In this document: positions 1-64,000 of the stretch, piece after piece | How positions within the stretch are numbered: position 1 is the first letter of the stretch | Layout of the letters: each line of letters starts with the position of its first letter | Assembly: GCA_009779925.1 (NCBI GenBank) | Contig: WRAZ01000001.1 | Coordinates: 1-64,000, forward strand | Reading direction: 5' to 3' | Length of the DNA: 64,000 nt | Origin: Chitinivibrionia bacterium | Lineage (GTDB): Bacteria; Fibrobacterota; Chitinivibrionia; Chitinivibrionales; Chitinivibrionaceae | Notes under the pieces: generated by a model | What the model was told of the DNA's origin: nothing | The model's database searches: none | Seen by the model: only the letters and a program-made list of their open reading frames with translations | Translations under genes and position numbers: made by a program

Positions 1-218
1 CCGCCCATTACCTCTGTTTCATAAATTTGGTCGGTAAGTTTTAGCTCCACAGGGTCAATTGCAACTGCGTCAGGACGGGCAAGGTAGTTTTTTCCGTAAA
101 AAAACCTGCCGACCGCCCCTTTTGCTTCGTTTTCAATGATAAATTTTCCGGCTGTGATGGGTTTCGTTTCGTTTGGAAGCGTGATATACACAAAACAAGA
201 ATTATTTTTAGAAGTCAT
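1..218 (-). CDS. hipA: HipA-type toxin kinase, N-terminal fragment (cut by window edge)
   Basis: About 72 codons are visible before the window ends. They form the N-terminal barrel of HipA-family Ser/Thr kinase toxins, with the family stretches GRFFYGKNYLARPDA and DPVELKL. HipA proteins phosphorylate targets such as glutamyl-tRNA synthetase and are held in check by a partner HTH protein. The ATG overlaps the last 11 bases of the upstream HTH gene, the usual hipBA coupling. The catalytic region lies outside the window, so activity cannot be judged. Confidence 0.8.
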   Translation of the reverse strand, partial: MTSKNNSCFVYITLPNETKPITAGKFIIENEAKGAVGRFFYGKNYLARPDAVAIDPVELKLTDQIYETEVMG

Positions 219-543
219 TATCATACTCCGATTTTACAGGTTTCTTTTTACGCACTGCGTCTAAGCGCATACCTTCAATATCTTTCAGCGGATTGGCAAC
301 ATCTTTTATGCCGTCTAACATTCCGTAAACCCAAAGCAAGCCAAAATACGTTGAAACAGCCGTTGTGGGCTTGCCCTTTTCTGCATCCGCAATTGAGCGT
401 ACGCCAATATTAAGTTTGTCGGCGACTTGTTGCAAAGACAATTTACGCCTTTTGCGAGCAGTTTGCAAATTTGTTCCAAATTCGAGCAACGATATGCTCA
501 ACGCAGACGGCATTCCTGTCGCAAAAAAATCTGTTTTAATCAT
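208..543 (-). CDS. hipB: HipB-like XRE-family antitoxin
   Basis: A 111-residue protein with a central XRE helix-turn-helix (TARKRRKLSLQQVADKLNIG, roughly residues 28-47). The reading frame is open further upstream, but the ATG at 543 follows an AAAGGTG ribosome binding site at normal spacing, and the extra upstream residues would run through the promoter and operator. It should bind the HipA product encoded just downstream and repress the pair. It is not similar in detail to the second HipB at 35.8 kb. Confidence 0.8.
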   Translation of the reverse strand: MIKTDFFATGMPSALSISLLEFGTNLQTARKRRKLSLQQVADKLNIGVRSIADAEKGKPTTAVSTYFGLLWVYGMLDGIKDVANPLKDIEGMRLDAVRKKKPVKSEYDNDF

Positions 544-571
544 AATTACACCTTTTTTTAGATTTGCACAC

Positions 572-598
572 AGCATAAAATATGCTTTGCAGAGCATA
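572..598. promoter_or_regulatory. Probable HipB operator overlapping the hipBA promoter
   Basis: Three half sites AGCATA / TATGCT / AGCATA sit at 572-577, 581-586 and 593-598. The first two form the perfect palindrome AGCATAAAATATGCT. On the coding (minus) strand the core reads GCATATTTTATGC, which also fits the window's promoter motif. The cluster lies 30-55 bases before the hipB start, the right place for autoregulation. Confidence 0.5.
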
Positions 599-640
599 AA
601 AAGCAAGAAAACCTGCTCTTTAATGTATATTTTGCGATTT

Positions 641-2161
641 TCACCGTCTCCCCCTCCTCGAATGTCGATGCCAGCCGCTCAAATTTTCCACGCAAAATTG
701 AATATTCAGCGAGCTTCCGCCTTGGGCGCGGATTTCTATTTCTACGGTGTCGCCTGCCGAGACGTTTGGTAAAAGCGGGAAATTCGTCCAGTTTTGCGAG
801 CGGAATTCGTGGTATCTTGCTTGTCCTGTTATCTCTTTTGTTGCGGGGGAAGCGTTGCTCCAGCGGACTTGTTCTTCGCCTGATTTTATGCGGCTTCTTA
901 CCGAAATTGTTCCTGCGCCTCTTATTGCCATTTGAAGCGGGGCGTAATTTTTGTCGGCTACTGCGATTAGTTTTGCCACGGTTGCCGTGCTTGGAATATT
1001 GCCGTTTGTGCTTAATTCAAAAACGGGGAAACCCTGCTCTGTGTTTTGTACGAAATTTATGCGAGCAAGTCCGTGATTTGTTATCCAACCGTTTAAGCCG
1101 TCCAAATCGCGGGGGGCGGGATTTTGCGAAATATTTTGATTTGTAATTTGCGCAACGACCGCCAAATGGTCGGAAAATCCGCTGTTGTAATGAACGCCTG
1201 TGCTTCTGTTATGTTGCCATTCGTATGGTTTACCGTCTTTGATAATTTTGGGGTCGGTAAAATGCGTTTTTGAGCCGTGAACAAAGCGCCAGCCGATTGT
1301 GTCGGTCATATTTGCAGGAAATAAAATGTGGTCGAGCGTGTTTCTGTTTCCTCTGAAAATGTATGACCAACGGTTTGCGGCGGAAACTTCCGTCCAAGGG
1401 TTAAAATGCTCGCCGTCGTTTAGAGGAGGAATGCTGAATTCGGGTTTTTCTCCTACTTTACTTCGCACTGTTCGCAGAACGTGATTTATGCCTGTGCGAC
1501 CGCTTGTATTGTCTGTTTCTTGCGAAAGCGCGCGGGCAAATTCGTCAAAATCGCTGTTGAAATCGCCCATAATAATATATTCAAAATTCTGATTTACGAC
1601 GAGTGTATCTATCGCTCTTCTCAAAACGTTTGCCGCTTGTATTCGGCGGCTTTCGGGAGACCTTTTTGAGGGAAAATGCACGCTGAAGACGCTCAATGTG
1701 TCGTCGTCAATCGCTATGTCGGCGCGTAAAATCGGGCGGGAATTCGGGACGGGATATTGCAAAACATCGGCTATCGGGTAGCGCGACAAAATCGCTAAAC
1801 CTATTGCTTGTCGAGGATTTTTCGCAAACGCGCCGTAATATCGAAAGCCCATTCTTCGCAAGGTAGCGCTTAAATCGTCGAGGGCTTGTTGGCTTTCTAC
1901 TTCTTGCAGGGCTATTATGTCGGCGTTTAAGCGCGAGATTACATACGATATATTTTGCAGTTTTATTCTGTAAGACGTCAAATTCCAAACACCCGGAACA
2001 AAAATATCGTATTCCGTTCCGTCGTGGTTTAAGTCGAAGAGATTATGGACGTTGTATGTCGCTACGGTAAGCGTTTTTGCGAAAGCGCAAACACTTAATA
2101 AAAAAACCAAAATAAACGTCGAAACAATTTGCCTTGTTTGTGCGCCGAAAGCAAAAAACAT
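641..2161 (-). CDS. Secreted endonuclease/exonuclease/phosphatase-family protein
   Basis: 506 residues. A signal peptide (about residues 1-28, ending CAFA before KTLTV) precedes an EEP-fold hydrolase domain of about 320 residues. Family motifs are ATYNVHNLF (Asn), ALQEVES (catalytic Glu), IMGDFNSDF (Asp/Asn) and FSDHLAVVAQI (terminal Asp-His). This fold covers DNases, sphingomyelinases and phosphatases, and the substrate cannot be chosen from sequence. A 130-residue C-terminal beta-rich domain of unknown role follows. The gene starts two bases after the stop of the upstream phosphatase gene, so the two are probably co-transcribed. Confidence 0.8.
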   Translation of the reverse strand: MFFAFGAQTRQIVSTFILVFLLSVCAFAKTLTVATYNVHNLFDLNHDGTEYDIFVPGVWNLTSYRIKLQNISYVISRLNADIIALQEVESQQALDDLSATLRRMGFRYYGAFAKNPRQAIGLAILSRYPIADVLQYPVPNSRPILRADIAIDDDTLSVFSVHFPSKRSPESRRIQAANVLRRAIDTLVVNQNFEYIIMGDFNSDFDEFARALSQETDNTSGRTGINHVLRTVRSKVGEKPEFSIPPLNDGEHFNPWTEVSAANRWSYIFRGNRNTLDHILFPANMTDTIGWRFVHGSKTHFTDPKIIKDGKPYEWQHNRSTGVHYNSGFSDHLAVVAQITNQNISQNPAPRDLDGLNGWITNHGLARINFVQNTEQGFPVFELSTNGNIPSTATVAKLIAVADKNYAPLQMAIRGAGTISVRSRIKSGEEQVRWSNASPATKEITGQARYHEFRSQNWTNFPLLPNVSAGDTVEIEIRAQGGSSLNIQFCVENLSGWHRHSRRGRR

Positions 2162-2163
2162 CG

Positions 2164-3573
2164 TCAGAAATCCACTATGAGTAGAGTTTGGTCGTCTTTT
2201 GTTTCAGTGCAACCTTTGAAATATTTCAGTTCTTTTGCAATTGATTTGCTTGCACTTTCAGGCGATTTGTCTAATGTTTTAACAACGGCGGATTGTAAGC
2301 GAACAAGTCCGTACATCGCTCCGTCTCTGTTTTGACAGTCGGTTATTCCGTCGGTGTATAAGATAAGTCGGTTTTCATCTTTTTGGTAATTATATTCGTA
2401 ATTTTGAGGGTCAAGTTCCAAAAATGTTCCTATATAAAATCCGCCACTTTGAAACATTTGATATTCTCCGCTGATTTTGTTAAAAACCAAAGTTGGGCAA
2501 TGTCCTGCGTTGGCGTATGTGATTTTGCTCTGATTTGTATCAATAATTGCATAAAACGCCGTCAAGTGTCTCCCTGCATTTACGCTGTTTACCAATGTGT
2601 CGTTCATTTTTTTAAGAGTTTGCGCAGGTTCCAGATTTACTGAAGCAATGGCTTTCAGCGCAGTTTTTGTCGCCGCCATAATAAGCGCCGCGCTTGCTCC
2701 GTGTCCGGCAACATCGGCTATAAATATCGCATAAATTCCCTTATCCAACAAAAATAAATCGTAGTAGTCGCCGCCTATTTCGTCAACGGGTTTGTAAAAT
2801 GCGAAAGCCTGCAAAAAGTAATCGCTCGGAAGATTTTCCGGAAGAAGTTTTTTCTGGACTGCTCGCGCCCGCAAAAGTTCGGCTTTGTATTTCTCGTTTA
2901 CCTGACGCAGTTTGTTCGACACCAGAATATTGTTCATCGTAATTCCCGCAATATGTATAAGCTGTTCGGTGGTCGGGATATTTTCGTTTATGTCAAAATC
3001 ACTCAAATTATCGTAGCCGAAAACAAAAATTCCCGAAACGGGGAAATAAGGGTCTTTGAGAATTTTCTTTTCGTCGCAGAATTCTTCCGTTTCTGCTTCA
3101 TCGTCTGTATCATTTTCGTCAGCGTCATTTTCGTCGGAGTCAATATTAACATCGTTGTCGGCTTGATAAACAAGAGGTATCATCACGTAATTATCCATAT
3201 CCAAACGAAGCGATAACTCGTTGGCTGACTCAAATCCGTTCGATACAATTTTGACTTCTCTTTCAAAAATAGTTGAGATAATTTCGTTGTCGTGTATTTC
3301 AAATATATTAAAAGTAAAATACGGACGCTCTTCTTGCTTAAATCCGTACGAAAAATTTGCTTTTAATTCGGCGGTTTCACAGTCTAAATCCAAAAACAAA
3401 AATTTATTGGAAAAAGCCATCCGAGAAAGGCGCGTTATCAAAGATTTGAATACGTAAGCAAATTCTTTTGCATTGTATATATCTGAAATAAACTCACTTA
3501 TCTGCGAATTTGTCGCTATTTGTTTGCGAAGTTCGAAGATTTCGTATTTTTCTTCATTTTCTTTTGCCCACAT
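2164..3573 (-). CDS. SpoIIE-type PP2C protein phosphatase with N-terminal sensor region
   Basis: 469 residues. The first 220 residues look like a GAF-type sensor interrupted by a very acidic stretch near residues 145-165. A short helical linker (VQKKLLPENLP) leads into a PP2C/SpoIIE domain with the metal-binding motifs DEIGGDYYD, DVAGHGASAAL and DGITDCQNRDG. Such proteins usually dephosphorylate anti-anti-sigma (STAS) proteins, acting like RsbU. No STAS protein or anti-sigma kinase is encoded nearby. The start follows an AAAGGGG ribosome binding site. Confidence 0.85.
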   Translation of the reverse strand: MWAKENEEKYEIFELRKQIATNSQISEFISDIYNAKEFAYVFKSLITRLSRMAFSNKFLFLDLDCETAELKANFSYGFKQEERPYFTFNIFEIHDNEIISTIFEREVKIVSNGFESANELSLRLDMDNYVMIPLVYQADNDVNIDSDENDADENDTDDEAETEEFCDEKKILKDPYFPVSGIFVFGYDNLSDFDINENIPTTEQLIHIAGITMNNILVSNKLRQVNEKYKAELLRARAVQKKLLPENLPSDYFLQAFAFYKPVDEIGGDYYDLFLLDKGIYAIFIADVAGHGASAALIMAATKTALKAIASVNLEPAQTLKKMNDTLVNSVNAGRHLTAFYAIIDTNQSKITYANAGHCPTLVFNKISGEYQMFQSGGFYIGTFLELDPQNYEYNYQKDENRLILYTDGITDCQNRDGAMYGLVRLQSAVVKTLDKSPESASKSIAKELKYFKGCTETKDDQTLLIVDF

Positions 3574-3614
3574 TTTAACAACCCCTTTTTTTGTTGCCCT
3601 TCAGGAACTTTCTT

Positions 3615-4710
3615 TTATGAAAATTCCAACAAATATTTTTCTATAAAACCGTCAATGTCGCCGTCAAGCACTGCCGATGTGTTTGAGGTTTCGTAATCTG
3701 TCCTGTGGTCTTTCACCATATTATACGGGTGCAAAACATAACTGCGGATTTGGCTTCCCCACTCAATTTTTTTCTTGTCTTCAAGTTTGTCGGCGCGCTT
3801 TCTTTCTTCTTCTTCTTTGTAGTATTGTCGAACGCGAGCTTTCAACATTTTCATACACGCTTCTCTGTTTTTTATTTGCGAGCGCTCGTTTTGGCACTGC
3901 ACCACAATGTTGGTCGGAATGTGGGTCATCCGCACTGCCGAGTCCGTTTTATTTACGTGCTGACCTCCTGCGCCGCTTGCACGGTATGTGTCCGTTTTTA
4001 TGTCTTTTTCGTCAAGTTCGTAATCATCGACATCTTCAAAAATCGGGTAAGCATAAACGCTGACAAATGAAGTATGTCGGCGCGCGCTCGAATCAAAAGG
4101 AGATATTCGCACAAGGCGATGCACTCCGATTTCGGCTTTTATGTGTCCGTAAACATATTCGCCTTTTACCTCTATTGTTGCGCTTTTTATTCCCGCTTCG
4201 TCGCCCTCGCTATATTCCAAAACTTCCGACTTGAAGCCTTTGCGCTCTATCCAACGCGAGTACATTCTGTAAAGCATATCCGCCCAATCGCAAGACTCCG
4301 TGCCGCCCGCGCCGCTGTGAATGGTGAGTATGGCGTCGCACTTATCGTCCTCGCCCGAAAGTTTTCGCATAAATTCGAGTTTGTCAATTTTCTTTTCGAG
4401 GTCGGCAAAACTAACGCTGATTTGTGCAAGCATTTCGTCGTCTTTTTCGCTGATTGCCATATCAAAAAATTCTTGCAAGTTGTCGAAGTCGGATTTTGCG
4501 TCCTGCCACGGAGCAGTTATATCTTTCAACGCTTTTATATGCTTCAAAACTTTCTGCGCCGCGCTTGCGTCATCCCAAAAATTTGCGCCGCTCGTTTGTT
4601 CTTCTAATTTTTCTGTCTCGCTTAAACGTTCGTCAATGTCAAAGATACCCCCTTAACAAGTCAATGCGCTCGTTAGCAGATTTCAAGGCTTCTTTCGATA
4701 TATTTTCCAT
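3615..4710 (-). CDS. prfB: Peptide chain release factor 2 (programmed +1 frameshift)
   Basis: RF2 recognises UGA and UAA stop codons and hydrolyses peptidyl-tRNA through its GGQ motif, seen here as GAGGQHVNKTDSAVR. The long frame starts without the normal N-terminus. The missing part is a 23-codon leader starting at ATG 4710 and ending in an in-frame TGA at 4641-4639. Skipping one T gives GAC ATT GAC GAA and continues into the main frame, for a 364-residue protein, the usual RF2 length. The anticodon-like SPF motif is seen as RISPFDSSARRHTS. Transcription continues into the phosphatase gene 41 bases downstream. Confidence 0.96.
4639..4653 (-). other. prfB recoding site (internal Shine-Dalgarno plus slippery CTT TGA C)
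   Basis: Read on the minus strand the site is AGGGGGTATCTTTGAC. It contains the internal Shine-Dalgarno AGGGGG, three bases of spacing, then CTT TGA C, and is identical to the core of the Escherichia coli prfB frameshift signal. Low RF2 levels slow termination at the TGA and allow the +1 slip, giving autoregulation. Confidence 0.95.
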
Positions 4711-4869
4711 AAATTTCTCCATAAATGTTCAATAAAAATAAAAGTTTTCGCTAAATAATACATCTTGTAATATATATTGTCAAGTACATTTTGAGAAATT
4801 TCAAAAAAATTCGGTTATTTTCACCAAATTCGCTTCAAACAGCAAAAAAATTGGCATTTGCGAGCGCGC

Positions 4870-4884
4870 TTATTGTATATTTTC
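4870..4884 (+). promoter_or_regulatory. Promoter-like element for the metallo-hydrolase gene
   Basis: Reads TTATTGTATATTTTC, a variant of the window's recurrent motif, about 40 bases before the start at 4924. It sits inside a short inverted repeat (GTATAT at 4875 and ATATAC at 4891), which could be an operator. Confidence 0.4.
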
Positions 4885-4923
4885 TTTTGAATATACGCGA
4901 TTTTCAACAACTCGGAGGGAATT

Positions 4924-6435
4924 ATGAATGTAAAAATCAGTTTTCACGGCGCGGCAAAAACGGTTACGGGCTCGCAGTTTTTGTTGCAGGTCGAAGATAA
5001 AAAAATACTCGTGGAATGCGGACTTGTGCAGGGAAAACGAAAAGAATCGTACGAATTAAACAAAAATTTCAGATTTCCCGACGGCATAAAACCTGCCGAC
5101 ATTGACGTAGTCGTTATCACTCACGCCCACATTGACCACAGCGGAAACTTGCCCACGCTCGTAAATCAAGGGTTTCGCGGCGAAATACACGCGACGGCGC
5201 CCACTGTTCAGCTTTGCAAACACCTGCTTGCAGACTCGGCATATTTGCAGAGCGCCGACCTTAAAATCGTCAATAAAATCCGCGAAAAAAACAAGCAGGC
5301 GCTTTTTGCCCCGCTCTACACAAACGAAGACGTCGATGAAACAATGAAACTTTTTGTCCCTCACAAATACGAAGAAACCATAACCCTTTTTGACAACATA
5401 AAAATAAAATTTCGCGACGCAGGGCATATTCTGGGAAGCGCAGGCGTAATTTTTTACTTGGGCGAAGGCGAAAAACCCGTGCGCTTCGGCTTTTCGGGCG
5501 ATGTCGGTCGTCCCAACATTCCGCTCATAAACGACCCCGATTTTTTACGCGAACTGGACTTTTTGGTGCTCGAAACAACCTACGGAAATCGCAATCACTC
5601 TTCGGAATTCAGCGGGGCGCAAGACAGACTTGCAAACGCAATAACCGACGCCATAGCAAAGCAAAGCGGAACTATTTTAATCCCTGCGTTTTCGGTCGGT
5701 CGAATGCAACTTTTGGTTTATATTTTGCATAAACTTCGCGACCGCGGACTTTTGCGCGACATCCCGATTTTTGTGGATTCGCCGCTTGGATTGAATGCAA
5801 CAAACGTTTTCCGCGCCAACTTGGATATTTTAGACCGCGAATCGCACCGCGTATTTATTGACCACGGCGTTGACCCCTTTGAATTCGACGGTTTGCATTA
5901 CGTTAAAAGTGCCGAGGAGTCGAAAAATCTCAGTAGCAAAACCGTAAAAGTAGAGCCGCGCATAATAATTTCGTCGGCGGGAATGATGGAGGGTGGCAGA
6001 ATTTTGCATCACCTCGCAAATCACGTGGAAGACCCGAGAACAACGCTTTTGTTTGTCGGATACGCGGCGCAATACACGCTCGCCCGCTACATTATGGACG
6101 GCGTAAAAGACATAAAAATTTACGGCGAGCCATACAAAGTAAAATGCAAAACGCAGATTTTGGACTCGTTTTCCGCCCACGCCGACAAAGCGGGTTTAGA
6201 AGAATACCTCTCGTTTTCGTCGCCTCACGATATTAAAAAGTTGTTTTTAGTCCACGGAGAAAAAGGCGCCGCCGAAGAGTTTTTAGAACTCGCCCGTGAT
6301 AAAGGCTACAAAAACTCCTGCGTTCCCGAATTGGACGAAGAATATTATTTTTATTTGCAGAAAAATGAGTATTCGGGGAAATACGAAGTTATGGGAAGAG
6401 ATATTAAAAAGCCCAAAAAGGACGAGAGAAAGTAG
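4924..6435 (+). CDS. Beta-CASP metallo-beta-lactamase-fold RNA hydrolase
   Basis: 503 residues. The metallo-beta-lactamase signature THAHIDHSG lies near residue 67, followed by further metal ligands (DAGHILGSAG, GFSGDVGRP). The beta-CASP insert and its C-terminal motifs follow (PAFSVGRMQ, ISSAGMMEGGRILHH, SFSAHADKAGL). This is the CPSF73/YSH1-like branch of bacterial RNA-processing nucleases rather than RNase J. It probably acts as a cytoplasmic, zinc-dependent RNase. The start follows a clear GGAGGGAATT ribosome binding site. Confidence 0.85.
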   Translation: MNVKISFHGAAKTVTGSQFLLQVEDKKILVECGLVQGKRKESYELNKNFRFPDGIKPADIDVVVITHAHIDHSGNLPTLVNQGFRGEIHATAPTVQLCKHLLADSAYLQSADLKIVNKIREKNKQALFAPLYTNEDVDETMKLFVPHKYEETITLFDNIKIKFRDAGHILGSAGVIFYLGEGEKPVRFGFSGDVGRPNIPLINDPDFLRELDFLVLETTYGNRNHSSEFSGAQDRLANAITDAIAKQSGTILIPAFSVGRMQLLVYILHKLRDRGLLRDIPIFVDSPLGLNATNVFRANLDILDRESHRVFIDHGVDPFEFDGLHYVKSAEESKNLSSKTVKVEPRIIISSAGMMEGGRILHHLANHVEDPRTTLLFVGYAAQYTLARYIMDGVKDIKIYGEPYKVKCKTQILDSFSAHADKAGLEEYLSFSSPHDIKKLFLVHGEKGAAEEFLELARDKGYKNSCVPELDEEYYFYLQKNEYSGKYEVMGRDIKKPKKDERK

Positions 6436-6452
6436 GGCGTGTGAATTTTTTT

Positions 6453-6517
6453 AGCAAATCTTTTTATTGCAAATAATCGAATAAAAGCAAACAATTTTGC
6501 CGTTTTTGCGATTTGCT
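6453..6517. terminator. Inverted repeat between converging genes
   Basis: Arms AGCAAATC (6453-6460) and GATTTGCT (6510-6517) enclose an A+T-rich loop between the end of the metallo-hydrolase gene and the end of the leftward broken gene. The position fits a two-way terminator, but the long loop makes it weak. Confidence 0.3.
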
Positions 6518-7020
6518 ATTGACTTTTATTGGTGATATTATTTATATTATCTTTGTAGATAGTGGGGGATGGGAATTCGGCGGGGTTATACTCAACTGCT
6601 TCCAAGTGTCTCCCTAATCTACTTCTTTCCGTTAACTCAATTGAATATATTCTTTTTCCTGCTTGATTAGGGTCTATCTCTTCTCTTACCGTTATATACA
6701 CGACAGTTTCATCATTGCCATTAAAATGGTGCGGCTAACCTAATAATATTGGAATTATCGCCGCGCTTGTTGCTTTTATGCGTCAATAAAGTAAGCGCTT
6801 TGGAAAATAATTCTTCAATAATCAAAACTGCCGCATAATGTTGTTCGGCGGTGTATCCGTTTCTCAGTGTGTTGTCTAAACCGTGAAGCATTTTTCCGAT
6901 AGAATTGCTTGATATTCGCGCTTCTGTTCCGTCTTTGCTTTTTATGCTTTTTCCAAGTATCGTTAAAAGTTTTTCTTTAGCGTTTCTTTTTGGGGAGTAG
7001 GCTGTTTTATTCCTGTCCAT
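6516..7020 (-). pseudogene. LPD3-like (large polyvalent protein-associated) domain gene split by a frameshift
   Basis: Two adjacent frames together make one protein. The first (99 residues from ATG 7020) ends IIRLAAPF at a TAA at 6721. Skipping one T in the TTTT run there gives NGNDETVVYITV and continues to the stop at 6516, about 165 residues in all. The pattern (SIGKMLHG, AEQHYAAV, IEELFSKA, then VYITVREE, KRIYSIEL) resembles the LPD3 domain of phage and conjugative-element polyvalent proteins. That assignment is from memory of the family. The shift could be a real mutation, a sequencing error or recoding. No ribosome slip signal like the prfB one is visible. Confidence 0.45.
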
Positions 7021-7050
7021 TATGTCCCTTTGGTTTTGTTTGTGAGTTAG

Positions 7051-7070
7051 TTGAAAATACTATTGAATAG
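7051..7070 (-). promoter_or_regulatory. Promoter-like element for the LPD3-like gene
   Basis: Reads CTATTCAATAGTATTTTCAA on the minus strand, 31 bases before the ATG at 7020. Confidence 0.5.
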
Positions 7071-7172
7071 CAGAGGCAATATCTCCACTATTCACTGTTT
7101 TTAGCACCGGTAAAATAATTTATACTTGCGTTGGTGTGGCAAAAGTTTTGAAAATTAGTTGATTTTTCATTT

Positions 7173-7189
7173 TGGCAAATGGTATTTTC
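7173..7189 (+). promoter_or_regulatory. Promoter-like element for a small ORF
   Basis: Reads TGGCAAATGGTATTTTC, 26 bases before the ATG at 7215. It differs from the consensus by one base (GG for AG). Confidence 0.45.
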
Positions 7190-7214
7190 TTTATAAAATA
7201 TTGGGAGGTAAAAA

Positions 7215-7310
7215 ATGGTTTTAGAAAAAACAATCAGTCCTTACGATGTTCAGCAAGTAGTTGTAGATACGTTTGGAGAAAGCAAATTGTCGGATTTATT
7301 TGGAATTTAA
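7215..7310 (+). CDS. Small ORF, 31 residues, function unknown
   Basis: The ORF begins MVLEKTISPYDVQQVVVDTF and ends SDLFGI. It has a strong ribosome binding site (GGGAGGTAAAAA) and a promoter-like element at 7173, so it is probably translated or was until recently. I recognise no family. It may be the 5' remnant of a gene whose remainder was lost, because a repeat shared with 43.2 kb starts just downstream. The rest of 7021-7473 holds that repeat, a terminator and no other convincing gene. Confidence 0.35.
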   Translation: MVLEKTISPYDVQQVVVDTFGESKLSDLFGI

Positions 7311-7337
7311 TTCTGCCAACCGCAAGCTTTGTTGTTA

Positions 7338-7390
7338 AACTATTATACGCTTACCACCTGCTATGACAGATTAGAAGTCGAACTTCTGTT
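7338..7390. repeat. Dispersed ~50-base repeat, copy A
   Basis: Contains CTTACCACCTG, then GACA, then ATTAGAAGT and TTCT. The same pattern recurs at 43155-43207 with about 75% identity. Both copies lie between genes shortly before a hairpin. It could be the end of a lost mobile element or a non-autonomous repeat. Confidence 0.55.
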
Positions 7391-7420
7391 TCGTCGAAAA
7401 TATACTAAATGCCACAAAAC

Positions 7421-7452
7421 AAAAAGGCAAACCCAAAAAGATTTGCCTTTTT
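7421..7452. terminator. Bidirectional hairpin terminator
   Basis: AAAAAGGCAAA pairs perfectly with TTTGCCTTTTT across a 10-base loop. It has A/T runs on both sides, so it could act in either direction. It lies just past the stop of the leftward surface-protein fragment at 7474. Confidence 0.75.
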
Positions 7453-7473
7453 GAAAAACAATCGTAAATTATA

Positions 7474-8175
7474 TTACCTACTCACTCCAACCTTTGTCGA
7501 ATACGTAAACCTTCTTCCGCTTATACTTGTCGCCTCAACAACAATCAAATAAGTACCGCTTGCAATTTCTCTGCCTGCCGAATTCCGTAAATCCCACTGC
7601 AATGGTAAATGATTATTTGTTTGTACATCGCTTGCCATCCAAACAACATTGCCGAGATTGTCGAGAATTCGGACAGTTGCCGATGCCTGTTCGGGGGTGC
7701 GAACAGAAATTTCGGCGAAACTACCCGTTACAGGGTTTTCGGAAACAAAAATTCCGTAGTTTCGATTTTCTTGCTGTCTATCACGAATAGATACGGAATT
7801 GCAAATCGGGCAAGTCTGCTCATTGCAAGGTTGCGCGCCAATTGTTTGAGTTCCTCTTGTTTCGCCGCAAATTGAGCAGACGTCGGCTTCTTCGCCTGTG
7901 GTTGTGCAGGTTGCGGGAGTTGTTGTCGGTTGCCAAGTGTGTCTTGTCGCAGGGATTGCTTCGGTGCGAGTGTGGATATTATTTCGTTTGCAAGTGAAAG
8001 TTTTCACACCGTCTTGTGTGCAAGTTGGCTCGGTTGTTGTTGCGCCGTCGTCCAAGTCATGCCCCAACGCTACAACAGGTATTTCTGTACAAACCGTGCA
8101 AGTTTTTTGTAAAAAGTGTTTCTTCTTTTTTTTAAGACAAACGTAATCTTTGATAGTTTCTTGAAAAAAAAATTC
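7474..8175 (-). pseudogene. C-terminal part of a surface protein (Cys repeat plus FlgD-like sorting domain), head missing
   Basis: The frame is open from 8175 but has no ATG with a ribosome binding site and no signal peptide. Visible parts are a Cys-rich repeat region (TCTVCTEIPVVALGHDL, PTCTQDGVKTFTCKRNN, CSICGETRG), of the kind that repeats in large bacterial surface proteins. A FlgD/T9SS-like C-terminal domain follows, ending TYLIVVEATSISGRRFTYS. The last ~90 residues closely match the end of the protein encoded at 40568-42112. An A-rich tract near 8125 separates it from another open frame upstream, so a frameshift may have decapitated it. Confidence 0.6.
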
Positions 8176-8288
8176 TTATTTATTGATAAATAGAGAATGC
8201 AAAGCATAATTATCCGTATTTTGCGAAAATTAATTTTAGGTAAATTTTTTTTGCCCATAAAAAAAGTTCTCCTTGATTAAAAAATCAT

Positions 8289-8822
8289 TCAGACATAGTA
8301 TTTCATTTTTGCGAAATCCTTGTCGTGCCTTGGGAATCTTTTCTTTCGGACTTCCCTTAATTTAAAAACCAAATCTTCGAAATCCATATATGCATGAGAA
8401 GCATTACGAAACTTCCTACGATAGATTATAATTTGATAAACTCTATCAAACCATTTTATTGTAAACTCTCCAGCCATCCTGTCAAAGACAGCAATATCAT
8501 AAATACCCGTGTTGACACCAACGGCTAATCTTTCCATACGAGTTAAATAGTCAATTATAGTGGTTAGCATAGTAGTATCATTTTCAACATCGCAAACATT
8601 AATTATTCTACCATCTGGAAACTTTTCGTCTATTTTATTTAGTAGCAAATCACATTCATTGTCGATGTTGTGAAAAAATTCTACAGTGGCTTGTTTTTTT
8701 CTTCGTTCGTGGTCAGCGAGAAAGCTCTTTCTCATTACCCACAACTTCCATGTAGCAACAATACCGGTAAAACAAATAACTATATTGCCAGCAATGATAG
8801 TATAATCTTTAAAGTTTTCCAT
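8289..8822 (-). CDS. Small membrane-anchored protein, DUF4760-like
   Basis: 177 residues. One N-terminal membrane helix (about residues 8-30, IIAGNIVICFTGIVATWKLW) is followed by a charged helical cytoplasmic part. The layout and motifs (ATVEFFHNID, LNKIDEKFPDGR, YLTRMERLAVGVNTGIYD) resemble DUF4760 proteins. That is a tentative family call and no catalytic residues are evident. The start has a strong ribosome binding site (GGAGGTAGAT). It lies 32 bases after the 200-residue membrane-protein gene and is probably in the same transcript, divergent from the NTPase gene. Confidence 0.6.
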   Translation of the reverse strand: MENFKDYTIIAGNIVICFTGIVATWKLWVMRKSFLADHERRKKQATVEFFHNIDNECDLLLNKIDEKFPDGRIINVCDVENDTTMLTTIIDYLTRMERLAVGVNTGIYDIAVFDRMAGEFTIKWFDRVYQIIIYRRKFRNASHAYMDFEDLVFKLREVRKKRFPRHDKDFAKMKYYV

Positions 8823-8854
8823 ATCTACCTCCTGAGTTGAGTAAGTTTAAGTAG

Positions 8855-9457
8855 CTAGGCACTCTGTTTTAATTCAGGGTTAGCTATCTTGTTAAAATAG
8901 TATTGTAAATATTTATCTGCAAGAAAAAGTAAAAAAGCCGTTACGAATGCTCCCGCAATAGCTTTGCAGAGTAAATACAAATTCTCCATTTTTTCGAAAA
9001 GATTCAAAACAAATAGTGTTCCCCAAGCACAAGTTAAAGCAAAAGCTAACAACATGACTATTATTGTTGTTAATATTTTTGTCTGTCCTAATGGGCTACA
9101 AAACTCTATATATCGAGGGTTATTTATTTTAAAGTCTTTCTCTATTAGTGTAGATAATTTTTTGATACATCGTTTATAACATACACAGAGACAAAAACAC
9201 AAAAAAGCAACAATATAACCTAATAATGGTATCAACAATTTTTTTGTAGAAAAATCAGAACAACAAAAAGCAGAATTAAGTTTTGCCAATTCTCCATAAG
9301 CAACCAACAAACCGCCATTTATAACTATGAAAAATGCCGTCCATACGTTGAATTGTGTGAAATGATAGCGTACGGCACCAATCGGATCATAACGATTTTT
9401 ATTATTTTGCATATTGCACATTTTAGATTTTCTTAATCTTCTCAAAACAACCTCCAT
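8855..9457 (-). CDS. Membrane protein with four predicted helices, unknown
   Basis: About 200 residues with membrane helices near residues 38-58, 72-95, 128-152 and 160-180, in two hairpins separated by a basic loop (CYKRCIKKLSTLIEKDF). I recognise no family. The ATG at 9457 lies within GGAGG of the ribosome binding site, so translation may start at the TTG at 9445 or a later ATG. It is the first gene of the leftward pair and shares a 189-base divergent promoter region with the NTPase gene, which suggests a joint function. Confidence 0.6.
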   Translation of the reverse strand: MEVVLRRLRKSKMCNMQNNKNRYDPIGAVRYHFTQFNVWTAFFIVINGGLLVAYGELAKLNSAFCCSDFSTKKLLIPLLGYIVAFLCFCLCVCYKRCIKKLSTLIEKDFKINNPRYIEFCSPLGQTKILTTIIVMLLAFALTCAWGTLFVLNLFEKMENLYLLCKAIAGAFVTAFLLFLADKYLQYYFNKIANPELKQSA

Positions 9458-9501
9458 ACAAAATACGATATTTGCTCTCGCTTAGCGTATCTGTTTAATG
9501 A

Positions 9502-9520
9502 GACAAAAATACGTTATTCC
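9502..9520 (-). promoter_or_regulatory. Promoter-like element for the leftward membrane-protein pair
   Basis: Reads GGAATAACGTATTTTTGTC on the minus strand, 45 bases before the start at 9457. Confidence 0.5.
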
Positions 9521-9587
9521 TCCGTTAAACTGCGAGAAAAACTTGAAAAGTGATAAATTTCGGTGATTTTCTTGTTTTGGGTGGATG

Positions 9588-9605
9588 GCGGATAGTATAT
9601 TGATA
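9588..9605 (+). promoter_or_regulatory. Promoter-like element for the NTPase gene
   Basis: Reads GCGGATAGTATATTGATA, about 42 bases before the ATG at 9647. It is preceded by a GGGTGGATGGC stretch. Confidence 0.5.
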
Positions 9606-9646
9606 TATAAGGTTAGCGTAAAACAGGATATGGGAGATGAACCTAA

Positions 9647-12028
9647 ATGAAAATCAAGGATAAAATTACACTAGAAGATCTTTTACTGTGTACTCCTTAT
9701 GAGAAACGTTTTGGTAGAGATATGAAAAATATTGATCATGGTATTTTTGATTTGACAGAAGAAATCTTCTCTGACCATCTTCTTGCTAAGCCACATAATA
9801 ATATTGCGATTGATGATGATACAAAGAAAGAATTACTAAAAGAACATTTTACGGATAAACAAATTGAATGTTTCGAAAAAGAAACAAGTGATATTGAGCT
9901 ATTCAAATCCAAGTTGAAATCCAATAATTCAACACCATTGTTTATACGTGGATATTCCGGTTCAGGAAAAACAACATTCATACAATCACTTTTATTTGAA
10001 CTCAATCGAAATGCTCCTAACAAGTACCAGAGGATTGTTTTTAATTTTCAAGAAAGTAGGGAGGAAGTATATCTGTTTGGCACTAATTGGGTTAATAAAA
10101 AATTTAAATTTATGCTTTTTAAAGTTTGCTCTATTCTCTTAAAGCATTTTGCAGACGACATACATTTTAATAAAACCAAGAAAAACAAGATAAGTGAAAT
10201 AGAGTATAAAAATATATTAAAGCACTTATATCATAATTTTGAAGATTTATTTTCAGAATTGCCTGACCAAGACATCATAAATATTTTTTCAATAATTTCA
10301 AAATATGTAACTTCCGACTCAGATACTGCTCTTGCAACATTTCGCCACAATATGTATAATGCTGTTACTAAGCTTATCTCTTTTGATGAAGATGATAATG
10401 GTAGGACTTCGGTAAGGAATTTATTGAAACTAATATACGTTTATTATGTATGCAAAAATGGAAAAGATATAAAACATTTTGCTCTTTTCGACAATATTGA
10501 ATACTATATGCTAATAACTATGCATGAATCCGTGGATATTTTGGATTGTGATATAACAAATGTAGTTGAAACAATTAAAAACTCCTGCGAAACGATAGAC
10601 GATCTTTTTGAGGCAATTGACGATGAAGAACTATCATATTCAAGTTCTTTCAAAACAATATTTGCTGTTAGAGATGCTAGCTATCAAATTATATCAAGTT
10701 CTGTTCGTCACAATGAAGATTTTCCCGAATCATGCATTGATGTATCAAATTTTTATGATATCAATGAAATTATTTCGAAAAAGTGTGAATTTTTCGAAAG
10801 CAAAAGCTGTGATATTATACTTGAGAACAAACTCTTGCTTGAAATTATTGATGTAATTCTAAGCGATAAAACATTAAAATGTCAAATTTGGGCTATGTTC
10901 AATAATAACAAGCGACGAATTTTAAAATATTTATATAAAACTATAAGCATGTATCGGAATGTAGCTATTACCTATCGCAATTTAATGGAAAAAGCGAAGC
11001 ATATTGCGCATACAGAAACTAAAGGCGCTATTAAACATGGTGCGAGACAAATTATACTTCGTTTGTTATATGATTTTATACAACAAAAAGACAATAAAAA
11101 CAATATCGGATATTTTCAAAGAATTCAATCTGTTCATTCTGACGATACTTGCTTGGGATTTGGTTATGCGCGAAAAATACTAACTTATCTTTCTAATAAA
11201 TATCCTGTTGATCTGGAACATGAAATTTATGTAGAATTTAAAGAAATACTTGATAATGTTTTTAGATCTCCTGTTTTACCCCAAATGCAAGTTCCTGCAG
11301 ATATAAAAGCTGATATTGGGAATATCATTAATGTGTTAAATGATTCTCAAATTGAAAGTACTCGTTGGTGTCAACTTATTATTTTAGATACCAATAATAC
11401 ATCTGAAGGTAATTTTAAGATAAAGATAACAGATGCTGGGCGTGCATTTGTTAGATTTTGTTCTGATTTTGAATATTATTCTTGTCGATATTGTCCTGAA
11501 AGTTTACCTCTTTTTGCAGCAAATAAGGATAATGCAATAAAAACGCTAAAAGAGGTAAAAAAATATGTTTTAAAATGTATTAATAATATTCTCCTTGCAG
11601 ATCAAAATCGACTTCGAATTTCAGCAGGTGGTAAAGATGTTTATTATTATGAGGCTCAATTTAGCAATGATGATACAATAAGGTATGTTGTTCCTAAAAT
11701 CAACGGAAAAGAGCAAACGCATATTGCCGCTACAATAAACAAGCAAATAGGTTACCTGAATAGTTATAGATTATTTTTAATTAATGAAAATGAAAATAAT
11801 CGATACGATGATTTAATAAAACATGTTCTTCAAAATATTCACGAATATGTAAAACGATTCGAAGAAATTAATAATTTGAAATCGTCATCTGAAGGTCAAG
11901 ATCATCGATATTTTGGCAAAGAATACTACAGTATGTATAAGGATACTATTAGGATTTATTTTGACCAACTTGAGAAAGCAGACAAAAATATCAATAATCC
12001 TGCGATAGAGATTAACGGAAGAAAATAA
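9647..12028 (+). CDS. Large P-loop NTPase of unknown system (candidate defence protein)
   Basis: 793 residues. Walker A GYSGSGKT is at 102-109, Walker B-like ALFDNIEYY at 280-288, and a sensor-like FAVRDAS near 340-346. The order fits STAND/AAA-type NTPases. The 95 residues before the P-loop contain CTPYEKRFGRD, and the ~430 after the sensor are helical with no domain I can name. No membrane helix is seen. The DNA is much richer in A+T than the housekeeping neighbours, suggesting recent transfer. A 226-residue membrane protein follows 24 bases downstream, and two membrane-protein genes diverge upstream. Large NTPases beside small membrane proteins are typical of anti-phage systems, but that role is inferred from context only. 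Confidence 0.75.
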   Translation: MKIKDKITLEDLLLCTPYEKRFGRDMKNIDHGIFDLTEEIFSDHLLAKPHNNIAIDDDTKKELLKEHFTDKQIECFEKETSDIELFKSKLKSNNSTPLFIRGYSGSGKTTFIQSLLFELNRNAPNKYQRIVFNFQESREEVYLFGTNWVNKKFKFMLFKVCSILLKHFADDIHFNKTKKNKISEIEYKNILKHLYHNFEDLFSELPDQDIINIFSIISKYVTSDSDTALATFRHNMYNAVTKLISFDEDDNGRTSVRNLLKLIYVYYVCKNGKDIKHFALFDNIEYYMLITMHESVDILDCDITNVVETIKNSCETIDDLFEAIDDEELSYSSSFKTIFAVRDASYQIISSSVRHNEDFPESCIDVSNFYDINEIISKKCEFFESKSCDIILENKLLLEIIDVILSDKTLKCQIWAMFNNNKRRILKYLYKTISMYRNVAITYRNLMEKAKHIAHTETKGAIKHGARQIILRLLYDFIQQKDNKNNIGYFQRIQSVHSDDTCLGFGYARKILTYLSNKYPVDLEHEIYVEFKEILDNVFRSPVLPQMQVPADIKADIGNIINVLNDSQIESTRWCQLIILDTNNTSEGNFKIKITDAGRAFVRFCSDFEYYSCRYCPESLPLFAANKDNAIKTLKEVKKYVLKCINNILLADQNRLRISAGGKDVYYYEAQFSNDDTIRYVVPKINGKEQTHIAATINKQIGYLNSYRLFLINENENNRYDDLIKHVLQNIHEYVKRFEEINNLKSSSEGQDHRYFGKEYYSMYKDTIRIYFDQLEKADKNINNPAIEINGRK

Positions 12029-12052
12029 AGCGATGGGTAATAGGTATAAAAT

Positions 12053-12733
12053 ATGGGATGTATAGATATTGTTTTGGTAAAAACTTTTACAGAATTACTA
12101 TCAGATATTGCTACTGTTATATCAGTAATAATACTTGCGGTTGGGTTAAAAATGGCAAATAATTATGTCTCAAAGTTAAAAGAAAAGCGTAATGACTCGA
12201 TATTTAATTTTTATTCACGGCTCGTTATGTACTTGCTCTCTTTAAAAAAAAAACTTGGTAGCTGTAATTATACTCCGTTATTGAAAAAATATAGCAATGA
12301 TTGCTTGGAACAAAATCGTGATAATATCATTATACCTAGTGAAGATGAAATAAATGAATTTGACGATTTTGTTGAAAAGTTCATTAACTTTTTTATGGAT
12401 ACTGACAATCAGATTCCGTTATCAATTTCTATCTCAACGAATATTAAAAAATTGAGAGAATATCTTGTAAAATTAACAAATATAGCGCGTATTGCCTCAT
12501 ATCCGGGTTTCAATGGCAACAAGCCAGTCGAAGAAGAATATGGCAATATAACAAAAACAATAGAGCTTCTTTTGTTTGACATTGAAAATGAACAACTTAA
12601 AATATTGCGCTTGTTTAAAATTCCTAAAAAATCCTGTTTGGTAACTTATCTTATACAATCGTTTCGACCATTCAAGCAAAAGAAAGTTTTAGCAACAAAA
12701 CATCCAAGAAATAAGATTATGACCGAAGGATGA
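12053..12733 (+). CDS. Membrane-anchored partner of the NTPase, unknown
   Basis: 226 residues. One N-terminal membrane helix (about residues 15-35, DIATVISVIILAVGLKMAN) is followed by about 190 residues of helical, mostly cytoplasmic sequence. No catalytic motif is recognised. It has the same layout as the DUF4760-like protein at 8289 (one helix, then soluble helices), although the sequences differ. It follows the NTPase gene closely and is probably co-transcribed, so it may be the effector or sensor of the module. Its C-terminal coding sequence (KQKKVLATKHPRNKI) recurs as a decayed fragment at 14255. Confidence 0.65.
   Translation: MGCIDIVLVKTFTELLSDIATVISVIILAVGLKMANNYVSKLKEKRNDSIFNFYSRLVMYLLSLKKKLGSCNYTPLLKKYSNDCLEQNRDNIIIPSEDEINEFDDFVEKFINFFMDTDNQIPLSISISTNIKKLREYLVKLTNIARIASYPGFNGNKPVEEEYGNITKTIELLLFDIENEQLKILRLFKIPKKSCLVTYLIQSFRPFKQKKVLATKHPRNKIMTEG
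12674..12722 (+). repeat. Direct repeat copy 1 (coding end of the membrane partner)
   Basis: Matches 14255-14303 at roughly 43 of 49 positions and keeps the same reading frame (KQKK-LATKHPRNKI). The two copies bracket the small ORF and the DUF1016 nuclease gene. Confidence 0.75.
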
Positions 12734-12751
12734 TAATATAAGGTTATCCTT
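12726..12751 (+). terminator. Hairpin at the end of the NTPase operon
   Basis: AAGGAT and ATCCTT form a 6-bp stem overlapping the stop codon, followed by TTGTTTGTTT. A weak terminator candidate. Confidence 0.4.
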
Positions 12752-12845
12752 TGTTTGTTTAACAAAGTCAGCCAATTTTAATTAGCTTTTTCCCCCCTCA
12801 AAACCCCTCGCACTTTCAAAAAATCGGAATAAAACCCCTTTTAAA

Positions 12846-12861
12846 AGTCAAGTATAATCAT
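12846..12861 (+). promoter_or_regulatory. Possible promoter for the 31-residue ORF
   Basis: GTCAAGTATAATCATC contains a TATAAT hexamer 25 bases before the ATG at 12886. It is further from the local consensus than most. Confidence 0.35.
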
Positions 12862-12885
12862 CAAAACAAAAAAAGGAGTTTCACT

Positions 12886-12981
12886 ATGGGAAACCGATTC
12901 GCAGGCAAATTTATTAACCATTTTAAGCATCAAAAAGGTCGAGGGAGCAGGAGGTGCAAATCGAAAAAAAAGATGTTATAA
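12886..12981 (+). CDS. Small basic ORF, 31 residues, unknown
   Basis: Begins MGNRFAGKFINHFKHQKGRG and is rich in Lys and Arg. It has a good ribosome binding site (AAAAGGAG) and a TATAAT upstream. A second in-frame tract starting at the GTG near 12954 (QIEKKDVIRALSEYKKE) overlaps it, which suggests remnants of a damaged gene. No other gene is seen in 12734-13088. Confidence 0.3.
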   Translation: MGNRFAGKFINHFKHQKGRGSRRCKSKKKML

Positions 12982-13043
12982 GGGCGCTTTCGGAATATAA
13001 AAAAGAGTGAAAGCAATATGGAAAAGAGCCGGAAAACTATTCT

Positions 13044-13072
13044 AAATTCTCGCAACACTGTCGCGAGAATTT
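13044..13072. terminator. Perfect 10-bp hairpin
   Basis: AAATTCTCGC (13044-13053) pairs exactly with GCGAGAATTT (13063-13072) over a 9-base loop. It lies 17 bases beyond the stop of the leftward DUF1016 gene and probably ends transcripts from one or both sides. Confidence 0.6.
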
Positions 13073-13088
13073 AATTTTCGGTTTCAAT

Positions 13089-14099
13089 CTATTTCTTTGT
13101 ATCATTCAACAGTTTTTCAATTTCTTCAACCAATTTATTTTCCGTGGGGATGTAAAGTTGATATTTACTCGTCAAAATTTGCGTATTGTTTTCGGGAAGA
13201 GTAACTTTTGCCAACAATTCATTCTTTGCCGTGCAAAGCAATATTCCAACGGTGGGACTTTCGTCGGGAAGTTTCTCAAAGCGATCATAATAATTGACGT
13301 ACATCTGCAATTGTCCCAAATCTGCGTGAGTGAGTTTATGGGTTTTTATCTCTATGATTACGAAACAGCGAAGTAAGCGGTTGTAAAAAACCAAATCCGC
13401 GAAAAACTCGTCATCTTCAAGTAAAATGCGTTTTTGGCGAGCCACAAAAGCAAAGCCGTTGCCGAGTTCAAGCAAAAAATCTTGTAAATGTGTTATAAGC
13501 GCTACCTCAATGTCTTCTTCGTAATATTTGGTTTCATGTTTCAAGCCGAGAAATTCCAAACACATCGGGTCTTTTATGATTTCGGACGGTTTTTCAGGAA
13601 TACGCTCCTTGCGGGCAATAGCGAGCACCGCTTCTTTGTCGCTACTCATCAGCAAGCGTTCATATAAAAGCGAATTTATCTGACGCTCCATTTCACGCCC
13701 TGTCCAAGCATTATTTGACGCCTCAAGTTCGTAATATTCGCGCTTATATTCGTCGTCAATGCGTATCAACAGTCGATATTGAGCCCAATTCAATTGCGGG
13801 CGCACATTGTCAATAATCGGATACATGCGATAAAACTGCCTGCAAAGTTCCAATTGGCGAACAGAAAAGCCGCTACCAAATTCTTCTTCGAGATCTGCGG
13901 CAACGTTTTTTGTAAGATGTGCGCCATAGTCCGCACGGTCTTTTTGGCACTGCTCCTCAATAAAAAAACGCTCGCCTAAATGCCAATACATTATAAGTCG
14001 TGTATATTCCACGCCGCGAACAGCACTATTGCGCGCTTCTTGTATAATATTCCGCATATCTGACAAGAAAACGGATTTATTTTTCTCTAATTTACTCAT
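13089..14099 (-). CDS. DUF1016 / YhcG-family PD-(D/E)XK nuclease
   Basis: 336 residues. The N-terminal DUF1016 part (about 1-160, with QARNSAVRG-like and GSGFSVRQLELCRQFY motifs) resembles restriction-type recognition domains. The C-terminal PD-(D/E)XK nuclease core reads FFADLVFYN, then FVIIEIKTHKLTHADLGQLQ. YhcG-like proteins occur near restriction systems and defence islands and bind or cut DNA. The gene stands alone with its own promoter, between two copies of the repeat from the neighbouring module. Its base composition is closer to the chromosome average than that of the NTPase gene. Confidence 0.9.
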   Translation of the reverse strand: MSKLEKNKSVFLSDMRNIIQEARNSAVRGVEYTRLIMYWHLGERFFIEEQCQKDRADYGAHLTKNVAADLEEEFGSGFSVRQLELCRQFYRMYPIIDNVRPQLNWAQYRLLIRIDDEYKREYYELEASNNAWTGREMERQINSLLYERLLMSSDKEAVLAIARKERIPEKPSEIIKDPMCLEFLGLKHETKYYEEDIEVALITHLQDFLLELGNGFAFVARQKRILLEDDEFFADLVFYNRLLRCFVIIEIKTHKLTHADLGQLQMYVNYYDRFEKLPDESPTVGILLCTAKNELLAKVTLPENNTQILTSKYQLYIPTENKLVEEIEKLLNDTKK

Positions 14100-14122
14100 A
14101 TTACTCTCTTATTTCGTGATTG

Positions 14123-14138
14123 CGAACGCATGCGTTCG
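14123..14138. promoter_or_regulatory. 16-base perfect palindrome upstream of the DUF1016 gene
   Basis: CGAACGCATGCGTTCG lies between the promoter-like element (14166-14185) and the start at 14099. The position suits an operator or an mRNA-leader hairpin. Confidence 0.4.
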
Positions 14139-14165
14139 TAATTACAATTTCCTTGCTTTTCGGCT

Positions 14166-14185
14166 TAAAAATACGTTTTGCCAAA
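14166..14185 (-). promoter_or_regulatory. Promoter-like element for the DUF1016 gene
   Basis: Reads TTTGGCAAAACGTATTTTTA on the minus strand, 67 bases before the start at 14099. Confidence 0.5.
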
Positions 14186-14254
14186 AGTTAAAAGCGACGG
14201 TTGAAAACAAGAAAAAACAAATAATTATCAATATAATTTCTTTATCTTTACTAA

Positions 14255-14323
14255 AAGCAAAAGAAATTTTTGGCGACGAAACATCCGAGAAATAAGATTG
14301 TGATTGGAAATTTAATTTCTTAA
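14255..14323 (+). pseudogene. Decayed C-terminal fragment of a homologue of the NTPase's membrane partner
   Basis: The 22-codon tail KQKKFLATKHPRNKIVIGNL matches the end of the protein encoded at 12053-12733 in the same frame. A TAA immediately precedes it, so only the tail survives. It shows that a second copy of the module's last gene once lay here, or that this tail marks an exchange boundary. The remainder of 14100-14429 holds the nuclease promoter, a palindrome and the ribH leader. Confidence 0.6.
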
Positions 14324-14382
14324 AAACACCCCTAAATCTCAATTTTTTCTTTATAGTTTAAGATATTACCGCCCCTCTCTTT

Positions 14383-14400
14383 GGATATTTATTATATTTA
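14383..14400 (+). promoter_or_regulatory. Promoter-like element for ribH
   Basis: GGATATTTATTATATTTA, about 30 bases before the ribH start, is a looser match to the recurrent motif. No FMN riboswitch is visible in the short leader. Confidence 0.35.
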
Positions 14401-14429
14401 CTCCAAATTTTGATAAAAAGGGAGAAGTT

Positions 14430-14894
14430 ATGCCTAAAATAATTGAAGGGATGTTGGACGGAAAAGGGAAGAAATTTGCTATAACGGTCAGCAGATTTAA
14501 CGAGTTAATCACGCGAAAACTTTTGGACGGAGCGACTGACGGCTTAGTTCGCCACGGAGTGAAATCGGACGATATTACTGTTGTTTGGGCGCCGGGTGCG
14601 TTTGAAATTCCGCTTGTCGCAAAGAAATTGGCGGAGTCCTCAAAATACGACGCTGTAATTGCGCTTTCGGCGATAATTCGCGGAAGCACTTCGCATTACG
14701 ATTTGGTTTGCGCGGAAATTTCTAAGGGTGTTGCTTCGGTTTCTTTAGACAGCGGCGTTCCCGTGATTTTCGGCGTTCTTACGACCGACAGCATTGAGCA
14801 GGCTATTGAGCGCGCGGGAACAAAGTCGGGCAATAAAGGCTTTGACGCGGCAATGACGGCAATCGAAATGGCAGACTTGGCAGGGAAATTATAA
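14430..14894 (+). CDS. ribH: 6,7-dimethyl-8-ribityllumazine synthase
   Basis: 154 residues, normal for the family. It condenses 5-amino-6-ribitylaminouracil with 3,4-dihydroxy-2-butanone 4-phosphate in riboflavin synthesis, as a cytoplasmic capsid-like oligomer. Diagnostic motifs are [34 protein letters not shown] (catalytic His) and [16 protein letters not shown]. The start has AAAGGGAGAAG as ribosome binding site. It is followed two bases later by nusB, the ribH-nusB pairing common in bacteria. No other rib gene is present. Confidence 0.96.
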
Positions 14895-14896
14895 TT

Positions 14897-15415
14897 ATGA
14901 ACAAAGACGAAAAACGGCAGGCGCGAATTTTAGCGTTGCAAGTATTTTTCTCTTTTGAACAACAGAAGTTTGAAGGTGAAATAGACGATATTTTCAACAA
15001 AATAGCCAATTTTTCGGAGATTGACGAAGACGTTGAAATAAATGATTTAATCATTCCCGACCCTAACAGCACAATAGATAAAGCGTGGAAAATCGCCGAC
15101 GCCGACAGTCCGTCGGATTTAAGCGAAGACGTTAAATGCTACGCGCTTGCATTGGTAGAAAACGCCGCCGAAAACCGTAAAGACGCAGACGAAACGCTCA
15201 CAAAACTCTCGACAAATTGGTCGTTTGACAGAATTAGCACGATAGACAGAAATTTGCTGAGGATTGCCATTGCGGAATTGGATGAAAAATTCGACGTTCC
15301 GCCGAAAGTCGTGATAAATGAAGCAATCGAAATCGCAAAAATATTCGGCACGGACGATTCCGCAAAGTTTGTAAACGCGATTTTGGACAAGGTAAAAACC
15401 GAAAAAGAGAAGTGA
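14897..15415 (+). CDS. nusB: Transcription antitermination protein NusB
   Basis: 172 residues, slightly long because of an acidic insert near residues 30-65. The NusB fold is shown by [15 protein letters not shown] at the N-terminus and by the C-terminal run [36 protein letters not shown] and FVNAILDKV. With NusE it binds boxA RNA to support antitermination on rRNA operons. It is translationally linked to ribH. Confidence 0.95.
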
Positions 15416-15487
15416 AAAACTAAGAAGCAAAAGAAAAAGCAAAAAATAGAAACTCAAAAAAGAAAATAAAAACAGGAGTAAATTTTT

Positions 15488-18280
15488 ATGGTAAAGAACG
15501 CAACACTAATCGAAAGAATTGTCGGAGCATTGGTTTTTTTCATCGCGTTTATCACGTTTTTCCTTACAATGGCGCCCACGGTGTCGTTTTGGGATTGCGG
15601 GGAATATATTGCGACAAGTTATATTTTAGGTATTCCGCACCCGCCGGGCAACCCGCTTTATGTGCTGGTCGGTCGCCTTTTTACCATATTGTTTTTCTGG
15701 ACGGAGCAGGTTGCGTTTAGAACTAACTTGCTTTCTGTCATAACGGCGGCGGCAACGGCGTTTTTCCTGCACAAAATAGTAGTTTTTTCAATGAAAGACT
15801 GGGTTGGAGCGCTTGACGAATATTGGAAAGTCGCAACCGTGAATATTGCGGGATTTGTTGGCGCGCTTTTCGGAGTTTTCAACTACACTTTTTGGTTTTC
15901 CGCGGTGGAAACGTCTGTTTATATTCCCGCCATATTAACCATTGTTCTTAACGTTTATGTTGTGCTTATTTGGGCGAAATCCAAAGAGCCGAACCGCGAC
16001 AGATGGTTGCTTTTGTTCGCTTATCTGGCGTTTTTGGGCATAGGTCTCCACATGATGGCGATGTTTGCGCTGATGCCGATTTTCTTGTATATTTTGCTTA
16101 TCGATAAAACAAAACGCACAGACTGGCGGCTTTGGAGCGTGGCGCTTTTGTTGGGCTCGGTAATGTACAGTATGGCTATGTTTTTCTTTGTAACTCCCGT
16201 GCTTTTGGTTATGACGGCGATATACTCGTTTGCGCCTAACAAAGAGGCGAAAATCATTGCGCCATTCGCGGGCGGTATCACGCTTTGGGCGCTTTACAGA
16301 TTGCTTGTAGTTGCCGACCACGCGCGCGGTTGCGGTGAATTTGCTCACGTAATGTGTCAAAGATGCGACGATATTCAGACAATCGGGCTTATTGCTCTTG
16401 CGATTATTGTTATTTCGATAATAAACGGCGCAAGCAACGACAAACAATCGCAACCGAAATGGATGTTTGCTTTCTTGGTCGTTCTTGTTTCGCTTATTGG
16501 ATTTTCGGTGCACGCATTTATCCCGATACGTTCGTTTTTGGAGCCGATGATAGACAAAAACCACCCTGTTGTAGAGTGGGAAAACGGTCGCGTTGAGTGG
16601 GACGCATTCCGCGGCTTTTTAGAAAGAAGACAATACGGCACCGAGTCTATGATAACCCGAATGTTCCACAGGCGCGGCGCGTGGAGTACGCAATTCGGAA
16701 TTGACGAACACATGGGCTACGGCGGCTTCCACATTACGCAGTTTTTCCATTTCGGCGAAAGCATTGACAGTGACCGCACCGCCGACCAATACAACACAAT
16801 TTTGGGCGAAAGCAATCCGTTTAAGAGGGGTTGGATACTGCTTATTTACCTAATTCCCACATTCTTTATGCTTTGGGGTTGGAAATATTGGTATTCCAGA
16901 GACAAAGAAAAGGCGATTTTCTTTGCAACGCTCTTCCTTATTACAACAATAGCGGTTGTTTTTTATATGAACTTCGCCGACGGAACCCGCGCAGAAAGGT
17001 TCGATTACGAGCGTTGGGTACAAGGCGGACGACAAGGCGCAATGCCCACCGTTCACAGAGAGGTACGCGTGCGCGACTACTTCTTCACCCCCGGCTTTAT
17101 GTTTTTCGGGCTTTGGATAGGATTTGCGGCGGGCGCGCTTTTGCACAAAGGCTTTACGTCCAAAAGAGTGGGAGTTCGCAGAAGACTTACGCCGATTTTG
17201 GCAGTATTGTTTATCGCTTCGCCCGCAATTCCGATGTCGCAGAATTTTAACGCAAACAATCGCTCAAACGACTGGATACCGTATAATTACGCCTTTAATT
17301 TGCTAATGAGCGTGTCCAAAAACGGCATACTCTTTACCGCGGGCGACAACGACACCTTCCCGCTGTGGTTTTTGCAGGAAGCAGAGGGCATAAGGCGAGA
17401 CGTAAGAATTGTGAATTTGAGTTTAGTGAACACGCCTTGGTATATAAGCCAACTTGTGCGCCTCGAGCCGAAAATCCCGATGAGTTTCACGCTTGAGCAA
17501 ATTCAATCGGGCGAGATAACGCATTCGAGAAACCCATTCCCAAATCCTACAAGATACAGGCTTCCGCAGGCTGGAATTGAGATAATGTTTCCGTCGGCGC
17601 GCGAACTTCCCATATTGCGGGTTCAGGATTTGATGGTTGTAAACATTATAGACGCGAATAATTGGGAACGTCCGATTTACTTCTCGTCAACGGTAGGTCC
17701 CGACAACTTTGTGGGCTTCGGACCGTTTTTGCAGTTCCAAGGAATGGTAAACAGAGTAATGCCCGAACCTGTGAATGAAGAAACCGCCATAAATTTTGAG
17801 CGCACAAGATTTCTGTTGAACGAAGTCTATCAGTTCAAAAACCTTGGCGATAATTCGACCCCGTTAAGCCAAACGGCGCGCAGAACAATGTTTAACTACT
17901 CGATAACGTTCATTCAGTTCGCACACGCTTTAAGAGTAAGAGCAAACGACCAAAATGCAGAAATTGCCGTTTTGGAAAACCAAAAAGCGGAAATAACAGA
18001 TGTTGAGAAAACAGCGGAACTAAGCAAACAAATCGAGCAATTAAGAGAGCAAAGACAATCTCTCATAGACGAAGCGATAAACTCTATGGACAGATGCGTC
18101 GCCCTATTCCCGTGGGACGAGCGTTCGCGCGCTTTCCGCCACGAACTATTGATGGAGCAAGGCTTATACGAATTGGCATTAGTCCGCTTGGAACAAGCAT
18201 TGGCAATAGACCCGAACAACCGCCGCTACATCCGCTGGAACGAAGACTTACGAAGAATGCTGGCAAGAAGAGACGGGTAA
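15488..18280 (+). CDS. DUF2723 multi-spanning membrane protein (glycosyltransferase-like) with TPR tail
   Basis: 930 residues. The N-terminal DUF2723 region carries the family motif SFWDCGEYIATSY followed by PHPPGNPLYVLVGRLF, then about ten membrane helices over residues 15-600. The fold resembles the GT-C/PMT class of polyprenol-sugar-dependent protein glycosyltransferases. The periplasmic C-terminal third ends in a helical TPR-like pair (LVRLEQALAIDPNNRRYI). Such proteins are typical of the Bacteroidota/Fibrobacterota group. Donor and acceptor are unknown. It follows nusB by 72 bases and ends in a strong terminator. Confidence 0.85.
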   Translation: MVKNATLIERIVGALVFFIAFITFFLTMAPTVSFWDCGEYIATSYILGIPHPPGNPLYVLVGRLFTILFFWTEQVAFRTNLLSVITAAATAFFLHKIVVFSMKDWVGALDEYWKVATVNIAGFVGALFGVFNYTFWFSAVETSVYIPAILTIVLNVYVVLIWAKSKEPNRDRWLLLFAYLAFLGIGLHMMAMFALMPIFLYILLIDKTKRTDWRLWSVALLLGSVMYSMAMFFFVTPVLLVMTAIYSFAPNKEAKIIAPFAGGITLWALYRLLVVADHARGCGEFAHVMCQRCDDIQTIGLIALAIIVISIINGASNDKQSQPKWMFAFLVVLVSLIGFSVHAFIPIRSFLEPMIDKNHPVVEWENGRVEWDAFRGFLERRQYGTESMITRMFHRRGAWSTQFGIDEHMGYGGFHITQFFHFGESIDSDRTADQYNTILGESNPFKRGWILLIYLIPTFFMLWGWKYWYSRDKEKAIFFATLFLITTIAVVFYMNFADGTRAERFDYERWVQGGRQGAMPTVHREVRVRDYFFTPGFMFFGLWIGFAAGALLHKGFTSKRVGVRRRLTPILAVLFIASPAIPMSQNFNANNRSNDWIPYNYAFNLLMSVSKNGILFTAGDNDTFPLWFLQEAEGIRRDVRIVNLSLVNTPWYISQLVRLEPKIPMSFTLEQIQSGEITHSRNPFPNPTRYRLPQAGIEIMFPSARELPILRVQDLMVVNIIDANNWERPIYFSSTVGPDNFVGFGPFLQFQGMVNRVMPEPVNEETAINFERTRFLLNEVYQFKNLGDNSTPLSQTARRTMFNYSITFIQFAHALRVRANDQNAEIAVLENQKAEITDVEKTAELSKQIEQLREQRQSLIDEAINSMDRCVALFPWDERSRAFRHELLMEQGLYELALVRLEQALAIDPNNRRYIRWNEDLRRMLARRDG

Positions 18281-18297
18281 AAAACAGTTTTTTTGAA

Positions 18298-18338
18298 AAC
18301 AGAGCGGAATTATTCTAAAAAAGAATATCCGCTCTGTT
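18298..18338 (+). terminator. Rho-independent terminator of the ribH-nusB-DUF2723 operon
   Basis: AACAGAGCGGA and TATTCT pair with AGAATA and TCCGCTCTGTT (17 bp with a two-base bulge), followed by TTTT, 18 bases after the stop codon. Confidence 0.85.
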
Positions 18339-18387
18339 TTTTATTGAATTTCCACAAAAACACAAATTTTTCCCCCACAACATAAAA

Positions 18388-18403
18388 CAAATATTATTTT
18401 CCC
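18388..18403 (+). promoter_or_regulatory. Promoter-like element of structured RNA copy 1
   Basis: CAAATATTATTTTCCC immediately precedes the 5' arm of the RNA's closing stem. The same element in the same place precedes copy 2 at 43.5 kb. Confidence 0.6.
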
Positions 18404-18597
18404 AATACCAGAAAGTATGAAGAGTGTGAATATTTCTCGCTTTTCATAGAGCTCTTTAATTTTAATCTAGCCCCACGACAAACAGCCTTTGCAGGTTGTT
18501 CTGTCTTTCGTTCGTGGGTTTCAAATTAAAGAACATCTTCATACTTTCTGGTAAAAATTATGATTTTTGGCAGAACAGCCTTTTGCTGTTTTTGCTT
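18404..18597 (+). ncRNA. Structured RNA of about 195 nt, copy 1 (family unknown, 6S-like shape)
   Basis: A 17-bp closing stem pairs ACCAGAAAGTATGAAGA (18407-18423) with TCTTCATACTTTCTGGT (18536-18552). Inside it are nested stems: TCTTTAATTT with AAATTAAAGA, CCCACGA with TCGTGGG, and AACAGCCT with AGGTTGTT around a TTGC loop. A conserved linker with TTGGCAGAACAGCC leads to a terminator, AACAGC-CTTTT-GCTGTTTTT (18574-18593). A promoter-like element abuts the 5' end and no ORF fits. A long rod with an asymmetric bubble recalls 6S RNA, but I cannot assign it. It could also be a long mRNA leader of the PilX-like gene, but the terminator argues for a separate RNA. Confidence 0.6.
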
Positions 18598-18630
18598 TAA
18601 TCGTTAAACTTTTGGGAAAGGTTGTATCTT

Positions 18631-20598
18631 ATGGGAAAAATGTCTCGTTGCCTAAAAGGCAACAAAGGCGCATCGCTTGTGTATGTGCTTATCACACTTG
18701 TTTTTGTCGGAGCTATTGCAATGCTCGTTCTTAACTCCTCAAGAAAGGAAACTATCGATGCTTCTCTGCGAGCATCTTCGGAAATGGCGCGCTTTGCGGC
18801 GACGTCGGGATTGAATTACGCAGTAAGCTGGCTTGCCGATGCCAATAATGACGACAACGTTTTAAATATTTTGTTAAGTTGGCGAGAACATCAAATAGAC
18901 AATGATGAAGAACCCACTCGATGGCTTACAGGAAACGCTAACGCATACGAACAATTAGACGGTATGAGAGTTAGAGTACAAATAGTAAATGTAGATTTTA
19001 GTCAAATGCGCCGAATAACTCGCAGAGTGGTAAACGATAATGGTACATTCAGGTTTATGTTTCCTCGTCCTACAGACCCCGTTCCAAATATAATACCTGT
19101 AGCCCAAGTAAATACTAATGATCCAAATAATTTATTTACGCAAGTCGCTCCTATCCAAAATTCCAGAATAACTGTATTAATAAGAAGCGAGGCAATAGAC
19201 AGAAGCGGAAGCCGAGCAAGCAATTTGGGGTTTTATACTGTTTTCGGATTTGAGCCTGAGGAAATGGCAGTAGAAATGCAAAATATTCCTCGACACGCGC
19301 TGTTTTCAGGCGGCGGAAATTTGTGGATACATACTCCTGTAACCATAAATGGACCTGCATTTGTCGGAGGAAGAACTGCTGTTGCCGGTGGACTAATAGC
19401 AATTAACGTACCTGCTCAAACAAGTATGTTCAATGGTGAATTTGTATTAGTTCAGCCAGCCGATGCCGAACAATCGCTAATTATGAATATTGACTTTATG
19501 AGTTCTGCCCTATTTGAAGGCGGTCAGGTACATTTTACTAACGCAAATAGTCGTTTTCACGGTCGTTTTGGCGGAAGCTCTACGTTTACAGCAGTTGGTG
19601 CCGATGCAGAAATAGAGAACGGAACTGCTGCTCGAAGAAACTTGGTTATGCTATCAGGCACTTTTGCGGATAGATTGCAAAATCACCCCGTTGATCCGTG
19701 GCCTCCTGCTGGTGGTATCACCGATCCTGGTCATGCTCCAAGTTCCATAATAGGTAGCGGTCTTCGGTTTAGAGGAACTAATACAGCACTAATACGCCGT
19801 AATAATACTGATGTTCAGTATTATACAGGTCCACTCTCGTGTCCAAATTGGTGTGCAAGTCCTGGCAATGTAGAAATCATTAACAATATGACACTCGATC
19901 AAATATCTGACTCATTAGGAATTACCGACAGAAATCCTCCTGCCGTTGGAATGAATATAGAGCATCTTATACCAAGACATCATTCTGAAACCATAAACGG
20001 AAGTACGTTAAATAATTTGTGGGAAAACAATACAAAATACACAGACAGAGCCGGAAGAGAGTGGTTGATACTAGAAGTAGGGAATCCAAATATAATAGCA
20101 ATAAATCCAGGAGGCACGTTTAATCACAGAGCTGTTATTATTGTTAGACCTGGCACTACAGGAAACACAGGCACAGGCGGTAGTCTTTTTAATATGGGAG
20201 ATAGCGCCAACGTATTACTTTTCTTTCCACAAAATTTTGCAGGCACTTGGTCGTATGCTGAAATTCAAGGAAATTTCCGCGGAATGTTTTACAATGCTTC
20301 GCCAGACGCACAGATTAACTTATCTGCCGCCACAGGTGCCGGTTGGATAGTAAATGGCTCGTTTTATAATGCTCCGGAAACAGCAAACTCAAGGATTGTG
20401 TTGGGAACTGGTCAAGTAGGAAGAATAACTGTAAACTATAACCAACAAGTGATATGCGAAATTGCTGACCTTGGTGTTTTTGTGCCAAATGTTAATTGCG
20501 ACCCAGACAATGGCGGTGGTGGCGGCGGCGGAATTCCTGAGCTTCGACGAATTCCTGAAGAGAGAGTAAGAACAGAATTGTTAAACAGAAGTTTTTGA
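18631..20598 (+). CDS. PilX-like pilus/secretion-associated surface protein
   Basis: 655 residues from the ATG at 18631, which has AAAGG at proper spacing. An earlier TTG at 18622 is less likely. The N-terminus KGNKGASLVYVLITLVFVG is a prepilin-like class III segment resembling PilX_N proteins, with one hydrophobic helix. The large extracellular part is beta-rich, with ALFSGGGNLWIHTPVTING typical of polymer-forming or filamentous repeats. A poly-Gly hinge near residue 630 precedes a charged tail (IPEERVRTELLNRSF). It probably sits at a type IV pilus or type II secretion tip. No pilus machinery genes are adjacent. The last ~30 bases recur at 22632 as part of a duplicated segment. Confidence 0.65.
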   Translation: MGKMSRCLKGNKGASLVYVLITLVFVGAIAMLVLNSSRKETIDASLRASSEMARFAATSGLNYAVSWLADANNDDNVLNILLSWREHQIDNDEEPTRWLTGNANAYEQLDGMRVRVQIVNVDFSQMRRITRRVVNDNGTFRFMFPRPTDPVPNIIPVAQVNTNDPNNLFTQVAPIQNSRITVLIRSEAIDRSGSRASNLGFYTVFGFEPEEMAVEMQNIPRHALFSGGGNLWIHTPVTINGPAFVGGRTAVAGGLIAINVPAQTSMFNGEFVLVQPADAEQSLIMNIDFMSSALFEGGQVHFTNANSRFHGRFGGSSTFTAVGADAEIENGTAARRNLVMLSGTFADRLQNHPVDPWPPAGGITDPGHAPSSIIGSGLRFRGTNTALIRRNNTDVQYYTGPLSCPNWCASPGNVEIINNMTLDQISDSLGITDRNPPAVGMNIEHLIPRHHSETINGSTLNNLWENNTKYTDRAGREWLILEVGNPNIIAINPGGTFNHRAVIIVRPGTTGNTGTGGSLFNMGDSANVLLFFPQNFAGTWSYAEIQGNFRGMFYNASPDAQINLSAATGAGWIVNGSFYNAPETANSRIVLGTGQVGRITVNYNQQVICEIADLGVFVPNVNCDPDNGGGGGGGIPELRRIPEERVRTELLNRSF

Positions 20599-20665
20599 GA
20601 TTTGCAAAAATTTATTTTTTCAGAGGCGATTTTCAAGTCGCCTCTTTTTGTTGGTGGCAATAGTA
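20571..20665 (+). repeat. Duplicated segment, copy 1 (gene end, hairpin and downstream tract)
   Basis: Spans the last codons of the PilX-like gene (GAACAGA..TTG..AACAGAA..TTTTTGAG), GATTTGCAAA, the hairpin and TTTTTGTTGGTGGCA. The same order recurs at 22632-22725 with only scattered differences, where it no longer encodes anything upstream. Confidence 0.7.
20623..20649. terminator. GAGGCGA hairpin, copy 1
   Basis: GAGGCGA-TTTTCAAG-TCGCCTC followed by TTTTT. It lies between the end of the PilX-like gene and converging small-peptide genes. The identical core occurs four times in 2.1 kb. Confidence 0.8.
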
Positions 20666-20685
20666 CGCTTCTCACGCCTATTTGA

Positions 20686-20787
20686 TTAAACGGTTTTTAT
20701 CTTACCGCGGATTATTCCGAAATCTTCAAGTTTTACCAAAAAGGTAATAACTGCTAAAAAAGCCACTGCTATAAAAAATCCTTCCAT
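20686..20787 (-). CDS. 33-residue single-helix membrane peptide
   Basis: MEGFFIAVAFLAVITFLVK is a membrane helix followed by a charged tail (LEDFGIIRGKIKTV). The ATG overlaps the stop of the 63-residue gene (TAATG), so translation is coupled, and the leader carries GAAAGGCGGTAAAT. The 41-residue peptide at 22401 has the same leader and a similar layout. Hydrophobic peptides of this size are often type I toxins or holin-like, but I have no direct evidence for function. Confidence 0.55.
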   Translation of the reverse strand: MEGFFIAVAFLAVITFLVKLEDFGIIRGKIKTV

Positions 20788-20978
20788 TATTTACCGCCTT
20801 TCACTAAAAAAGCCATTATACCGGAAAACACCGCAAGAATACCGCCGACGATAGCATTATCTGTATTTTCTCCAATTCCCAAAGTATTAAACATAACACC
20901 GCCGACCAACGAGGCGCCAAAAGAAGCAACACACAAATTGCTTAAAACGTCGCGTTTATCTTTTGTAAAAATCTCCAT
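20787..20978 (-). CDS. 63-residue membrane protein, two helices
   Basis: Two hydrophobic segments (about residues 14-33 and 42-58) with Gly-rich faces follow a charged N-terminus MEIFTKDKRDVLSNL, and the C-terminus is KGGK. The start has AAAGGAGAG as ribosome binding site, and a promoter-like element lies 27 bases upstream. It resembles small holin-like or DUF6722-type proteins in layout only. It is the first gene of a two-gene leftward unit that converges on the PilX-like gene. Confidence 0.6.
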   Translation of the reverse strand: MEIFTKDKRDVLSNLCVASFGASLVGGVMFNTLGIGENTDNAIVGGILAVFSGIMAFLVKGGK

Positions 20979-21004
20979 AAAAAAAGAAACTCTCCTTTCT
21001 CTTA

Positions 21005-21023
21005 GAAAAAATACTTTCTTTGC
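21005..21023 (-). promoter_or_regulatory. Promoter-like element for the small membrane-peptide pair
   Basis: Reads GCAAAGAAAGTATTTTTTC on the minus strand, 27 bases before 20978. Confidence 0.5.
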
Positions 21024-21107
21024 GCTGTTTCACGCAAGAGTTTGCTTCGTTTTTCTTAAACTTGTAAAAAAGGCGTTAAGCAAAATTAAATTTTTTTTGT
21101 TTTTTGC

Positions 21108-21131
21108 GGCGATTTTCAAGTCGCCTCTTTT
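21108..21131. terminator. GAGGCGA hairpin, copy 2
   Basis: GGCGA-TTTTCAAG-TCGCC followed by TCTTTTT, with GGTGGTGGCAGATAGTATTTTT directly after it. The stem is two base pairs shorter than in copy 1. Confidence 0.7.
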
Positions 21132-21138
21132 TGGTGGT

Positions 21139-21157
21139 GGCAGATAGTATTTTTATG
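21139..21157 (+). promoter_or_regulatory. Promoter-like element of the first MNT/HEPN pair
   Basis: Reads GGCAGATAGTATTTTTATG, 35 bases before the start at 21192. It is almost identical to the element before the second pair. Confidence 0.6.
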
Positions 21158-21191
21158 GGGATAAAGACATAACAAGAAAAAGGAGACGGCT

Positions 21192-21527
21192 ATGAATGTC
21201 AAAGATAAAGTTGCAAAAGAAGTTGTTTTGAGCGTTAAAAACATTTTCGGGAAAAAACTTAAAAAAGTTATTCTCTACGGCTCTTACGCCAGAGGCGACT
21301 ACGACGCGGAATCCGATATTGACTTTATGGTTTTAGCGGATATTGAGCGCGAGAGCATACCGCATTATCGTCCGCAAGTTTACCAAGTATCAAACGATGT
21401 TGGACTTGAAAACAACATTTTTGTATCAATGATGTTGAATAACGACAGATTCTTTTTTAATAACTTAAAAGTGTCTAATTTTTACAGAAACGTAATGAAA
21501 GACGGAAAGGTATTGTATGACAGATGA
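21192..21527 (+). CDS. MNT-type minimal nucleotidyltransferase (antitoxin)
   Basis: 111 residues. The nucleotidyltransferase signature VILYGSYARGDYDAESDIDF gives GS plus the D-x-D metal pair. Proteins of this class, paired with HEPN proteins, neutralise the HEPN RNase by AMPylating it. The gene overlaps the HEPN gene by 11 bases. The ribosome binding site is AAAAAGGAGACGGCT. Confidence 0.9.
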   Translation: MNVKDKVAKEVVLSVKNIFGKKLKKVILYGSYARGDYDAESDIDFMVLADIERESIPHYRPQVYQVSNDVGLENNIFVSMMLNNDRFFFNNLKVSNFYRNVMKDGKVLYDR

Positions 21528-21918
21528 AACAGAAGACATAGTCTTGAAAAATATCCAAAACGCCAAAAGAAGTTTGGCTTCGGCGCATGTTTTGTTAAAC
21601 GACGACGACTTTGGCGGAGCGGTAAATCGTCTTTACTATTGTGTGTTTTACTGTGCGCGAGCACTGCTTGCAAATGAAGATTTGGATTTTAAGAAACATT
21701 CGGGAGTAATATCGAAATTCAGAGAAAATTATATAAAAACAGGAAAACTGGATAAGCGGCTTTCGGTTATTATAGGTGAGCTATTTAATGACAGAATAGG
21801 GTGCGATTATGACACAAGTTTTTCTACAACGGCGGAAATTGTCGAGCATTATATAGAAGACGCCGAATATTTTCTTGATAAAATAGCTGAGTACCTGAAA
21901 AGTATTGGTAATCTGTAA
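21517..21918 (+). CDS. HEPN-domain toxin
   Basis: 133 residues, all helical. The start reads NAKRSLASAHVLLNDDDFGGAVNRLYYCVFYCARALL, the usual HEPN first half. The RNase motif Rx4-6H is less clear (the candidate is the region around RENYIKTGKLDK). The layout matches HEPN partners of MNT antitoxins, which degrade RNA when free. A remnant of a HigB-type toxin begins 21 bases after its stop. Confidence 0.85.
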   Translation: MTDETEDIVLKNIQNAKRSLASAHVLLNDDDFGGAVNRLYYCVFYCARALLANEDLDFKKHSGVISKFRENYIKTGKLDKRLSVIIGELFNDRIGCDYDTSFSTTAEIVEHYIEDAEYFLDKIAEYLKSIGNL

Positions 21919-21939
21919 ATACAGAGGAATTATGACTAA

Positions 21940-22020
21940 AGAAAATTTACGTCCCCCAAAACAGAAATAAGCAAGGCGGAAGGCATTCGCAAAAAGTATT
22001 TTGAGGAAAAAGGAGGGTAA
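21940..22020 (+). pseudogene. Remnant C-terminus of a HigB/RelE-type toxin
   Basis: The 26 codons read RKFTSPKTEISKAEGIRKKY and end FEEKGG at a TAA. This is the standard tail of HigB-like mRNA interferases (TPxxEIxKAxxxxxxY). A stop codon lies directly upstream in frame and no catalytic core remains. The usual antitoxin position, right after it, is occupied by the intact HTH gene at 22026. Confidence 0.6.
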
Positions 22021-22025
22021 TAAAT

Positions 22026-22334
22026 ATGAAAATGTATTCGTTGTCGGAAATGGAAGACGAGTTTATCGGAAAAATCGGAACGGCGCAAAGAAATGTTTAT
22101 GAAGAGAAATTCCAATTGGATATGCTCAGCGATGTCGTGCAACAGATAATGAAGAAAGAAAACATAAGCAAAGAAGCCCTCAGCATAAAAGCAGAAGTTC
22201 CCTTGGCGCAAATTTCAAAATTTGAGCGGCAACCGCAAAATATAAATTTCTTCAACGTTGTTAAAATATTGAAAGCGCTCGACATAAGATTAAACGTGCT
22301 TAAAGAAAACAAAACAATGATGTGTTTAAGTTGA
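22026..22334 (+). CDS. XRE-family HTH protein, probable orphan HigA-like antitoxin
   Basis: 102 residues. A helical N-terminus with SLSEMEDEFIGKIG (the usual HigA start) precedes a helix-turn-helix near residues 48-75 (ISKEALSIKAEVPLAQISKFE). The ribosome binding site GGAGGG lies within the toxin remnant's last codons, preserving the toxin-antitoxin overlap. With the toxin reduced to 26 codons, the protein has no cognate toxin and may survive as a regulator or anti-addiction factor. Confidence 0.75.
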   Translation: MKMYSLSEMEDEFIGKIGTAQRNVYEEKFQLDMLSDVVQQIMKKENISKEALSIKAEVPLAQISKFERQPQNINFFNVVKILKALDIRLNVLKENKTMMCLS

Positions 22335-22348
22335 TTTGGGTGTTTTTC

Positions 22349-22378
22349 GGAGGCGATTTTCAAGTCGCCTCTTTTTTT
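22349..22378. terminator. GAGGCGA hairpin, copy 3
   Basis: GGAGGCGA-TTTTCAAG-TCGCCTC followed by an eight-T run, right after the orphan antitoxin gene and facing the 41-residue peptide gene. Confidence 0.8.
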
Positions 22379-22400
22379 TATGCGAGTGCCACACGTCGAG

Positions 22401-22526
22401 TTAATTAACTGTTGCTAATTTGCGCCAAAACTGCTCCGTCTTAGCAAAGATAGTTAATAATGCGCCAAATATAGCCGCCGGTATGCCAATTATAGCCATT
22501 GGGCTTGTTAAAAAATCTATCGTCAT
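22401..22526 (-). CDS. 41-residue hydrophobic peptide
   Basis: Begins MTIDFLTSPMAIIGIPAAIF and continues GALLTIFAK then TEQFWRKLATVN. One membrane helix is followed by a basic tail. It has the same GAAAGGCGGTAAAT leader as the 33-residue peptide at 20686, and the same place relative to a hairpin and an MNT/HEPN pair. A promoter-like element lies 15 bases upstream. The role is unknown, but a type I toxin-like peptide is a reasonable guess. Confidence 0.5.
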   Translation of the reverse strand: MTIDFLTSPMAIIGIPAAIFGALLTIFAKTEQFWRKLATVN

Positions 22527-22540
22527 AATTTACCGCCTTT

Positions 22541-22561
22541 CGTTAAAAATACATTAATTGC
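22541..22561 (-). promoter_or_regulatory. Promoter-like element for the 41-residue peptide
   Basis: Reads GCAATTAATGTATTTTTAAC on the minus strand, 15 bases before 22526. Confidence 0.45.
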
Positions 22562-22631
22562 AAATCGCCGCGCAAGACCGAACTTGCTTTTGGATAATCT
22601 CAGTTGAAAAACTGTGTTTTGCGGCATAATT

Positions 22632-22733
22632 TGAACAGATTTGCTGAACAGAAATTTTTGAGATTTGCAAAGCATTTGTTTTTTTAAAGGCGATTTTCAA
22701 GTCGCCTCTTTTTGTTGGTGGCAGATAGTATTT
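22632..22733 (+). repeat. Duplicated segment, copy 2
   Basis: Repeats 20571-20665: the end of the PilX-like coding sequence, GAGATTTGCAAA, the hairpin and TTTTTGTTGGTGGCA. Here it stands without the gene, as a duplication scar. Confidence 0.7.
22688..22713. terminator. GAGGCGA hairpin, copy 4
   Basis: AGGCGA-TTTTCAAG-TCGCCT followed by CTTTTT, directly ahead of the promoter of the second MNT/HEPN pair. Confidence 0.75.
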
Positions 22734-22736
22734 TTG
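22720..22736 (+). promoter_or_regulatory. Promoter-like element of the second MNT/HEPN pair
   Basis: Reads GGCAGATAGTATTTTTG, 24 bases before the start at 22760. Confidence 0.6.
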
Positions 22737-22759
22737 TATAAAGTCAGGAGGAATATTTA

Positions 22760-23089
22760 GTGAAATACGGACTAAAAGACGAATATACACGAGATTTTTT
22801 AAGCGTTATCGATAAATTTAAAGATGTCGATAAAGTGGTGCTTTTTGGGTCGCGAGCAATGGAAAAACATAAAAGAGCGTCTGATGTTGATATTGCGCTT
22901 TTTGGAAAAAATGTTAATGCCGGTCTTGCAGGTGCAGTAAAATACGAAATAGAAGAGGAAACAGTTATTCCTTACTTTTTTGACGTTGTAGCGTATTCGG
23001 TTATTAAAAACCAAAAACTTAAAGAGCATATAAACACAAAAGGCATTACTTTGTGGGAAAGAACAAATGAGGTGAAAAATGTCCGATAA
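22760..23089 (+). CDS. MntA-like nucleotidyltransferase (antitoxin), second type
   Basis: 109 residues. The signature VVLFGSRAMEKHKRASDVDI keeps the GS and the D-x-D pair. This is the HI0073-like subfamily, distinct from the MNT at 21192. It overlaps the next gene by 11 bases. The start has AGGAGGAATATTTA before a GTG-proximal ATG-equivalent frame at 22760. Confidence 0.88.
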   Translation: MKYGLKDEYTRDFLSVIDKFKDVDKVVLFGSRAMEKHKRASDVDIALFGKNVNAGLAGAVKYEIEEETVIPYFFDVVAYSVIKNQKLKEHINTKGITLWERTNEVKNVR

Positions 23090-23486
23090 CTTGCGTTGGA
23101 AGCAAAGATTTCAAAATTTTGAAAACGCTTATAATGTTTTAGTTCGTATGATGGAAAGAAAAAAGCTAACGCCTAACGACGAAGCCGTAGAAATGGCGCT
23201 TATCCAATCCTTTGAATTTACGTACGAATTAGCTTGGAATACAATGAAAGATTACCTTGAATTTGAAGGGTTTGATAATCTTGCGGGAAGTAAACAAGTA
23301 ATAAGAACGGCTTTTCAAGCAGGGCTTATAGAAAATGCTGAGGGTTGGCTTAATGCCGTGCAAAAAAGAAATATAGCAAGCCACACTTACGACGAAAATG
23401 TATTGTCCGAAGGTGTTGTTTTTGTAAGCAAAGACTATTTTCCATTGGTGTCTAAGTTGTATAATGACCTAAAGATAAAATTGTAA
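23079..23486 (+). CDS. HI0074-family HEPN-like partner of the nucleotidyltransferase
   Basis: 135 residues, helical. Family motifs are RWKQRFQNFENAYNVL near the N-terminus, ALIQSFEFTYELAWNTMKDYL in the middle, and KRNIASHTYDE (RNxxxHxYDE) as the RNase motif. The HI0073/HI0074 pair works as a toxin-antitoxin module. It is unrelated in sequence to the HEPN protein at 21517, so the two pairs are not simple duplicates. Confidence 0.88.
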   Translation: MSDNLRWKQRFQNFENAYNVLVRMMERKKLTPNDEAVEMALIQSFEFTYELAWNTMKDYLEFEGFDNLAGSKQVIRTAFQAGLIENAEGWLNAVQKRNIASHTYDENVLSEGVVFVSKDYFPLVSKLYNDLKIKL

Positions 23487-23491
23487 TATAT

Positions 23492-24388
23492 TTAAGTTTT
23501 CCCCCAAAACTCAAATATCCGCTCCGACTTCGACTCAATCACCTTTCCGCAAGGAAGCGTAATTTTGTATGCGTGAAGCAGTTGGTGCTTTTCTGTTTCG
23601 CTCAAATTCCTGTTATATTTTCTATCCCCGACAATCGGATGCCCGATATACTCCATCGATACGCGAATTTGGTGCGAACGTCCCGTGTGTAGCGTTATTT
23701 CGAGCAGGGAAAAATTGTTTTTCGTATCTTTTACAGCGTATTCCGTATGTACAAATTTGGAAGTATCGGTCGAGTTTTGCGATAAAAACACCTTGTTTTT
23801 TTTCTCGTCTTTTTCTAAAAAACCTTTGACTTCTCCCGATTTCGCTACTTTTCCCTCAACGACTGCCAAATATTTTTTTTCTATTGCGCGATTTCGCATT
23901 TGTTCGTTGTAGAATTGAAGCGCATTATAAGTTTTTGCAAACAAAACAAGCCCGCTCGTGTTTTTGTCGAGCCGCTGAATTGGCGCAGGACGAAACGTTT
24001 TTGTGCAAATATGAGCGAGATACATCTGAACCTGCGTTGCAAGCGTGTTTTTGTATTCGGATTTGTCGGGATGCGTTAAAATTCCGACGGGTTTGTCGGC
24101 GACTAAAATTTCGTCGTCTTCGTAAACAATGTTTAGGTTTAATTCTTCGGCGGCAATTTGTGGTTTTTCTCTTTGCAATTCTGTAATTTGCATCGCAGAA
24201 AGCGAAATAGAAACAATATCGCCGACTTGCAAAACAGCGTTTTCTTTTACTCTTTTTGAATTGACTCTAACAATATTTTTGCGCAAAAGTCGATAGATAA
24301 CGGAATTTGGCGCACCGTTTAAATATTTGCTCAAAAACCTGTCAATTCTTTGCGGCGCTTCGTTTGCGGTGATTTCTATTTTTTCCAT
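23492..24388 (-). CDS. RluA-family 23S rRNA/tRNA pseudouridine synthase
   Basis: 298 residues. An N-terminal S4 RNA-binding domain (residues 1-70, RIDRFLSKYL) is joined to the RluA catalytic domain with RLDKNTSGLVLFAKT (catalytic Asp) and HTGRSHQIRVSMEYIGHPIVGD. The length and the S4 domain point to an RluC/RluD-like enzyme that modifies 23S rRNA. The exact target cannot be fixed. It is read away from the HI0074 gene, converging six bases past it. Confidence 0.9.
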   Translation of the reverse strand: MEKIEITANEAPQRIDRFLSKYLNGAPNSVIYRLLRKNIVRVNSKRVKENAVLQVGDIVSISLSAMQITELQREKPQIAAEELNLNIVYEDDEILVADKPVGILTHPDKSEYKNTLATQVQMYLAHICTKTFRPAPIQRLDKNTSGLVLFAKTYNALQFYNEQMRNRAIEKKYLAVVEGKVAKSGEVKGFLEKDEKKNKVFLSQNSTDTSKFVHTEYAVKDTKNNFSLLEITLHTGRSHQIRVSMEYIGHPIVGDRKYNRNLSETEKHQLLHAYKITLPCGKVIESKSERIFEFWGKT

Positions 24389-24405
24389 TGGCTTCAGCTC
24401 CTGCT

Positions 24406-24489
24406 CGCTTCGACAAGCTCAGCGACCGAACTGTTGCTTCGGTCAGCATTCATAGTATTACCGCCTCGGTGGCTGAGCCTGTCGAAGCC
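24406..24489. repeat. REP-like inverted repeat entering the hisD reading frame
   Basis: GCTTCGACAAGCTCAGCGACC (24406-24426; first 20 bases shown in the pairing) is the complement of GGTGGCTGAGCCTGTCGAAG at 24469-24488 apart from two differences. The CTGAGC-TTGTCGAAG type of palindrome is widespread between genes in many bacteria. The right arm provides the last codons of hisD (VASTGSATEA). Confidence 0.7.
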
Positions 24490-25784
24490 ACCCTCCGCTC
24501 TACCGTTAACGCGTGATGGATAAATTCTTCCGCTCTTGCAAAACGAGAAATGTGTTCGGCGGCGCCCGCAAGTCCTTTTTTGGAGATTTCGGCGACCGAT
24601 ATTTTCTTGCGGAAACTGTCCACGCCGAGCGGAGAGGCGTATCTTCCTGCGCCGCCTGTAGGCAAAACGTGGTTTGTGCCGACAAAATAATCACCGACGG
24701 GAACGGGCGAAAAATCTCCCAAAAATACGGCGGCGGCGTTTTCTATTTTATCCAAATCGGCTCTTGGATTTTCGGTCATTATTTCTAAGTGTTCTGGTGC
24801 AATTTCGTTTATGAGCGTTGCCGATTGGTCTTTGTTTTCGCAGATAAATAGGCAAATCGCGTTTTTCGACAGCTTTTCAAAGGTGTTTTTCACGGGTGAT
24901 TTTTCTATTTCGTCGAGCAAGGCGGCTTTTACTTTTTGCGCGAAATCTGCGCTTTCGGTAATCAGGTGCGCGCTTTCGTCGCCGCTTCCGTGTTCTGCTT
25001 GCGAAAGCAAATCGAGCGCAACCCAAACGGGATTTGCGTTATCGTTCGCCCAAATTGCGACGTCGCTCGGTCCTGCAATGCAATCAATATCGACTGCGCC
25101 GTAAACCATTTTTTTTGCCGCCGCAACGTAGCTGTTTCCCGGTCCGACAATTTTATCGACCGCTTTTATCGAATTTGTTCCGAACGCCAACGCCGCAATC
25201 GCCTGACTGCCGCCAATCTGATAAACTTCGTCGATGTCGAGCAAATCCAAAGCAAACGCAATAGCGGGGTCGAGGTCTCCGTCGCGGCACGGCGTTATGG
25301 CGACAATTTCTTTTACCCCTGCGATTTTTGCGGGAATTGCATCCATCAAAACCGTTGAAGAATACACGGTATGCCCACCGGGAATGTAAAGCCCAACGCG
25401 CTTGAGTGGCACGACTTTTTGCCCTAAAACGCCCTCTTTGGTCTCCATAGAAAACTCCAAATCAAACTTTTGTCTTTCGTGATATTCAAAAATTCTTTTT
25501 GCGGCTTCTTTTATGGTTTTCGCGAGTTTGTTGTCGATTTTTCCCGCCTGCGAACTTATGTATTTCTTCTGTAGTCGCACATTTTTCGCGCTCAAATCCC
25601 GATTGTCGAATTTTTTGCAATATTCAAAAAGCGCCTTATCGCCGTTTTGCGAGACGTTATCAAGCACTTCGCGAACTGCTTTTTCCACTTCGCCGTCTCG
25701 TTTTTTTCGCCCGTTTTGGATTTCTGCAAGTATTTTGTCGCCTTCTTTGCTCCCGAATTTGATAATTGGTATGTTTATCGCCAT
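24450..25784 (-). CDS. hisD: Histidinol dehydrogenase
   Basis: 444 residues from the ATG at 25784, which follows TTGGAGCAAAAA. An upstream TTG would start on the ribosome binding site itself. It catalyses the last two steps of histidine synthesis, NAD- and zinc-dependent. Motifs seen are GLYIPGGHTVYSSTVLMDAI, IDCIAGPSDVAIWAN, LLSQAEHGSGDES (zinc ligands), NEIAPEHLEIM and GDYFVGTNHVLPTGGAGR. It stands alone with no other his gene nearby. The C-terminus has been remodelled by a REP-like element. Confidence 0.95.
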   Translation of the reverse strand: MAINIPIIKFGSKEGDKILAEIQNGRKKRDGEVEKAVREVLDNVSQNGDKALFEYCKKFDNRDLSAKNVRLQKKYISSQAGKIDNKLAKTIKEAAKRIFEYHERQKFDLEFSMETKEGVLGQKVVPLKRVGLYIPGGHTVYSSTVLMDAIPAKIAGVKEIVAITPCRDGDLDPAIAFALDLLDIDEVYQIGGSQAIAALAFGTNSIKAVDKIVGPGNSYVAAAKKMVYGAVDIDCIAGPSDVAIWANDNANPVWVALDLLSQAEHGSGDESAHLITESADFAQKVKAALLDEIEKSPVKNTFEKLSKNAICLFICENKDQSATLINEIAPEHLEIMTENPRADLDKIENAAAVFLGDFSPVPVGDYFVGTNHVLPTGGAGRYASPLGVDSFRKKISVAEISKKGLAGAAEHISRFARAEEFIHHALTVERRVASTGSATEAVIL

Positions 25785-25812
25785 TTTTTGCTCCAATGTT
25801 AATTTTTCGAGA

Positions 25813-25832
25813 GAAAAATACTATTTGCCTTT
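25813..25832 (-). promoter_or_regulatory. Promoter-like element of hisD
   Basis: Reads AAAGGCAAATAGTATTTTTC on the minus strand, 29 bases before 25784. It is a near-perfect match. Confidence 0.6.
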
Positions 25833-25894
25833 AAATATTAGGAGACATTTCCACTTTACAACTCTTTTTATTCCAAATTTGGAACGTTTTTAGA

Positions 25895-25913
25895 GGAAAA
25901 TACGTTTTGCGCC
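25895..25913 (-). promoter_or_regulatory. Second, upstream promoter-like element for hisD
   Basis: Reads GGCGCAAAACGTATTTTCC on the minus strand, 111 bases before hisD. This is the AACG variant of the motif, and no gene lies between. Confidence 0.4.
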
Positions 25914-25945
25914 ATCCTCTAAACCCACACCTTGACACACAAGCC

Positions 25946-25965
25946 GCGCATTTAGTATATTAAAA
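25946..25965 (+). promoter_or_regulatory. Promoter-like element of the DUF1413 gene
   Basis: Reads GCGCATTTAGTATATTAAAA, about 55 bases before 26021. TTGACA lies 17 bases upstream of the TAGTAT core, giving a -35/-10 pair. A perfect direct repeat of GTTTAATTA (25970 and 25987) follows and could be an operator. Confidence 0.5.
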
Positions 25966-26020
25966 GTGGTTTAATTACAAACAATTGTTTAATTAAAAAC
26001 CATAAAACAAGGAGAATTTT

Positions 26021-26386
26021 ATGAAAAACAGTAAAATAATTTCTTTCAGCGTGTCTTCTAAGGAGTTTGAAAAAATTCAAAAAGAAGCGAAGAAAGATAA
26101 TATGAGCGTTTCAATGTATTGTAAATCCGAAATTACAAAATCTAAGGCGATTTTGCAGTTTTCCAAATTTTACGACGATTTAATCAAAAAACTCAGAAAG
26201 TATCCGACGGGCGTTGTTTTCGCGCTTTCCGCCTTAATGAAAGACGAATGGCGCGATATTCCCAAAGGTATAAAATTATCGATGGGAAGGCAGTTTTTTA
26301 GGGAAGTGAAAGGCGGAATTGTTAAAAATGTTAAAATTGAAGGTTATCTTGCCGCAAGAACTATGCATTATTCTAAATCGATATAG
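26021..26386 (+). CDS. DUF1413 protein with ribbon-helix-helix-like N-terminus
   Basis: 121 residues. The first 45 (ISFSVSSKEFEKIQKEAKKD, then MSVSMYCKSEI) look like a ribbon-helix-helix DNA-binding segment. The rest matches DUF1413 (FALSALMKDEWRDIPKG, SMGRQFFREV). Known DUF1413 genes often sit beside toxin or mobile genes, but here it is solitary. A role as a small regulator is inferred. The ribosome binding site is AAGGAGAATTTT. Confidence 0.7.
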   Translation: MKNSKIISFSVSSKEFEKIQKEAKKDNMSVSMYCKSEITKSKAILQFSKFYDDLIKKLRKYPTGVVFALSALMKDEWRDIPKGIKLSMGRQFFREVKGGIVKNVKIEGYLAARTMHYSKSI

Positions 26387-26399
26387 TAAGGGATTGGTA

Positions 26400-26434
26400 G
26401 GGAAAAGGTGAAATTTCTCACTCTTCACCATCCC
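26400..26434 (+). terminator. Hairpin after the DUF1413 gene
   Basis: GGGA-AA-AGGTGAA pairs with TTCACC-A-TCCC over an 11-base loop, 14 bases past the stop. Confidence 0.55.
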
Positions 26435-26487
26435 GCGCAATTCTATTCATACACCACGAATACTCGAAAATCTGTCCCAATATTTTT

Positions 26488-26522
26488 TATCCTTAACAAG
26501 TTTCAATAGAAAGTTAAGGATA
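26488..26522. repeat. 10-bp inverted repeat in the gap before the efflux operon
   Basis: TATCCTTAAC and GTTAAGGATA enclose 15 bases. No gene is convincing in 26387-26709, which otherwise holds C-rich tracts and the efflux promoter. It may be a terminator (preceded by a T run, so for leftward transcripts) or an operator. Confidence 0.4.
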
Positions 26523-26655
26523 AATACACTTATTTCCACCCAAAAAACCCACAATTCCCCCCACCCCATGTAACAAACAACATACCCTCGAAGTCAAATA
26601 ACTTGAACGCGATACAGAAAATTGACTCCGGCGTCAGATTTTTCCGCTCGCGGTT

Positions 26656-26675
26656 GGCGACATATATTATTTTGT
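26656..26675 (+). promoter_or_regulatory. Promoter-like element of the efflux operon
   Basis: Reads GGCGACATATATTATTTTGT, 35 bases before the leader ORF at 26710. The TetR protein at the operon's end probably acts near here. Confidence 0.45.
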
Positions 26676-26709
26676 TCGTAAATATATTGTAAAATAAGGA
26701 GGGCTTGTT

Positions 26710-26793
26710 ATGAAAAGACTTAAAATTTTGCTGATTATCGCAGCGGTTGTGGCGGTATATGTAAAAATTAAAGAGTGGGGGGACAAAGAGTGA
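26710..26793 (+). CDS. 27-residue leader peptide of the efflux operon, single membrane helix
   Basis: MKRLKILLIIAAVVAVYVKI is a short hydrophobic helix with basic flanks, ending KEWGDKE. The start has a strong AAGGAGGGCTTGTT ribosome binding site. Its TGA overlaps the GTG start of the TolC-like gene, so it could couple translation. It may be a genuine small membrane protein or just a leader. Confidence 0.45.
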   Translation: MKRLKILLIIAAVVAVYVKIKEWGDKE

Positions 26794-28178
26794 GAAGAAA
26801 TTTTTTTGTAGGATTATCACTGCTTTTGTTTACTGCGGCAGCGTTTGCTCAAACGCCTATGACCAGAAACGACGTGTTGAGACACGCGTTTAACAATTCG
26901 GAAAGCTTGGCGCAATTACAGGCGGAGCGCAAAAGAACGGAACTTATGCGCAACGAACACCAGAGCGCGGCGTTTCCGCAAATAAACGCGGCGTTTAATT
27001 ATGCGTTTATGCCCGATTTGAACGACACTCCCGATGTGCCGAGTTTTTCGGGAATGATGACTGAGGCGGCTTCGCCTTATGACCATATTTTGGCGGGAGG
27101 TTTGGACGGAATTTACGGCGCGCTTGGCTCTATGTCTCCAAAAAACGCATTGCAATGGGAACTTAATGCCACGCAGGTGCTTTTTGCTCAGGGGAAAATT
27201 CGCACGGCGCTTCGTATTGCAGAAACAGCGCTTCAAATTGTTGATTTGCGGTTGGAAAGCGCTAAATTTGAACTTGCGGAGAGCGTTGTCAACGCTTACA
27301 ACGGGGCGCTTATGGCTCAGCAAAACAAGCGTATTCAGAACGAAGCGCTCGGCATTGCGGAAGAGTCGCACAGAATTGCTTTGGCGAGATTTTCTGCGGG
27401 AAGGGGTAGCGCTCTTGATACCTTAAACACAAGACTTGCTCATCAACAGGCGATTTTGCGGCTTCGCGAGGCGGAAATGGGAAAACGCATTGCGTTAAAA
27501 CAACTTGCAACCGCCGCTTCTATGGAAAACGACAACATTGTTCTTTTGGACAGTTTAACCGTTCCGCAATTTTCTATGACCGAAGAACAGGCTTGGGCAA
27601 GAATGCAGGAAAACAATTCAAATATCAGGCTTCTTTCGACATTAAGAAGTATGCAGGAAGAGCAAACAAATATGGCGCGCACGGATTACAGACCGACTGT
27701 CGCGGCATTTGCGAGTTTCGGACAAACCAATGCGTTCAGCTCGGGCGACGAATTTTCGGACGGAGCTCGTTGGGACGCGCGTATCGGATTAAGGGCTCAG
27801 GTGCCGATTTGGGACGGCGGGCGCAGAAGAAGCAGAATGAGTCAGGCGCACTTGCTGGAGTTTGAGGCGGAACGCAACGAAGCGCAGGCAAACCGCGGAC
27901 TTCGTTTGGCGCTTACCGCGGCGTTTGAGCAGTTTGAAGTCGCAAAGCAGGAGTTGGCGCAGGTCGAGCAAATGATTGTTTTGGCGGAGCAGGGTTTCAG
28001 AATTTCAAAATTGTCGTTCGAGATTGGGCAATTAACGCAGTTGGAACTTAACAACAGCGAACAAATGCAAAGAACGACCCAGCTTGCGTTTAAAAACGCC
28101 GTTTTAAAAATAAATTCGGCGGTCGTAAGCATTGAAAGATTGATGGGCGATAAAAGTTTAATTTCGGTAAATAACTAA
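26790..28178 (+). CDS. TolC-family outer-membrane efflux channel
   Basis: About 462 residues from the GTG at 26790, giving a clean signal peptide RRNFFVGLSLLLFTAAAFAQ. A GTG at 26775 would put charged residues first. Two TolC repeats of long helices are visible (MTRNDVLRHAFNNSESLAQL, and later ALTAAFEQFEVAKQELAQVE). It forms the trimeric exit duct for the pump encoded just downstream, with the adaptor and RND genes immediately following. The substrate is unknown. Confidence 0.88.
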   Translation: MRRNFFVGLSLLLFTAAAFAQTPMTRNDVLRHAFNNSESLAQLQAERKRTELMRNEHQSAAFPQINAAFNYAFMPDLNDTPDVPSFSGMMTEAASPYDHILAGGLDGIYGALGSMSPKNALQWELNATQVLFAQGKIRTALRIAETALQIVDLRLESAKFELAESVVNAYNGALMAQQNKRIQNEALGIAEESHRIALARFSAGRGSALDTLNTRLAHQQAILRLREAEMGKRIALKQLATAASMENDNIVLLDSLTVPQFSMTEEQAWARMQENNSNIRLLSTLRSMQEEQTNMARTDYRPTVAAFASFGQTNAFSSGDEFSDGARWDARIGLRAQVPIWDGGRRRSRMSQAHLLEFEAERNEAQANRGLRLALTAAFEQFEVAKQELAQVEQMIVLAEQGFRISKLSFEIGQLTQLELNNSEQMQRTTQLAFKNAVLKINSAVVSIERLMGDKSLISVNN

Positions 28179-28195
28179 TGAAAGGGTTTAATAAA

Positions 28196-29227
28196 ATGAA
28201 AAAATTGACTAAGATTTGCGCGTTGGTTGCGCTGTCATTATTGATACTCGGTTGCGGCAGAGCGGCAGAGCAGGAAAGAGCGATGACAATTCAGGAAATT
28301 CAGGCGATTGAGGGAATTCCCGTGAGAGTAAAAGGCGCGACATTGCAGACAATCCGTCGCATAGAAAGAACAAGCGGAACGGCGGAAGGTTTAAGACAGT
28401 CGATGGTATCAAACGGACCGAGCGGAACGCTTCAGAGAATAATGGTGCGCCCGGGCGACAGAGTTCGCGAGGGAGAAGTTATTGCGCAGATGTTTTTTGA
28501 AGAAGGCGCTCCCCGAACCGTTGCGCAAGCGAATTTTGACCGCGCCGAAGCAACTTACAATCGAGTTCAACGTCTTTTTGAAGAAGGCGCGGCAACCCAA
28601 GAACAAATAGAAGGCGCGCGCGTACAGTTCGAAGACGCTCGCCGCAGTCTCAGAGGCGCAAATGTCGCAGAATTTATTACCGCGCCGTTCGCAGGCGTGG
28701 TTTTGGAGACGTTTTCGGCAGTCGGAACTCGTATCAGCGGCGGAACAAACATTGCAAACATCGCGGATTTTTCGACCGTTCGATTTGACGCGCGCATAAA
28801 TCAGATGAATATAGGAAGTTATGCCGTCGGACAACGCGCGTTTACGCTTGTGGAAAGCGATACGGTTTGGGGAAGAGCGACAAGCGTTGCGGTGGGCGCC
28901 GACGCGCAAACTCACAGTTTCAGAGTTCGCTTTGAGTTCCCGAACCCTCGCCAGCTTCTTCGCGTAGGGGAATTTAAGGAAATTTTTGTAATAACTCAAG
29001 AACGCCAGAACGCAATAGCCGTGCCGATAGAAATCGTGGTAAGCAAAAGCGGCGTTCAGGGAGTATATGTCGTTGAAAATCAAACGGCGGTTTTCCGTCC
29101 GATAGAAATGGGAATACTCAGCGGAAGCGACGTCGAAGTTGTATCGGGATTACAAGAGGGAGACGTGGTTGTAATTGCGGGGATGACCCTGCTTTCGGAC
29201 GGCGTAAAAGTTAATGTGAGGAACTGA
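28196..29227 (+). CDS. RND efflux periplasmic adaptor lipoprotein (HlyD/AcrA family)
   Basis: 343 residues from the ATG at 28196, which has AAAGGG upstream and starts a lipoprotein signal (KKLTKICALVALSLLILGC). An ATG at 28178 overlaps the TolC stop and adds six residues. The barrel-sandwich and hairpin region is shown by RIMVRPGDRVREGEVIAQM, EEGAATQEQIEGARVQFEDA and FITAPFAGVVLETFSAVG. It links the inner-membrane pump to the channel. Confidence 0.9.
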   Translation: MKKLTKICALVALSLLILGCGRAAEQERAMTIQEIQAIEGIPVRVKGATLQTIRRIERTSGTAEGLRQSMVSNGPSGTLQRIMVRPGDRVREGEVIAQMFFEEGAPRTVAQANFDRAEATYNRVQRLFEEGAATQEQIEGARVQFEDARRSLRGANVAEFITAPFAGVVLETFSAVGTRISGGTNIANIADFSTVRFDARINQMNIGSYAVGQRAFTLVESDTVWGRATSVAVGADAQTHSFRVRFEFPNPRQLLRVGEFKEIFVITQERQNAIAVPIEIVVSKSGVQGVYVVENQTAVFRPIEMGILSGSDVEVVSGLQEGDVVVIAGMTLLSDGVKVNVRN

Positions 29228-29229
29228 AA

Positions 29230-32200
29230 ATGAGCATTGTAAAAACAAGTATTCAACGTCCGCTGATGATGATAATGGTGATACTCGCCATTGCGCTCTT
29301 CGGCTTGGTGGCGTGGAGAAGTCTTCCTATCGACCGAATGCCGAATATGGAGTTGCCCTACGTTATGGTGCAGCTTATTTACCCCGGCGCGGGTCCCGAG
29401 GAAGTGGAAACAAACGTGGTGCGCCCCGTGGAAGACGCGGTATCTACAATTTCGGGAATAAAAAATATGACATCGTATTCTATGGAAAACGCAGGTATTA
29501 TAGTTTTGGAATTTGAGTCGCACATTTCGCCTGATTTTGCCGCTATCGAAGTTAAAGACAACGTAAGCCGAATACAGCAGAATTTCCCGTCCGACGTCTT
29601 AGACCCTATCGTTATGAAGTTCGACTTTAACGCTATGCCCATAATGACGGTCGCGCTTTTGGGCGACGAAACGGTGTCGCCCGTCGAACTGCGAAATTAC
29701 GCGGAAAGATATTTGAACGAAAGGTTCAGCCGAATTTCGGGCGTTGCTCAGGCTACGGCGCTGGGTGGTCGCGAGCGCGAAATTCACGTTATTCTCAGCT
29801 CCGAAAAATTACAGGCGCACGGACTTTCCATTTTCAGCGTGTTTCCTGCTTTAACCGCTCAAAACGTTCTTATTCCCGCGGGAACAATTACGGGAAGTTT
29901 GCGTGAATTTGCAGTGAAATTCGACGGACAATTCAGAACGGTGGAAGAAATTGCAAACATACAAATCCCTACTCCGCGCGGCTATAACATTCGCTTAAAC
30001 GAAATTGCAACCGTTATTGACTCGTATGCGGAAGTTCGTTCTTTAGCGAGATTTCAGGGAAGAGAATCGGTCGAAATATCCATAACCCGCGCGGGGGGTG
30101 CAAATACCGTGGAAGTGGCAAAAGGCGTAAGACGGGTTATGGCTCAAATGGAAGGGCAACTTCCTCCCGGAATGAGTTTGGACATTGTTGAAGACCAGTC
30201 GATTTTCATCGGCGAAGCGGTAAACGACACATACTCAAACCTTTTTCAGGGAATTTTGCTTACCGCCATTATTCTGCTTGTGTTTTTGGCAAATTTCCGT
30301 GTAACTCTTATTGCCGCGATAACAATGCCTGTTTCACTTATAATGGGCTTTATCGGAATGGACGCGCTCGGATTTTCTATGAATATGGTTACAATGATGT
30401 CGCTTGCGATTGTTGTCGGTATCTTGGTTACAAACGCAATTTTAGTTCTCGAAAACATTGTGCGCCAAATGAAATTAGGCAAAGAACCCTACAAAGCCGC
30501 GCTCGACGGAACGGAGCAAATGTTCACTTCGGTTTTGGTGGGAACGCTTACAAACTTGGCGGTGTTTATTCCTATGGCAAACACGACGGGTATTACGGGC
30601 TCAATATTCAGAGAGCTCGGATTAACCATTGTTTTTGCTACGGTTGCCTCTCTTATTTTGAGCTTTACGCTTGTGCCGATTATGGCTTCGCGCCTTCTTA
30701 AAATAAAAGAAAACCAAAAAGACACCATTGTCGATAAAATTGTAGGAAAATTGGAACGCGGCTACGAAAAAGTTTTGGGCAAAGCGCTCAGAAGCAGGTT
30801 CGGAAAGCTGGGAATTGTTTTCGGCGTAATATTTTTCCTTATATTTACGCTTACGGTTATTGCTTCGCGAATAGGCGTGGACTTTATGCCCTCCAGCGAC
30901 GAAGGCTTTATTACCGTTTCGCTTGAACTTCCCGTAGGAACGCCTATGGCGATTACCGAAGGCGTGTTGCTCGACATCGAAGAAAGAATGAAAACTTTGC
31001 CGTATCTTAAAGCGGTATCGACTTCTATCGGCGGCAGCGGACTTAACGCAGGGGTGGAAAACGGAACAGTTCGTCTCGAATTTGTGCCGCTCGGAGAACG
31101 TAGCATAGATGTGTTTCAATTAACCCGAAAAATCCGTCCCAAACTTGCCGATATTCCCGACGCAAGAATAATTGTAGCGCCTCTCAGCGGTATGGCGGGC
31201 GGAAGCAGTTCGGATATTACCATAAACATTTTGGGCACAAATATGGACACGCTTTCAATGCTTGTGGAAAAAGCTCTCGAAGTTATGCGCGCCGACCCCG
31301 ACCTTACCGACTTTAACTCGTCGTGGAAAGGCGCAAAACCCGAAATCGTAATCCGTCCGCGCCGCGAAGTTATGGAGCATTACGGACTTATGGGAAATAT
31401 TAACTCGTCAATAACGGGAGCGGTAATCGGCGGGCTTCTCAGATTGAACATTACGGGCGAAGAGTCGGCGGTGTTCAGAGACGGTAGCCACGAGTATCCG
31501 ATTCGCGTTCGTCTGGAAGAAAATTCCCGCAGAGATATTCGCGACATTGCGACTATGCCCGTTGTAACGCCGAGAGGCACCGTGCCGCTCGAAGTGCTTT
31601 GCTATGTGGAATACGCGGACGGCGTTTCACAGATTACCCGTATCAATAAAATGAGAGCCTTGGACGTTTCGGCAAACCTTGTTTCGACCGATATTGCGGC
31701 GGGAACAAAAACTCCGCAGGTTCTTGCGGCGCTCATAGAGCAAATACCGCTTCCCGAAGGCTACGAATTCCGCACTGCGGGAATGCAGGATATGGCGGAC
31801 GAAATGATGGAACAGTTGCTTATTGCGGCGGCTATGGCTATTCTTTTAACGATTATGGTGCTTATAGGACTTTTGGAATCCGTTCGTTTGGGCTTTGTGG
31901 TGTTTTTAACATTGCCGCTCGGACTTATCGGGGTTATTTGGGCGCTGTTTATTACAGGCAACGCGCTTTCTATGATTTCTATGATGTCCATAATTATGCT
32001 TATCGGACTTGTATCGACCAACGCGATTTTGATGATTGACTACGCCCGACAAATCCGAAAGAAAAACGAAATGAAGCCTATTGACGCGATAGTAAAAGCG
32101 GCGGGTACAAAGTTGAGAGTTATTCTTATGGCAAACATCGCTATCGTATTCTCAATGCTTCCTATGGCTTTGGGAATGGGCGCGGGCGGAGCGTTCAGAG

Positions 32201-32346
32201 CGCCTTTTGCGATTACGGCAATCGGGGGAGTTATTTTCTCAACGGGACTTACGTTCTTCTTTATTCCCGTGCTTTACGTATGGACGGCTTCCAAAACCGA
32301 AAAACCCGTTCTTTCGGATTCGGCAAAGGCGGTGTTAAATGCTTGA
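29230..32346 (+). CDS. RND-family efflux pump (AcrB/MdtB-like inner-membrane transporter)
   Basis: 1038 residues, standard for hydrophobe/amphiphile efflux RND pumps. The N-terminus reads SIVKTSIQRPLMMIMVILAI and the porter-domain start LPIDRMPNMELPYVMVQLIY. Helix 4 carries the proton-relay region, seen as SLAIVVGILVTNAILVLENI, where the usual DD pair is replaced by Val/Thr/Asn residues. The twin helix 10 region is IGLVSTNAILMIDYARQ. Loss of the acidic pair suggests a heavy-metal- or Na-like variant, or a different coupling site. Substrates are not predictable. It is overlapped by the regulator gene. Confidence 0.93.
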   Translation: MSIVKTSIQRPLMMIMVILAIALFGLVAWRSLPIDRMPNMELPYVMVQLIYPGAGPEEVETNVVRPVEDAVSTISGIKNMTSYSMENAGIIVLEFESHISPDFAAIEVKDNVSRIQQNFPSDVLDPIVMKFDFNAMPIMTVALLGDETVSPVELRNYAERYLNERFSRISGVAQATALGGREREIHVILSSEKLQAHGLSIFSVFPALTAQNVLIPAGTITGSLREFAVKFDGQFRTVEEIANIQIPTPRGYNIRLNEIATVIDSYAEVRSLARFQGRESVEISITRAGGANTVEVAKGVRRVMAQMEGQLPPGMSLDIVEDQSIFIGEAVNDTYSNLFQGILLTAIILLVFLANFRVTLIAAITMPVSLIMGFIGMDALGFSMNMVTMMSLAIVVGILVTNAILVLENIVRQMKLGKEPYKAALDGTEQMFTSVLVGTLTNLAVFIPMANTTGITGSIFRELGLTIVFATVASLILSFTLVPIMASRLLKIKENQKDTIVDKIVGKLERGYEKVLGKALRSRFGKLGIVFGVIFFLIFTLTVIASRIGVDFMPSSDEGFITVSLELPVGTPMAITEGVLLDIEERMKTLPYLKAVSTSIGGSGLNAGVENGTVRLEFVPLGERSIDVFQLTRKIRPKLADIPDARIIVAPLSGMAGGSSSDITINILGTNMDTLSMLVEKALEVMRADPDLTDFNSSWKGAKPEIVIRPRREVMEHYGLMGNINSSITGAVIGGLLRLNITGEESAVFRDGSHEYPIRVRLEENSRRDIRDIATMPVVTPRGTVPLEVLCYVEYADGVSQITRINKMRALDVSANLVSTDIAAGTKTPQVLAALIEQIPLPEGYEFRTAGMQDMADEMMEQLLIAAAMAILLTIMVLIGLLESVRLGFVVFLTLPLGLIGVIWALFITGNALSMISMMSIIMLIGLVSTNAILMIDYARQIRKKNEMKPIDAIVKAAGTKLRVILMANIAIVFSMLPMALGMGAGGAFRAPFAITAIGGVIFSTGLTFFFIPVLYVWTASKTEKPVLSDSAKAVLNA

Positions 32347-33004
32347 AACAACTCAGGAATTGGATAAACAGGAAAAAGCGGCTTTGGTCTCGGATAAGGT
32401 CAAAGCCCTTAAGAGCGAGTTAATTCTCGACGCGGCGCTTACGGTATTCTCCCTCAGGGGAGTTGCCGAGGCGACCTTAGAGGAGATAGCGGGCGAAGCA
32501 GGCTTTTCAAAAGCGTCGCTATACAATTATTTTCCCGATAAGGAGAGAATATTTTTAGCGGTGGCAATGCGGGAAGCCGAGCGTTTTATAGATATTCTTA
32601 TGAACTCGGGCGAGACTTCGGTTTCGCCCACCCTCCCGTTCAAGGAAAATATGCGCCGATACCTGCTTCTGCGCCTCGAACATACCAGAAAGCATTTTCA
32701 CTTTATCGTGTCGATGAATTTGGCGGAAATTTTCAAATGCGAAGACATCCAAAAAGGGTCTCTTCACGGATATATCGACTTTAAGGAAGAGCTTTTCAAG
32801 AAAAGTATTGTGCCTATACTTAACTGGGCGAAAGACAAAAACGAAATAACAACTTTGTTCAACGACCTTACTCTTTGCAGAATTATTGACGGAATGACCT
32901 TAGGCGTTATTCACGATTGGATAAAAAACAAAAAAGTCGGCGATACCGACGAAGTAGCGAACTTACTGATAGAATTACTTGTTAACGGGATGGGAAAAAG
33001 ATGA
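32339..33004 (+). CDS. TetR-family regulator of the efflux operon
   Basis: 221 residues. The TetR helix-turn-helix lies near residues 28-70 (ILDAALTVFSLRGVAEATLEE, EAGFSKASLYNYFPDKERIF). The C-terminal ligand domain is unremarkable. The ATG overlaps the last codons of the RND gene by eight bases, so the regulator is made together with the pump. This feedback layout is common for efflux repressors. Confidence 0.9.
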   Translation: MLETTQELDKQEKAALVSDKVKALKSELILDAALTVFSLRGVAEATLEEIAGEAGFSKASLYNYFPDKERIFLAVAMREAERFIDILMNSGETSVSPTLPFKENMRRYLLLRLEHTRKHFHFIVSMNLAEIFKCEDIQKGSLHGYIDFKEELFKKSIVPILNWAKDKNEITTLFNDLTLCRIIDGMTLGVIHDWIKNKKVGDTDEVANLLIELLVNGMGKR

Positions 33005-33014
33005 TTTTGTTTGA

Positions 33015-33100
33015 TGGTACCGAAGGCGAGACTCGAACTCGCACAATATTGCTATCGGCGGATTTTGAATCCGCTGTGTCTACCATTTCACCACTTCGGC
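33015..33100 (-). tRNA. tRNA-Leu (anticodon CAA)
   Basis: A complete class II tRNA on the minus strand. The acceptor GCCGAAG pairs with CTTCGGT before ACCA (one G-U pair). The D-loop is GTGGTGAAATGGTAGAC, the anticodon stem GCGGA/TCCGC has the loop TTCAAAA (CAA), a long variable arm follows, and the T-arm reads GCGAGTTCGAGTCTCGC. CCA is encoded. It converges on the TetR gene. Confidence 0.97.
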
Positions 33101-33112
33101 ATATCATACGGG

Positions 33113-33132
33113 GGCAAATATAATTTATTTTC
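33113..33132 (+). promoter_or_regulatory. Promoter-like element of the GH84 gene
   Basis: Reads GGCAAATATAATTTATTTTC, about 60 bases before 33194 and 12 bases outside the tRNA. Confidence 0.45.
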
Positions 33133-33193
33133 ACAGAGGCGCGCAAGGATTTTTTGAAAATCGTATAAAAAAATAAAAAAGGGAGAAATTTTT

Positions 33194-34285
33194 ATGGAAT
33201 TAACAGGATATATAGAGGGTTTTTACGGCAAAATTTTTAGTTGGGAAACTCGGGAAGCAATCGCAAAAAAAGTTTTTAGCAAAGGTATGAACACTTATCT
33301 TTACGCCCCCAAAGAGGACAAGTATCACAGAATTTGCTGGGAAGAGGACTATCCTGCGCCCCTTCGCGACAAGTTTGCGCAAATCATAGAATTTGCCTAC
33401 AGTTGCGGCAGTACGTTCATTCCCGCGCTTGCTCCCGGGCTATCCTTCTTTTACGACGAAGCGGATTACGTCTTCCTTAAAAAGAAAATAAAGTTTTTCG
33501 TAAACTTAGGCGCAAACACTTTCGCGCTTACAATGGACGACATTCCCGCAATCTCCCCCGTAGAAGGCAAAAAATTAGGCGTTCAGCACGGCGAACTTTT
33601 GTGCAGAATAAAGCAAGATTTCCCAAATTTACGCCTTCTGTTCTGCCCCACAATTTACGCCGCCGACCTCATAGACGAAACTTCGCTCTACTACTTGGAC
33701 GACCTTAAAAGAAGCGCTCCCGACGACATCCTCTACCTATGGACGGGCGACAGCACAATTTCTAAAAAAATAAACGCCCAAACTATGGAACACGCCATAA
33801 AACTTTTCGGCAAAAAAATAGTAATTTGGGATAATTTCTACTGCATAGACTACTGCCCCAACCGAATTTTCGCAGGAGAATACGCCGCCCGCGACCGCGA
33901 ATTCATAAAAAACCAATGCGCAGGCGTTCTGTTAAACGGCACAGGCTTACCCATAACCGACGAAATAATTCTGGAAAACTTCGACTTGTGGCTAAAAGAC
34001 AAAAACCCGAGCGAATGCGACATTAAAACAGTCCTAACAAACTTCGGCGTTCCCCAAAACCTACTCGAATACCTGCCCCTGATTTCGTCGCCGTACCGTC
34101 AAGATTACACGCTCCCCCAAACCCTCTCCCCCGACAATTTCTTCACCGAAATAATCGCCAAATGGCAATCCCCGCTGAAGTTGGAGTGGTATAATGCTCT
34201 TCACGCGATTTTCACCCAGTTGCGAATTTCGTCGGCAAAAAAACCGTTCGGCGAGGAGTGGTATGGGATGAGGTGGGTGAGGTGA
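33194..34285 (+). CDS. GH84-type beta-N-acetylglucosaminidase (O-GlcNAcase-like), cytosolic
   Basis: 363 residues, just the (beta/alpha)8 catalytic barrel. The start TGYIEGFYGKIFSWETR and the pair of catalytic acids in FALTMDDIPA (Asp115-Asp116) are diagnostic of GH84. NTYLYAPKEDKYHR is the usual second strand. There is no signal peptide, no N-terminal accessory domain and no carbohydrate-binding module, unlike most bacterial GH84 enzymes. It probably removes GlcNAc from an internal substrate or from imported mucin/chitin fragments. Codon use becomes C-rich towards the 3' end. Confidence 0.88.
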   Translation: MELTGYIEGFYGKIFSWETREAIAKKVFSKGMNTYLYAPKEDKYHRICWEEDYPAPLRDKFAQIIEFAYSCGSTFIPALAPGLSFFYDEADYVFLKKKIKFFVNLGANTFALTMDDIPAISPVEGKKLGVQHGELLCRIKQDFPNLRLLFCPTIYAADLIDETSLYYLDDLKRSAPDDILYLWTGDSTISKKINAQTMEHAIKLFGKKIVIWDNFYCIDYCPNRIFAGEYAARDREFIKNQCAGVLLNGTGLPITDEIILENFDLWLKDKNPSECDIKTVLTNFGVPQNLLEYLPLISSPYRQDYTLPQTLSPDNFFTEIIAKWQSPLKLEWYNALHAIFTQLRISSAKKPFGEEWYGMRWVR

Positions 34286-34301
34286 GGTAGAATGATTTTC
34301 C

Positions 34302-34326
34302 GTAGGGGCGTATTGCATACGCCCTA
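34302..34326. repeat. GGGGCGTATTGCATACGCCC palindromic repeat, copy 1
   Basis: The short hairpin GGGCGTAT-TGC-ATACGCCC with flanking GTAG lies between converging genes. Two more copies, inverted to each other, are at 59112 and 59179. Confidence 0.75.
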
Positions 34327-34349
34327 TTGTTCGTGCGACATTTGTGTAT

Positions 34350-35558
34350 TTAAAGCACAAACGCCAAAGCAAACGCCATTGCGAGCATAAGCGTTCCGAA
34401 CAGAATTTTTATAAACACCAACTTTTTCTGCGTCATCGAGGCGAGCGTTGTCCAAGTAATGCCAAAATATGCGGCGGTCATTATGGCGATTAACGGAAGC
34501 ACAAATATGAGGCAATACAATATAAGATAAGGCAAAATTTGCGCGGTTGTCATTATTCCGCTTCTGTTCATAACAAGTAAAAGCGGTAGCGCGACCTCCG
34601 CCGTGCATATACTGTCCACAAGCGTTGCCAAAAACGCGGCGATAACCGTGCCGACAACAAGGCGTTTTCCGCTCATATATTTGGTTATTATAGTGTGCGT
34701 AAGTTTTTTAAGCGATTTGGGTAATTGCAAGGTAATGTCTTTGGTATTTCCGCTTTTGCCGAAACGGAAAGCGTCGGTATATGCAATTACGCCGAGCCCC
34801 GCGGCAAAGATTATCGCCGTCCATTTTATTACAGGCTGAAGCCACGCAAAACTGCTCAAAAAAGTAAGCGCGCTAAACATACCGAGCAACAAAGCCAAAT
34901 AAGTCAAAAACACCGTCGCGGTAAATAACACGCCGATAATAACAATTTCGGAACGCCTGCGTTTTTGCGCCGCCAAAACCGAAACCAAAAATATCATTAC
35001 CGAAATCGCACAAGGATTTATGCTGTCCACAAGCGCCGCGGAAATTAAAAACCCGAGAGTTAATTCGCGGTTAAATCGCTCTATCAAAATCGCTTCCATA
35101 TCTTCGTCGGCAAGCGCTTCTACTTCTATATTTCGCGCGCGGCTCGGATCCAAAAGAAATTCCAGCACAATGTCGCGCGCGTTTTCTCGGATTTCCCAAT
35201 ATCCCAAAAGCACAGTGTCGGGAAAAAACAAAGTTATGGGATTAGAATTCACAACGCCGTATATTTCTTCCATTTTCGATAAAAATGCAAAGCTTTCGGG
35301 ATAGTCGATGTCGTGAAACCGAAGGTTAATCTGCCCTTCAAATTCGCGCGACAACGGTATGAGCAACGAATTTTTTAAGTCTATGCAATCCCTGCAATTA
35401 GCCGAACCGAAGTAATACATTCCAAGCGCGCCGTCCGCGTGCGCAACCACATAGTCCGCAGTTTCGGCGACAGGCGCGCAAGATGCTAACGAACTTGCAA
35501 AAATAAAAATCAATATCCCAAAGATTTTTTTAACGTTTTTATAGCTTTCTTGCAACAT
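34350..35558 (-). CDS. Lipoprotein thioredoxin fused to a DsbD/CcdA-like membrane domain
   Basis: 402 residues. A signal with lipobox-like SLASC precedes a thioredoxin-like domain with a CRDC redox motif (FGSANCRDCIDLKN, near residue 57). Six membrane helices of the CcdA/DsbD type follow (SAALVDSINPCAISVMIFL, VDSICTAEVALPLLL). The thioredoxin domain is N-terminal and the paired Cys residues in the membrane part are NPCA and SICTA. It probably passes electrons from cytoplasm to envelope thiols. The domain order differs from classical DsbD. Confidence 0.75.
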   Translation of the reverse strand: MLQESYKNVKKIFGILIFIFASSLASCAPVAETADYVVAHADGALGMYYFGSANCRDCIDLKNSLLIPLSREFEGQINLRFHDIDYPESFAFLSKMEEIYGVVNSNPITLFFPDTVLLGYWEIRENARDIVLEFLLDPSRARNIEVEALADEDMEAILIERFNRELTLGFLISAALVDSINPCAISVMIFLVSVLAAQKRRRSEIVIIGVLFTATVFLTYLALLLGMFSALTFLSSFAWLQPVIKWTAIIFAAGLGVIAYTDAFRFGKSGNTKDITLQLPKSLKKLTHTIITKYMSGKRLVVGTVIAAFLATLVDSICTAEVALPLLLVMNRSGIMTTAQILPYLILYCLIFVLPLIAIMTAAYFGITWTTLASMTQKKLVFIKILFGTLMLAMAFALAFVL

Positions 35559-35598
35559 TTATAACCTCGTTTTCATATATTCAAATTCATTTTGTCGC

Positions 35599-35618
35599 CG
35601 AAAAATACGTTATTGCAA
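35599..35618 (-). promoter_or_regulatory. Promoter-like element of the thioredoxin/DsbD-like gene
   Basis: Reads TTGCAATAACGTATTTTTCG on the minus strand, 41 bases before 35558. Confidence 0.5.
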
Positions 35619-35682
35619 GAAATGAAAATTGGGAAAATGGTCTTTTGGCGATAATTTTCAGAAAAAAGCCTCACTTTATCGG

Positions 35683-35698
35683 TGCAGATAGTATTTTC
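35683..35698 (+). promoter_or_regulatory. Promoter-like element of the second hipBA
   Basis: Reads TGCAGATAGTATTTTC, about 95 bases before 35793. The unusually long leader between them may hold the operator. Confidence 0.5.
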
Positions 35699-35792
35699 TT
35701 CTCAGAAACCACAATAAGCAGGCATTTTTAACAAGTTATCAGTGTTTTATGTTTGCAAATTGCTGTTTTTAACTATTTATGTGAGGTGATAT

Positions 35793-36113
35793 ATGCTGAA
35801 TTCTCTTTATTCCAAGACCGATGAGGAAACACTCAAAGAGTTTGGAAAAACGCTGAAACAAAGGCGTATAAACAATAATTTTACACAGGAAGAATTTGCG
35901 GCGGCTGTCGGAATTTCTAAGTTCCAACTTTCCAAAATTGAGCGCACAGGAAAAACAACGCTTGCAACCCTTGTTGCTATTTCGCGCAAATTCGGGCTTT
36001 TACAGCAATTGCTCGGCGTTTACGAAAATCCCGAATTAACCCCAATGCAAAGATACGAAATAGAACAAAAAACCGCAAAACTGAAAATCGGAAGAAAAAG
36101 GGTTAAAAAATGA
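35793..36113 (+). CDS. hipB: HipB-like XRE antitoxin, second module
   Basis: 106 residues. A helix-turn-helix lies near residues 18-55 (LKQRRINNNFTQEEFAAAVG, SKFQLSKIERTGK). The tail is basic (KIGRKRVKK). The gene overlaps the HipA gene by four bases (ATGA). It should repress the operon and neutralise the kinase. The ribosome binding site is GAGGTGATAT. Confidence 0.88.
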   Translation: MLNSLYSKTDEETLKEFGKTLKQRRINNNFTQEEFAAAVGISKFQLSKIERTGKTTLATLVAISRKFGLLQQLLGVYENPELTPMQRYEIEQKTAKLKIGRKRVKK

Positions 36114-37378
36114 AGAATTTGAGGGTAATGTACAACAAAAATTTTGTGGGAATTTGCGAATTCGACGAAGAGCGCAACAAGGTTTTTTTTCAATATTCGC
36201 CTGACTTTTTGAAATCGAACACAGAACTTTCGCCTTTATTGTTGCCTTTGGAAAACCGCGTTTTTGAATTTGACGAAAAGGCGTATAGTCTCGACACTTT
36301 CAAGAAACTGCCGCCGATGATAGCCGACAGTTTGCCCGACGATTTCGGAAATAAAATGTTATTGCAATGGCTTATTAAAAATAATATTTCGCAAAATTCG
36401 CTAAATCCGCTCGAAAAACTGTGTTATGTAGGAAAGCGCGGAATGGGTGCATTGGAATACGAGCCTTCCTTTGAACAAAAAACAGTCGATGAAAACGTAA
36501 ATATTGCCGATTTGTTGAATGTGGCAAATGAGATATATTTCCGCAAAGAAAACGAAACTCTGCCGCTGAACGATTATCATCAATCGCTTTCGACAATGTT
36601 GAGAATTGGAACTTCCGTCGGCGGTGCAAGAGCAAAGGCGCTGATTGCCGTAAACGAAAAAACGCAGGAAATAAAAGCGGGCGATATTTTGCAGGGTGAA
36701 GACTTTGAATATTATATAATAAAATTTGACGGGCTCAAAGATGGGCGCGAAATTGAGCCGAACGGATACGGAATTTTGGAGTATATTTATCACAAAATGG
36801 CGATTGACTCTAAAATAGAAATGACGGATTGCAAGTTAATTACGGAAAACGGGCGCAGTCATTTTTTAACGAAACGCTTTGATAGAAAAAACGGCAAAAA
36901 AACTCACATTCAAACTCTTTGCGCAATGGCGGGCGTTGATTTCAGACTGCCGAATTTGATTGGCTACGAAGATATTTTCAGGATTTTGAATTTATTGAAT
37001 ATGGATTATACCGAAAAAGAGCAGTTGTTCAGACGAATGGTTTTTAACGTGCTTGCGTTTAATCGCGACGACCACACAAAAAACTTTTCTTTTATGTTTG
37101 ACAATAACAAATGGAGACTTACTCCTGCCTACGATTTGATTTTTGCTTACGACCCTAACAGTTTTTGGCTCAAAAATCATAACATTAACATAAACGGCAA
37201 AAACAATCTTCTTACAAAAGAAGACCTGTTAACAGTCGGAGAAAAATTCGGCGTGAAGAAAACGGAAGGTATATTATCGGAAATAAAAGAAGTAGTGCAA
37301 AATTTTCGACACTATGCAGACAAATACGAACTTCCGCTTTTCTTAACATCGGCAGTAAATTCGATTTTATGTAAATAA
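36110..37378 (+). CDS. hipA: HipA-type Ser/Thr kinase toxin, complete
   Basis: 422 residues. The N-terminal barrel carries LPPMIADSLPDDFGNKML. The kinase core has MLRIGTSVGGARAKAL (P-loop-like serine region), YYIIKFDG (lysine strand), VLAFNRDDHTKNFSFMF (catalytic Asp in N-RDDHTKN) and LTPAYDLIF (magnesium site). All catalytic residues seem intact. HipA kinases phosphorylate tRNA synthetases and stop growth. Unlike the left-edge copy, this one can be judged functional. Confidence 0.92.
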   Translation: MKNLRVMYNKNFVGICEFDEERNKVFFQYSPDFLKSNTELSPLLLPLENRVFEFDEKAYSLDTFKKLPPMIADSLPDDFGNKMLLQWLIKNNISQNSLNPLEKLCYVGKRGMGALEYEPSFEQKTVDENVNIADLLNVANEIYFRKENETLPLNDYHQSLSTMLRIGTSVGGARAKALIAVNEKTQEIKAGDILQGEDFEYYIIKFDGLKDGREIEPNGYGILEYIYHKMAIDSKIEMTDCKLITENGRSHFLTKRFDRKNGKKTHIQTLCAMAGVDFRLPNLIGYEDIFRILNLLNMDYTEKEQLFRRMVFNVLAFNRDDHTKNFSFMFDNNKWRLTPAYDLIFAYDPNSFWLKNHNININGKNNLLTKEDLLTVGEKFGVKKTEGILSEIKEVVQNFRHYADKYELPLFLTSAVNSILCK

Positions 37379-37422
37379 ATTTCCCTCCGACGAAAAAAAG
37401 CAATTTTCACCAAATTCTATTC

Positions 37423-37441
37423 GCGGCAAATATTATATTCC
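37423..37441 (+). promoter_or_regulatory. Promoter-like element of the methyltransferase gene
   Basis: Reads GCGGCAAATATTATATTCC, 68 bases before 37509, and is preceded by TTTTCACCAAATTC. The same upstream tract occurs before the metallo-hydrolase gene at 4828. Confidence 0.5.
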
Positions 37442-37508
37442 CATCCAAACAACAAAAAAACTAAAAAAATGTGCGGTGAAGCAAATCGAGAGTAAATGGA
37501 GAATTGAA

Positions 37509-38243
37509 ATGAATGGAAGAAAATTAAAACAAATTGTATGGCAACTAATCCCTCTGCCTTTGGGGCTGAAACGGGTATTGTGGCAAAAATTTTTCTTTAA
37601 CAAAGACAGTTTTGTTTATAAAGGTAATACGGAAAATGTTTTTTCGCGAATTTACACCGACAATTTTTGGTTGTCAAAAGAATCGGCTTCAGGCGGCGGC
37701 TCGCTTATATCGACAACAAAATCAATACGTAAAAAGCTTCCTCTTTTATGGAAAGAATACGGAATTAAAACGTTTTTGGACGTACCCTGCGGCGATTATA
37801 ATTGGATGAAAGAAATCGAGAAAGGCGATATAACTTATATCGGCGGCGATATTGTCAGCGAAATGATAGAGCAAAATAACAGAAATTATTCGGGCAAAAA
37901 CGTATCCTTTAAGGTAATCGATATAACAAAGGACGAATTGCCGACGGTCGATATGATATTCTGCAAGGATTGTTTGCAACATTTGTCGTACGATAACGTG
38001 TTTAAGGCGCTGAATAATTTCAAAAAATCAAAATCAAAGTATTTGCTAACTACGTCTTATTCAAAAACTTTGTATAATTGGGATATTCTTGACGGTGATT
38101 GCCGTCCCTTAAATTTGTTGAAAGCGCCGTTTAATTTTCCGCAACCATTGATGAAGATTAAAGAAAAATCAATGGGAATTCAGGTTGATGGGGATAAGGA
38201 TATGTATTTATATAAGTTAGACGATATTCTTGCAGAAAAATAA
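37509..38243 (+). CDS. SAM-dependent class I methyltransferase
   Basis: 244 residues from the ATG at 37509, which has TGGAG at proper spacing. An ATG at 37476 is also possible. The Rossmann motif I is TFLDVPCGDYNWMKEI and motif II TYIGGDIVSEMIEQN. The post-II strand is VDMIFCKDCLQHLSYDN. The substrate is unknown, and small stand-alone enzymes like this often modify sugars or small molecules. A hydrophobic/basic N-terminus (QLIPLPLGLKRVLWQKF) may hold it at the membrane. Confidence 0.8.
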   Translation: MNGRKLKQIVWQLIPLPLGLKRVLWQKFFFNKDSFVYKGNTENVFSRIYTDNFWLSKESASGGGSLISTTKSIRKKLPLLWKEYGIKTFLDVPCGDYNWMKEIEKGDITYIGGDIVSEMIEQNNRNYSGKNVSFKVIDITKDELPTVDMIFCKDCLQHLSYDNVFKALNNFKKSKSKYLLTTSYSKTLYNWDILDGDCRPLNLLKAPFNFPQPLMKIKEKSMGIQVDGDKDMYLYKLDDILAEK

Positions 38244-38263
38244 AAAACTAAACAGTTTTCTCA

Positions 38264-40405
38264 TCACTGCGCCCACGATATCCGCAAATCCTTTTTGTGT
38301 CCGTCGGCGTTTATTCTGACAATATACACACCTTTCGGCAACCGCGCCAAAGATACGGTGTGTGCGCCCGCCGAAAAATTGCGCTTGCTCAGCATTCTTC
38401 CGTTTATTGAAAATATGCTGACCTCCGCTTTTTGATTGACTTGCAACTCTACGCCTCTGCGTGTAATTTGATAGCGAATGCCGCCTGCGGTTGTTTGAGA
38501 GTTTTGCGGACGGTTAGGCGTAATTGATATCGGACTGTCGGCGCGATTTACGAATTTTGAGAGCAATCGGATATACGACATCTGGTAGCCGTTGCTGTTT
38601 TCGGTGATTTCCCAAGAGTTTATGGGCCAACAGACGTTTGTTTCTACGAACATTCTTGCGGGCGGCGTTATGTTGCTGTCGGGAATTTCCACAAGAAAAC
38701 ACCTTGCATTGTTTTGTGTCGAGCCACAAGCCGAAGGACAACAGCCGTCCCATTTATATCTGGAATTGGGTCCGCCGACCAAAAAACCGGGCGCGGGACC
38801 GGGAGTTGTGGCTGTTGTTATGCTCCATCTCGGCGAATTTTCGCTGAACCACGCGTGATAAAATGTTCTTTGGCTTCTTGTGGCGCCGTATCGCTCCATA
38901 TTTGTCAAATAAACCCAATTAAACGGATTTACGCCGTGAAGATAATGCAAATAACCCTCGGCAATCTCGCGGAATTTTTGCCTGTCTATCGACGGGTCAA
39001 TCTCGTGCCACCTGTAAAATGTCAGTCCGTAGTCCGCTTTTGCCTTATTGGAGCCCCAGTTGTAATCGGCGATAAATGCGCGGTAGCCGTCGGTGCGGTG
39101 GGCGCCGTAAAAGTCGTCGGGTCTTACAAAAGCCGTGCGCATAGCGTTTCGTATGTCGTTCTTAAATTGGGGGTCGCCGCTCGGATTTTTCAAATAATCC
39201 ATAAATAAAATATGTTGCGAATGCCTGTAATGATCCATAAAACTATACCAAGCAAAAAGCGGTAATCTCCTCATTGCCGTTTCCGCAATTCTTAAAAGAG
39301 AGTCCGCGCCCGTTAATTCGTAAAGATAAAAAGCCGCCGCCGCCAAGTTTTCCGACCTGCCGCCCGTGCCGTCGTCCATTATTTCTTGATTTCCTGCCGC
39401 AAGTCCCACTGAGTTGTTGGAAGCAACGTTGTTGGCGAACATAGAATCGGGGTGCGCAAAACCCCATTCCCACGCTTTTATCGCCGCCGTTCTTAATCGG
39501 TTTATGTATTCGGAATTCGCATATCCGCGTTCTTGTAAAACGCGCGCCGCAACGGCAAACGCCTTAACGGAGCCGAAAGCCGCAGTTGCATTGGGCGGAC
39601 CGTAGAAACTTGTCCCCGTAGCGGCAGACGGCGGAGAAGCGTGAGCAAGCCCTTGCACGCTAAGCATTGAGCCGTCGTCGTTTTGCATTCGCAAAAGCCA
39701 GTCAAGTCCCCATTTTGCTTCGTCGATTATGTCGGGAATACCGTTGCCCGATTCGGGAATGCCGAAGTCGTCGGTAAATGCGCGGGGATTTCCTTCGTAT
39801 GCAAAAAACATTTCGGCGATGTAGTCGGCAGTCCATTTTGTGTATTTATTGTAGTCGCCTGCGTCAAACCAACCGCCGCTTAAATCCCGTTCTCTCGACG
39901 CGTCGTTCGGCGCAAAAAAGTCGCGGGTGCGCCTGTCTTGTTCAAATGCCATTCCGTCTGCCCATTCTGCACCTGCAAATTGCGCCGTTTTGGCAATTCC
40001 CGCGCGCTGATAATAAAAAGTTCTTACCGCGGCTCTAAGAATATCGTTATATATATCGTTGCCTATTCGGAAAGAATACGAGCGAATATTACCGTTGCCT
40101 CTTATATGATAGCGCCCCGCCGCATTCACGCTCGAAAAATCAAAATGCCAAAGTATGTCGCCCGAAGCGACGTCGGCAATTCCATCGTTAAAAATTACGG
40201 GACTACCCGAAAAAACCGTATCTCCCGTTGCCTCGTCGATAACGCTAAACTCGCCGCCTTGCAACGACAAACCACGGATAACGGCAATTTTCTTTGCCTG
40301 CTCGCGATAACCGAATTGGTCAATAATAATTTCTTGCGCCCCAACGCCGCCGGCAATTATCAGTATCGCCGAAAAGATTTTTGCAAAGATTACAGGTTTT
40401 TTCAT
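38264..40405 (-). CDS. Secreted GH9 cellulase (endoglucanase) with C-terminal sorting domain
   Basis: 713 residues. A signal peptide (about 1-23) is followed by an Ig-like CelD_N domain (24-115) and the GH9 (alpha/alpha)6 catalytic domain from about 120 to 625. Catalytic residues are DAGD at 181-184 (nucleophile/base) and the C-terminal acid in NSWEITENSNGYQ. The last ~70 residues (VEVSIFSINGRML-like segment, PKGVYIVRINADG) form a FlgD/T9SS-like sorting domain. It hydrolyses beta-1,4-glucan outside the cell. The closing stretch CCPSACGSTQNNARCF may be disulphide-bonded. It has its own promoter. Confidence 0.93.
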   Translation of the reverse strand: MKKPVIFAKIFSAILIIAGGVGAQEIIIDQFGYREQAKKIAVIRGLSLQGGEFSVIDEATGDTVFSGSPVIFNDGIADVASGDILWHFDFSSVNAAGRYHIRGNGNIRSYSFRIGNDIYNDILRAAVRTFYYQRAGIAKTAQFAGAEWADGMAFEQDRRTRDFFAPNDASRERDLSGGWFDAGDYNKYTKWTADYIAEMFFAYEGNPRAFTDDFGIPESGNGIPDIIDEAKWGLDWLLRMQNDDGSMLSVQGLAHASPPSAATGTSFYGPPNATAAFGSVKAFAVAARVLQERGYANSEYINRLRTAAIKAWEWGFAHPDSMFANNVASNNSVGLAAGNQEIMDDGTGGRSENLAAAAFYLYELTGADSLLRIAETAMRRLPLFAWYSFMDHYRHSQHILFMDYLKNPSGDPQFKNDIRNAMRTAFVRPDDFYGAHRTDGYRAFIADYNWGSNKAKADYGLTFYRWHEIDPSIDRQKFREIAEGYLHYLHGVNPFNWVYLTNMERYGATRSQRTFYHAWFSENSPRWSITTATTPGPAPGFLVGGPNSRYKWDGCCPSACGSTQNNARCFLVEIPDSNITPPARMFVETNVCWPINSWEITENSNGYQMSYIRLLSKFVNRADSPISITPNRPQNSQTTAGGIRYQITRRGVELQVNQKAEVSIFSINGRMLSKRNFSAGAHTVSLARLPKGVYIVRINADGHKKDLRISWAQ

Positions 40406-40434
40406 AGTCCTCCTCTTTGTGTTTTCATAAACGC

Positions 40435-40454
40435 TGAAATATACTATATTTCAA
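40435..40454 (-). promoter_or_regulatory. Promoter-like element of the GH9 cellulase gene
   Basis: Reads TTGAAATATAGTATATTTCA on the minus strand, 30 bases before 40405. It is a near-perfect palindrome (TGAAATATA and TATATTTCA), so it could also be an operator. Confidence 0.5.
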
Positions 40455-40541
40455 TCTGTTTGTCAAGCTTTTCTTTTCTTTATTTACAAAAACAACACAA
40501 AATCCCGCAAAAAAAACCACCAAACCACCGCAGTGCTCCAA

Positions 40542-40559
40542 AACAAATAGTATTTTCTC
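40542..40559 (+). promoter_or_regulatory. Promoter-like element of the headless surface-protein gene
   Basis: Reads AACAAATAGTATTTTCTC, only nine bases before the ATG at 40568. The transcript would be almost leaderless. Confidence 0.5.
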
Positions 40560-40567
40560 TCGGTTTT

Positions 40568-42112
40568 ATGGAACAAATGGCGGAATTGTTAAGCGATGCA
40601 AATATTGACGACATAATAAACGACCCAAATGCAAGAGAACAAATTCCTGTGGGTCATTCTGATTATCGTAATCAAATACTCGACTTAGCCCAAGTGCTTA
40701 CAGACGCGTCAAAAGATTTTATGCAAAACGGCACAAATTCGCAAGTTATCGACTTTGAAATAACGGTTGATATGTTGCTCGATATGTTCTTTGGCACGGA
40801 CGGAACAGTCGAAACGCAAGGAGACGGCGGTTTACTTTTGCATTATTACGACCCTGCAACAGGCAACGATTACAGCGAAGTTCGCCAACGAATTTGGAAT
40901 AATTTGATAGCCGCACACGAACATTTAAGAGGTCGTGCACCCAATCCGACAAATACGGGCACGGTCAGCGAAAATGCAATAAGTTTTCGCTACGATTTTC
41001 TGACGGCAATAAGAACGGTTAAAGCAGATTTACCGTTTGAACGACGTTTCAATATAGCAGGAGACGCGGCTCTGCTTATTTCTCGAAATTCCGATGTCGG
41101 CTGTGGAAGAGAATTGCCGGGCGGAGTGGTTGATGAAATATATCCGCGTATAAGCAACATTGACATAAGACCTGCCGTGCAAAGATGTACGTTTATTGTC
41201 GCTATGACCGATAATGAATTAAACGGTCGAGTTCGTTGGACGCTTGACCATACGTGGAACATTTGGAATTCCGCAGAAATGCTTGAAGAGCAAGCAAGCA
41301 CGAGCAACACATTCAGAATTGTGGTTCCATTAGAAACAGCAGGAGATTATAGAACAATTTGGATAATGGCGGAAGACGCTTCGGGAAATTCGGTTGTGCG
41401 CAAAAGAGAAATTACTTTTATTGCGCCTCTTGTAGTCGCCCTTGACCTTTCCGACGAAGAAGAAATAAGCGGAAACGGCACAATCGAAGAGCCGTTGTTT
41501 ATAGAAACCGAGACATTCTCAAGTCGAGATGAATTGCGAGAATTCTTGTATTCGCATCTGACTTTTGATGGCGAAGAAAACGAATTTTCAAGAAACTTGG
41601 TAAAAATAACGCTTACTCCGATAGAGCCGCAAACACAAAACGCTCCGCGTTCCTCCGGTGAATACAGATTGTACCGCCTAACAATGGAAGCAACAGACGA
41701 AAACGTAATCGTCCCCCAAGAATTTATTGGCGGGATATACATAAGAATTGCGGTAGAAGAGAACTACGCAACCTTTATTCGCAATAACACTTCTCGCGAC
41801 ACTCGCCACGGCATTCTCCTCGAAAACGCCATCGTCTCCGATGTGGCAAAAATCTCGGTAATCACCCCCGAACCAGCAACAATAACCCTGCGAATTATAG
41901 ATAATCTGGGCAATGTTGTATTTTCGGAAACCACCGTACGGGCGGGTTTAAAACCTGCCCATACAAACGCCGCAGATAACGCAATTGTCTGGAATTTAAC
42001 CAACCAATCAGGCAGATACGTCGCCAACGGCACCTATCTGATTGTGGTGGAAGCAACAAGTATCAGCGGCAGACGATTTTCGTATTCGGCAAGAATTGGA
42101 GTAAACAAGTAA
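40568..42112 (+). CDS. Headless surface-protein fragment with FlgD/T9SS-like C-terminus
   Basis: 514 residues from the ATG at 40568. The open frame further upstream is antisense to the cellulase gene and not real. There is no signal peptide, so an exported protein seems to have lost its N-terminus. Ig-like beta domains are seen (RWTLDHTWNIWNSAEM, TIWIMAEDASGNSVVRKREI), then the sorting domain (LRIIDNLGNVVFSE, ANGTYLIVVEATSISGRRFS) nearly identical to that at 7474. An eight-residue insertion (RAGLKPAH) is encoded by a palindrome at 41940. It could still be expressed from its promoter as a cytosolic fragment. Confidence 0.6.
   Translation: MEQMAELLSDANIDDIINDPNAREQIPVGHSDYRNQILDLAQVLTDASKDFMQNGTNSQVIDFEITVDMLLDMFFGTDGTVETQGDGGLLLHYYDPATGNDYSEVRQRIWNNLIAAHEHLRGRAPNPTNTGTVSENAISFRYDFLTAIRTVKADLPFERRFNIAGDAALLISRNSDVGCGRELPGGVVDEIYPRISNIDIRPAVQRCTFIVAMTDNELNGRVRWTLDHTWNIWNSAEMLEEQASTSNTFRIVVPLETAGDYRTIWIMAEDASGNSVVRKREITFIAPLVVALDLSDEEEISGNGTIEEPLFIETETFSSRDELREFLYSHLTFDGEENEFSRNLVKITLTPIEPQTQNAPRSSGEYRLYRLTMEATDENVIVPQEFIGGIYIRIAVEENYATFIRNNTSRDTRHGILLENAIVSDVAKISVITPEPATITLRIIDNLGNVVFSETTVRAGLKPAHTNAADNAIVWNLTNQSGRYVANGTYLIVVEATSISGRRFSYSARIGVNK
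41940..41960. repeat. Palindromic element inserted in frame in a surface-protein gene
   Basis: GGGC-G-GGTTT-AAA-ACC-T-GCCC forms a hairpin. It adds RAGLKPAH to a domain whose close relative at 7474 lacks these residues. Confidence 0.6.
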
Positions 42113-42140
42113 AATATTTTTGTTTTCGGTTAATTTTGTA

Positions 42141-42167
42141 GAGCCAAGGCATGCCTTGGCTCTTTTT
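42141..42167 (+). terminator. Strong terminator of the surface-protein fragment
   Basis: GAGCCAAGGC-AT-GCCTTGGCTC followed by TTTTT, 28 bases past the stop at 42112. Confidence 0.85.
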
Positions 42168-42171
42168 ATTT

Positions 42172-42191
42172 GCGGCAAAACGTATTTTACC
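42172..42191 (+). promoter_or_regulatory. Promoter-like element of the DUF58 gene
   Basis: Reads GCGGCAAAACGTATTTTACC, 28 bases before 42219. Confidence 0.55.
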
Positions 42192-42218
42192 TTATAAAAA
42201 TACAAAAGGAGCATAAAA

Positions 42219-43097
42219 ATGATACCAAGTGAAGTCCTCTCAGCCGTGAAACGTATCGAAATAAAAACAGGGAAAATCATCAACTCGATTATGGGGGGTG
42301 AGTACAAAGCTGTTTTTAAGGGCAACGGAATGGAATTTGCCGATGTGCGCAAGTATTTTGAGGGCGACGACGTCAGGATGATTGATTGGAACGTAACCGC
42401 AAGAACAGGCGAGCCGTTCATAAAACGCAACATAGAAGAGCGCGAATTAACGGTTATTTTGATGGTCGATATGTCCGCTTCCTCCGATTTTGGGACAAAA
42501 AAACAGTTCAAAAGCCAAATGATAGCCGAGCTTACCGCGCTTTTGGCGTTTTCGGCGATAAAAAATAACGACAGGGTAGGACTTTTGCTATTTTCCGACA
42601 AAATCGAAAAATTTATCCCGCCGAAAAAAGGCAAAAAAGCAATTTTAGCGCTTATCCGCGAACTGCTTTACTACAAATCCACAAGCAAAAAAACCGACAT
42701 CGCTCAAGCATTGGCGCACATAAACCAAATACAAAAGAAAAAAGCGGTAATCTTCTGCGTTTCGGATTTCATCTGCGAACAAAACTTTGAAAAACTTCTT
42801 TCGACCACCGCCAAAAGGCACGATTTTATAGCCGTAAGCATAGACGACCCCCGCGAAAACGAACTTGTCAACGTCGGACTTTTGGAATTATACGACGCCG
42901 AAACAGGCGACAGAATGCTTGTAGATACGGGAAGTAAAAGGTTTAGAGAGCAATACAAATCGCAAAGACAAAAAAGAAAAGACGATTTAGCGGCAACTTT
43001 TTTGGCAAAAAAAATAGACCAGATTTCGCTTTCGACAGAGACGGGGTATATTGAGCCGTTGATTAAGTTTTTTCACGGGAGAGAGAAAAGACGGTAG
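42219..43097 (+). CDS. DUF58 protein with von Willebrand-like fold
   Basis: 292 residues. The DUF58 signature is GMEFADVRKYFEGDDVRMIDWN, followed by TGEPFIKRNIEERELTVILM and a MIDAS-like DMSASSDF. The C-terminus is basic. DUF58 genes normally sit beside moxR ATPase and VWA/BatA genes that act as a chaperone system for envelope proteins. None of these is present here, so it is an orphan member. The start has AAAGGAGCATAAAA. Confidence 0.88.
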   Translation: MIPSEVLSAVKRIEIKTGKIINSIMGGEYKAVFKGNGMEFADVRKYFEGDDVRMIDWNVTARTGEPFIKRNIEERELTVILMVDMSASSDFGTKKQFKSQMIAELTALLAFSAIKNNDRVGLLLFSDKIEKFIPPKKGKKAILALIRELLYYKSTSKKTDIAQALAHINQIQKKKAVIFCVSDFICEQNFEKLLSTTAKRHDFIAVSIDDPRENELVNVGLLELYDAETGDRMLVDTGSKRFREQYKSQRQKRKDDLAATFLAKKIDQISLSTETGYIEPLIKFFHGREKRR

Positions 43098-43154
43098 AAC
43101 GATTTAGTTTTTGTTTTCCGCTATAAATAACTTTTAATGTTTCATTTGATAAAC

Positions 43155-43207
43155 ACCTGTTAATCATACACTTACCACCTGTTCGGACAAATTAGAAGTT
43201 GGAGTTC
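43155..43207. repeat. Dispersed ~50-base repeat, copy B
   Basis: CTTACCACCTG, GACA, ATTAGAAGT and TTCT in the same order and spacing as 7338-7390. A hairpin (AAACTCGCGAGTTT, 43292-43305) follows about 85 bases later, as a terminator follows copy A. Confidence 0.55.
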
Positions 43208-43329
43208 TATTTTGGCTAAAAAATAATTTATGCCTTTGCTGTAAAGTGGGAAAATGTTGAATTTGGTGTTTTTATTAAAACAAAAAAGAGCAAACTCGCG
43301 AGTTTACCTTCTCCTGCAAAATTTAATGT

Positions 43330-43522
43330 AAGACAAAAACAGCAATAGGCTGTTCTGCCAAATAATTCATATTTTGCAACAAATAGTGATTATCATCCAA
43401 CTTTAAGTAAAAAAGAGAGAAAACAAGAACAATCTCACACATAAGGTTGCTCTCTCAAATTTACTTGAGAGAAAAGGGTGATTTGCAAGGATATAATCCC
43501 GACAAAACACTATTTGTTGCGT
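43330..43522 (-). ncRNA. Structured RNA of about 195 nt, copy 2
   Basis: On the minus strand the closing stem pairs GCAACAAATAGTG (43520-43508) with CACTATTTGTTGC (43388-43376). It is extended inside by GATTAT/ATAATC and TCC/GGA pairs, and AAGTAAA...GAGAG pairs with CTCTC...TTTACTT further in. It ends with the linker TTTGGCAGAACAGCC and the terminator AACAGC-CTATT-GCTGTTTTTG (43354-43338), almost identical to copy 1. The inner sequence has little similarity to copy 1, yet length, layout, promoter and 3' end are the same. No ORF fits. The region 43098-43644 holds only this RNA and repeats. Confidence 0.6.
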
Positions 43523-43541
43523 GGGTAAAATAATATTTATT
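43523..43541 (-). promoter_or_regulatory. Promoter-like element of structured RNA copy 2
   Basis: Reads AATAAATATTATTTTACCC on the minus strand, directly before the RNA's 5' arm. Confidence 0.6.
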
Positions 43542-43552
43542 TTTGGTAATAT

Positions 43553-43595
43553 GGGAAGTTTTTGAAAACAGCGGTGTTTTGGTGCTTTTTTTGTG
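43553..43595. repeat. Upstream repeat (GAAAACAGC...TTTGGTGC...), copy 1
   Basis: TTTTTGAAAACAGC, then TTTGGTGCTTTTTTTGT. It matches 44121-44165 and lies about 15 bases upstream of a minus-strand promoter-like element, as the other copy does. Confidence 0.55.
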
Positions 43596-43644
43596 TTTGA
43601 ATAACTCTCTGCTACGCTAATTCAACGACGGTTTCCTTAATAAT

Positions 43645-43899
43645 CTAAGCGTTGATTTTACCTTCATATAGCTGTTCAATCGGAAAAATCAAATCCCAGT
43701 TTTTGCCCCAAACAATGTTTCCGCTTTCTAATTTGAATTTCTTGAAATTCTCCCGCTTTTTGTATCTGTTGTGCTGAGGATGCGGATGCTCTTTAAGAAA
43801 AACGCCGAAATCGACAATTTTTTTTGCCGCATCGTTGAACGTTAATTCAACCTTGTATTCGCCGTTGTATTCGGCTTTGACTATTTTTAATCTGCGCAT
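43645..43899 (-). CDS. DUF2442 protein
   Basis: 84 residues from the ATG at 43899, which has GAAAGGATTTGATT upstream. The fold is recognised from KAEYNGEYKVELTFNDAAKK and the closing NIVWGKNWDLIFPIEQLY. DUF2442 proteins usually pair with DUF4160 proteins in toxin-antitoxin-like couples. The upstream partner here is only a fragment. A His/Pro-rich insert (KEHPHPQHNRYKK) is unusual. Confidence 0.75.
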   Translation of the reverse strand: MRRLKIVKAEYNGEYKVELTFNDAAKKIVDFGVFLKEHPHPQHNRYKKRENFKKFKLESGNIVWGKNWDLIFPIEQLYEGKINA

Positions 43900-43901
43900 A
43901 A

Positions 43902-44018
43902 TCAAATCCTTTCGGTTATTTTTGTAATTTTCACTTTTTCTTTCAATATAAAATATTTAACCCATTTATCTACAATGTTCATAGCATATTTTTTGATAAA
44001 TTTCTTTACCGACCTCAT
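43902..44018 (-). pseudogene. DUF4160-like partner, truncated
   Basis: The ATG at 44018 starts a 38-residue frame (MRSVKKFIKKYAMNIVDKWV) ending two bases before the DUF2442 start. The same frame is open upstream to about 44075 (KLKEIKHRNKAGVDPLPEKD) but has no start codon. The LP-EK, Trp and Lys-rich pattern looks like the end of a DUF4160 protein. The catalytic or folding core is missing. Confidence 0.4.
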
Positions 44019-44091
44019 ATCTTTTTCGGGCAACGGGTCAACGCCTGCTTTGTTTCTGTGTTTTATTTCCTTTAATTTACTTGTTAGTATA

Positions 44092-44109
44092 GAAAATAAT
44101 ATTTTGTTC
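44092..44109 (-). promoter_or_regulatory. Promoter-like element of the DUF4160/DUF2442 pair
   Basis: Reads GAACAAAATATTATTTTC on the minus strand. Repeat copy 2 (44121) lies just upstream. Confidence 0.5.
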
Positions 44110-44120
44110 GCGGTGATGTG

Positions 44121-44165
44121 AGGGATTTTTTGAAAACAGCTGACATTTGGTGCTTTTTTTGTTGC
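44121..44165. repeat. Upstream repeat (GAAAACAGC...TTTGGTGC...), copy 2
   Basis: Shares TTTTTTGAAAACAGC and ATTTGGTGCTTTTTTTG with 43553-43595, and has the same distance to a minus-strand promoter-like element. Confidence 0.55.
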
Positions 44166-44200
44166 AAAGAGAGAAAATGTCTGATATTAACTTTTTTCGT

Positions 44201-44220
44201 GCGGCAAATATTATTTTATG
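44201..44220 (+). promoter_or_regulatory. Promoter-like element without an evident gene
   Basis: Reads GCGGCAAATATTATTTTATG, a perfect match. The ATG at its end opens a 25-residue frame (44218-44295, MEKGFTLQYTKSEKRDNKVE) with no ribosome binding site. Nothing else is seen in 44166-44324. Confidence 0.4.
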
Positions 44221-44324
44221 GAAAAGGGTTTTACGCTACAATATACGAAATCTGAGAAAAGAGACAACAAAGTAGAAATTTCACCCCGAATGTAAATAAC
44301 GGTTTTCCGCATTTATAGGCAATT

Positions 44325-44702
44325 TCACGAAAACATCGCCAAAATCTTCGGCAGAAATATAATACACCCGATAATCGTCGCTCCTGTCGCCGCGATTAAA
44401 ACGGCGCCTGCGGCAACGTCTTTTGCCTTGCCTATAAGCGGATTAAATTCTTTGCAGAAAGCGTCGCCTAAGCATTCTAAGGCGGTGTTTAGCGCCTCGG
44501 CTACCCAGACCGACATCATTGCAAGAATAAGAAGCTTCCAATCGCTTGAAGATACGTTAAGAAAAAATCCCAAAGCGACGACTATAAACGTCATCATTGC
44601 GTGGATCCACGCGTTTTTTTGCGTTTTTATTATGACAAAGACGCCGTTCAGCGCGTATCGTACACTTTCTATTCGTCTTTTTATGAAGTTAATAATCGGC
44701 AT
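44325..44702 (-). CDS. dgkA: Diacylglycerol kinase (undecaprenol kinase type)
   Basis: 125 residues with three membrane helices. Motifs KTQKNAWIHA, VWVAEALNTALE (catalytic Glu) and KAKDVAAGAVLI are diagnostic of the small prokaryotic DagK family. It phosphorylates diacylglycerol or undecaprenol at the inner membrane. It lies after the Xer gene on the same strand but has its own promoter-like element. The start is preceded by AAAAAGGAGCG. Confidence 0.93.
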   Translation of the reverse strand: MPIINFIKRRIESVRYALNGVFVIIKTQKNAWIHAMMTFIVVALGFFLNVSSSDWKLLILAMMSVWVAEALNTALECLGDAFCKEFNPLIGKAKDVAAGAVLIAATGATIIGCIIFLPKILAMFS

Positions 44703-44718
44703 AATCGCTCCTTTTTGC

Positions 44719-44738
44719 CATCAAAATACTATTGCCCC
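44719..44738 (-). promoter_or_regulatory. Promoter-like element of dgkA
   Basis: Reads GGGGCAATAGTATTTTGATG on the minus strand, 17 bases before 44702. It overlaps the last codons of the Xer gene. Confidence 0.5.
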
Positions 44739-45712
44739 GACCGAGGATGCGCCTGTTTGAAAGATTTCAGCATTTTTTCTATATTTACGTGCGTGTAAAC
44801 CTGTGTGGAAGCAAGCGACGAATGTCCAAGCATTTCTTTTACCACGCGAATATCGGCGCCGTTGTCGAGCAGGTGCGAGGCAAAAGAATGGCGCAAAATG
44901 TGCGGACTTCTTTTTTTTGCCGCCGAAACTGCGCTTAGTTCCCTTTCCACGATTTGCCTAATTCGTCTGATGGACAAAAGCGAGCGTTCTTTGTTGCGTA
45001 AGTCTCTGCGGCTTTTTGACATTGCTTCATAATTTTTGCTTTCTTTTCGTCCGCTTTTCGCTGTTCTGTCAAATATAAAAACGCCTCGCGGATTTTCTTT
45101 AAGAAATTCTTCCAAAAGCGCCAGAGCCGCATCTGTAATCGGCACAATCCGCTCCTTGTTGCCCTTTCCGATTACGCGCATAGTTTGGTTGTGTTTGTTT
45201 ATATTGCTTTTCATCAAATTGCTAAGTTCCGAAACGCGAATGCCGCTTCCGTAAAGGAATTCTATAATAAGTTTGTCGCGCACACTCGTGGGTTTTATGT
45301 TTTCGATTTCGGAATTTTGCGGCGTTGGTTCTTCGTAAGCATCTCCCAAATCCTGCATTTGAGGCTGGGTAATTATTGCGGGAATATTTTTATCAATTTT
45401 TATTGCATAAATAAGCCGCACGGGATTTGACGACAGCGCTTCTCTTTTCACCAAAAATTTTCCGAAAGAAAGCAGACAAGAACGTTTTCGAGCTATGCTT
45501 TTGGATTTTTGTCCGCTTTCTTTCAGCCAATATACATATTTTCGGATATTTCCTTTTACAAAAATGTCGGCAACTTCCGTTTGTTCGCTGACTTGCACAA
45601 CTTCGGCAAATTGGTCTAAATCTCGCCTGTATGCGTCAGTCGTGTTAATCGAATAGCCCCGTTGCTTTTCGAGATTGTTCAAAAATGCTTCTTTTGCTTC
45701 GCTGAATTGCAT
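44729..45712 (-). CDS. Xer-type tyrosine recombinase
   Basis: 327 residues from the ATG at 45712 (GAGCGG upstream). A TTG seven codons earlier is less likely. An N-terminal SAM-like core-binding domain (GYSINTTDAYRRDLDQF) precedes the catalytic domain with Arg (GSGIRVSEL), Lys (IGKGNKERIVP), His-x-x-Arg (HILRHSFASHLL), His (GHSSLASTQ) and Tyr (VYTHVN). It resembles XerC/XerD, which resolve chromosome dimers at dif. An insertion near residues 215-240 (SGRKESKNYEAMSKSRRDL) lengthens it. No phage or cassette attachment site is obvious next to it. Confidence 0.88.
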   Translation of the reverse strand: MQFSEAKEAFLNNLEKQRGYSINTTDAYRRDLDQFAEVVQVSEQTEVADIFVKGNIRKYVYWLKESGQKSKSIARKRSCLLSFGKFLVKREALSSNPVRLIYAIKIDKNIPAIITQPQMQDLGDAYEEPTPQNSEIENIKPTSVRDKLIIEFLYGSGIRVSELSNLMKSNINKHNQTMRVIGKGNKERIVPITDAALALLEEFLKENPRGVFIFDRTAKSGRKESKNYEAMSKSRRDLRNKERSLLSIRRIRQIVERELSAVSAAKKRSPHILRHSFASHLLDNGADIRVVKEMLGHSSLASTQVYTHVNIEKMLKSFKQAHPRSGQ

Positions 45713-45767
45713 AAAATACCGCTCGTTAGTCAATTTTCTTAAATTAATAAATCGAGTAGTTTTCTCC

Positions 45768-46580
45768 TTACCAACTTACGCCAAGTCGTAATGTTTCCAT
45801 AAAATTACCTGCTTGAATTCTCACCAAATACGTTTCGGGCGGAACGCGCTGTCCTGCGGTGTTTCTCAAATCCCATTCAAAAATGCGCGAATTCTGCACT
45901 TGCGCATTCGTTGAAAACACCACGCTTCCCGTATGATTTAAGATTGCTATGTTTACATTTGCAGGCGTGGTTGTGTTTACTAAAATTCGAGCGGTATTCG
46001 ATACGGGATTTTCCATTACAGCCGCTTCAAAAAGCGTATTTACGACATTGTTTTGCGCCGCGTTTTGTGCTATATTTTCAACCGTTCCCAAATTAAAAAT
46101 AGTATCGTTTCCGAGATACGCAATTCGTTGAACGCCTTCGTTGCGAATAATCACAAAATGTCCTTGTTGATGCAAATTATTTTGAAAAGTATTGTTATCA
46201 AACAGAGTGAGTTCACCGAAATTCACCACTGCCCCTGCGGCGGGTTGCGCGACAAAGTTGTCCGTTAAAGCTGTGTTTCGCGAATAATTATTTCCAAATA
46301 CGCTGTTAATAATAGTCAATTTCCCGTGATTTATAATCGGTGCAACAACTTTTTCCACGCCGATTTGAGCGCTGTCGCCCGTGCTTCCCAAAATATTGTT
46401 TCGGAAGGTGCAATTTTCCACAATCAGAGTTCCGTGATTCGTTATAACAAAATCTCCTGAAAACCCTTCAAAAACCATATTTCGCAATATTCTAGCTTCG
46501 CCTTCTTGAATAATGATTTCGTTCGGAAGCGCCAAAATAACAGTAAATACACAGCAGATTAACAAAAATAATTTTTTCAT
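45768..46580 (-). CDS. Secreted beta-helix protein with C-terminal sorting domain
   Basis: 270 residues from the ATG at 46580 (AAAGGGTGG upstream, then the signal peptide KKLFLLICCVFTVILALP). The frame upstream of this start is open but non-coding. The middle is a right-handed beta-helix with N-rich turns (VENCTFRNNIL, IINSVFGNNYS, LFDNNTFQNNL). The end is a FlgD/T9SS-like domain (NIAILNHTGSVVFS, PETYLVRIQAGNF). Probably a surface protein. It diverges from the CBM5/12 gene at 46786, whose ribosome binding region is very similar. Confidence 0.75.
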   Translation of the reverse strand: MKKLFLLICCVFTVILALPNEIIIQEGEARILRNMVFEGFSGDFVITNHGTLIVENCTFRNNILGSTGDSAQIGVEKVVAPIINHGKLTIINSVFGNNYSRNTALTDNFVAQPAAGAVVNFGELTLFDNNTFQNNLHQQGHFVIIRNEGVQRIAYLGNDTIFNLGTVENIAQNAAQNNVVNTLFEAAVMENPVSNTARILVNTTTPANVNIAILNHTGSVVFSTNAQVQNSRIFEWDLRNTAGQRVPPETYLVRIQAGNFMETLRLGVSW

Positions 46581-46625
46581 AAAAAACCACCCTTTAAAAT
46601 AAAAAAGTTCACTTAGCCTACATAT

Positions 46626-46645
46626 AAAATATAGTATATAATTGT
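46626..46645 (-). promoter_or_regulatory. Promoter-like element of the beta-helix gene
   Basis: Reads ACAATTATATACTATATTTT on the minus strand, 46 bases before 46580. A weaker match. Confidence 0.35.
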
Positions 46646-46785
46646 AGGTTTTTCTTGAAAAAATATAAAAAACAAACAAAACCCAAAAAAATGAGCGAAA
46701 ATGAATTTTATTTACTATGTTTTTTATTAGGGGTTGCACAAAAAAAATCTGAAGCTTGAGAAAATTTTTTAAAAGGTTGGTTCTT

Positions 46786-49542
46786 ATGAAAATTGTATTT
46801 TGGATTTTAATGGTGATGTTCGCGTTTTCGGCACAAATTTTTTCACAACCCTGCTTTCCGCCATTCGAGCCGAACCGAGACTACTTCACCGGTTCTCAGG
46901 TAAGTCATAACGGCAGAAATTTCGTTGCCAATTGGAGTACTCGCGAAGTCCCCGGAGTTCAGAATTGGGGTGGTTGGCGAGCCTTAGGTCAATGTCAAGA
47001 AGAAATAATAATCGACTTAAGCACTCCTCAAGAAAGACAAGCCGCGCAAAGCATATCGCAATTCTTACTCTTTGCCACAGAAAATCTACTTCTCAACAGC
47101 GGCATAACAATCGTCGGCAACATCGGCGCAAATGGTAGCGTTTCGGTCGGCGATATAGCGGCGGGCTGGAAAACTATGGTCAACGGCGATATTTATTCCA
47201 AACACGCAGTTTCGACTACCGCCGAAGCCGTAATCAACGGTAATATTTTCGCAAAATCCTTACAGCTCGGCTGGCAAGCAAAACACAACGGCGCGTTGAT
47301 AATCGACCACGAATTTGATTTCAATGTTGCGACGAAAACAATCTCTACCTCAAGCCAAAATGTAGCCGGTGCTTGGCAACGCAGAGTAGTTCTTGCCCCC
47401 GGAACTTACGGTAATGTTTCAGTCAGCGACGGCGGCGCTTTGGAACTTTCAAGCGGAGTTTACAACTTAAGGTCGCTGTCTTTAAATAGCGCCGATATTC
47501 CGATTTATTTAAACATTGCCGCGGGAGAAAGTATTCAGCTAAATGTGCAAGACAATCTTCAATTCGGAAGTGGCACAAAGATTAATTTCTCGGGAAATAC
47601 CGCTCCAATGTCTTTCAGAATTCATACAAATCAAACACACGATTTAATTATTCACGATCACTCCGAAATTAACGCGATAATTACCGCTCCAAATGCGAGA
47701 GTGGTTGTCAATAATAACACAATAGTGAACGGCGCGATTTTTGCAAGGGAGATAGAGGTAATCAACGGTGCGGTAATAAACAGTGTTCCATATATAACGG
47801 ACATTTTCCATTCCGAATATCACTTTGCCCCTGCTTTTGATATACTTACAAACGATTATTTCTCTATGATAGATATTAACTCCACAATAGAATTTGTAAG
47901 AGTAAACGCCCTCGATAACTTCAGAATTACCGAAACCAATAACGGGTTTAAGCATTTGTTTGCGATAGAAGACACCGTCAGCAATCTGGTTTCTTACTAT
48001 ACTATTGAGTTTGAACGCTCTTTCAACCCCGCGGTTTTTGTAAACGGCAATGCAAGCGCCGGCGGCGACGGTTTAACTTGGGACAGGGCGGTAAGAACAT
48101 TAAAAGAAGCAGTGGAAATCGCCCAAATAACGGGACGAAGAATCCAAGTAGTCGAGGGAACTTACGACGGCGTTGAAATTGGACAAGGAACAAAAATTAT
48201 CGGCGGATTTTTAGGCGGAGAAATAGACGGAGAGCCGACGGGAAGCCCGTATAATACAATAATTACAGGACGAAATAAATCCCGTGCGCTAACCATAAAC
48301 GGCTTTGCAGGCGCTAAATCAGTGAAAATCAAGGGAATAACAATTCAAGACGGAGTTTCTGTAAAAAATGGCGCGGGAATTTTTAGCCCTAATGTAATAC
48401 CAAAATTTGAAGAACTTATCGTCAAAAATAACTTCACGGCAGAAAGCGGCGCCGGTATTTACGCGCCGAGAGGCATTCAGGATATGCACATGGTTTTGGT
48501 GGAAAACAACAGCGGAAGAAATGCGTTTTATATCGGTGGCGCTTCGACTTCGTCGAGAGAAACACGGGCTGAAAGGGTGATAATCTCGACAAATTCCGGA
48601 GATGGATTGTTGTTGCAAAACACGGGTATTTCTTTCATAAACTCAATTTTCTACGGAAACTATACTGCAATTATTGCCGAAAACTCGAGATTGGATTTGC
48701 TTCATTGCACGTTTGTAAAAAACTTGACAGGGGTTTATTCTGAGCAGAATTCGAGGGTGAGAATTATCAACACCATTCTTTGGAACGATGGCAGAGAACT
48801 TGAAGGCGACGGGTTTGATGTTTCGTTTTCGGCAGTGAGAGGCGGATTTGCGGGCGAGGGAAATATTGATGATGACCCGTTGTTTGTCAATGTGGATAAT
48901 CCTAAAGGGGGCGACGGTTTTTGGTTAGGGCTAAATAATGGTTTATCTTTAAAAACAAACAGTCCGGCTATTGACGCCGGTAAAGAAATGCTTGATATTT
49001 TATACGATTTTATTGAAACCTCTCGTCCGCTTGAAAACGGATTTGATATGGGAGCGTTTGAAGTTCCCGTATTTAAAGATGGCGACCAAACTGTTGATTT
49101 TGGAATTTTAACTTCCAACAACGAATTTATTCGCGGAGAAGGCATTGGGGACATTATGGTCGGATTGACGCGAAGAGATTTACACCGAAAAATTTTCACA
49201 AGGTCAGCGCTTACGCTTCGTGTTTTTGTTGAAAAGAACAAGCATACGGATATTGAAAGCAGAACGGCAAGAGTAGTTTTTAGAGATGAAAACGGCAGAG
49301 ATGTCGGCAGAGGAATTGATGTGCAATTTTTCCGCAACAGGGCTCTTGAAACATCTTCACATCGTGCATTTACTTCAAGAAGAGTTGTGGACGGCAGAGT
49401 TGTCGGTCCCGTTATATTTATGGTTGCAGGAGATGTTGACGCTCACCCCGGAGATCCGTTTCGGGTATTAAAGGTCGCCGACAATATTTCATCAGACCAA
49501 GAATATATATCCGGGACTATTCACGTAGTAATTACATACTAA
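46786..49542 (+). CDS. Secreted CBM5/12 plus beta-helix surface protein
   Basis: 918 residues from the ATG at 46786 (AAAGGTTGG upstream). A signal peptide ends FSAQIFSQ. A CBM5/12 chitin/cellulose-binding module (residues ~22-72: NRDYFTGSQVSHNGRNFVA, then WGGWRAL) comes next. A polymer-forming-like beta region (100-350) with MSFRIHTNQTHDLIIHDHS follows, then a choice-of-anchor-Q-type right-handed beta-helix (425-760: VFVNGNASAGGDGLTWDRA). The C-terminal ~170 residues are unassigned. It is the first gene of a long rightward surface locus. Confidence 0.75.
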   Translation: MKIVFWILMVMFAFSAQIFSQPCFPPFEPNRDYFTGSQVSHNGRNFVANWSTREVPGVQNWGGWRALGQCQEEIIIDLSTPQERQAAQSISQFLLFATENLLLNSGITIVGNIGANGSVSVGDIAAGWKTMVNGDIYSKHAVSTTAEAVINGNIFAKSLQLGWQAKHNGALIIDHEFDFNVATKTISTSSQNVAGAWQRRVVLAPGTYGNVSVSDGGALELSSGVYNLRSLSLNSADIPIYLNIAAGESIQLNVQDNLQFGSGTKINFSGNTAPMSFRIHTNQTHDLIIHDHSEINAIITAPNARVVVNNNTIVNGAIFAREIEVINGAVINSVPYITDIFHSEYHFAPAFDILTNDYFSMIDINSTIEFVRVNALDNFRITETNNGFKHLFAIEDTVSNLVSYYTIEFERSFNPAVFVNGNASAGGDGLTWDRAVRTLKEAVEIAQITGRRIQVVEGTYDGVEIGQGTKIIGGFLGGEIDGEPTGSPYNTIITGRNKSRALTINGFAGAKSVKIKGITIQDGVSVKNGAGIFSPNVIPKFEELIVKNNFTAESGAGIYAPRGIQDMHMVLVENNSGRNAFYIGGASTSSRETRAERVIISTNSGDGLLLQNTGISFINSIFYGNYTAIIAENSRLDLLHCTFVKNLTGVYSEQNSRVRIINTILWNDGRELEGDGFDVSFSAVRGGFAGEGNIDDDPLFVNVDNPKGGDGFWLGLNNGLSLKTNSPAIDAGKEMLDILYDFIETSRPLENGFDMGAFEVPVFKDGDQTVDFGILTSNNEFIRGEGIGDIMVGLTRRDLHRKIFTRSALTLRVFVEKNKHTDIESRTARVVFRDENGRDVGRGIDVQFFRNRALETSSHRAFTSRRVVDGRVVGPVIFMVAGDVDAHPGDPFRVLKVADNISSDQEYISGTIHVVITY

Positions 49543-49561
49543 GTAAAAGGAGACATTAAAT

Positions 49562-50632
49562 ATGAAAGAGCGATTTTTTTTGTGCTTTGCAGTTTTATTT
49601 TTGTTTGCGGCTTGTTCGTCGGGCACCATAGACAGAGGAAGCGATAAAAGGATTCGCGTTGGAAATAATAACGGTATAGTATTTCGAAACATTACTTCCG
49701 GCACTAACCGAACAAGGTATGGCTTTTCAAGAATTAGGTTTGCTTCGGAAGGAACGTATGCCATAGTATCCATTCCGGCAAATGAAGATAATGTATCTAC
49801 CTATTTTGATGCAATTGTAACGCCGGAGCGAAGAACGTCTAATCTCATGCTTATGACTTACAGAGATTCTCCTGACTTTTCATTGCTTCTGAACGGCTCA
49901 AATGAAAATATGCAAATGAATGTTACCGGTGATCAGGAACAAGTATTTCAAATAGGTATAAGAGGCAAGTTTAAACCTTATCGTCAAGAAAACATTGTTT
50001 TAATATCTTTTACAAAAGAGCATTTTACCGATGAACAAGAAGCGGAAAGAACATTACTGCAATTAGATACTTTGCAACGCTATTTTTTAGGGGAAAATAC
50101 GGTTTTTGTTGTTCCTTATACTTGGAGAACCATAAGAGTGAGAATAGAAGGCGGCGAAAAAGACGATTATGCCGAACTTATAAAATGGGCTAACGATAAT
50201 GTTTTTAATCAAGCGATAGTTCGTTTGGAATTGGCTGAAGAAGAATATGATTGCAGAATAAATTTAGGGCAAAACGTTAGCGGCGTTCATAGAAGAAGCA
50301 TAGATTTTTTAGACGATGAAGGCAATATTTTCAACCCGCATCGTAGCAATAGAATCGTTGCCGCGAATCTTCGTTTCAGTAGCTTGTATGTTTGGGAATA
50401 TCAATATGATGATCCGTCGGTGCCGCCATGGAAAGTCGATTCTCGTGAAAAAGGCGCTTTCTTGAAAAGATTTTCTTACGCAGTTGCTCACATAATGGGA
50501 GTTTCGCAAGGAGACAGCGATTATAATTTGATGAATACAAATGGAGACGGTTCGGAAAACAATAACATCGATCACGTTCATTTAACTTTTCAACAATGGA
50601 ACCAACTTCATGCCAAAGGAGGCGGGAGATGA
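49562..50632 (+). CDS. Lipoprotein with degenerate metzincin-like motif
   Basis: 356 residues. The lipobox signal (KERFFLCFAVLFLFAAC) is clear. Near the C-terminus SYAVAHIMGVSQGDSDYNLM recalls the HExxHxxGxxH...M-turn layout of metzincin proteases. The first His and the Glu are replaced (AVAH), so catalysis is doubtful and this may be a non-enzymatic relative or a chance likeness. It lies 19 bases after the CBM5/12 gene, followed by a second lipoprotein gene. Confidence 0.65.
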   Translation: MKERFFLCFAVLFLFAACSSGTIDRGSDKRIRVGNNNGIVFRNITSGTNRTRYGFSRIRFASEGTYAIVSIPANEDNVSTYFDAIVTPERRTSNLMLMTYRDSPDFSLLLNGSNENMQMNVTGDQEQVFQIGIRGKFKPYRQENIVLISFTKEHFTDEQEAERTLLQLDTLQRYFLGENTVFVVPYTWRTIRVRIEGGEKDDYAELIKWANDNVFNQAIVRLELAEEEYDCRINLGQNVSGVHRRSIDFLDDEGNIFNPHRSNRIVAANLRFSSLYVWEYQYDDPSVPPWKVDSREKGAFLKRFSYAVAHIMGVSQGDSDYNLMNTNGDGSENNNIDHVHLTFQQWNQLHAKGGGR

Positions 50633-50696
50633 TTTGCGGCAAAGAAATTCATTTGATTGTTTTTTGAAAATGAATAAAGTTTAAGGAGAAAATTTT

Positions 50697-51227
50697 ATGA
50701 AAAAAGTATTCTTTGTAGTTCCGATTTTCTTGTTTTTTAGTTGTTCTTTTTTTGAAGACGAGCAAAATTCCGTCTATACTTTCACTCGTGGATGGATAGT
50801 CTCAACCTCTGACTGGGAAAAACCATATTCCGAAATAACGAAAGACGATTTAGTAGGATACGCAAACTCAAGCAATACGGACGCAATCCGTATTCTCGAC
50901 AGTTTGGCGCAAATCATATTAGAAAATCCGCCGATACCCGATCAAGATAATATTTTAGTTCACGTAAAAACTTTTTACAACGGACAAGAGGTATTGCCGC
51001 GAGAACTTTTTTCGCTGGGAATGCCTGTAAATCTTGTGAGAAACGGCAATGTTTATAGAAACGTTCTGCCGTTAATTCTTGTATGGGGGCACGTTGAATT
51101 AGCAGATTCTTCGTATAGAGGACACATAATTCTTCCGGTAAGTCCGAGAACGTCCGACAATAGCCGTTCTGCATTTAGTATAAAGGTAATATACCCTTTT
51201 AATATTAATGCTTCGGGAGAAAGATAA
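50697..51227 (+). CDS. Lipoprotein of the first lipoprotein/barrel pair
   Basis: 176 residues. The lipoprotein signal is KKVFFVVPIFLFFSC. No domain is recognised. The segment FSLGMPVNLVRNGNVYRNVL resembles YKFGMPIVV...YMLPSF in the lipoprotein at 55072, and each is followed directly by a barrel gene. The stop overlaps the next start (TAATG), so the two are co-translated. It probably works at the outer membrane with its partner. Confidence 0.65.
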   Translation: MKKVFFVVPIFLFFSCSFFEDEQNSVYTFTRGWIVSTSDWEKPYSEITKDDLVGYANSSNTDAIRILDSLAQIILENPPIPDQDNILVHVKTFYNGQEVLPRELFSLGMPVNLVRNGNVYRNVLPLILVWGHVELADSSYRGHIILPVSPRTSDNSRSAFSIKVIYPFNINASGER

Positions 51228-52300
51228 TGCGCTTTAACTGCAAAAACATTATATTGCTATTGCTGTTAAATATCTCGTTTTTATTTGCAACATTTCCCGA
51301 GCAGTCCGTGGTTTCGCCGTATATTATAAAAGGTTTTTCTATTAGTTTTTCTGCCGGCTATACTTTTCCATCGAATCGGTTGGGACTTTCGCATGCATAT
51401 ACAGAAGTTATACCCGGCGACAGTACCTTTTTCGAGATGATAAATGTCGGTTTGACGCAGCTTCGTCCCGGCGGGTTCTTTAATTTTGGATATAATAGAT
51501 TTGAATGGGGGTTCTTTACTTTAGCTATACCTCCCGCAACATTCGCTCCGTTTGCCGATTCTCCTATGGATAAATTTATAATAAATTTTCGTATTTATGA
51601 AAGAGGCGACGGAGTCAAACTGTTTGACAATTCAGCAATGTCGTTATTTGGCGGAATTTCACGACTTAATTTTTTTACAGGCGCGGCAACAAGCCAAGTA
51701 TATTTTGGTGCTTCTTTGGGGACGAGAATTCGAAGGAAATCGAACAATGTTTGTGAATTGTTTTTTTCGCCGTCTTTAAATTTTGTTCGGTACATATACG
51801 ATAATCTCAACCCGTCATATAATGGGGATTATATCGTACCACCCATTGTAGAGATTATAGCCCAAACAGTCGAAATCAGCGTTCCTGTCGCAAGTCGCGT
51901 AATTTCCGGAGCGGTAGGGGGAAAATCGCAACGTTTTTCTTTCACCGGCGGAATAACGCCAACTCTTGTTATTGCTAATGACGCGCTTAAAAAGGATTTG
52001 GAGCCGAAAAACGATATTGTTTTTTCTATCAGCGACGATTTTCGAGAGAGGAGCCGTAGTTATATTACGGATAAATGGTTTGAGAGTTCTCGTGTTCGTG
52101 TTTCTGCTTTTGCGCAAATAGGCGTTCATTTCGGAAATAGTACGATACCGGAAAGAAGAAAAGAGAGAAAAATGGAAAATCGAGATGAAATAATATTGCA
52201 AAGAGAATTAAAGCAGAAAAGAGCCATAGAAAGGCGAGAGAGAAGAGAGCAGAGAAGGCAGGAGTGGAAGTTAAATCAAGAAGAGGAGGATTTGTTATGA
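51227..52300 (+). CDS. Outer-membrane barrel-like protein of the first pair, with charged tail
   Basis: 357 residues. A signal peptide (about 1-22) and alternating hydrophobic strands suggest a barrel (VSPYIIKGFSISFSAGYTF, YFGASLGTRIRRKSNN). The last ~45 residues are an Arg/Glu-rich helix (RELKQKRAIERRERREQRR) that could form a coiled coil in the periplasm. Its paralogue at 55617 lacks this tail. The stop overlaps the start of the next gene (ATGA). Confidence 0.65.
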   Translation: MRFNCKNIILLLLLNISFLFATFPEQSVVSPYIIKGFSISFSAGYTFPSNRLGLSHAYTEVIPGDSTFFEMINVGLTQLRPGGFFNFGYNRFEWGFFTLAIPPATFAPFADSPMDKFIINFRIYERGDGVKLFDNSAMSLFGGISRLNFFTGAATSQVYFGASLGTRIRRKSNNVCELFFSPSLNFVRYIYDNLNPSYNGDYIVPPIVEIIAQTVEISVPVASRVISGAVGGKSQRFSFTGGITPTLVIANDALKKDLEPKNDIVFSISDDFRERSRSYITDKWFESSRVRVSAFAQIGVHFGNSTIPERRKERKMENRDEIILQRELKQKRAIERRERREQRRQEWKLNQEEEDLL

Positions 52301-54798
52301 AAGTTAAGGAAGTTGTGGCAGTTATTACGTGCGTGTTGACATTGTTGTTCGGAGAAGAAACAAATATTTGCACTTGGAACGCAAATACGTATTATAATGC
52401 AGGTGAGGTTGTATTGTTTCAGGGTAGAAAATATTTTGCCGAATTTGATGACAAAGGTACAATGCCGTATCAAGTCAATAGCAACGAGCAATTTGTATGG
52501 CATCTTGTCGATAACTATGATATTCCTATTCCTTCTCGTTCAGTACGAATGGCACCTATATCACACATACAAGTAAGTTATATGTTATCAGATGATCCTT
52601 TTGTTAGCCATTATGTAAAGAGGCACTTACCTTTCGGATTCATTTCATTAAGAGCGGTAGGGCTTTCAAGAGAAAAGGCTTTTATAAATTCTCGCTTTAA
52701 AGACTACCTTCACTCCTCCTGGAAAACTTTTATGGTAACAGAAAAAGGAACTCATAAATCTATGAGGACTTTGCGCAACCATGAATTCTATCGTGAATAT
52801 TTAAACTATAAAGATACCACAACTTTAAAAAAAGCGTTTCGCCAAATTATACACAACATTGGAGACGCAGGCACAGCTTTTGGGCATGCATTAAGCGATT
52901 ATCTGGAAGCTAGTGGTAATGTTGACGCAAGAGAACTTGCAAACGAACTAGCAATAAGTGATTATATAAACAACCCCATATCCAATAGATCTAATCGTCA
53001 AAATTTAATGACAACTTATTTTCTCGGCACAATTTATGACGCGATAGATCTTTATGAAAAAAGAACGCGAGTGGCTCTTGAATGGGCTAGGATAAACATT
53101 CCTAAACCATCTTTGGGTGAACCATGTTTTATACCTTTTGTTGGGACAGCCAATTGTTTGGTTACGTATTACGACCAATTTCAGACACTTATACATGGAA
53201 ACGGAACAATTTTTCACAACGGAGAGCCTGTCTATGGTGTAACTCGTAGCGCAATGGCAGTCGGTCGATTTATTATGATTGACGCAATACTGGCGCGTTT
53301 GCCGCTACAAGATATGAGGATAACGCCAAGCGCTACAAACATCGGCTTGGATTATGGAGCAAGTTTAAAATTTACAGCTTTCGCAAGAGACCCGGATGCC
53401 ATAAGGTTTGAATTAAGAGACGGGACTCAAAGTGATCCTGCAAAGCGTTACAGAATTCAACACGACCCTAACGCGCACGACATGTTTTATCAGTGGCGGT
53501 TAACCGATAAAGACGGCAATACGGTACGCTTTCCGAGCGTTCAAACAAAAACAGATTCATTGGTAATGACTGTGATTGATTCTTCCGGTATAACAGGCGA
53601 AGAAGATAAGAAAAGCGGATTTCTCGGAGTTCGATTAAGCGATGGAGCAGGTAATACTTTGAATACTACGATAAGAGTTGAAAACAGCCAATTTGCAATA
53701 ACGGCACGATTCCAAGACGATGAGGGTGATACCGCTTTCATTTCCCGAAACATCAGCGTTTTCAACCGTCTTCCTGAAGCGAATTTTCAATTTTTTAGAG
53801 GAAATCAAAGAATAAGCAATCCACACATCCTTCTCGTTCAAAGAAAAGACTTTGGAGAGCATAGACAAGCTAATGGGTATAGTGTTCATTCGGGATTTCG
53901 CGGCGTTACAGATTTTGAGCCGCTTTATATTTGTGGACTTCCCTCTTGGGATCCTGATGGAAATGAGAGTGACCAAATTGTGAAAATTGAATACGATATT
54001 TATAATAATGGAGTATTTGAATGGGCTTTGCCCGGAATAAACCAATCACGAAGATTTCCTAATAGCCATGGCTTTGACGGGTTTGAAGACAGATTTGTTC
54101 TAAGATCTTCATTTAAGTTGATTACAGAAGAAAACGGAAGAATAAAAGGCAATTCGAACACATATTATTTGAGTTCTACTTGGAACAATACTCATTCTCC
54201 CGTTGATTCTTTTATATATCACAACAATTTACGCCCAAACCGAAATCATGTGATAAGATACAGGGTAACCGACAACGAAAATTCGTCGGTTATCGGCACT
54301 ATACCTTTACCTATTCTTGCGCCGCCGAGAATCGATTCGGTTGAAATTGGGACAAGATGTTTATGTAGCGGAGAAATAGCAGAAAGGCGTGTTGGGCAAA
54401 CAGAAACTATATTAGTTGTTTCGTCGGAAAACGCAGAAACAGCGATGTATTTCTATGCTTCTGCGACCGATGAAGACGATATTGTCGGCGGAAGTTTAGC
54501 ATACTATTGGGGGGTTAGAGATAGAAACAATCCTTTTTTAAGCCCAATTTCTTTGACTAATCCGAATTGGGAAGGAAATATTTCAGGCGCAAATGAAGTC
54601 CGAACATATCAAGAATTGATAGACATAGGACTTTTGCCCGGAATAGATTATGAAATAATTCTCAAAGTTGTAGATAACGACAATGCAATATTGTCGCTTC
54701 AAAGCAATGATTTATCAATATTGTTAACAGAAAATGACGATACGGTTGTTAGAACAGGAATTTCAATGATGAGAGTAGGAAGTATTCGATTGGAGTAA
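52297..54798 (+). CDS. Large secreted CBM5/12 protein with metal-hydrolase-like motif and PKD-like domains
   Basis: 833 residues from the ATG at 52297 (AGGAGGATTTGTT). A signal peptide precedes a CBM5/12-like module (residues ~22-68: TWNANTYYNAGEVVLFQGRK). The helical region 95-330 contains IIHNIGDAGTAFGHALSDY, which resembles the HxxGDxxxxxxH metal site of zinc phospholipase C / S1-P1 nucleases. The rest is Ig/PKD-like (SWDPDGNESDQIVKIEYDI, RNHVIRYRVTDNENSSVIG). No sorting domain is seen. It sits between two lipoprotein/barrel pairs, so it may be their exported partner. The enzymatic call is tentative. Confidence 0.6.
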   Translation: MKVKEVVAVITCVLTLLFGEETNICTWNANTYYNAGEVVLFQGRKYFAEFDDKGTMPYQVNSNEQFVWHLVDNYDIPIPSRSVRMAPISHIQVSYMLSDDPFVSHYVKRHLPFGFISLRAVGLSREKAFINSRFKDYLHSSWKTFMVTEKGTHKSMRTLRNHEFYREYLNYKDTTTLKKAFRQIIHNIGDAGTAFGHALSDYLEASGNVDARELANELAISDYINNPISNRSNRQNLMTTYFLGTIYDAIDLYEKRTRVALEWARINIPKPSLGEPCFIPFVGTANCLVTYYDQFQTLIHGNGTIFHNGEPVYGVTRSAMAVGRFIMIDAILARLPLQDMRITPSATNIGLDYGASLKFTAFARDPDAIRFELRDGTQSDPAKRYRIQHDPNAHDMFYQWRLTDKDGNTVRFPSVQTKTDSLVMTVIDSSGITGEEDKKSGFLGVRLSDGAGNTLNTTIRVENSQFAITARFQDDEGDTAFISRNISVFNRLPEANFQFFRGNQRISNPHILLVQRKDFGEHRQANGYSVHSGFRGVTDFEPLYICGLPSWDPDGNESDQIVKIEYDIYNNGVFEWALPGINQSRRFPNSHGFDGFEDRFVLRSSFKLITEENGRIKGNSNTYYLSSTWNNTHSPVDSFIYHNNLRPNRNHVIRYRVTDNENSSVIGTIPLPILAPPRIDSVEIGTRCLCSGEIAERRVGQTETILVVSSENAETAMYFYASATDEDDIVGGSLAYYWGVRDRNNPFLSPISLTNPNWEGNISGANEVRTYQELIDIGLLPGIDYEIILKVVDNDNAILSLQSNDLSILLTENDDTVVRTGISMMRVGSIRLE

Positions 54799-54804
54799 CA
54801 AACA

Positions 54805-55071
54805 ATGAACACTAAAAAACTGATTGCTTTGACAATAATCCTGCTATCCGCTTCACTCGCTTGGGCGAAAGCAGGGTTTTCCCTTTTGTCGGAATATTCG
54901 CTTTTAGCGGGAAAGGCAATCTTTGACAGCGAAAAACGCCAATTTTTCGTTAGCCTTATTTTTGCTTGCAATGTTTATATCCACGGTATTTTCACAACCT
55001 TGTGTTTGTCTCAAAGAACTCATTTGTTTTTTCGCCGATGTAATCAGTTGCACATAAGAAGGAGGAATTAA
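54805..55071 (+). pseudogene. Chimeric gene remnant: 5' ends of two different genes
   Basis: The first ~45 codons (NTKKLIALTIILLSASLAWA, then KAGFSLLSEYSLLAGKA) copy the start of the barrel gene at 56575. From about 54937 a different frame (NANFSLALFLLAMFISTVFS, then QPCVCLKELICFF) reads like the signal peptide of another secreted protein, similar in style to the one at 46786. The full frame runs on in nonsense (FFRRCNQLHIRRRN). This looks like a deletion that joined the starts of two genes. Confidence 0.7.
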
Positions 55072-55620
55072 ATGAAGATATTTGTTTTCTTAATTTTCGC
55101 AACATTTTTTTTTGGGTGCGGCGACATTAAATATCCCGACGGATTCGTTGAATCTGTATTGTTTACTGGAGATATTATAGATGTGCAAAAAAAACAAATT
55201 TCTTCAAAGGAAGAATTGATTAAATATATTGATGAAGCAACTACTCGACGCAGATTATCTGTTTTTGCAAATTATGGTGATAAATATAGAAATCGGCAAG
55301 ATTCTTTTCGACTCGTCGTGTATATAAATCCCTTGCAAGATAATGAACCGGTTTTAAGTGCAACCAAGTATAAATTCGGAATGCCGATAGTTGTAAGTCC
55401 GCCATGGTGGTGGGATAGTGGTTTTGAAAATCGCTATATGCTTCCGTCTTTTTTCAGTGAACAACCGGTAATTTTAGTAAAAGGAAATCCTGAGTATTGG
55501 GCAGAGTCTTCGTTTAAGTGTGGCGACAGAACTTTTACAATTCTTCCGATTAGTAATGGCTTAGAAAATGCGGAACTGAGATTTACATACACAATAGCAG
55601 AGGCAAATGGTAGATTATGA
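55072..55620 (+). CDS. Lipoprotein of the second lipoprotein/barrel pair
   Basis: 182 residues. The lipoprotein signal is KIFVFLIFATFFFGC. The central YKFGMPIVVSPPWWWDSG and PVILVKGNPEYWAESS match the layout of the lipoprotein at 50697, at low identity. The start has AAGAAGGAGGAATTAA. It overlaps the barrel gene by four bases (ATGA), the same arrangement as in the first pair. Confidence 0.65.
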   Translation: MKIFVFLIFATFFFGCGDIKYPDGFVESVLFTGDIIDVQKKQISSKEELIKYIDEATTRRRLSVFANYGDKYRNRQDSFRLVVYINPLQDNEPVLSATKYKFGMPIVVSPPWWWDSGFENRYMLPSFFSEQPVILVKGNPEYWAESSFKCGDRTFTILPISNGLENAELRFTYTIAEANGRL

Positions 55621-56477
55621 ACGCGAAGATATTATCAGCGCTATTGTTTCTTGTTGTCAGTACAGCCAACTCTGCGCTTTACACAGCATACGTCTCTCCT
55701 TACATAGATAGAGGCATATCTTTACGTTTGAGAGGATTTTATAACGACTTATCAGTAATTCATCACTATGAAAAGGCAGCAACAGGAGATAGATACTCTA
55801 TGTATTCAAGCACCGTTTATTTAACACCGTTTGAATATGAGACACTATTTCTTCCCGTTGCTTATATGGACGCTTATTTAATATTTGGCGCTCCAAACGA
55901 AAAATTAGAATTATCGGTTTCACTATTAGGTTTTTTGCGCCGTGATATTAAAATTCGCCCCAAATTTAACCATATAAATAAAGGCGAAAATAGACTGTTT
56001 AGAAATATAGCGATTTCATCATTTGCTCAGTTTGAGTTCAGAAGATTTCGTTACGACTGGTCTAATCTCCACGCTAATCTTCGCACAGCAACCGACAAAG
56101 ACCTTTTCGCTTATTATCTCGGAGTAGCCATAGGAACAAGAAAAAAAACAAACAACGATTCTTATTTTCAATTATTTACAAGTCCGCAAATCTCATTAAC
56201 TCATTATCGAAAACTTGGCGGCGGTATGTTTGACCCTGCAAACTTCGCACACGGTTATAATAAATATGAAAAATTCGACTTATTGGTTCCCGATTTATCC
56301 GTTCCGCTTGTTGTCGGTCTTAAATTAAGGAATTTCATTATAAAAGGCGGTGGTGCTATTACAACAACATTAGGCGGTAATGCAAGACATCTAAACAGAG
56401 GAGATTCACTTGCCGATAAAGTTGTTGTAGATTCGTTTAAGTTTCCGTTTTTTACTGAAATCGGTTTTCAATTTTAG
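55617..56477 (+). CDS. Outer-membrane barrel-like protein of the second pair
   Basis: 286 residues. The signal peptide is followed by TAYVSPYIDRGISLRLRGFY, parallel to VSPYIIKGFSIS in the protein at 51227. YYLGVAIGTRKKTNNDSYFQ also parallels the YFGASLGTRIRRKSNN segment there. It ends in an aromatic C-terminal strand (FFTEIGFQF) as expected for a BAM substrate. It lacks the charged helical tail of its paralogue. Confidence 0.65.
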   Translation: MNAKILSALLFLVVSTANSALYTAYVSPYIDRGISLRLRGFYNDLSVIHHYEKAATGDRYSMYSSTVYLTPFEYETLFLPVAYMDAYLIFGAPNEKLELSVSLLGFLRRDIKIRPKFNHINKGENRLFRNIAISSFAQFEFRRFRYDWSNLHANLRTATDKDLFAYYLGVAIGTRKKTNNDSYFQLFTSPQISLTHYRKLGGGMFDPANFAHGYNKYEKFDLLVPDLSVPLVVGLKLRNFIIKGGGAITTTLGGNARHLNRGDSLADKVVVDSFKFPFFTEIGFQF

Positions 56478-56574
56478 GAAAAAACAGAAGCAAGAAACCA
56501 AAGAAGGCAGGAATCAAGATTAAGCTTTGAAACAATTGATTTATATGAAAATTAAAAAAAAGGAGTAACAAACA

Positions 56575-57243
56575 ATGAACGCTAAAACACTAATAGTCTT
56601 AACGCTGATCCTATTTTCAGCATCATTCGCTTGGGCAAAAACGGGGTTTTCTCTTCTGTGGGAACACTCTTTTTTAACAGGAAAAGCAGTCCTCGACGGA
56701 GAAGAACACGAAGATTACGATTTTGACCCAAACGTCAAAGGCGGTCGCGTTCTTTTCGTTCTTCGTTATAATATTAACGAATATCTGTCTCTCGGCTTGG
56801 GAAGCGGGGTAAGTGTAAGCAAATTAAACGTTTCTTATGAGTTTGGGAGTTATAACGATTTTTCTACCGCTATGTTTTACATCCCAATTTTCGGCGAAGT
56901 CCGCGGGCAATTTCCGATATATGAAGATTTGTTGCGAATGTTTGTTAGTCTCAGAATGGGCGGGTCATTGTCTCCGTTGACAATGGATGCGATTTTTACC
57001 GATTATTCTTTTGACGGCGAATTTTTCTTTGAACCGATGTTTGGAATTTCTATTGGCAACAGAAGTGTTTTGTTTGACGTCGGAATGGGCTACAGTTATC
57101 AAAAATCACAATTAGTTGAGAGTTATAATTACTACGAGTGCTTTTCCGGCTGTGCCCCGATAGAAATAATCGAACGCTATCCGTTTAGTTTAAGGCAATT
57201 ATCTTTAAACCTTGGCGTAAATTTCTTATTCGGAAAGAAGTAG
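56575..57243 (+). CDS. Small outer-membrane beta-barrel protein
   Basis: 222 residues. The signal peptide is NAKTLIVLTLILFSASFAWA. An eight-strand barrel is suggested (GGRVLFVLRYNINEYLSLGL, MFYIPIFGEVRGQFP, LRQLSLNLGVNFLFG). The function is unknown. The 5' end is duplicated in the remnant at 54805. The upstream leader AAAAAGGAGTAACAAACA is also shared with it. Confidence 0.65.
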   Translation: MNAKTLIVLTLILFSASFAWAKTGFSLLWEHSFLTGKAVLDGEEHEDYDFDPNVKGGRVLFVLRYNINEYLSLGLGSGVSVSKLNVSYEFGSYNDFSTAMFYIPIFGEVRGQFPIYEDLLRMFVSLRMGGSLSPLTMDAIFTDYSFDGEFFFEPMFGISIGNRSVLFDVGMGYSYQKSQLVESYNYYECFSGCAPIEIIERYPFSLRQLSLNLGVNFLFGKK

Positions 57244-57325
57244 CAAAACTTTAATTTTCGTCTTCTCTTATAAGTAAAAATCTCCATTTCTTCATCGAAA
57301 AATAAATAATATCCAAACATAGGGA

Positions 57326-57345
57326 GGCGCAAAACATATTTTATA
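57326..57345 (+). promoter_or_regulatory. Promoter-like element of the lipoprotein/PPIase genes
   Basis: Reads GGCGCAAAACATATTTTATA, 24 bases before 57369. Confidence 0.45.
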
Positions 57346-57368
57346 TGTAAATTTTTTAAGGAGACTTT

Positions 57369-58022
57369 ATGAAAAAGCAATTTTGGGTAATCGGTTTTTT
57401 GGTTTTTTTCACCGGTTTGGTTCTTCTTTCGGGGTGCGGCGGCAAATCGCAGGAGGCGCTGACGAACGAATTTATCGAGAGTTATATATCTCAACTTAAA
57501 GAGATAGAGATACCTCCGTTCCAGAGATGGAATATGCTTATGCGAATTTTGGAGGTAGTGAACGAAGACGAAGAGGAAAGCGAAGAAGCCTTGTTTGCTC
57601 TCAGAAACGCAATCACTGAAACTATGAATGCGAACAGACAGGCGGTTGATGATTTTCGCAGGCTTGCGTTAAAACCGACTCCCGATTTTGTCGAAGATAC
57701 CATACGCATACTTCTGAGAACGGCTACGGCTTTTTTGGGGCAATCTTACGAAATGCGCAATGAGGCGATAACTTGGCTTAACCGCTATGTGTCGCTCGGC
57801 ACGGCACGCTTTTTTGACGAATATATGCAAGGAATGGCGCAGGCAATGGAACGTAGCAGACAGGCGTTTTTCTTTTTAACGATGGCGCGGGTTCGATACA
57901 GAATTGCAGTCGGCGATACCTTGGATATGACGGTAAGGGAATTTTTGGGCATAGCCGAAGCCGCCCAACTTCCGCCTGATATGGATGAAGAAGAAATAAA
58001 TGACGACGAAGAAGAAAACTAA
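57369..58022 (+). CDS. Acidic helical lipoprotein, unknown
   Basis: 217 residues. The lipoprotein signal (FWVIGFLVFFTGLVLLSGC) precedes an all-helical body with no recognised domain. The C-terminus is strongly acidic (DMDEEEINDDEEEN). The start has AAGGAGACTTT. It lies 24 bases before the PPIase gene, so it may be an envelope protein folded with its help. Confidence 0.6.
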   Translation: MKKQFWVIGFLVFFTGLVLLSGCGGKSQEALTNEFIESYISQLKEIEIPPFQRWNMLMRILEVVNEDEEESEEALFALRNAITETMNANRQAVDDFRRLALKPTPDFVEDTIRILLRTATAFLGQSYEMRNEAITWLNRYVSLGTARFFDEYMQGMAQAMERSRQAFFFLTMARVRYRIAVGDTLDMTVREFLGIAEAAQLPPDMDEEEINDDEEEN

Positions 58023-58046
58023 AAACGATATTTTGGGAGAAACACA

Positions 58047-59096
58047 ATGAAAACAAAAATTACTTTAACAATTATTGCTGCGTTATCGCTCTTTTGCTGG
58101 TTTGTATTTGCCGACAGAGACAACGATGACGGAAAGGAAGACTCAATGAGAGGCAAAAACGGATTGTTTGCTATTATTCACACAACAAAAGGCGACATAA
58201 AACTGTCGTTGGAATTTGAAAAAACGCCGCTTACGACAACAAATTTCGTCGGTCTTGCGGAAGGAAAAATCAGAAACACTGCCAAAGAATTAGGCGAGCC
58301 GTTTTATAACGGCGGCGTTTTTCATAGAGTTATAGAAAACTTTATGATACAAGGCGGCGACCCGACAGGAACAGGGCGCGGCGGACCCGGATATAATTTT
58401 CCCGACGAAATTCACCCTGAATTGAGACATTCGGGAGCGGGGATTTTGTCTATGGCAAACGCAGGACCCGGCACTAACGGAAGCCAGTTTTTCATTACAC
58501 ACACAGCTACGCCGCATTTGGACGGCAGACACACGGTTTTCGGACACGTTGTTGATGGGCAAAGTGTAGTAAACGCTATAAGACAAGGCGACAGAATTGA
58601 CTCGATAACAATTAAACGCGTAGGCAAAAAAGCAAAAGCATTTGTCGCCGACCAAGAACAGTTCGACTCGCTTCTTAACGCTCACGGCGAAAATCAAAGA
58701 AGAGCGCAGGGCGAAGCAAACAGAAGAGTTGTGGAAGAAGTCAGAAGCCGCTTTCCCAACTTGGTTGAGGCTAAAGGCGGGTTTTTCTATATACTCGAAA
58801 GAGAAGGCGAAGGCGATACTCCTCCGAGAGGCACAAGGATTTCTACGCATTACACAGGCAAACTTTTGGACGGCACGGTTTTTGACAGTTCTGTCAGAAG
58901 AAACCAAGTATTTAGATTTACAGTCGGCGCAGGCGAGGTTATTGAAGGTTGGGATTTAGCATTTTTGTCGATGAGAAGAGGCGAAAAGCGTACCATAGTT
59001 CTACCACCCGATTTGGCTTACGGTTCTCGCGGAGCAGGCGGCGTAATACCACCCAACGCTTGGCTTATTTTTGAAGTAGAATTGGTTGATTTTTAA
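58047..59096 (+). CDS. Periplasmic cyclophilin-FKBP fusion peptidyl-prolyl isomerase
   Basis: 349 residues. A signal peptide (about 1-23) precedes a cyclophilin domain (residues ~40-190: GGVFHRVIENFMIQGGDP, GTNGSQFFITHTATPHLDGRH) and a short linker. An FKBP domain follows (~235-349: GTRISTHYTGKLLDGTVFDS, IEGWDLAFLSMRRGEKR, PPDLAYGSRGAGGVIPPNA). Both active sites appear complete. It catalyses proline isomerisation during folding in the envelope. The two-fold fusion is uncommon. Confidence 0.93.
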   Translation: MKTKITLTIIAALSLFCWFVFADRDNDDGKEDSMRGKNGLFAIIHTTKGDIKLSLEFEKTPLTTTNFVGLAEGKIRNTAKELGEPFYNGGVFHRVIENFMIQGGDPTGTGRGGPGYNFPDEIHPELRHSGAGILSMANAGPGTNGSQFFITHTATPHLDGRHTVFGHVVDGQSVVNAIRQGDRIDSITIKRVGKKAKAFVADQEQFDSLLNAHGENQRRAQGEANRRVVEEVRSRFPNLVEAKGGFFYILEREGEGDTPPRGTRISTHYTGKLLDGTVFDSSVRRNQVFRFTVGAGEVIEGWDLAFLSMRRGEKRTIVLPPDLAYGSRGAGGVIPPNAWLIFEVELVDF

Positions 59097-59111
59097 GAAT
59101 TCAGAACATTT

Positions 59112-59136
59112 TGTAGGGGCGTATTGCATACGCCCT
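59112..59136. repeat. GGGGCGTATTGCATACGCCC palindromic repeat, copy 2
   Basis: Identical core to 34302-34326. With copy 3 it forms a larger inverted repeat between two converging genes, so it may serve as their shared terminator. Confidence 0.8.
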
Positions 59137-59178
59137 AAAACGAACACACTAATTATTTGGAATTATTAAACAAAAAAA

Positions 59179-59203
59179 AGGGCGTATGCAATACGCCCCT
59201 ACA
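59179..59203. repeat. GGGGCGTATTGCATACGCCC palindromic repeat, copy 3 (inverted)
   Basis: AGGGCGTATGCAATACGCCC, the reverse complement of copy 2, 42 bases away. Copies 2 and 3 can pair over 25 bp. Confidence 0.8.
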
Positions 59204-59225
59204 AATATCCAAAATCAAAAACTGA

Positions 59226-60620
59226 TTAAATTAACGCTGTTTCCTTGTGGAGAAGCGGTGTTTTTCCAATTCTGTACACGTTAAACCCGATGTCGTAGAG
59301 TTTTTGGTGGTCTAAAATATTTCTGCCGTCGAAAATCATTGCGGGTTTTACCATAGTCTTGTAAATTTTTTCGTAATCAAGCGTTTTATACAAGTCCCAT
59401 TCGGTCAAAATCGCAATTGCGTGCGCGCCCTCTGCGGCTTTATACGGGTCTGTTTCGTATGCAATTCCATCAGTGGCTTTGAGGTCGATTTTTGCGTTGT
59501 CAAGCGCTTGCGGGTCTGAAATCACGACTTGCGCCTGCTCGTCGCGAAGTTGTTTGGCAACATAGAAAGCAGGCGTTTCACGAGTATCGCCCGTATCTTT
59601 TTTAAATGCAAAACCCAACATCGCTATTCTTTTGCCTGCAACCGTGTTAAACGAGGAGCGGATAATATTCTGTACAAAACGATTTGTTTGGTGGTCGTTC
59701 ATTTTAATAACCCATTCCCAGTATTCGGCGACTTCGGGAAGTCCGTTGCTTTCGGCAATGTAAACCAAGTTCAAAACGTCTTTTTTGAAGCAACTTCCGC
59801 CAAAACCTACGCTTGCATTCAAAAATTTGGAGCCAATTCTTGTGTCCGTTCCGATTGCTTTTGAGATTTCCTGAACGTCGGCGTGTGTTTTTTCGCACAA
59901 CTCCGAAATCGCGTTAATAGACGAAACTCTTTGCGCCAAAAACGCGTTTGCCACCAATTTCGACAATTCCGAACTCCAAACGTTGCTTGTGATAATTTTT
60001 TCGCGAGGAACCCAATTTGCATAAATGTCAACAACTTTATTTCGAGCCGCTATTCCGCTTTCGGTTTCCATTGAGCCGATAAGAACTCTGTCGGGATTGT
60101 GCAAATCGGTGATTGCCGTTCCTTCCGCCAAAAATTCGGGGTTTGACAAAACTTCAAAATGAAGCCCTTTTTCGTTTGAATTGAGAATGCGCTCCATTGC
60201 TTCGGCGGTGCGTACAGGCAGAGTGCTTTTTTCAACGATAATTTTGTTTGTGTTTGCGGCGGCAAGGATTGTTCGCGCTGTTTTTTCCAAAAATTGCAAA
60301 TCGCTTGCTTTGCCCGCGCCTATTCCGTATTGTTTTGTGGGCGTATTTACAGATACAAAAATGATGTCGGCGTCCGCGATTTCTTTTTCCGATTCTGTCG
60401 AGAAAAACAAATTTCTGCCGCGCGCTTCTTTTACGACTTCATAAAGTCCCGGCTCGTAAATCGGCAGGTTTTCACTGTTCCAAGCATCAATTCTTGCTTT
60501 GTTTATATCGACAACCGTCACCTTTACATTAGGACATTTCTGAGCGATAACCGCCATAGTCGGACCGCCGACGTATCCCGCGCCGATACACAAAATTTTC
60601 GTTTCAAATTCCTTAGACAT
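59226..60620 (-). CDS. ugd: UDP-glucose 6-dehydrogenase (eukaryote-like type)
   Basis: 464 residues. The NAD-binding start is [20 protein letters not shown]. The catalytic Cys lies in [17 protein letters not shown], and [19 protein letters not shown] is the UDP-binding part. The form [24 protein letters not shown] and RVLIGS matches the animal/plant-like subgroup found in some bacteria. It oxidises UDP-glucose to UDP-glucuronate for capsule or exopolysaccharide. No sugar-nucleotide partners are adjacent. The start has AAAGGAGACAAG. Confidence 0.95.
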
Positions 60621-60643
60621 CTTGTCTCCTTTGGATAGACTTT

Positions 60644-60841
60644 CTATTTGAGTTTTTTGATTACGATTTCGTCCGGATTGTTTTTCATTTTCTCGAAAAA
60701 CATATCAATCATTGTATAATAAATATCTGTTTTGGTATAAACTTGCCCGTCTCTTTCGGACAAAAGAAATATTGCTTCTGTAATTTTTTCCAGAAAATCT
60801 TCCGTGTGCTCGATTTTTACTTCTATTTTTTTCTTTGTCAT
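60644..60841 (-). CDS. Small 65-residue protein, unknown
   Basis: A charged, mostly helical protein ([37 protein letters not shown]). No family is recognised. The central helix pattern could be a small DNA- or partner-binding protein. Good ribosome binding site (AAGGAAGGG) and a promoter-like element 50 bases upstream. It lies 23 bases before ugd on the same strand, so they may share a transcript. Confidence 0.55.
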
Positions 60842-60890
60842 AAATTTTACCCTTCCTTAAATTATTTAAGATAGCAAGGAGTTTTCGTTA

Positions 60891-60910
60891 TTAAAATACT
60901 ATTTTCCGCA
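60891..60910 (-). promoter_or_regulatory. Promoter-like element of the 65-residue gene and ugd
   Basis: Reads TGCGGAAAATAGTATTTTAA on the minus strand, 50 bases before 60841. Confidence 0.55.
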
Positions 60911-60935
60911 ATTCAAAAGGAAAAAAATTGCACTT

Positions 60936-61421
60936 TTACTGAAAATACCACGAAACCCCGTCGGTTTTGAAAGTAATTTCGCTGTTGTCGTTTGCGAGCA
61001 TTACTTTTTCGTTGTAATGTTCCATAATTAAGAGCAATTTTGAAGTTTCAAAGTTCGGAAGCGCAATAATTGCCGAAAATTTAAGCGCCAAAACCTTTGG
61101 AATTACTGCATTTTTACCCAAAATTGCGATGGAATTTTCACTGTAATACATATTTTCGTCGGGAATATCGCCGTCTATTCGCCAAACGGCAACGTTGCCC
61201 GTTTCAAAAATCCATAAATCGTTGTTTAAACGCAAAAATCTGCAATTTTCGTCAAAATTTCGGTTATTTGTAAGCGTATCTAATCTCAAAACTTGTCCGT
61301 TCCACTCAACAAACGACTTTTCGCCAACCTGTGTCCAACGCAAATTTTGGGGCGGGTTTTTGTCATCCAAACTACAGGCGCCGAGTATCAAAAACAGGAA
61401 AAGCAAAACGCATTTCACCAT
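60936..61421 (-). CDS. Lipoprotein, unknown
   Basis: 161 residues. The lipobox is clear (VKCVLLFLFLILGAC). The body is beta-rich with no known domain. The gene overlaps the end of the barrel gene by 50 bases in another frame, and its GAAAGGAATGAG ribosome binding site lies inside that gene. Such an overlap suggests tight translational coupling. Confidence 0.65.
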   Translation of the reverse strand: MVKCVLLFLFLILGACSLDDKNPPQNLRWTQVGEKSFVEWNGQVLRLDTLTNNRNFDENCRFLRLNNDLWIFETGNVAVWRIDGDIPDENMYYSENSIAILGKNAVIPKVLALKFSAIIALPNFETSKLLLIMEHYNEKVMLANDNSEITFKTDGVSWYFQ

Positions 61422-62934
61422 AAATTCTCATTCCTTTCGATGTTTCTTGGAGCGGAATATCCATAGCCAAAGACTTAGTGCTTCTGCTCGGGCTTCTTGC
61501 CGAATACGACAAAAATATCGTTTCCTGCGGCGATTGCTCAAGGCGAATTCTATGCGAATATCCGAGGTTAACAATTTGCGCATTCGGCAGAAAACTATCC
61601 AATCCGAGATTAAAAATACTATGTCGCCAGCCGTCTTTATTAAAAGAATTTGCAACGCTCGCATTTGTTCTGAAATTTTGCCCTATCCGCTTACGATTAA
61701 AAACCGTGTGCGTTTGCCTTAACTGAGTGGTGTCCGTCCTCAGAGAAAAATTAGAACGAACGCCCAAACCCGTAATTTCGGGAAGATGGTAAGCTCCGAC
61801 AATACTCGCCGTGCCGAAATCGCCATTCAGAAGATAACGCGTCGAAAGCGAATATCTTTGCGTTTTAGCTCGTCCCGAAAGCGAAAGATTTGTGCCGAAT
61901 TTTTGATTTTGCAAGGTATCGTTTCGCGGAATTAGCGACGAAAACGGCGAATTATAGCCTTCCTGCAAAAGATAAGTTTGCGAGATTATCCGCAGATTTC
62001 GCGCAGATTTTTGGTATTGAACCAAAGTCGCATTTTTGGCGGAGGAAAGAGAAATCGCGTTTGAAACAGAAATTCCCAAATTCGTGAAATTCCCTCTGAC
62101 TTGAAGTAAAACTTCCTCGTTTTCGCCTTTTTCTGCGTAAATCGCTTTGAGTTCCAAGCGAAAATATTGCGGCTGAACAAAAACGCCGCCGCCCGCCAAA
62201 TGTTCGTTTTCGCGTATGTGAAAATACCCCGTAGCCCCCAAATGTTGCGTGCCGATTTGCGTTATTATGCCGTTGTAGCCGCCTCTGCTGGCGTAATACA
62301 AATTGTCCGCCCCTTGTGCTTGCGAAAATGTTGCGTATCGCCCGAAAAGCAACTCGTTAGAGGGAGACGTAAGATTTCCCGCGTTAAAAAATCCCGAAAT
62401 ATTATCACCGCCAAAACTATACAAAATTGAGCGATTTTCCAAATATTGCTCGTCCTGCCTCTCCCGAACTTGCACGGAAACGAGCAGGTTATCCTGAATT
62501 CTTGTAGCGGAAGATATGCTGAAATATTGTTCATCGTCGCCGTCTGTTCGTCGTGCAAAAACTGTGAGCGTTGAACGCACGGGCGCTTGTTGCAGAGACC
62601 TGCGAGAAACACGGATAAACGGCTCGAATTGTGAAATCAGCGGATAGCGCCTGAACAATCGCGAAAAATCGCCGCCGCTCGCAATAATTTCTTGAGTCGT
62701 GGGAATTTCTTCGGGCGCTAAATCAAACCCCACACTCTCGAGACGGTGCCACCCCTCGCGTATCGGGTCAATCGGGTTTAAAAGCAATGCCTCTGCGGCG
62801 TTAAAACAGAGAGAGTCAATAATTTCGTCAAACAGCAATTCCCGCGCTTCTTCTATTGATTTTGGAATAACATCACAGAAAGAGAAAGCGGTGCAGGTGT
62901 AAAGAAATAAGACTGTAAAAAATAGTTTTTTCAT
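61372..62934 (-). CDS. Outer-membrane barrel protein with helix-hairpin-helix-like N-terminus
   Basis: 520 residues. The signal peptide is KKLFFTVLFLYTCTAFSFC. Residues 30-120 are helical (SIEEARELLFDEIIDSLCFN; LFRRYPLISQFEPFIRVSRR). The latter recalls ComEA-like helix-hairpin-helix modules, a tentative reading. From about 130 on, repeated amphipathic strands (SRRSLQQAPVRSTLTVFARR, ENRSILYSFGG) build a barrel of some 16-20 strands, ending MRFAFPVFDTRRL. The function is unknown. It is coupled with the lipoprotein gene. Confidence 0.65.
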   Translation of the reverse strand: MKKLFFTVLFLYTCTAFSFCDVIPKSIEEARELLFDEIIDSLCFNAAEALLLNPIDPIREGWHRLESVGFDLAPEEIPTTQEIIASGGDFSRLFRRYPLISQFEPFIRVSRRSLQQAPVRSTLTVFARRTDGDDEQYFSISSATRIQDNLLVSVQVRERQDEQYLENRSILYSFGGDNISGFFNAGNLTSPSNELLFGRYATFSQAQGADNLYYASRGGYNGIITQIGTQHLGATGYFHIRENEHLAGGGVFVQPQYFRLELKAIYAEKGENEEVLLQVRGNFTNLGISVSNAISLSSAKNATLVQYQKSARNLRIISQTYLLQEGYNSPFSSLIPRNDTLQNQKFGTNLSLSGRAKTQRYSLSTRYLLNGDFGTASIVGAYHLPEITGLGVRSNFSLRTDTTQLRQTHTVFNRKRIGQNFRTNASVANSFNKDGWRHSIFNLGLDSFLPNAQIVNLGYSHRIRLEQSPQETIFLSYSARSPSRSTKSLAMDIPLQETSKGMRIYGEMRFAFPVFDTRRL

Positions 62935-62967
62935 TTTATTTGCTTGAATATCGCAGAACTTAGCCGT

Positions 62968-63240
62968 TTATCCATAAATTTCTCGTCTGTGAGCAACTGT
63001 TATTAAACTTAATATTAGTTTGTTGTCAATTATTTCTACAAGTAATCTGAAATCACCGATGCGATAACGCCAATATTCTTGAAAATCATACTTAAGTTGC
63101 TTTCCTTTTTCGCGCGGATTTTGGGTGTTTTCTAAATTTTTTTCTATCCATTTAATAATTTCTGTCGCATTCGATTTGCCAATTTTTTTTAAATCTTTTT
63201 CAAATTTTGGACTGGGGACAACTTTATACACCATATTCAT
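62968..63240 (-). CDS. relE: RelE/ParE-type toxin
   Basis: 90 residues. The RelE-family fold is shown by YKVVPSPKFEKDLKKIGK, QLKYDFQEYWRYRIGDFRLL and the closing ITVAHRREIYG (C-terminal Arg and Tyr). It most likely cleaves mRNA at the ribosome. The start overlaps the antitoxin gene by 17 bases. Confidence 0.9.
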   Translation of the reverse strand: MNMVYKVVPSPKFEKDLKKIGKSNATEIIKWIEKNLENTQNPREKGKQLKYDFQEYWRYRIGDFRLLVEIIDNKLILSLITVAHRREIYG

Positions 63241-63469
63241 TTTTCAGCGCGCTCCAAGATTTTACTTCGTGTCTATGACGGTAGTTGTAAATTTCCGCTT
63301 CGTGTATTTTGTTTAAATAAAAATCTTCAAGATTTTTAGATTTAGCCGCTTGTCTGACTACCGCTACAACAAACGCATTCATCGACAAGCCAAGTTTAGT
63401 TGCCGCGGTTTTTATCATTTTTTTTGTTTCGTTATCGGTCTTTATGTTTAATGTTGCCGTGTTTACCAT
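63224..63469 (-). CDS. relB: RelB/DinJ-family antitoxin
   Basis: 81 residues. A ribbon-helix-helix segment (ATLNIKTDNETKKMIKTAAT, KLGLSMNAFVVAVVRQA) dimerises and binds DNA. The C-terminal helix (LEDFYLNKIHEAEIYNYRHR) should wrap the toxin. It is the first gene of the pair and has its own promoter-like element. Confidence 0.88.
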   Translation of the reverse strand: MVNTATLNIKTDNETKKMIKTAATKLGLSMNAFVVAVVRQAAKSKNLEDFYLNKIHEAEIYNYRHRHEVKSWSALKNEYGV

Positions 63470-63490
63470 AAATACACCCCCTTTTTCTTT

Positions 63491-63510
63491 TGAAAATACT
63501 ATTTGCGCAA
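63491..63510 (-). promoter_or_regulatory. Promoter-like element of relBE
   Basis: Reads TTGCGCAAATAGTATTTTCA on the minus strand, 22 bases before 63469. Confidence 0.6.
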
Positions 63511-63740
63511 AGAAAAAACAATCTGTATTTGCAAAAAATCAGTTAACATCATTTTTTTGCTATTTTCCACAAAAAACCGTCCAATCTCCAACTTTCGTCT
63601 TATATGTGGCGTTTGCGTAAAAAACTAAACACTGTTTAAAGCACTGTTTAACTAATATGTTATCCATTATTTTTTCTGAAACAGAATAAGATGTAATAGA
63701 AATCCGTAAAAAAACCGCCAATTCACCACTCCTCTCCAAA
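63511..63740. other. Intergenic stretch between relBE and aspS
   Basis: No gene is convincing here. The one visible signal is a tandem direct repeat, CACTGTTTAA at 63630-63639 and 63642-63651, spaced by two bases so that the copies lie one helical turn apart. It may be a regulator site for either divergent gene. A rightward frame is not open across it. Confidence 0.35.
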
Positions 63741-63758
63741 ACAAATATTATTTTTACC
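63741..63758 (+). promoter_or_regulatory. Promoter-like element of aspS
   Basis: Reads ACAAATATTATTTTTACC, 27 bases before 63786. Confidence 0.6.
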
Positions 63759-63785
63759 CTCGAAAATTACACGAAAGGAAAATTT

Positions 63786-64000
63786 ATGGCGAATTTGTAT
63801 CGCACGCACACTTGCGGGGAACTCTCTAAACAGAATATCGGAGCAGAAGTAAAAGTCAGCGGTTGGATACACAACAGACGCGACCACGGCGGAGTGCTTT
63901 TTATTGATTTGCGCGACCACTACGGCATTACACAGGTTGTGATTTACCCCGACAATCCCAATCAATACGCAATCGGACACTTGCCGAAAGAAACTGTTGT
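63786..64000 (+). CDS. aspS: Aspartyl-tRNA synthetase, N-terminal fragment (cut by window edge)
   Basis: 71 codons of the OB-fold anticodon-binding domain. [39 protein letters not shown] and [10 protein letters not shown] are the conserved start of bacterial AspRS. The start has GAAAGGAAAATTT. The catalytic domain lies beyond the window, so the discriminating/non-discriminating type cannot be told. Confidence 0.95.

Follow-up and report, generated by a model that had tools for sequence, protein, structure and literature searches.

A high-copy family of 5′ leader RNAs with a conserved pseudoknot and candidate switch strands in termite-gut Chitinivibrionia

T-box leaders are long, occur in many copies per genome and contain an antiterminator and a terminator that are mutually exclusive. 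The RNA family described here was met in a window of 64,000 nucleotides (the whole stretch of DNA analysed, positions 1 to 64,000 of contig WRAZ01000001.1 of a Chitinivibrionia bacterium). It resembles the T-box in copy number, leader length and exclusive alternative pairings, but the genes that follow its leaders are not aminoacyl-tRNA or amino-acid genes. In pseudoknotted riboswitches such as preQ1, SAM-II and others, the 3′ strand of the pseudoknot is also claimed by the expression platform, and docking excludes the terminator or sequestration of the ribosome-binding site. The present family likewise has a pseudoknot 3′ strand with a rival partner in a putative platform; however, it is unrelated to these riboswitches in sequence and architecture and matches none of them in Rfam, its stems are hypervariable within one genome, and no ligand-linked pathway genes accompany it. 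EAR and put are structured RNAs near the 5′ part of operons that bring about processive antitermination by acting on RNA polymerase, and EAR is pseudoknotted. The family shares with them its place near the 5′ part of operons and with EAR the pseudoknot, whereas most of its copies hold a local competing strand, D.

In Geobacter metallireducens a conserved 5′ sequence is found at 16 sites, where it overlaps predicted c-di-GMP riboswitches (PMC2700814), and this is the nearest precedent in copy number that was found. The multi-copy c-di-GMP riboswitches of Geobacter (GEMM) are alike in placing one leader class ahead of many extracellular and surface genes, but the family described here has a different fold (a long P1 stem and a 12-bp pseudoknot), is restricted to one genus and is present in 60 copies in 2.5 Mb, several times the number of G. 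metallireducens sites (PMC2700814). Termite-flg and Termite-leu (RF01729, RF01730), which are known from termite hindgut metagenomes only (PMC2864571), are similar in being structured-RNA candidates of that habitat.

Neither the window nor any of ten copy-bearing loci is matched by the Rfam models for the T-box, EAR, the c-di-GMP riboswitches (GEMM), Termite-flg or Termite-leu. At gathering scores the 64-kb window contained tRNA alone, with neither RNA copy matched, and at E ≤ 1 the weak matches in the ten loci all lay outside the element. Searches of open-licence papers turned up no account of a multi-copy RNA in this lineage. The family is new and previously unlisted.

Architecture of the RNA and its two copies in the window

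The general fold comprises a closing stem P1, which joins the 5′ end of the RNA to its 3′ side over 13–22 bp as a rule, two hairpins, the short P2 and the long P3, and a strand B (consensus GGYTGTTCTGYC) on the 3′ side of the P3 tip. On the 3′ side of P1 an A/T-rich linker, mostly of 13–16 nt, leads to strand C (GGCAGAACAGCC). Because P1 encloses B but not C, their 12-bp complementarity makes a pseudoknot. Downstream of C, most copies in the genome from which the window derives (G000) carry strand D (GCTGTTTYTGC), which is able to pair with C. The sequences of P1 to P3 are private to each copy and those of B and C near-universal; outside these two strands, the linker and a few bases of the joining regions, sequence conservation is poor.

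An earlier note, made from the letters of the window, had proposed two copies of a structured RNA, and the architecture that it described for both was confirmed: a −10-like element AAATATTATTTT, a closing stem 6–7 nt later, nested stems, TTTGGCAGAACAGCC and then GCTGTTTTTG. Folded alone, copy 1 (18406–18597, plus strand) has an energy of −67.2 kcal/mol (compared with 200 dinucleotide shuffles, z = −8.0) and copy 2 (43521–43330, minus strand) −56.9 kcal/mol (z = −6.0 against dinucleotide shuffles), which bears out the structured RNA. The closing stem does lie within a few bases of the promoter, but begins right at the predicted transcription start: the base of P1 is the predicted first nucleotide, 6–7 nt past the −10 region (18406 in copy 1, 43520/43521 in copy 2). 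The TTTGGCAGAACAGCC region, which had been taken for a linker, is one strand of the 12-bp pseudoknot. The features of the two copies are as follows.

18389–18400, plus strand: −10 region of copy 1, AAATATTATTTT; conserved 6–17 nt 5′ of P1 in the first set of 62 copies
18406–18423, plus strand: P1 5′ strand of copy 1, TACCAGAAAGTATGAAGA, the predicted 5′ end of the RNA; 18 bp with 18536–18553
18420–18446, plus strand: P2 hairpin region of copy 1, ends approximate; P2 is weak in this copy
18453–18532, plus strand: long hairpin P3 of copy 1 (TCTTTAATTTTAA/TTCAAATTAAAGA, then CCCACG/CGTGGG), from per-copy stems
18481–18487, plus strand: A strand of copy 1, AACAGCC, which can pair with B at the P3 tip (apical hairpin energies)
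18494–18505, plus strand: B strand of copy 1, GGTTGTTCTGTC, in the P3 tip; 12/12 pairs with C
18536–18553, plus strand: P1 3′ strand of copy 1, TCTTCATACTTTCTGGTA; pairs with the P1 5′ strand
18554–18568, plus strand: A/T-rich linker of copy 1 from P1 to C, AAAATTATGATTTTT; 13–16 nt in 53/62 copies, TATGA conserved
18569–18580, plus strand: C strand of copy 1, GGCAGAACAGCC, partner of B or D and candidate switching strand
18585–18596, plus strand: D strand of copy 1, GCTGTTTTTGCT, alternative partner of C in a terminator-like hairpin; C plus the downstream 28 nt gives −11.1 kcal/mol, against −5.8 with the downstream part shuffled
18614–18620, plus strand: Shine-Dalgarno-like purine stretch after copy 1 (GGGAAAGG region), from the sequence
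18631–20598, plus strand: gene after copy 1, with its ATG 50 nt past C; the 655-aa product has a hydrophobic, pilin-like N-terminus and matches no Pfam family
43527–43538, minus strand: −10 region of copy 2, AAATATTATTTT, from the sequence
43348–43521, minus strand: copy 2 from P1 to C; 100.3 bits, E 2e-19 with covariance model R1, in whose training set it lies
43505–43520, minus strand: P1 5′ strand of copy 2, GCAACAAATAGTGTTT; pairs with 43376–43391
43376–43391, minus strand: P1 3′ strand of copy 2, AATCACTATTTGTTGC; pairs with 43505–43520
43423–43434, minus strand: B strand of copy 2, GATTGTTCTTGT, degenerate; 9/12 pairs with C
43348–43359, minus strand: C strand of copy 2, GGCAGAACAGCC, from the sequence and B:C pairing
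43332–43343, minus strand: D strand of copy 2, GCTGTTTTTGTC; no leader-type gene follows on the same strand

The 230 nt downstream of copy 2 contain no ORF with a ribosome-binding site. Since its B strand is degenerate and a leader-type gene is missing downstream, copy 2 is probably decaying.

The long P1, which starts from the predicted first nucleotide and is near-perfect in all copies, would also be expected of a constitutive 5′ element that senses nothing, with P1 closing off the 5′ end and the pseudoknot guarding abundant messages for secreted proteins from decay or localising them at the membrane. For stability, however, neither a conserved pseudoknot nor the competing strands A and D would be needed, and this explanation is regarded as distinctly improbable.

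Distribution of the family and constraint on its helices

The earlier note knew of just two copies, a count that has been superseded. The covariance model R1, built from an alignment of 62 extracted copies (51 from G000 and 11 from the sister species G001), finds 60 copies in the 2.5 Mb genome of the bacterium itself and 27 matches in the sister species, 25 of them distinct and two duplicating others (E < 1e-7 in both; R1 E-values are rough, and training copies match the model by construction). The copies are about 175–195 bases long, and both window loci belong to the family. In the same genome a blastn search with copy 1 as query gave 38 matches, and a gapped B...C pattern matched exactly 49 times, with some sites scored for both strands; reversing the pattern as a control gave 0. 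The aligned set comprises 85 distinct copies, of which 23 lie outside the training set of R1.

The sister species is the MAG WRFX01, 'Chitinivibrionia bacterium Mp193P3bin36' (Fibrobacterota, same genus, termite hindgut); in its sample code Mp193 stands for Microcerotermes parvus and P3 for a hindgut compartment (PMC7024585). The search of related genomes that had been suggested as a check thus returned covarying homologues in this species. Among 149 other Fibrobacterota genomes, three of the same family included, the R1 search gave no convincing copy, and four weak matches of about 26 bits (E 0.01–0.02 per genome) were taken as chance. A pattern scan of genome contigs yielded 19 stretches, 14 of which were folded; P1 and promoter were present only in the two from the sister species, and the others scored at most 18.7 bits with R1. 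Six pattern matches in IMG/VR were likewise without R1 support. Judged by these searches, the family is restricted to one genus among the genomes searched, with two species known.

The closing stems of the two window copies had been described as different in sequence and yet paired, and this observation extends to the whole family. The basal 13 bp of P1 are paired in 99.6% of cells in cis and in 55.8% with partners from other copies (62 copies), the inner 5 bp of P2 in 96% and 55% (across the family) and lower P3 in 97% and 46% (59 copies), the cis figures being helped by the location of helices in each copy through maximal pairing. In the P1 search the copies have a median score of 39 and none is below 31, compared with a median of 15 and a maximum of 31 for random genomic sequence. 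In the 85-copy alignment 92.7% of pair cells are paired, against 38–52% in controls with the partners slid by 1–3 columns. Both sides have changed in 34 of the 43 pairs, and the number of cells changed on both sides is 755 against 229 in shuffles; none of 500 shuffles was as high, nor did any equal any of the observed pairing values.

The R1-based alignment leans to P1–P3, and the B:C helix lies outside the model. Across the 85 copies this helix is 98.4% paired, with changes on both sides in three pairs and on one side alone in seven. Coupled changes of C and B occur in sister-species copies outside the training set, for example GATAGAGCAGCC with GGTTGTTCTATC, GGTAGGACAGCC with a B ending in CTACC and GGCAGGGCGACC with GGTCGTTCTGTT; in copies outside the training set, none of 5000 permutations reached the observed cis pairing of B and C. 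The sequences thus show P1, P2, P3 and the B:C pseudoknot to be under pairing constraint.

B pairs with the C strands of other copies nearly as well as with its own (97.8% and 98.4%), while the remaining helices are copy-specific. This interchangeability is what would be expected if the leaders paired with one another and cross-regulated their genes in trans, for example to cap the number of surface proteins made together. The compensatory changes of B and C inside single copies speak of selection on pairing in cis, and such a network appears very unlikely.

The earlier note had considered a mobile RNA element. Spread through the genome of such an element or of a repeat, whether REP-like or of the transposon or integron type, would account for many copies in one genus only, but is not needed to explain them and is judged less likely still. 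Every copy is served by a separate promoter and in most cases precedes a separate gene. Fold, promoter, place before a start codon and orientation with respect to the gene are all fixed while the interior sequence differs. Stems of unrelated sequence stay paired as they diverge, unlike recently copied DNA; strands from different copies pair to only about 46–56%, mean column identity is 40%, and a few copies share stretches of P3.

Two further points were set aside. A possible strand swap involving the linker motif ATGAAT and the P1 3′ strand appears not to be kept, as judged by reading the copies. The correlation between P1 length and distance to B (rho = −0.47) was not used since it is partly built in, the distance being measured from the top of P1.

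Genes and promoters associated with the leaders

C is followed within 120 nt by a ribosome-binding site and the start of an ORF in 69 of 84 copies, and within 230 nt in 72 of 84. A home-made rule for signal peptides predicts secretion for 44 of 63 leader genes and for 24 of 118 other ORFs at the same loci (p = 9e-11); the rule was tightened and the control set enlarged after a first, too loose version had given no separation (54/72 leader genes against 20/33 controls). From position and predicted products, the copies are 5′ leaders of genes, mostly of ones for secreted proteins. The mature parts of these proteins are diverse, with the commonest Pfam family, GLUG, in 5 of 64 and Listeria-Bacteroides repeats in three; a few leader genes without obvious secretion encode an FRG domain or a glycosyltransferase. 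The downstream genes form no common pathway pointing to a ligand. In genes with related N-termini, for example MPFSKFKVAAIAVLLSIG.. (G000 C12:1577) and MRSSKFKVAAIAVLLSVG.. (L188), the leader is kept in both species with a different P1 stem.

The proposal of a new small-RNA family stands as far as novelty is concerned, but not for a primarily free-standing RNA, as most copies precede genes. A likeness to 6S RNA had also been seen, and the length and rod-like outline are indeed similar; a stop of transcription at the C:D hairpin could moreover let leader RNAs of about 190 nt build up. However, the Rfam 6S model (RF00013) matches neither the window at its gathering score nor any of the ten copy-bearing loci at E ≤ 1, and the best 6S candidate of the genome lies elsewhere (L208, G000:C15:41331-41517, minus strand, 40.3 bits, E 1e-6; Rfam cut-off 46.4). 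The chance that the copies are free 6S-like RNAs is thus put at next to nil.

The promoter of the leaders, CCACT...AAATAnTATTTT, is also found ahead of leaderless genes, namely a transporter-like gene and the likely aspS (aspartyl-tRNA synthetase), which lies at the right edge of the window and has CCACTCCTC..AAATATTATTTT directly 5′ of it at 63726–63787. A special promoter for the regulon was rejected because these leaderless genes use the identical type, which by its distribution is the ordinary, housekeeping-type promoter of the organism. Since the promoter is common to leaderless genes, specific regulation, if any, probably acts after initiation.

Several observations concern the neighbourhood of the leaders. 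Five leaders lie on one strand within about 10 kb at G000:C24:10580-20713, three of them preceding very short, similar ORFs. Short ORFs with similar starts (..NPLTTARGRN.SLSLSL..) have long CT dinucleotide repeats just inside them at about nine sites of the genome, among them L034 (downstream of leader C1:138337), L137 (C3:129608 onward) and L141 (C45:5678); these ORFs resemble repeat-driven phase variation, one of them follows a leader and one array is nearly at a contig end. The window also encodes a GH9 cellulase with a C-terminal secretion sorting domain (Por_Secre_tail; 38264–40405), which fits a fibre-degrading gut bacterium.

Competing pairings and a proposed mechanism

C and B each have two mutually exclusive partners, B upstream and D downstream for C, and A and C for B. 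On average the B:C pairing is worth −18.5 kcal/mol, and pairing of B with A in the P3 tip −10.0 kcal/mol in cis, −8.3 in trans and −5.6 with A shuffled. The C:D pairing averages −10.3 kcal/mol in G000 against −5.6 for shuffled downstream sequence, which it clearly beats in 43 of 51 copies, whereas in the sister species it is much weaker and the gain is slight (−6.2 against −4.7). Of the 3′ terminator proposed earlier, the hairpin is present, but a clean intrinsic terminator is not: in copies 1 and 2 the hairpin pairs all of GGCAGAACAGC with GCTGTTTTTGC and takes part of the U-tract into the stem, and since the consensus terminator scan did not call it either, its status as an intrinsic terminator is borderline. 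Sequences after C that are complementary to the ribosome-binding site occur in the sister species and some G000 copies, strikingly so in L189, L201, L202 and G001_C155, and this pairing is significant in 15 of 64 copies tested. The B:C fold would thus stay constant while the platform varies, as in riboswitch families.

These exclusive pairings of A, B, C and D have a switch-like anatomy and are read as parts of an attenuator. Together with the 5′ leader position and the conserved, covarying fold, both characteristic of riboswitches, they suggest that the family is a cis-acting, riboswitch-like attenuator controlling a regulon of about sixty mostly secreted-protein genes, a reading to which a probability of roughly 0.6 is assigned. 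Sensing and switching may be inferred from the sequence as follows. Transcription would begin at the base of P1 from the housekeeping-type promoter of each copy, and P1, P2 and P3 would form before C emerges. If the emerging C docks on B, D would be left free and the gene expressed; an undocked C would pair with D in the terminator-like hairpin and the message would be stopped. Where D is weak or absent, control would pass to translation, through a stretch past C able to pair with the ribosome-binding site. In all copies the balance between B:C and C:D would depend on one shared signal (a metabolite, an ion, temperature or a protein), to which the conserved pseudoknot and the joining regions would respond.

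The poor conservation outside B, C, the linker and a few joining bases would be unusual for a metabolite aptamer and counts against such a riboswitch. The attenuator is further weakened by the lack of a terminator call for C:D, the slight C:D gain in the sister species, the small share of copies with anti-ribosome-binding-site pairing and the absence of a pathway that names a ligand. B and C are near-invariant in sequence beyond what pairing demands, as expected of a helix read by a protein, and the leaders all lie at the extreme 5′ end of transcription units with ordinary promoters. Both features suit a leader whose B:C helix is recognised by a lineage-specific RNA-binding protein or by RNA polymerase, leading to readthrough in the manner of put and EAR or to recruitment of ribosomes. 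The Rfam searches of the window and ten loci, EAR included, lend this no support, and the local alternative partner D favours simple attenuation; protein dependence is therefore held to be rather unlikely, if the most plausible of the alternatives.

Returning to the riboswitch-like attenuator, it may tentatively be extended to a genus-specific class of RNA sensor on about 60 surface and secreted-protein genes. This would be a global regulon without a dedicated transcription factor, in which a universal 12-nt switch strand set in gene-private stems answers to one signal, with possible cross-talk between messages by way of B and C, which are interchangeable. Should the switch be real, a single RNA fold, and not a transcription factor, controls a large part of the surface and secreted proteins of an uncultured termite-gut lineage. 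The family is also a natural experiment that offers 85 distinct solutions to one fold, with the stems drifting freely and the pseudoknot fixed, so that the copies reveal directly which nucleotides are required, and simple biochemistry can be used to look for a ligand or partner. It suggests that lineage-restricted, high-copy regulatory RNAs can escape notice because their stems do not align in sequence.

Two other structured regions were observed. L013 has several weak Rfam small-RNA matches on both strands at 2905–3069, which suggests a strong inverted repeat. In L191, L192, L193, L199 and other loci of the sister species, a second conserved hairpin region (TTCGGCAATAACAATAACGTTTTTGCATAA) of terminator-like appearance lies 30–100 nt past C, ahead of the genes.
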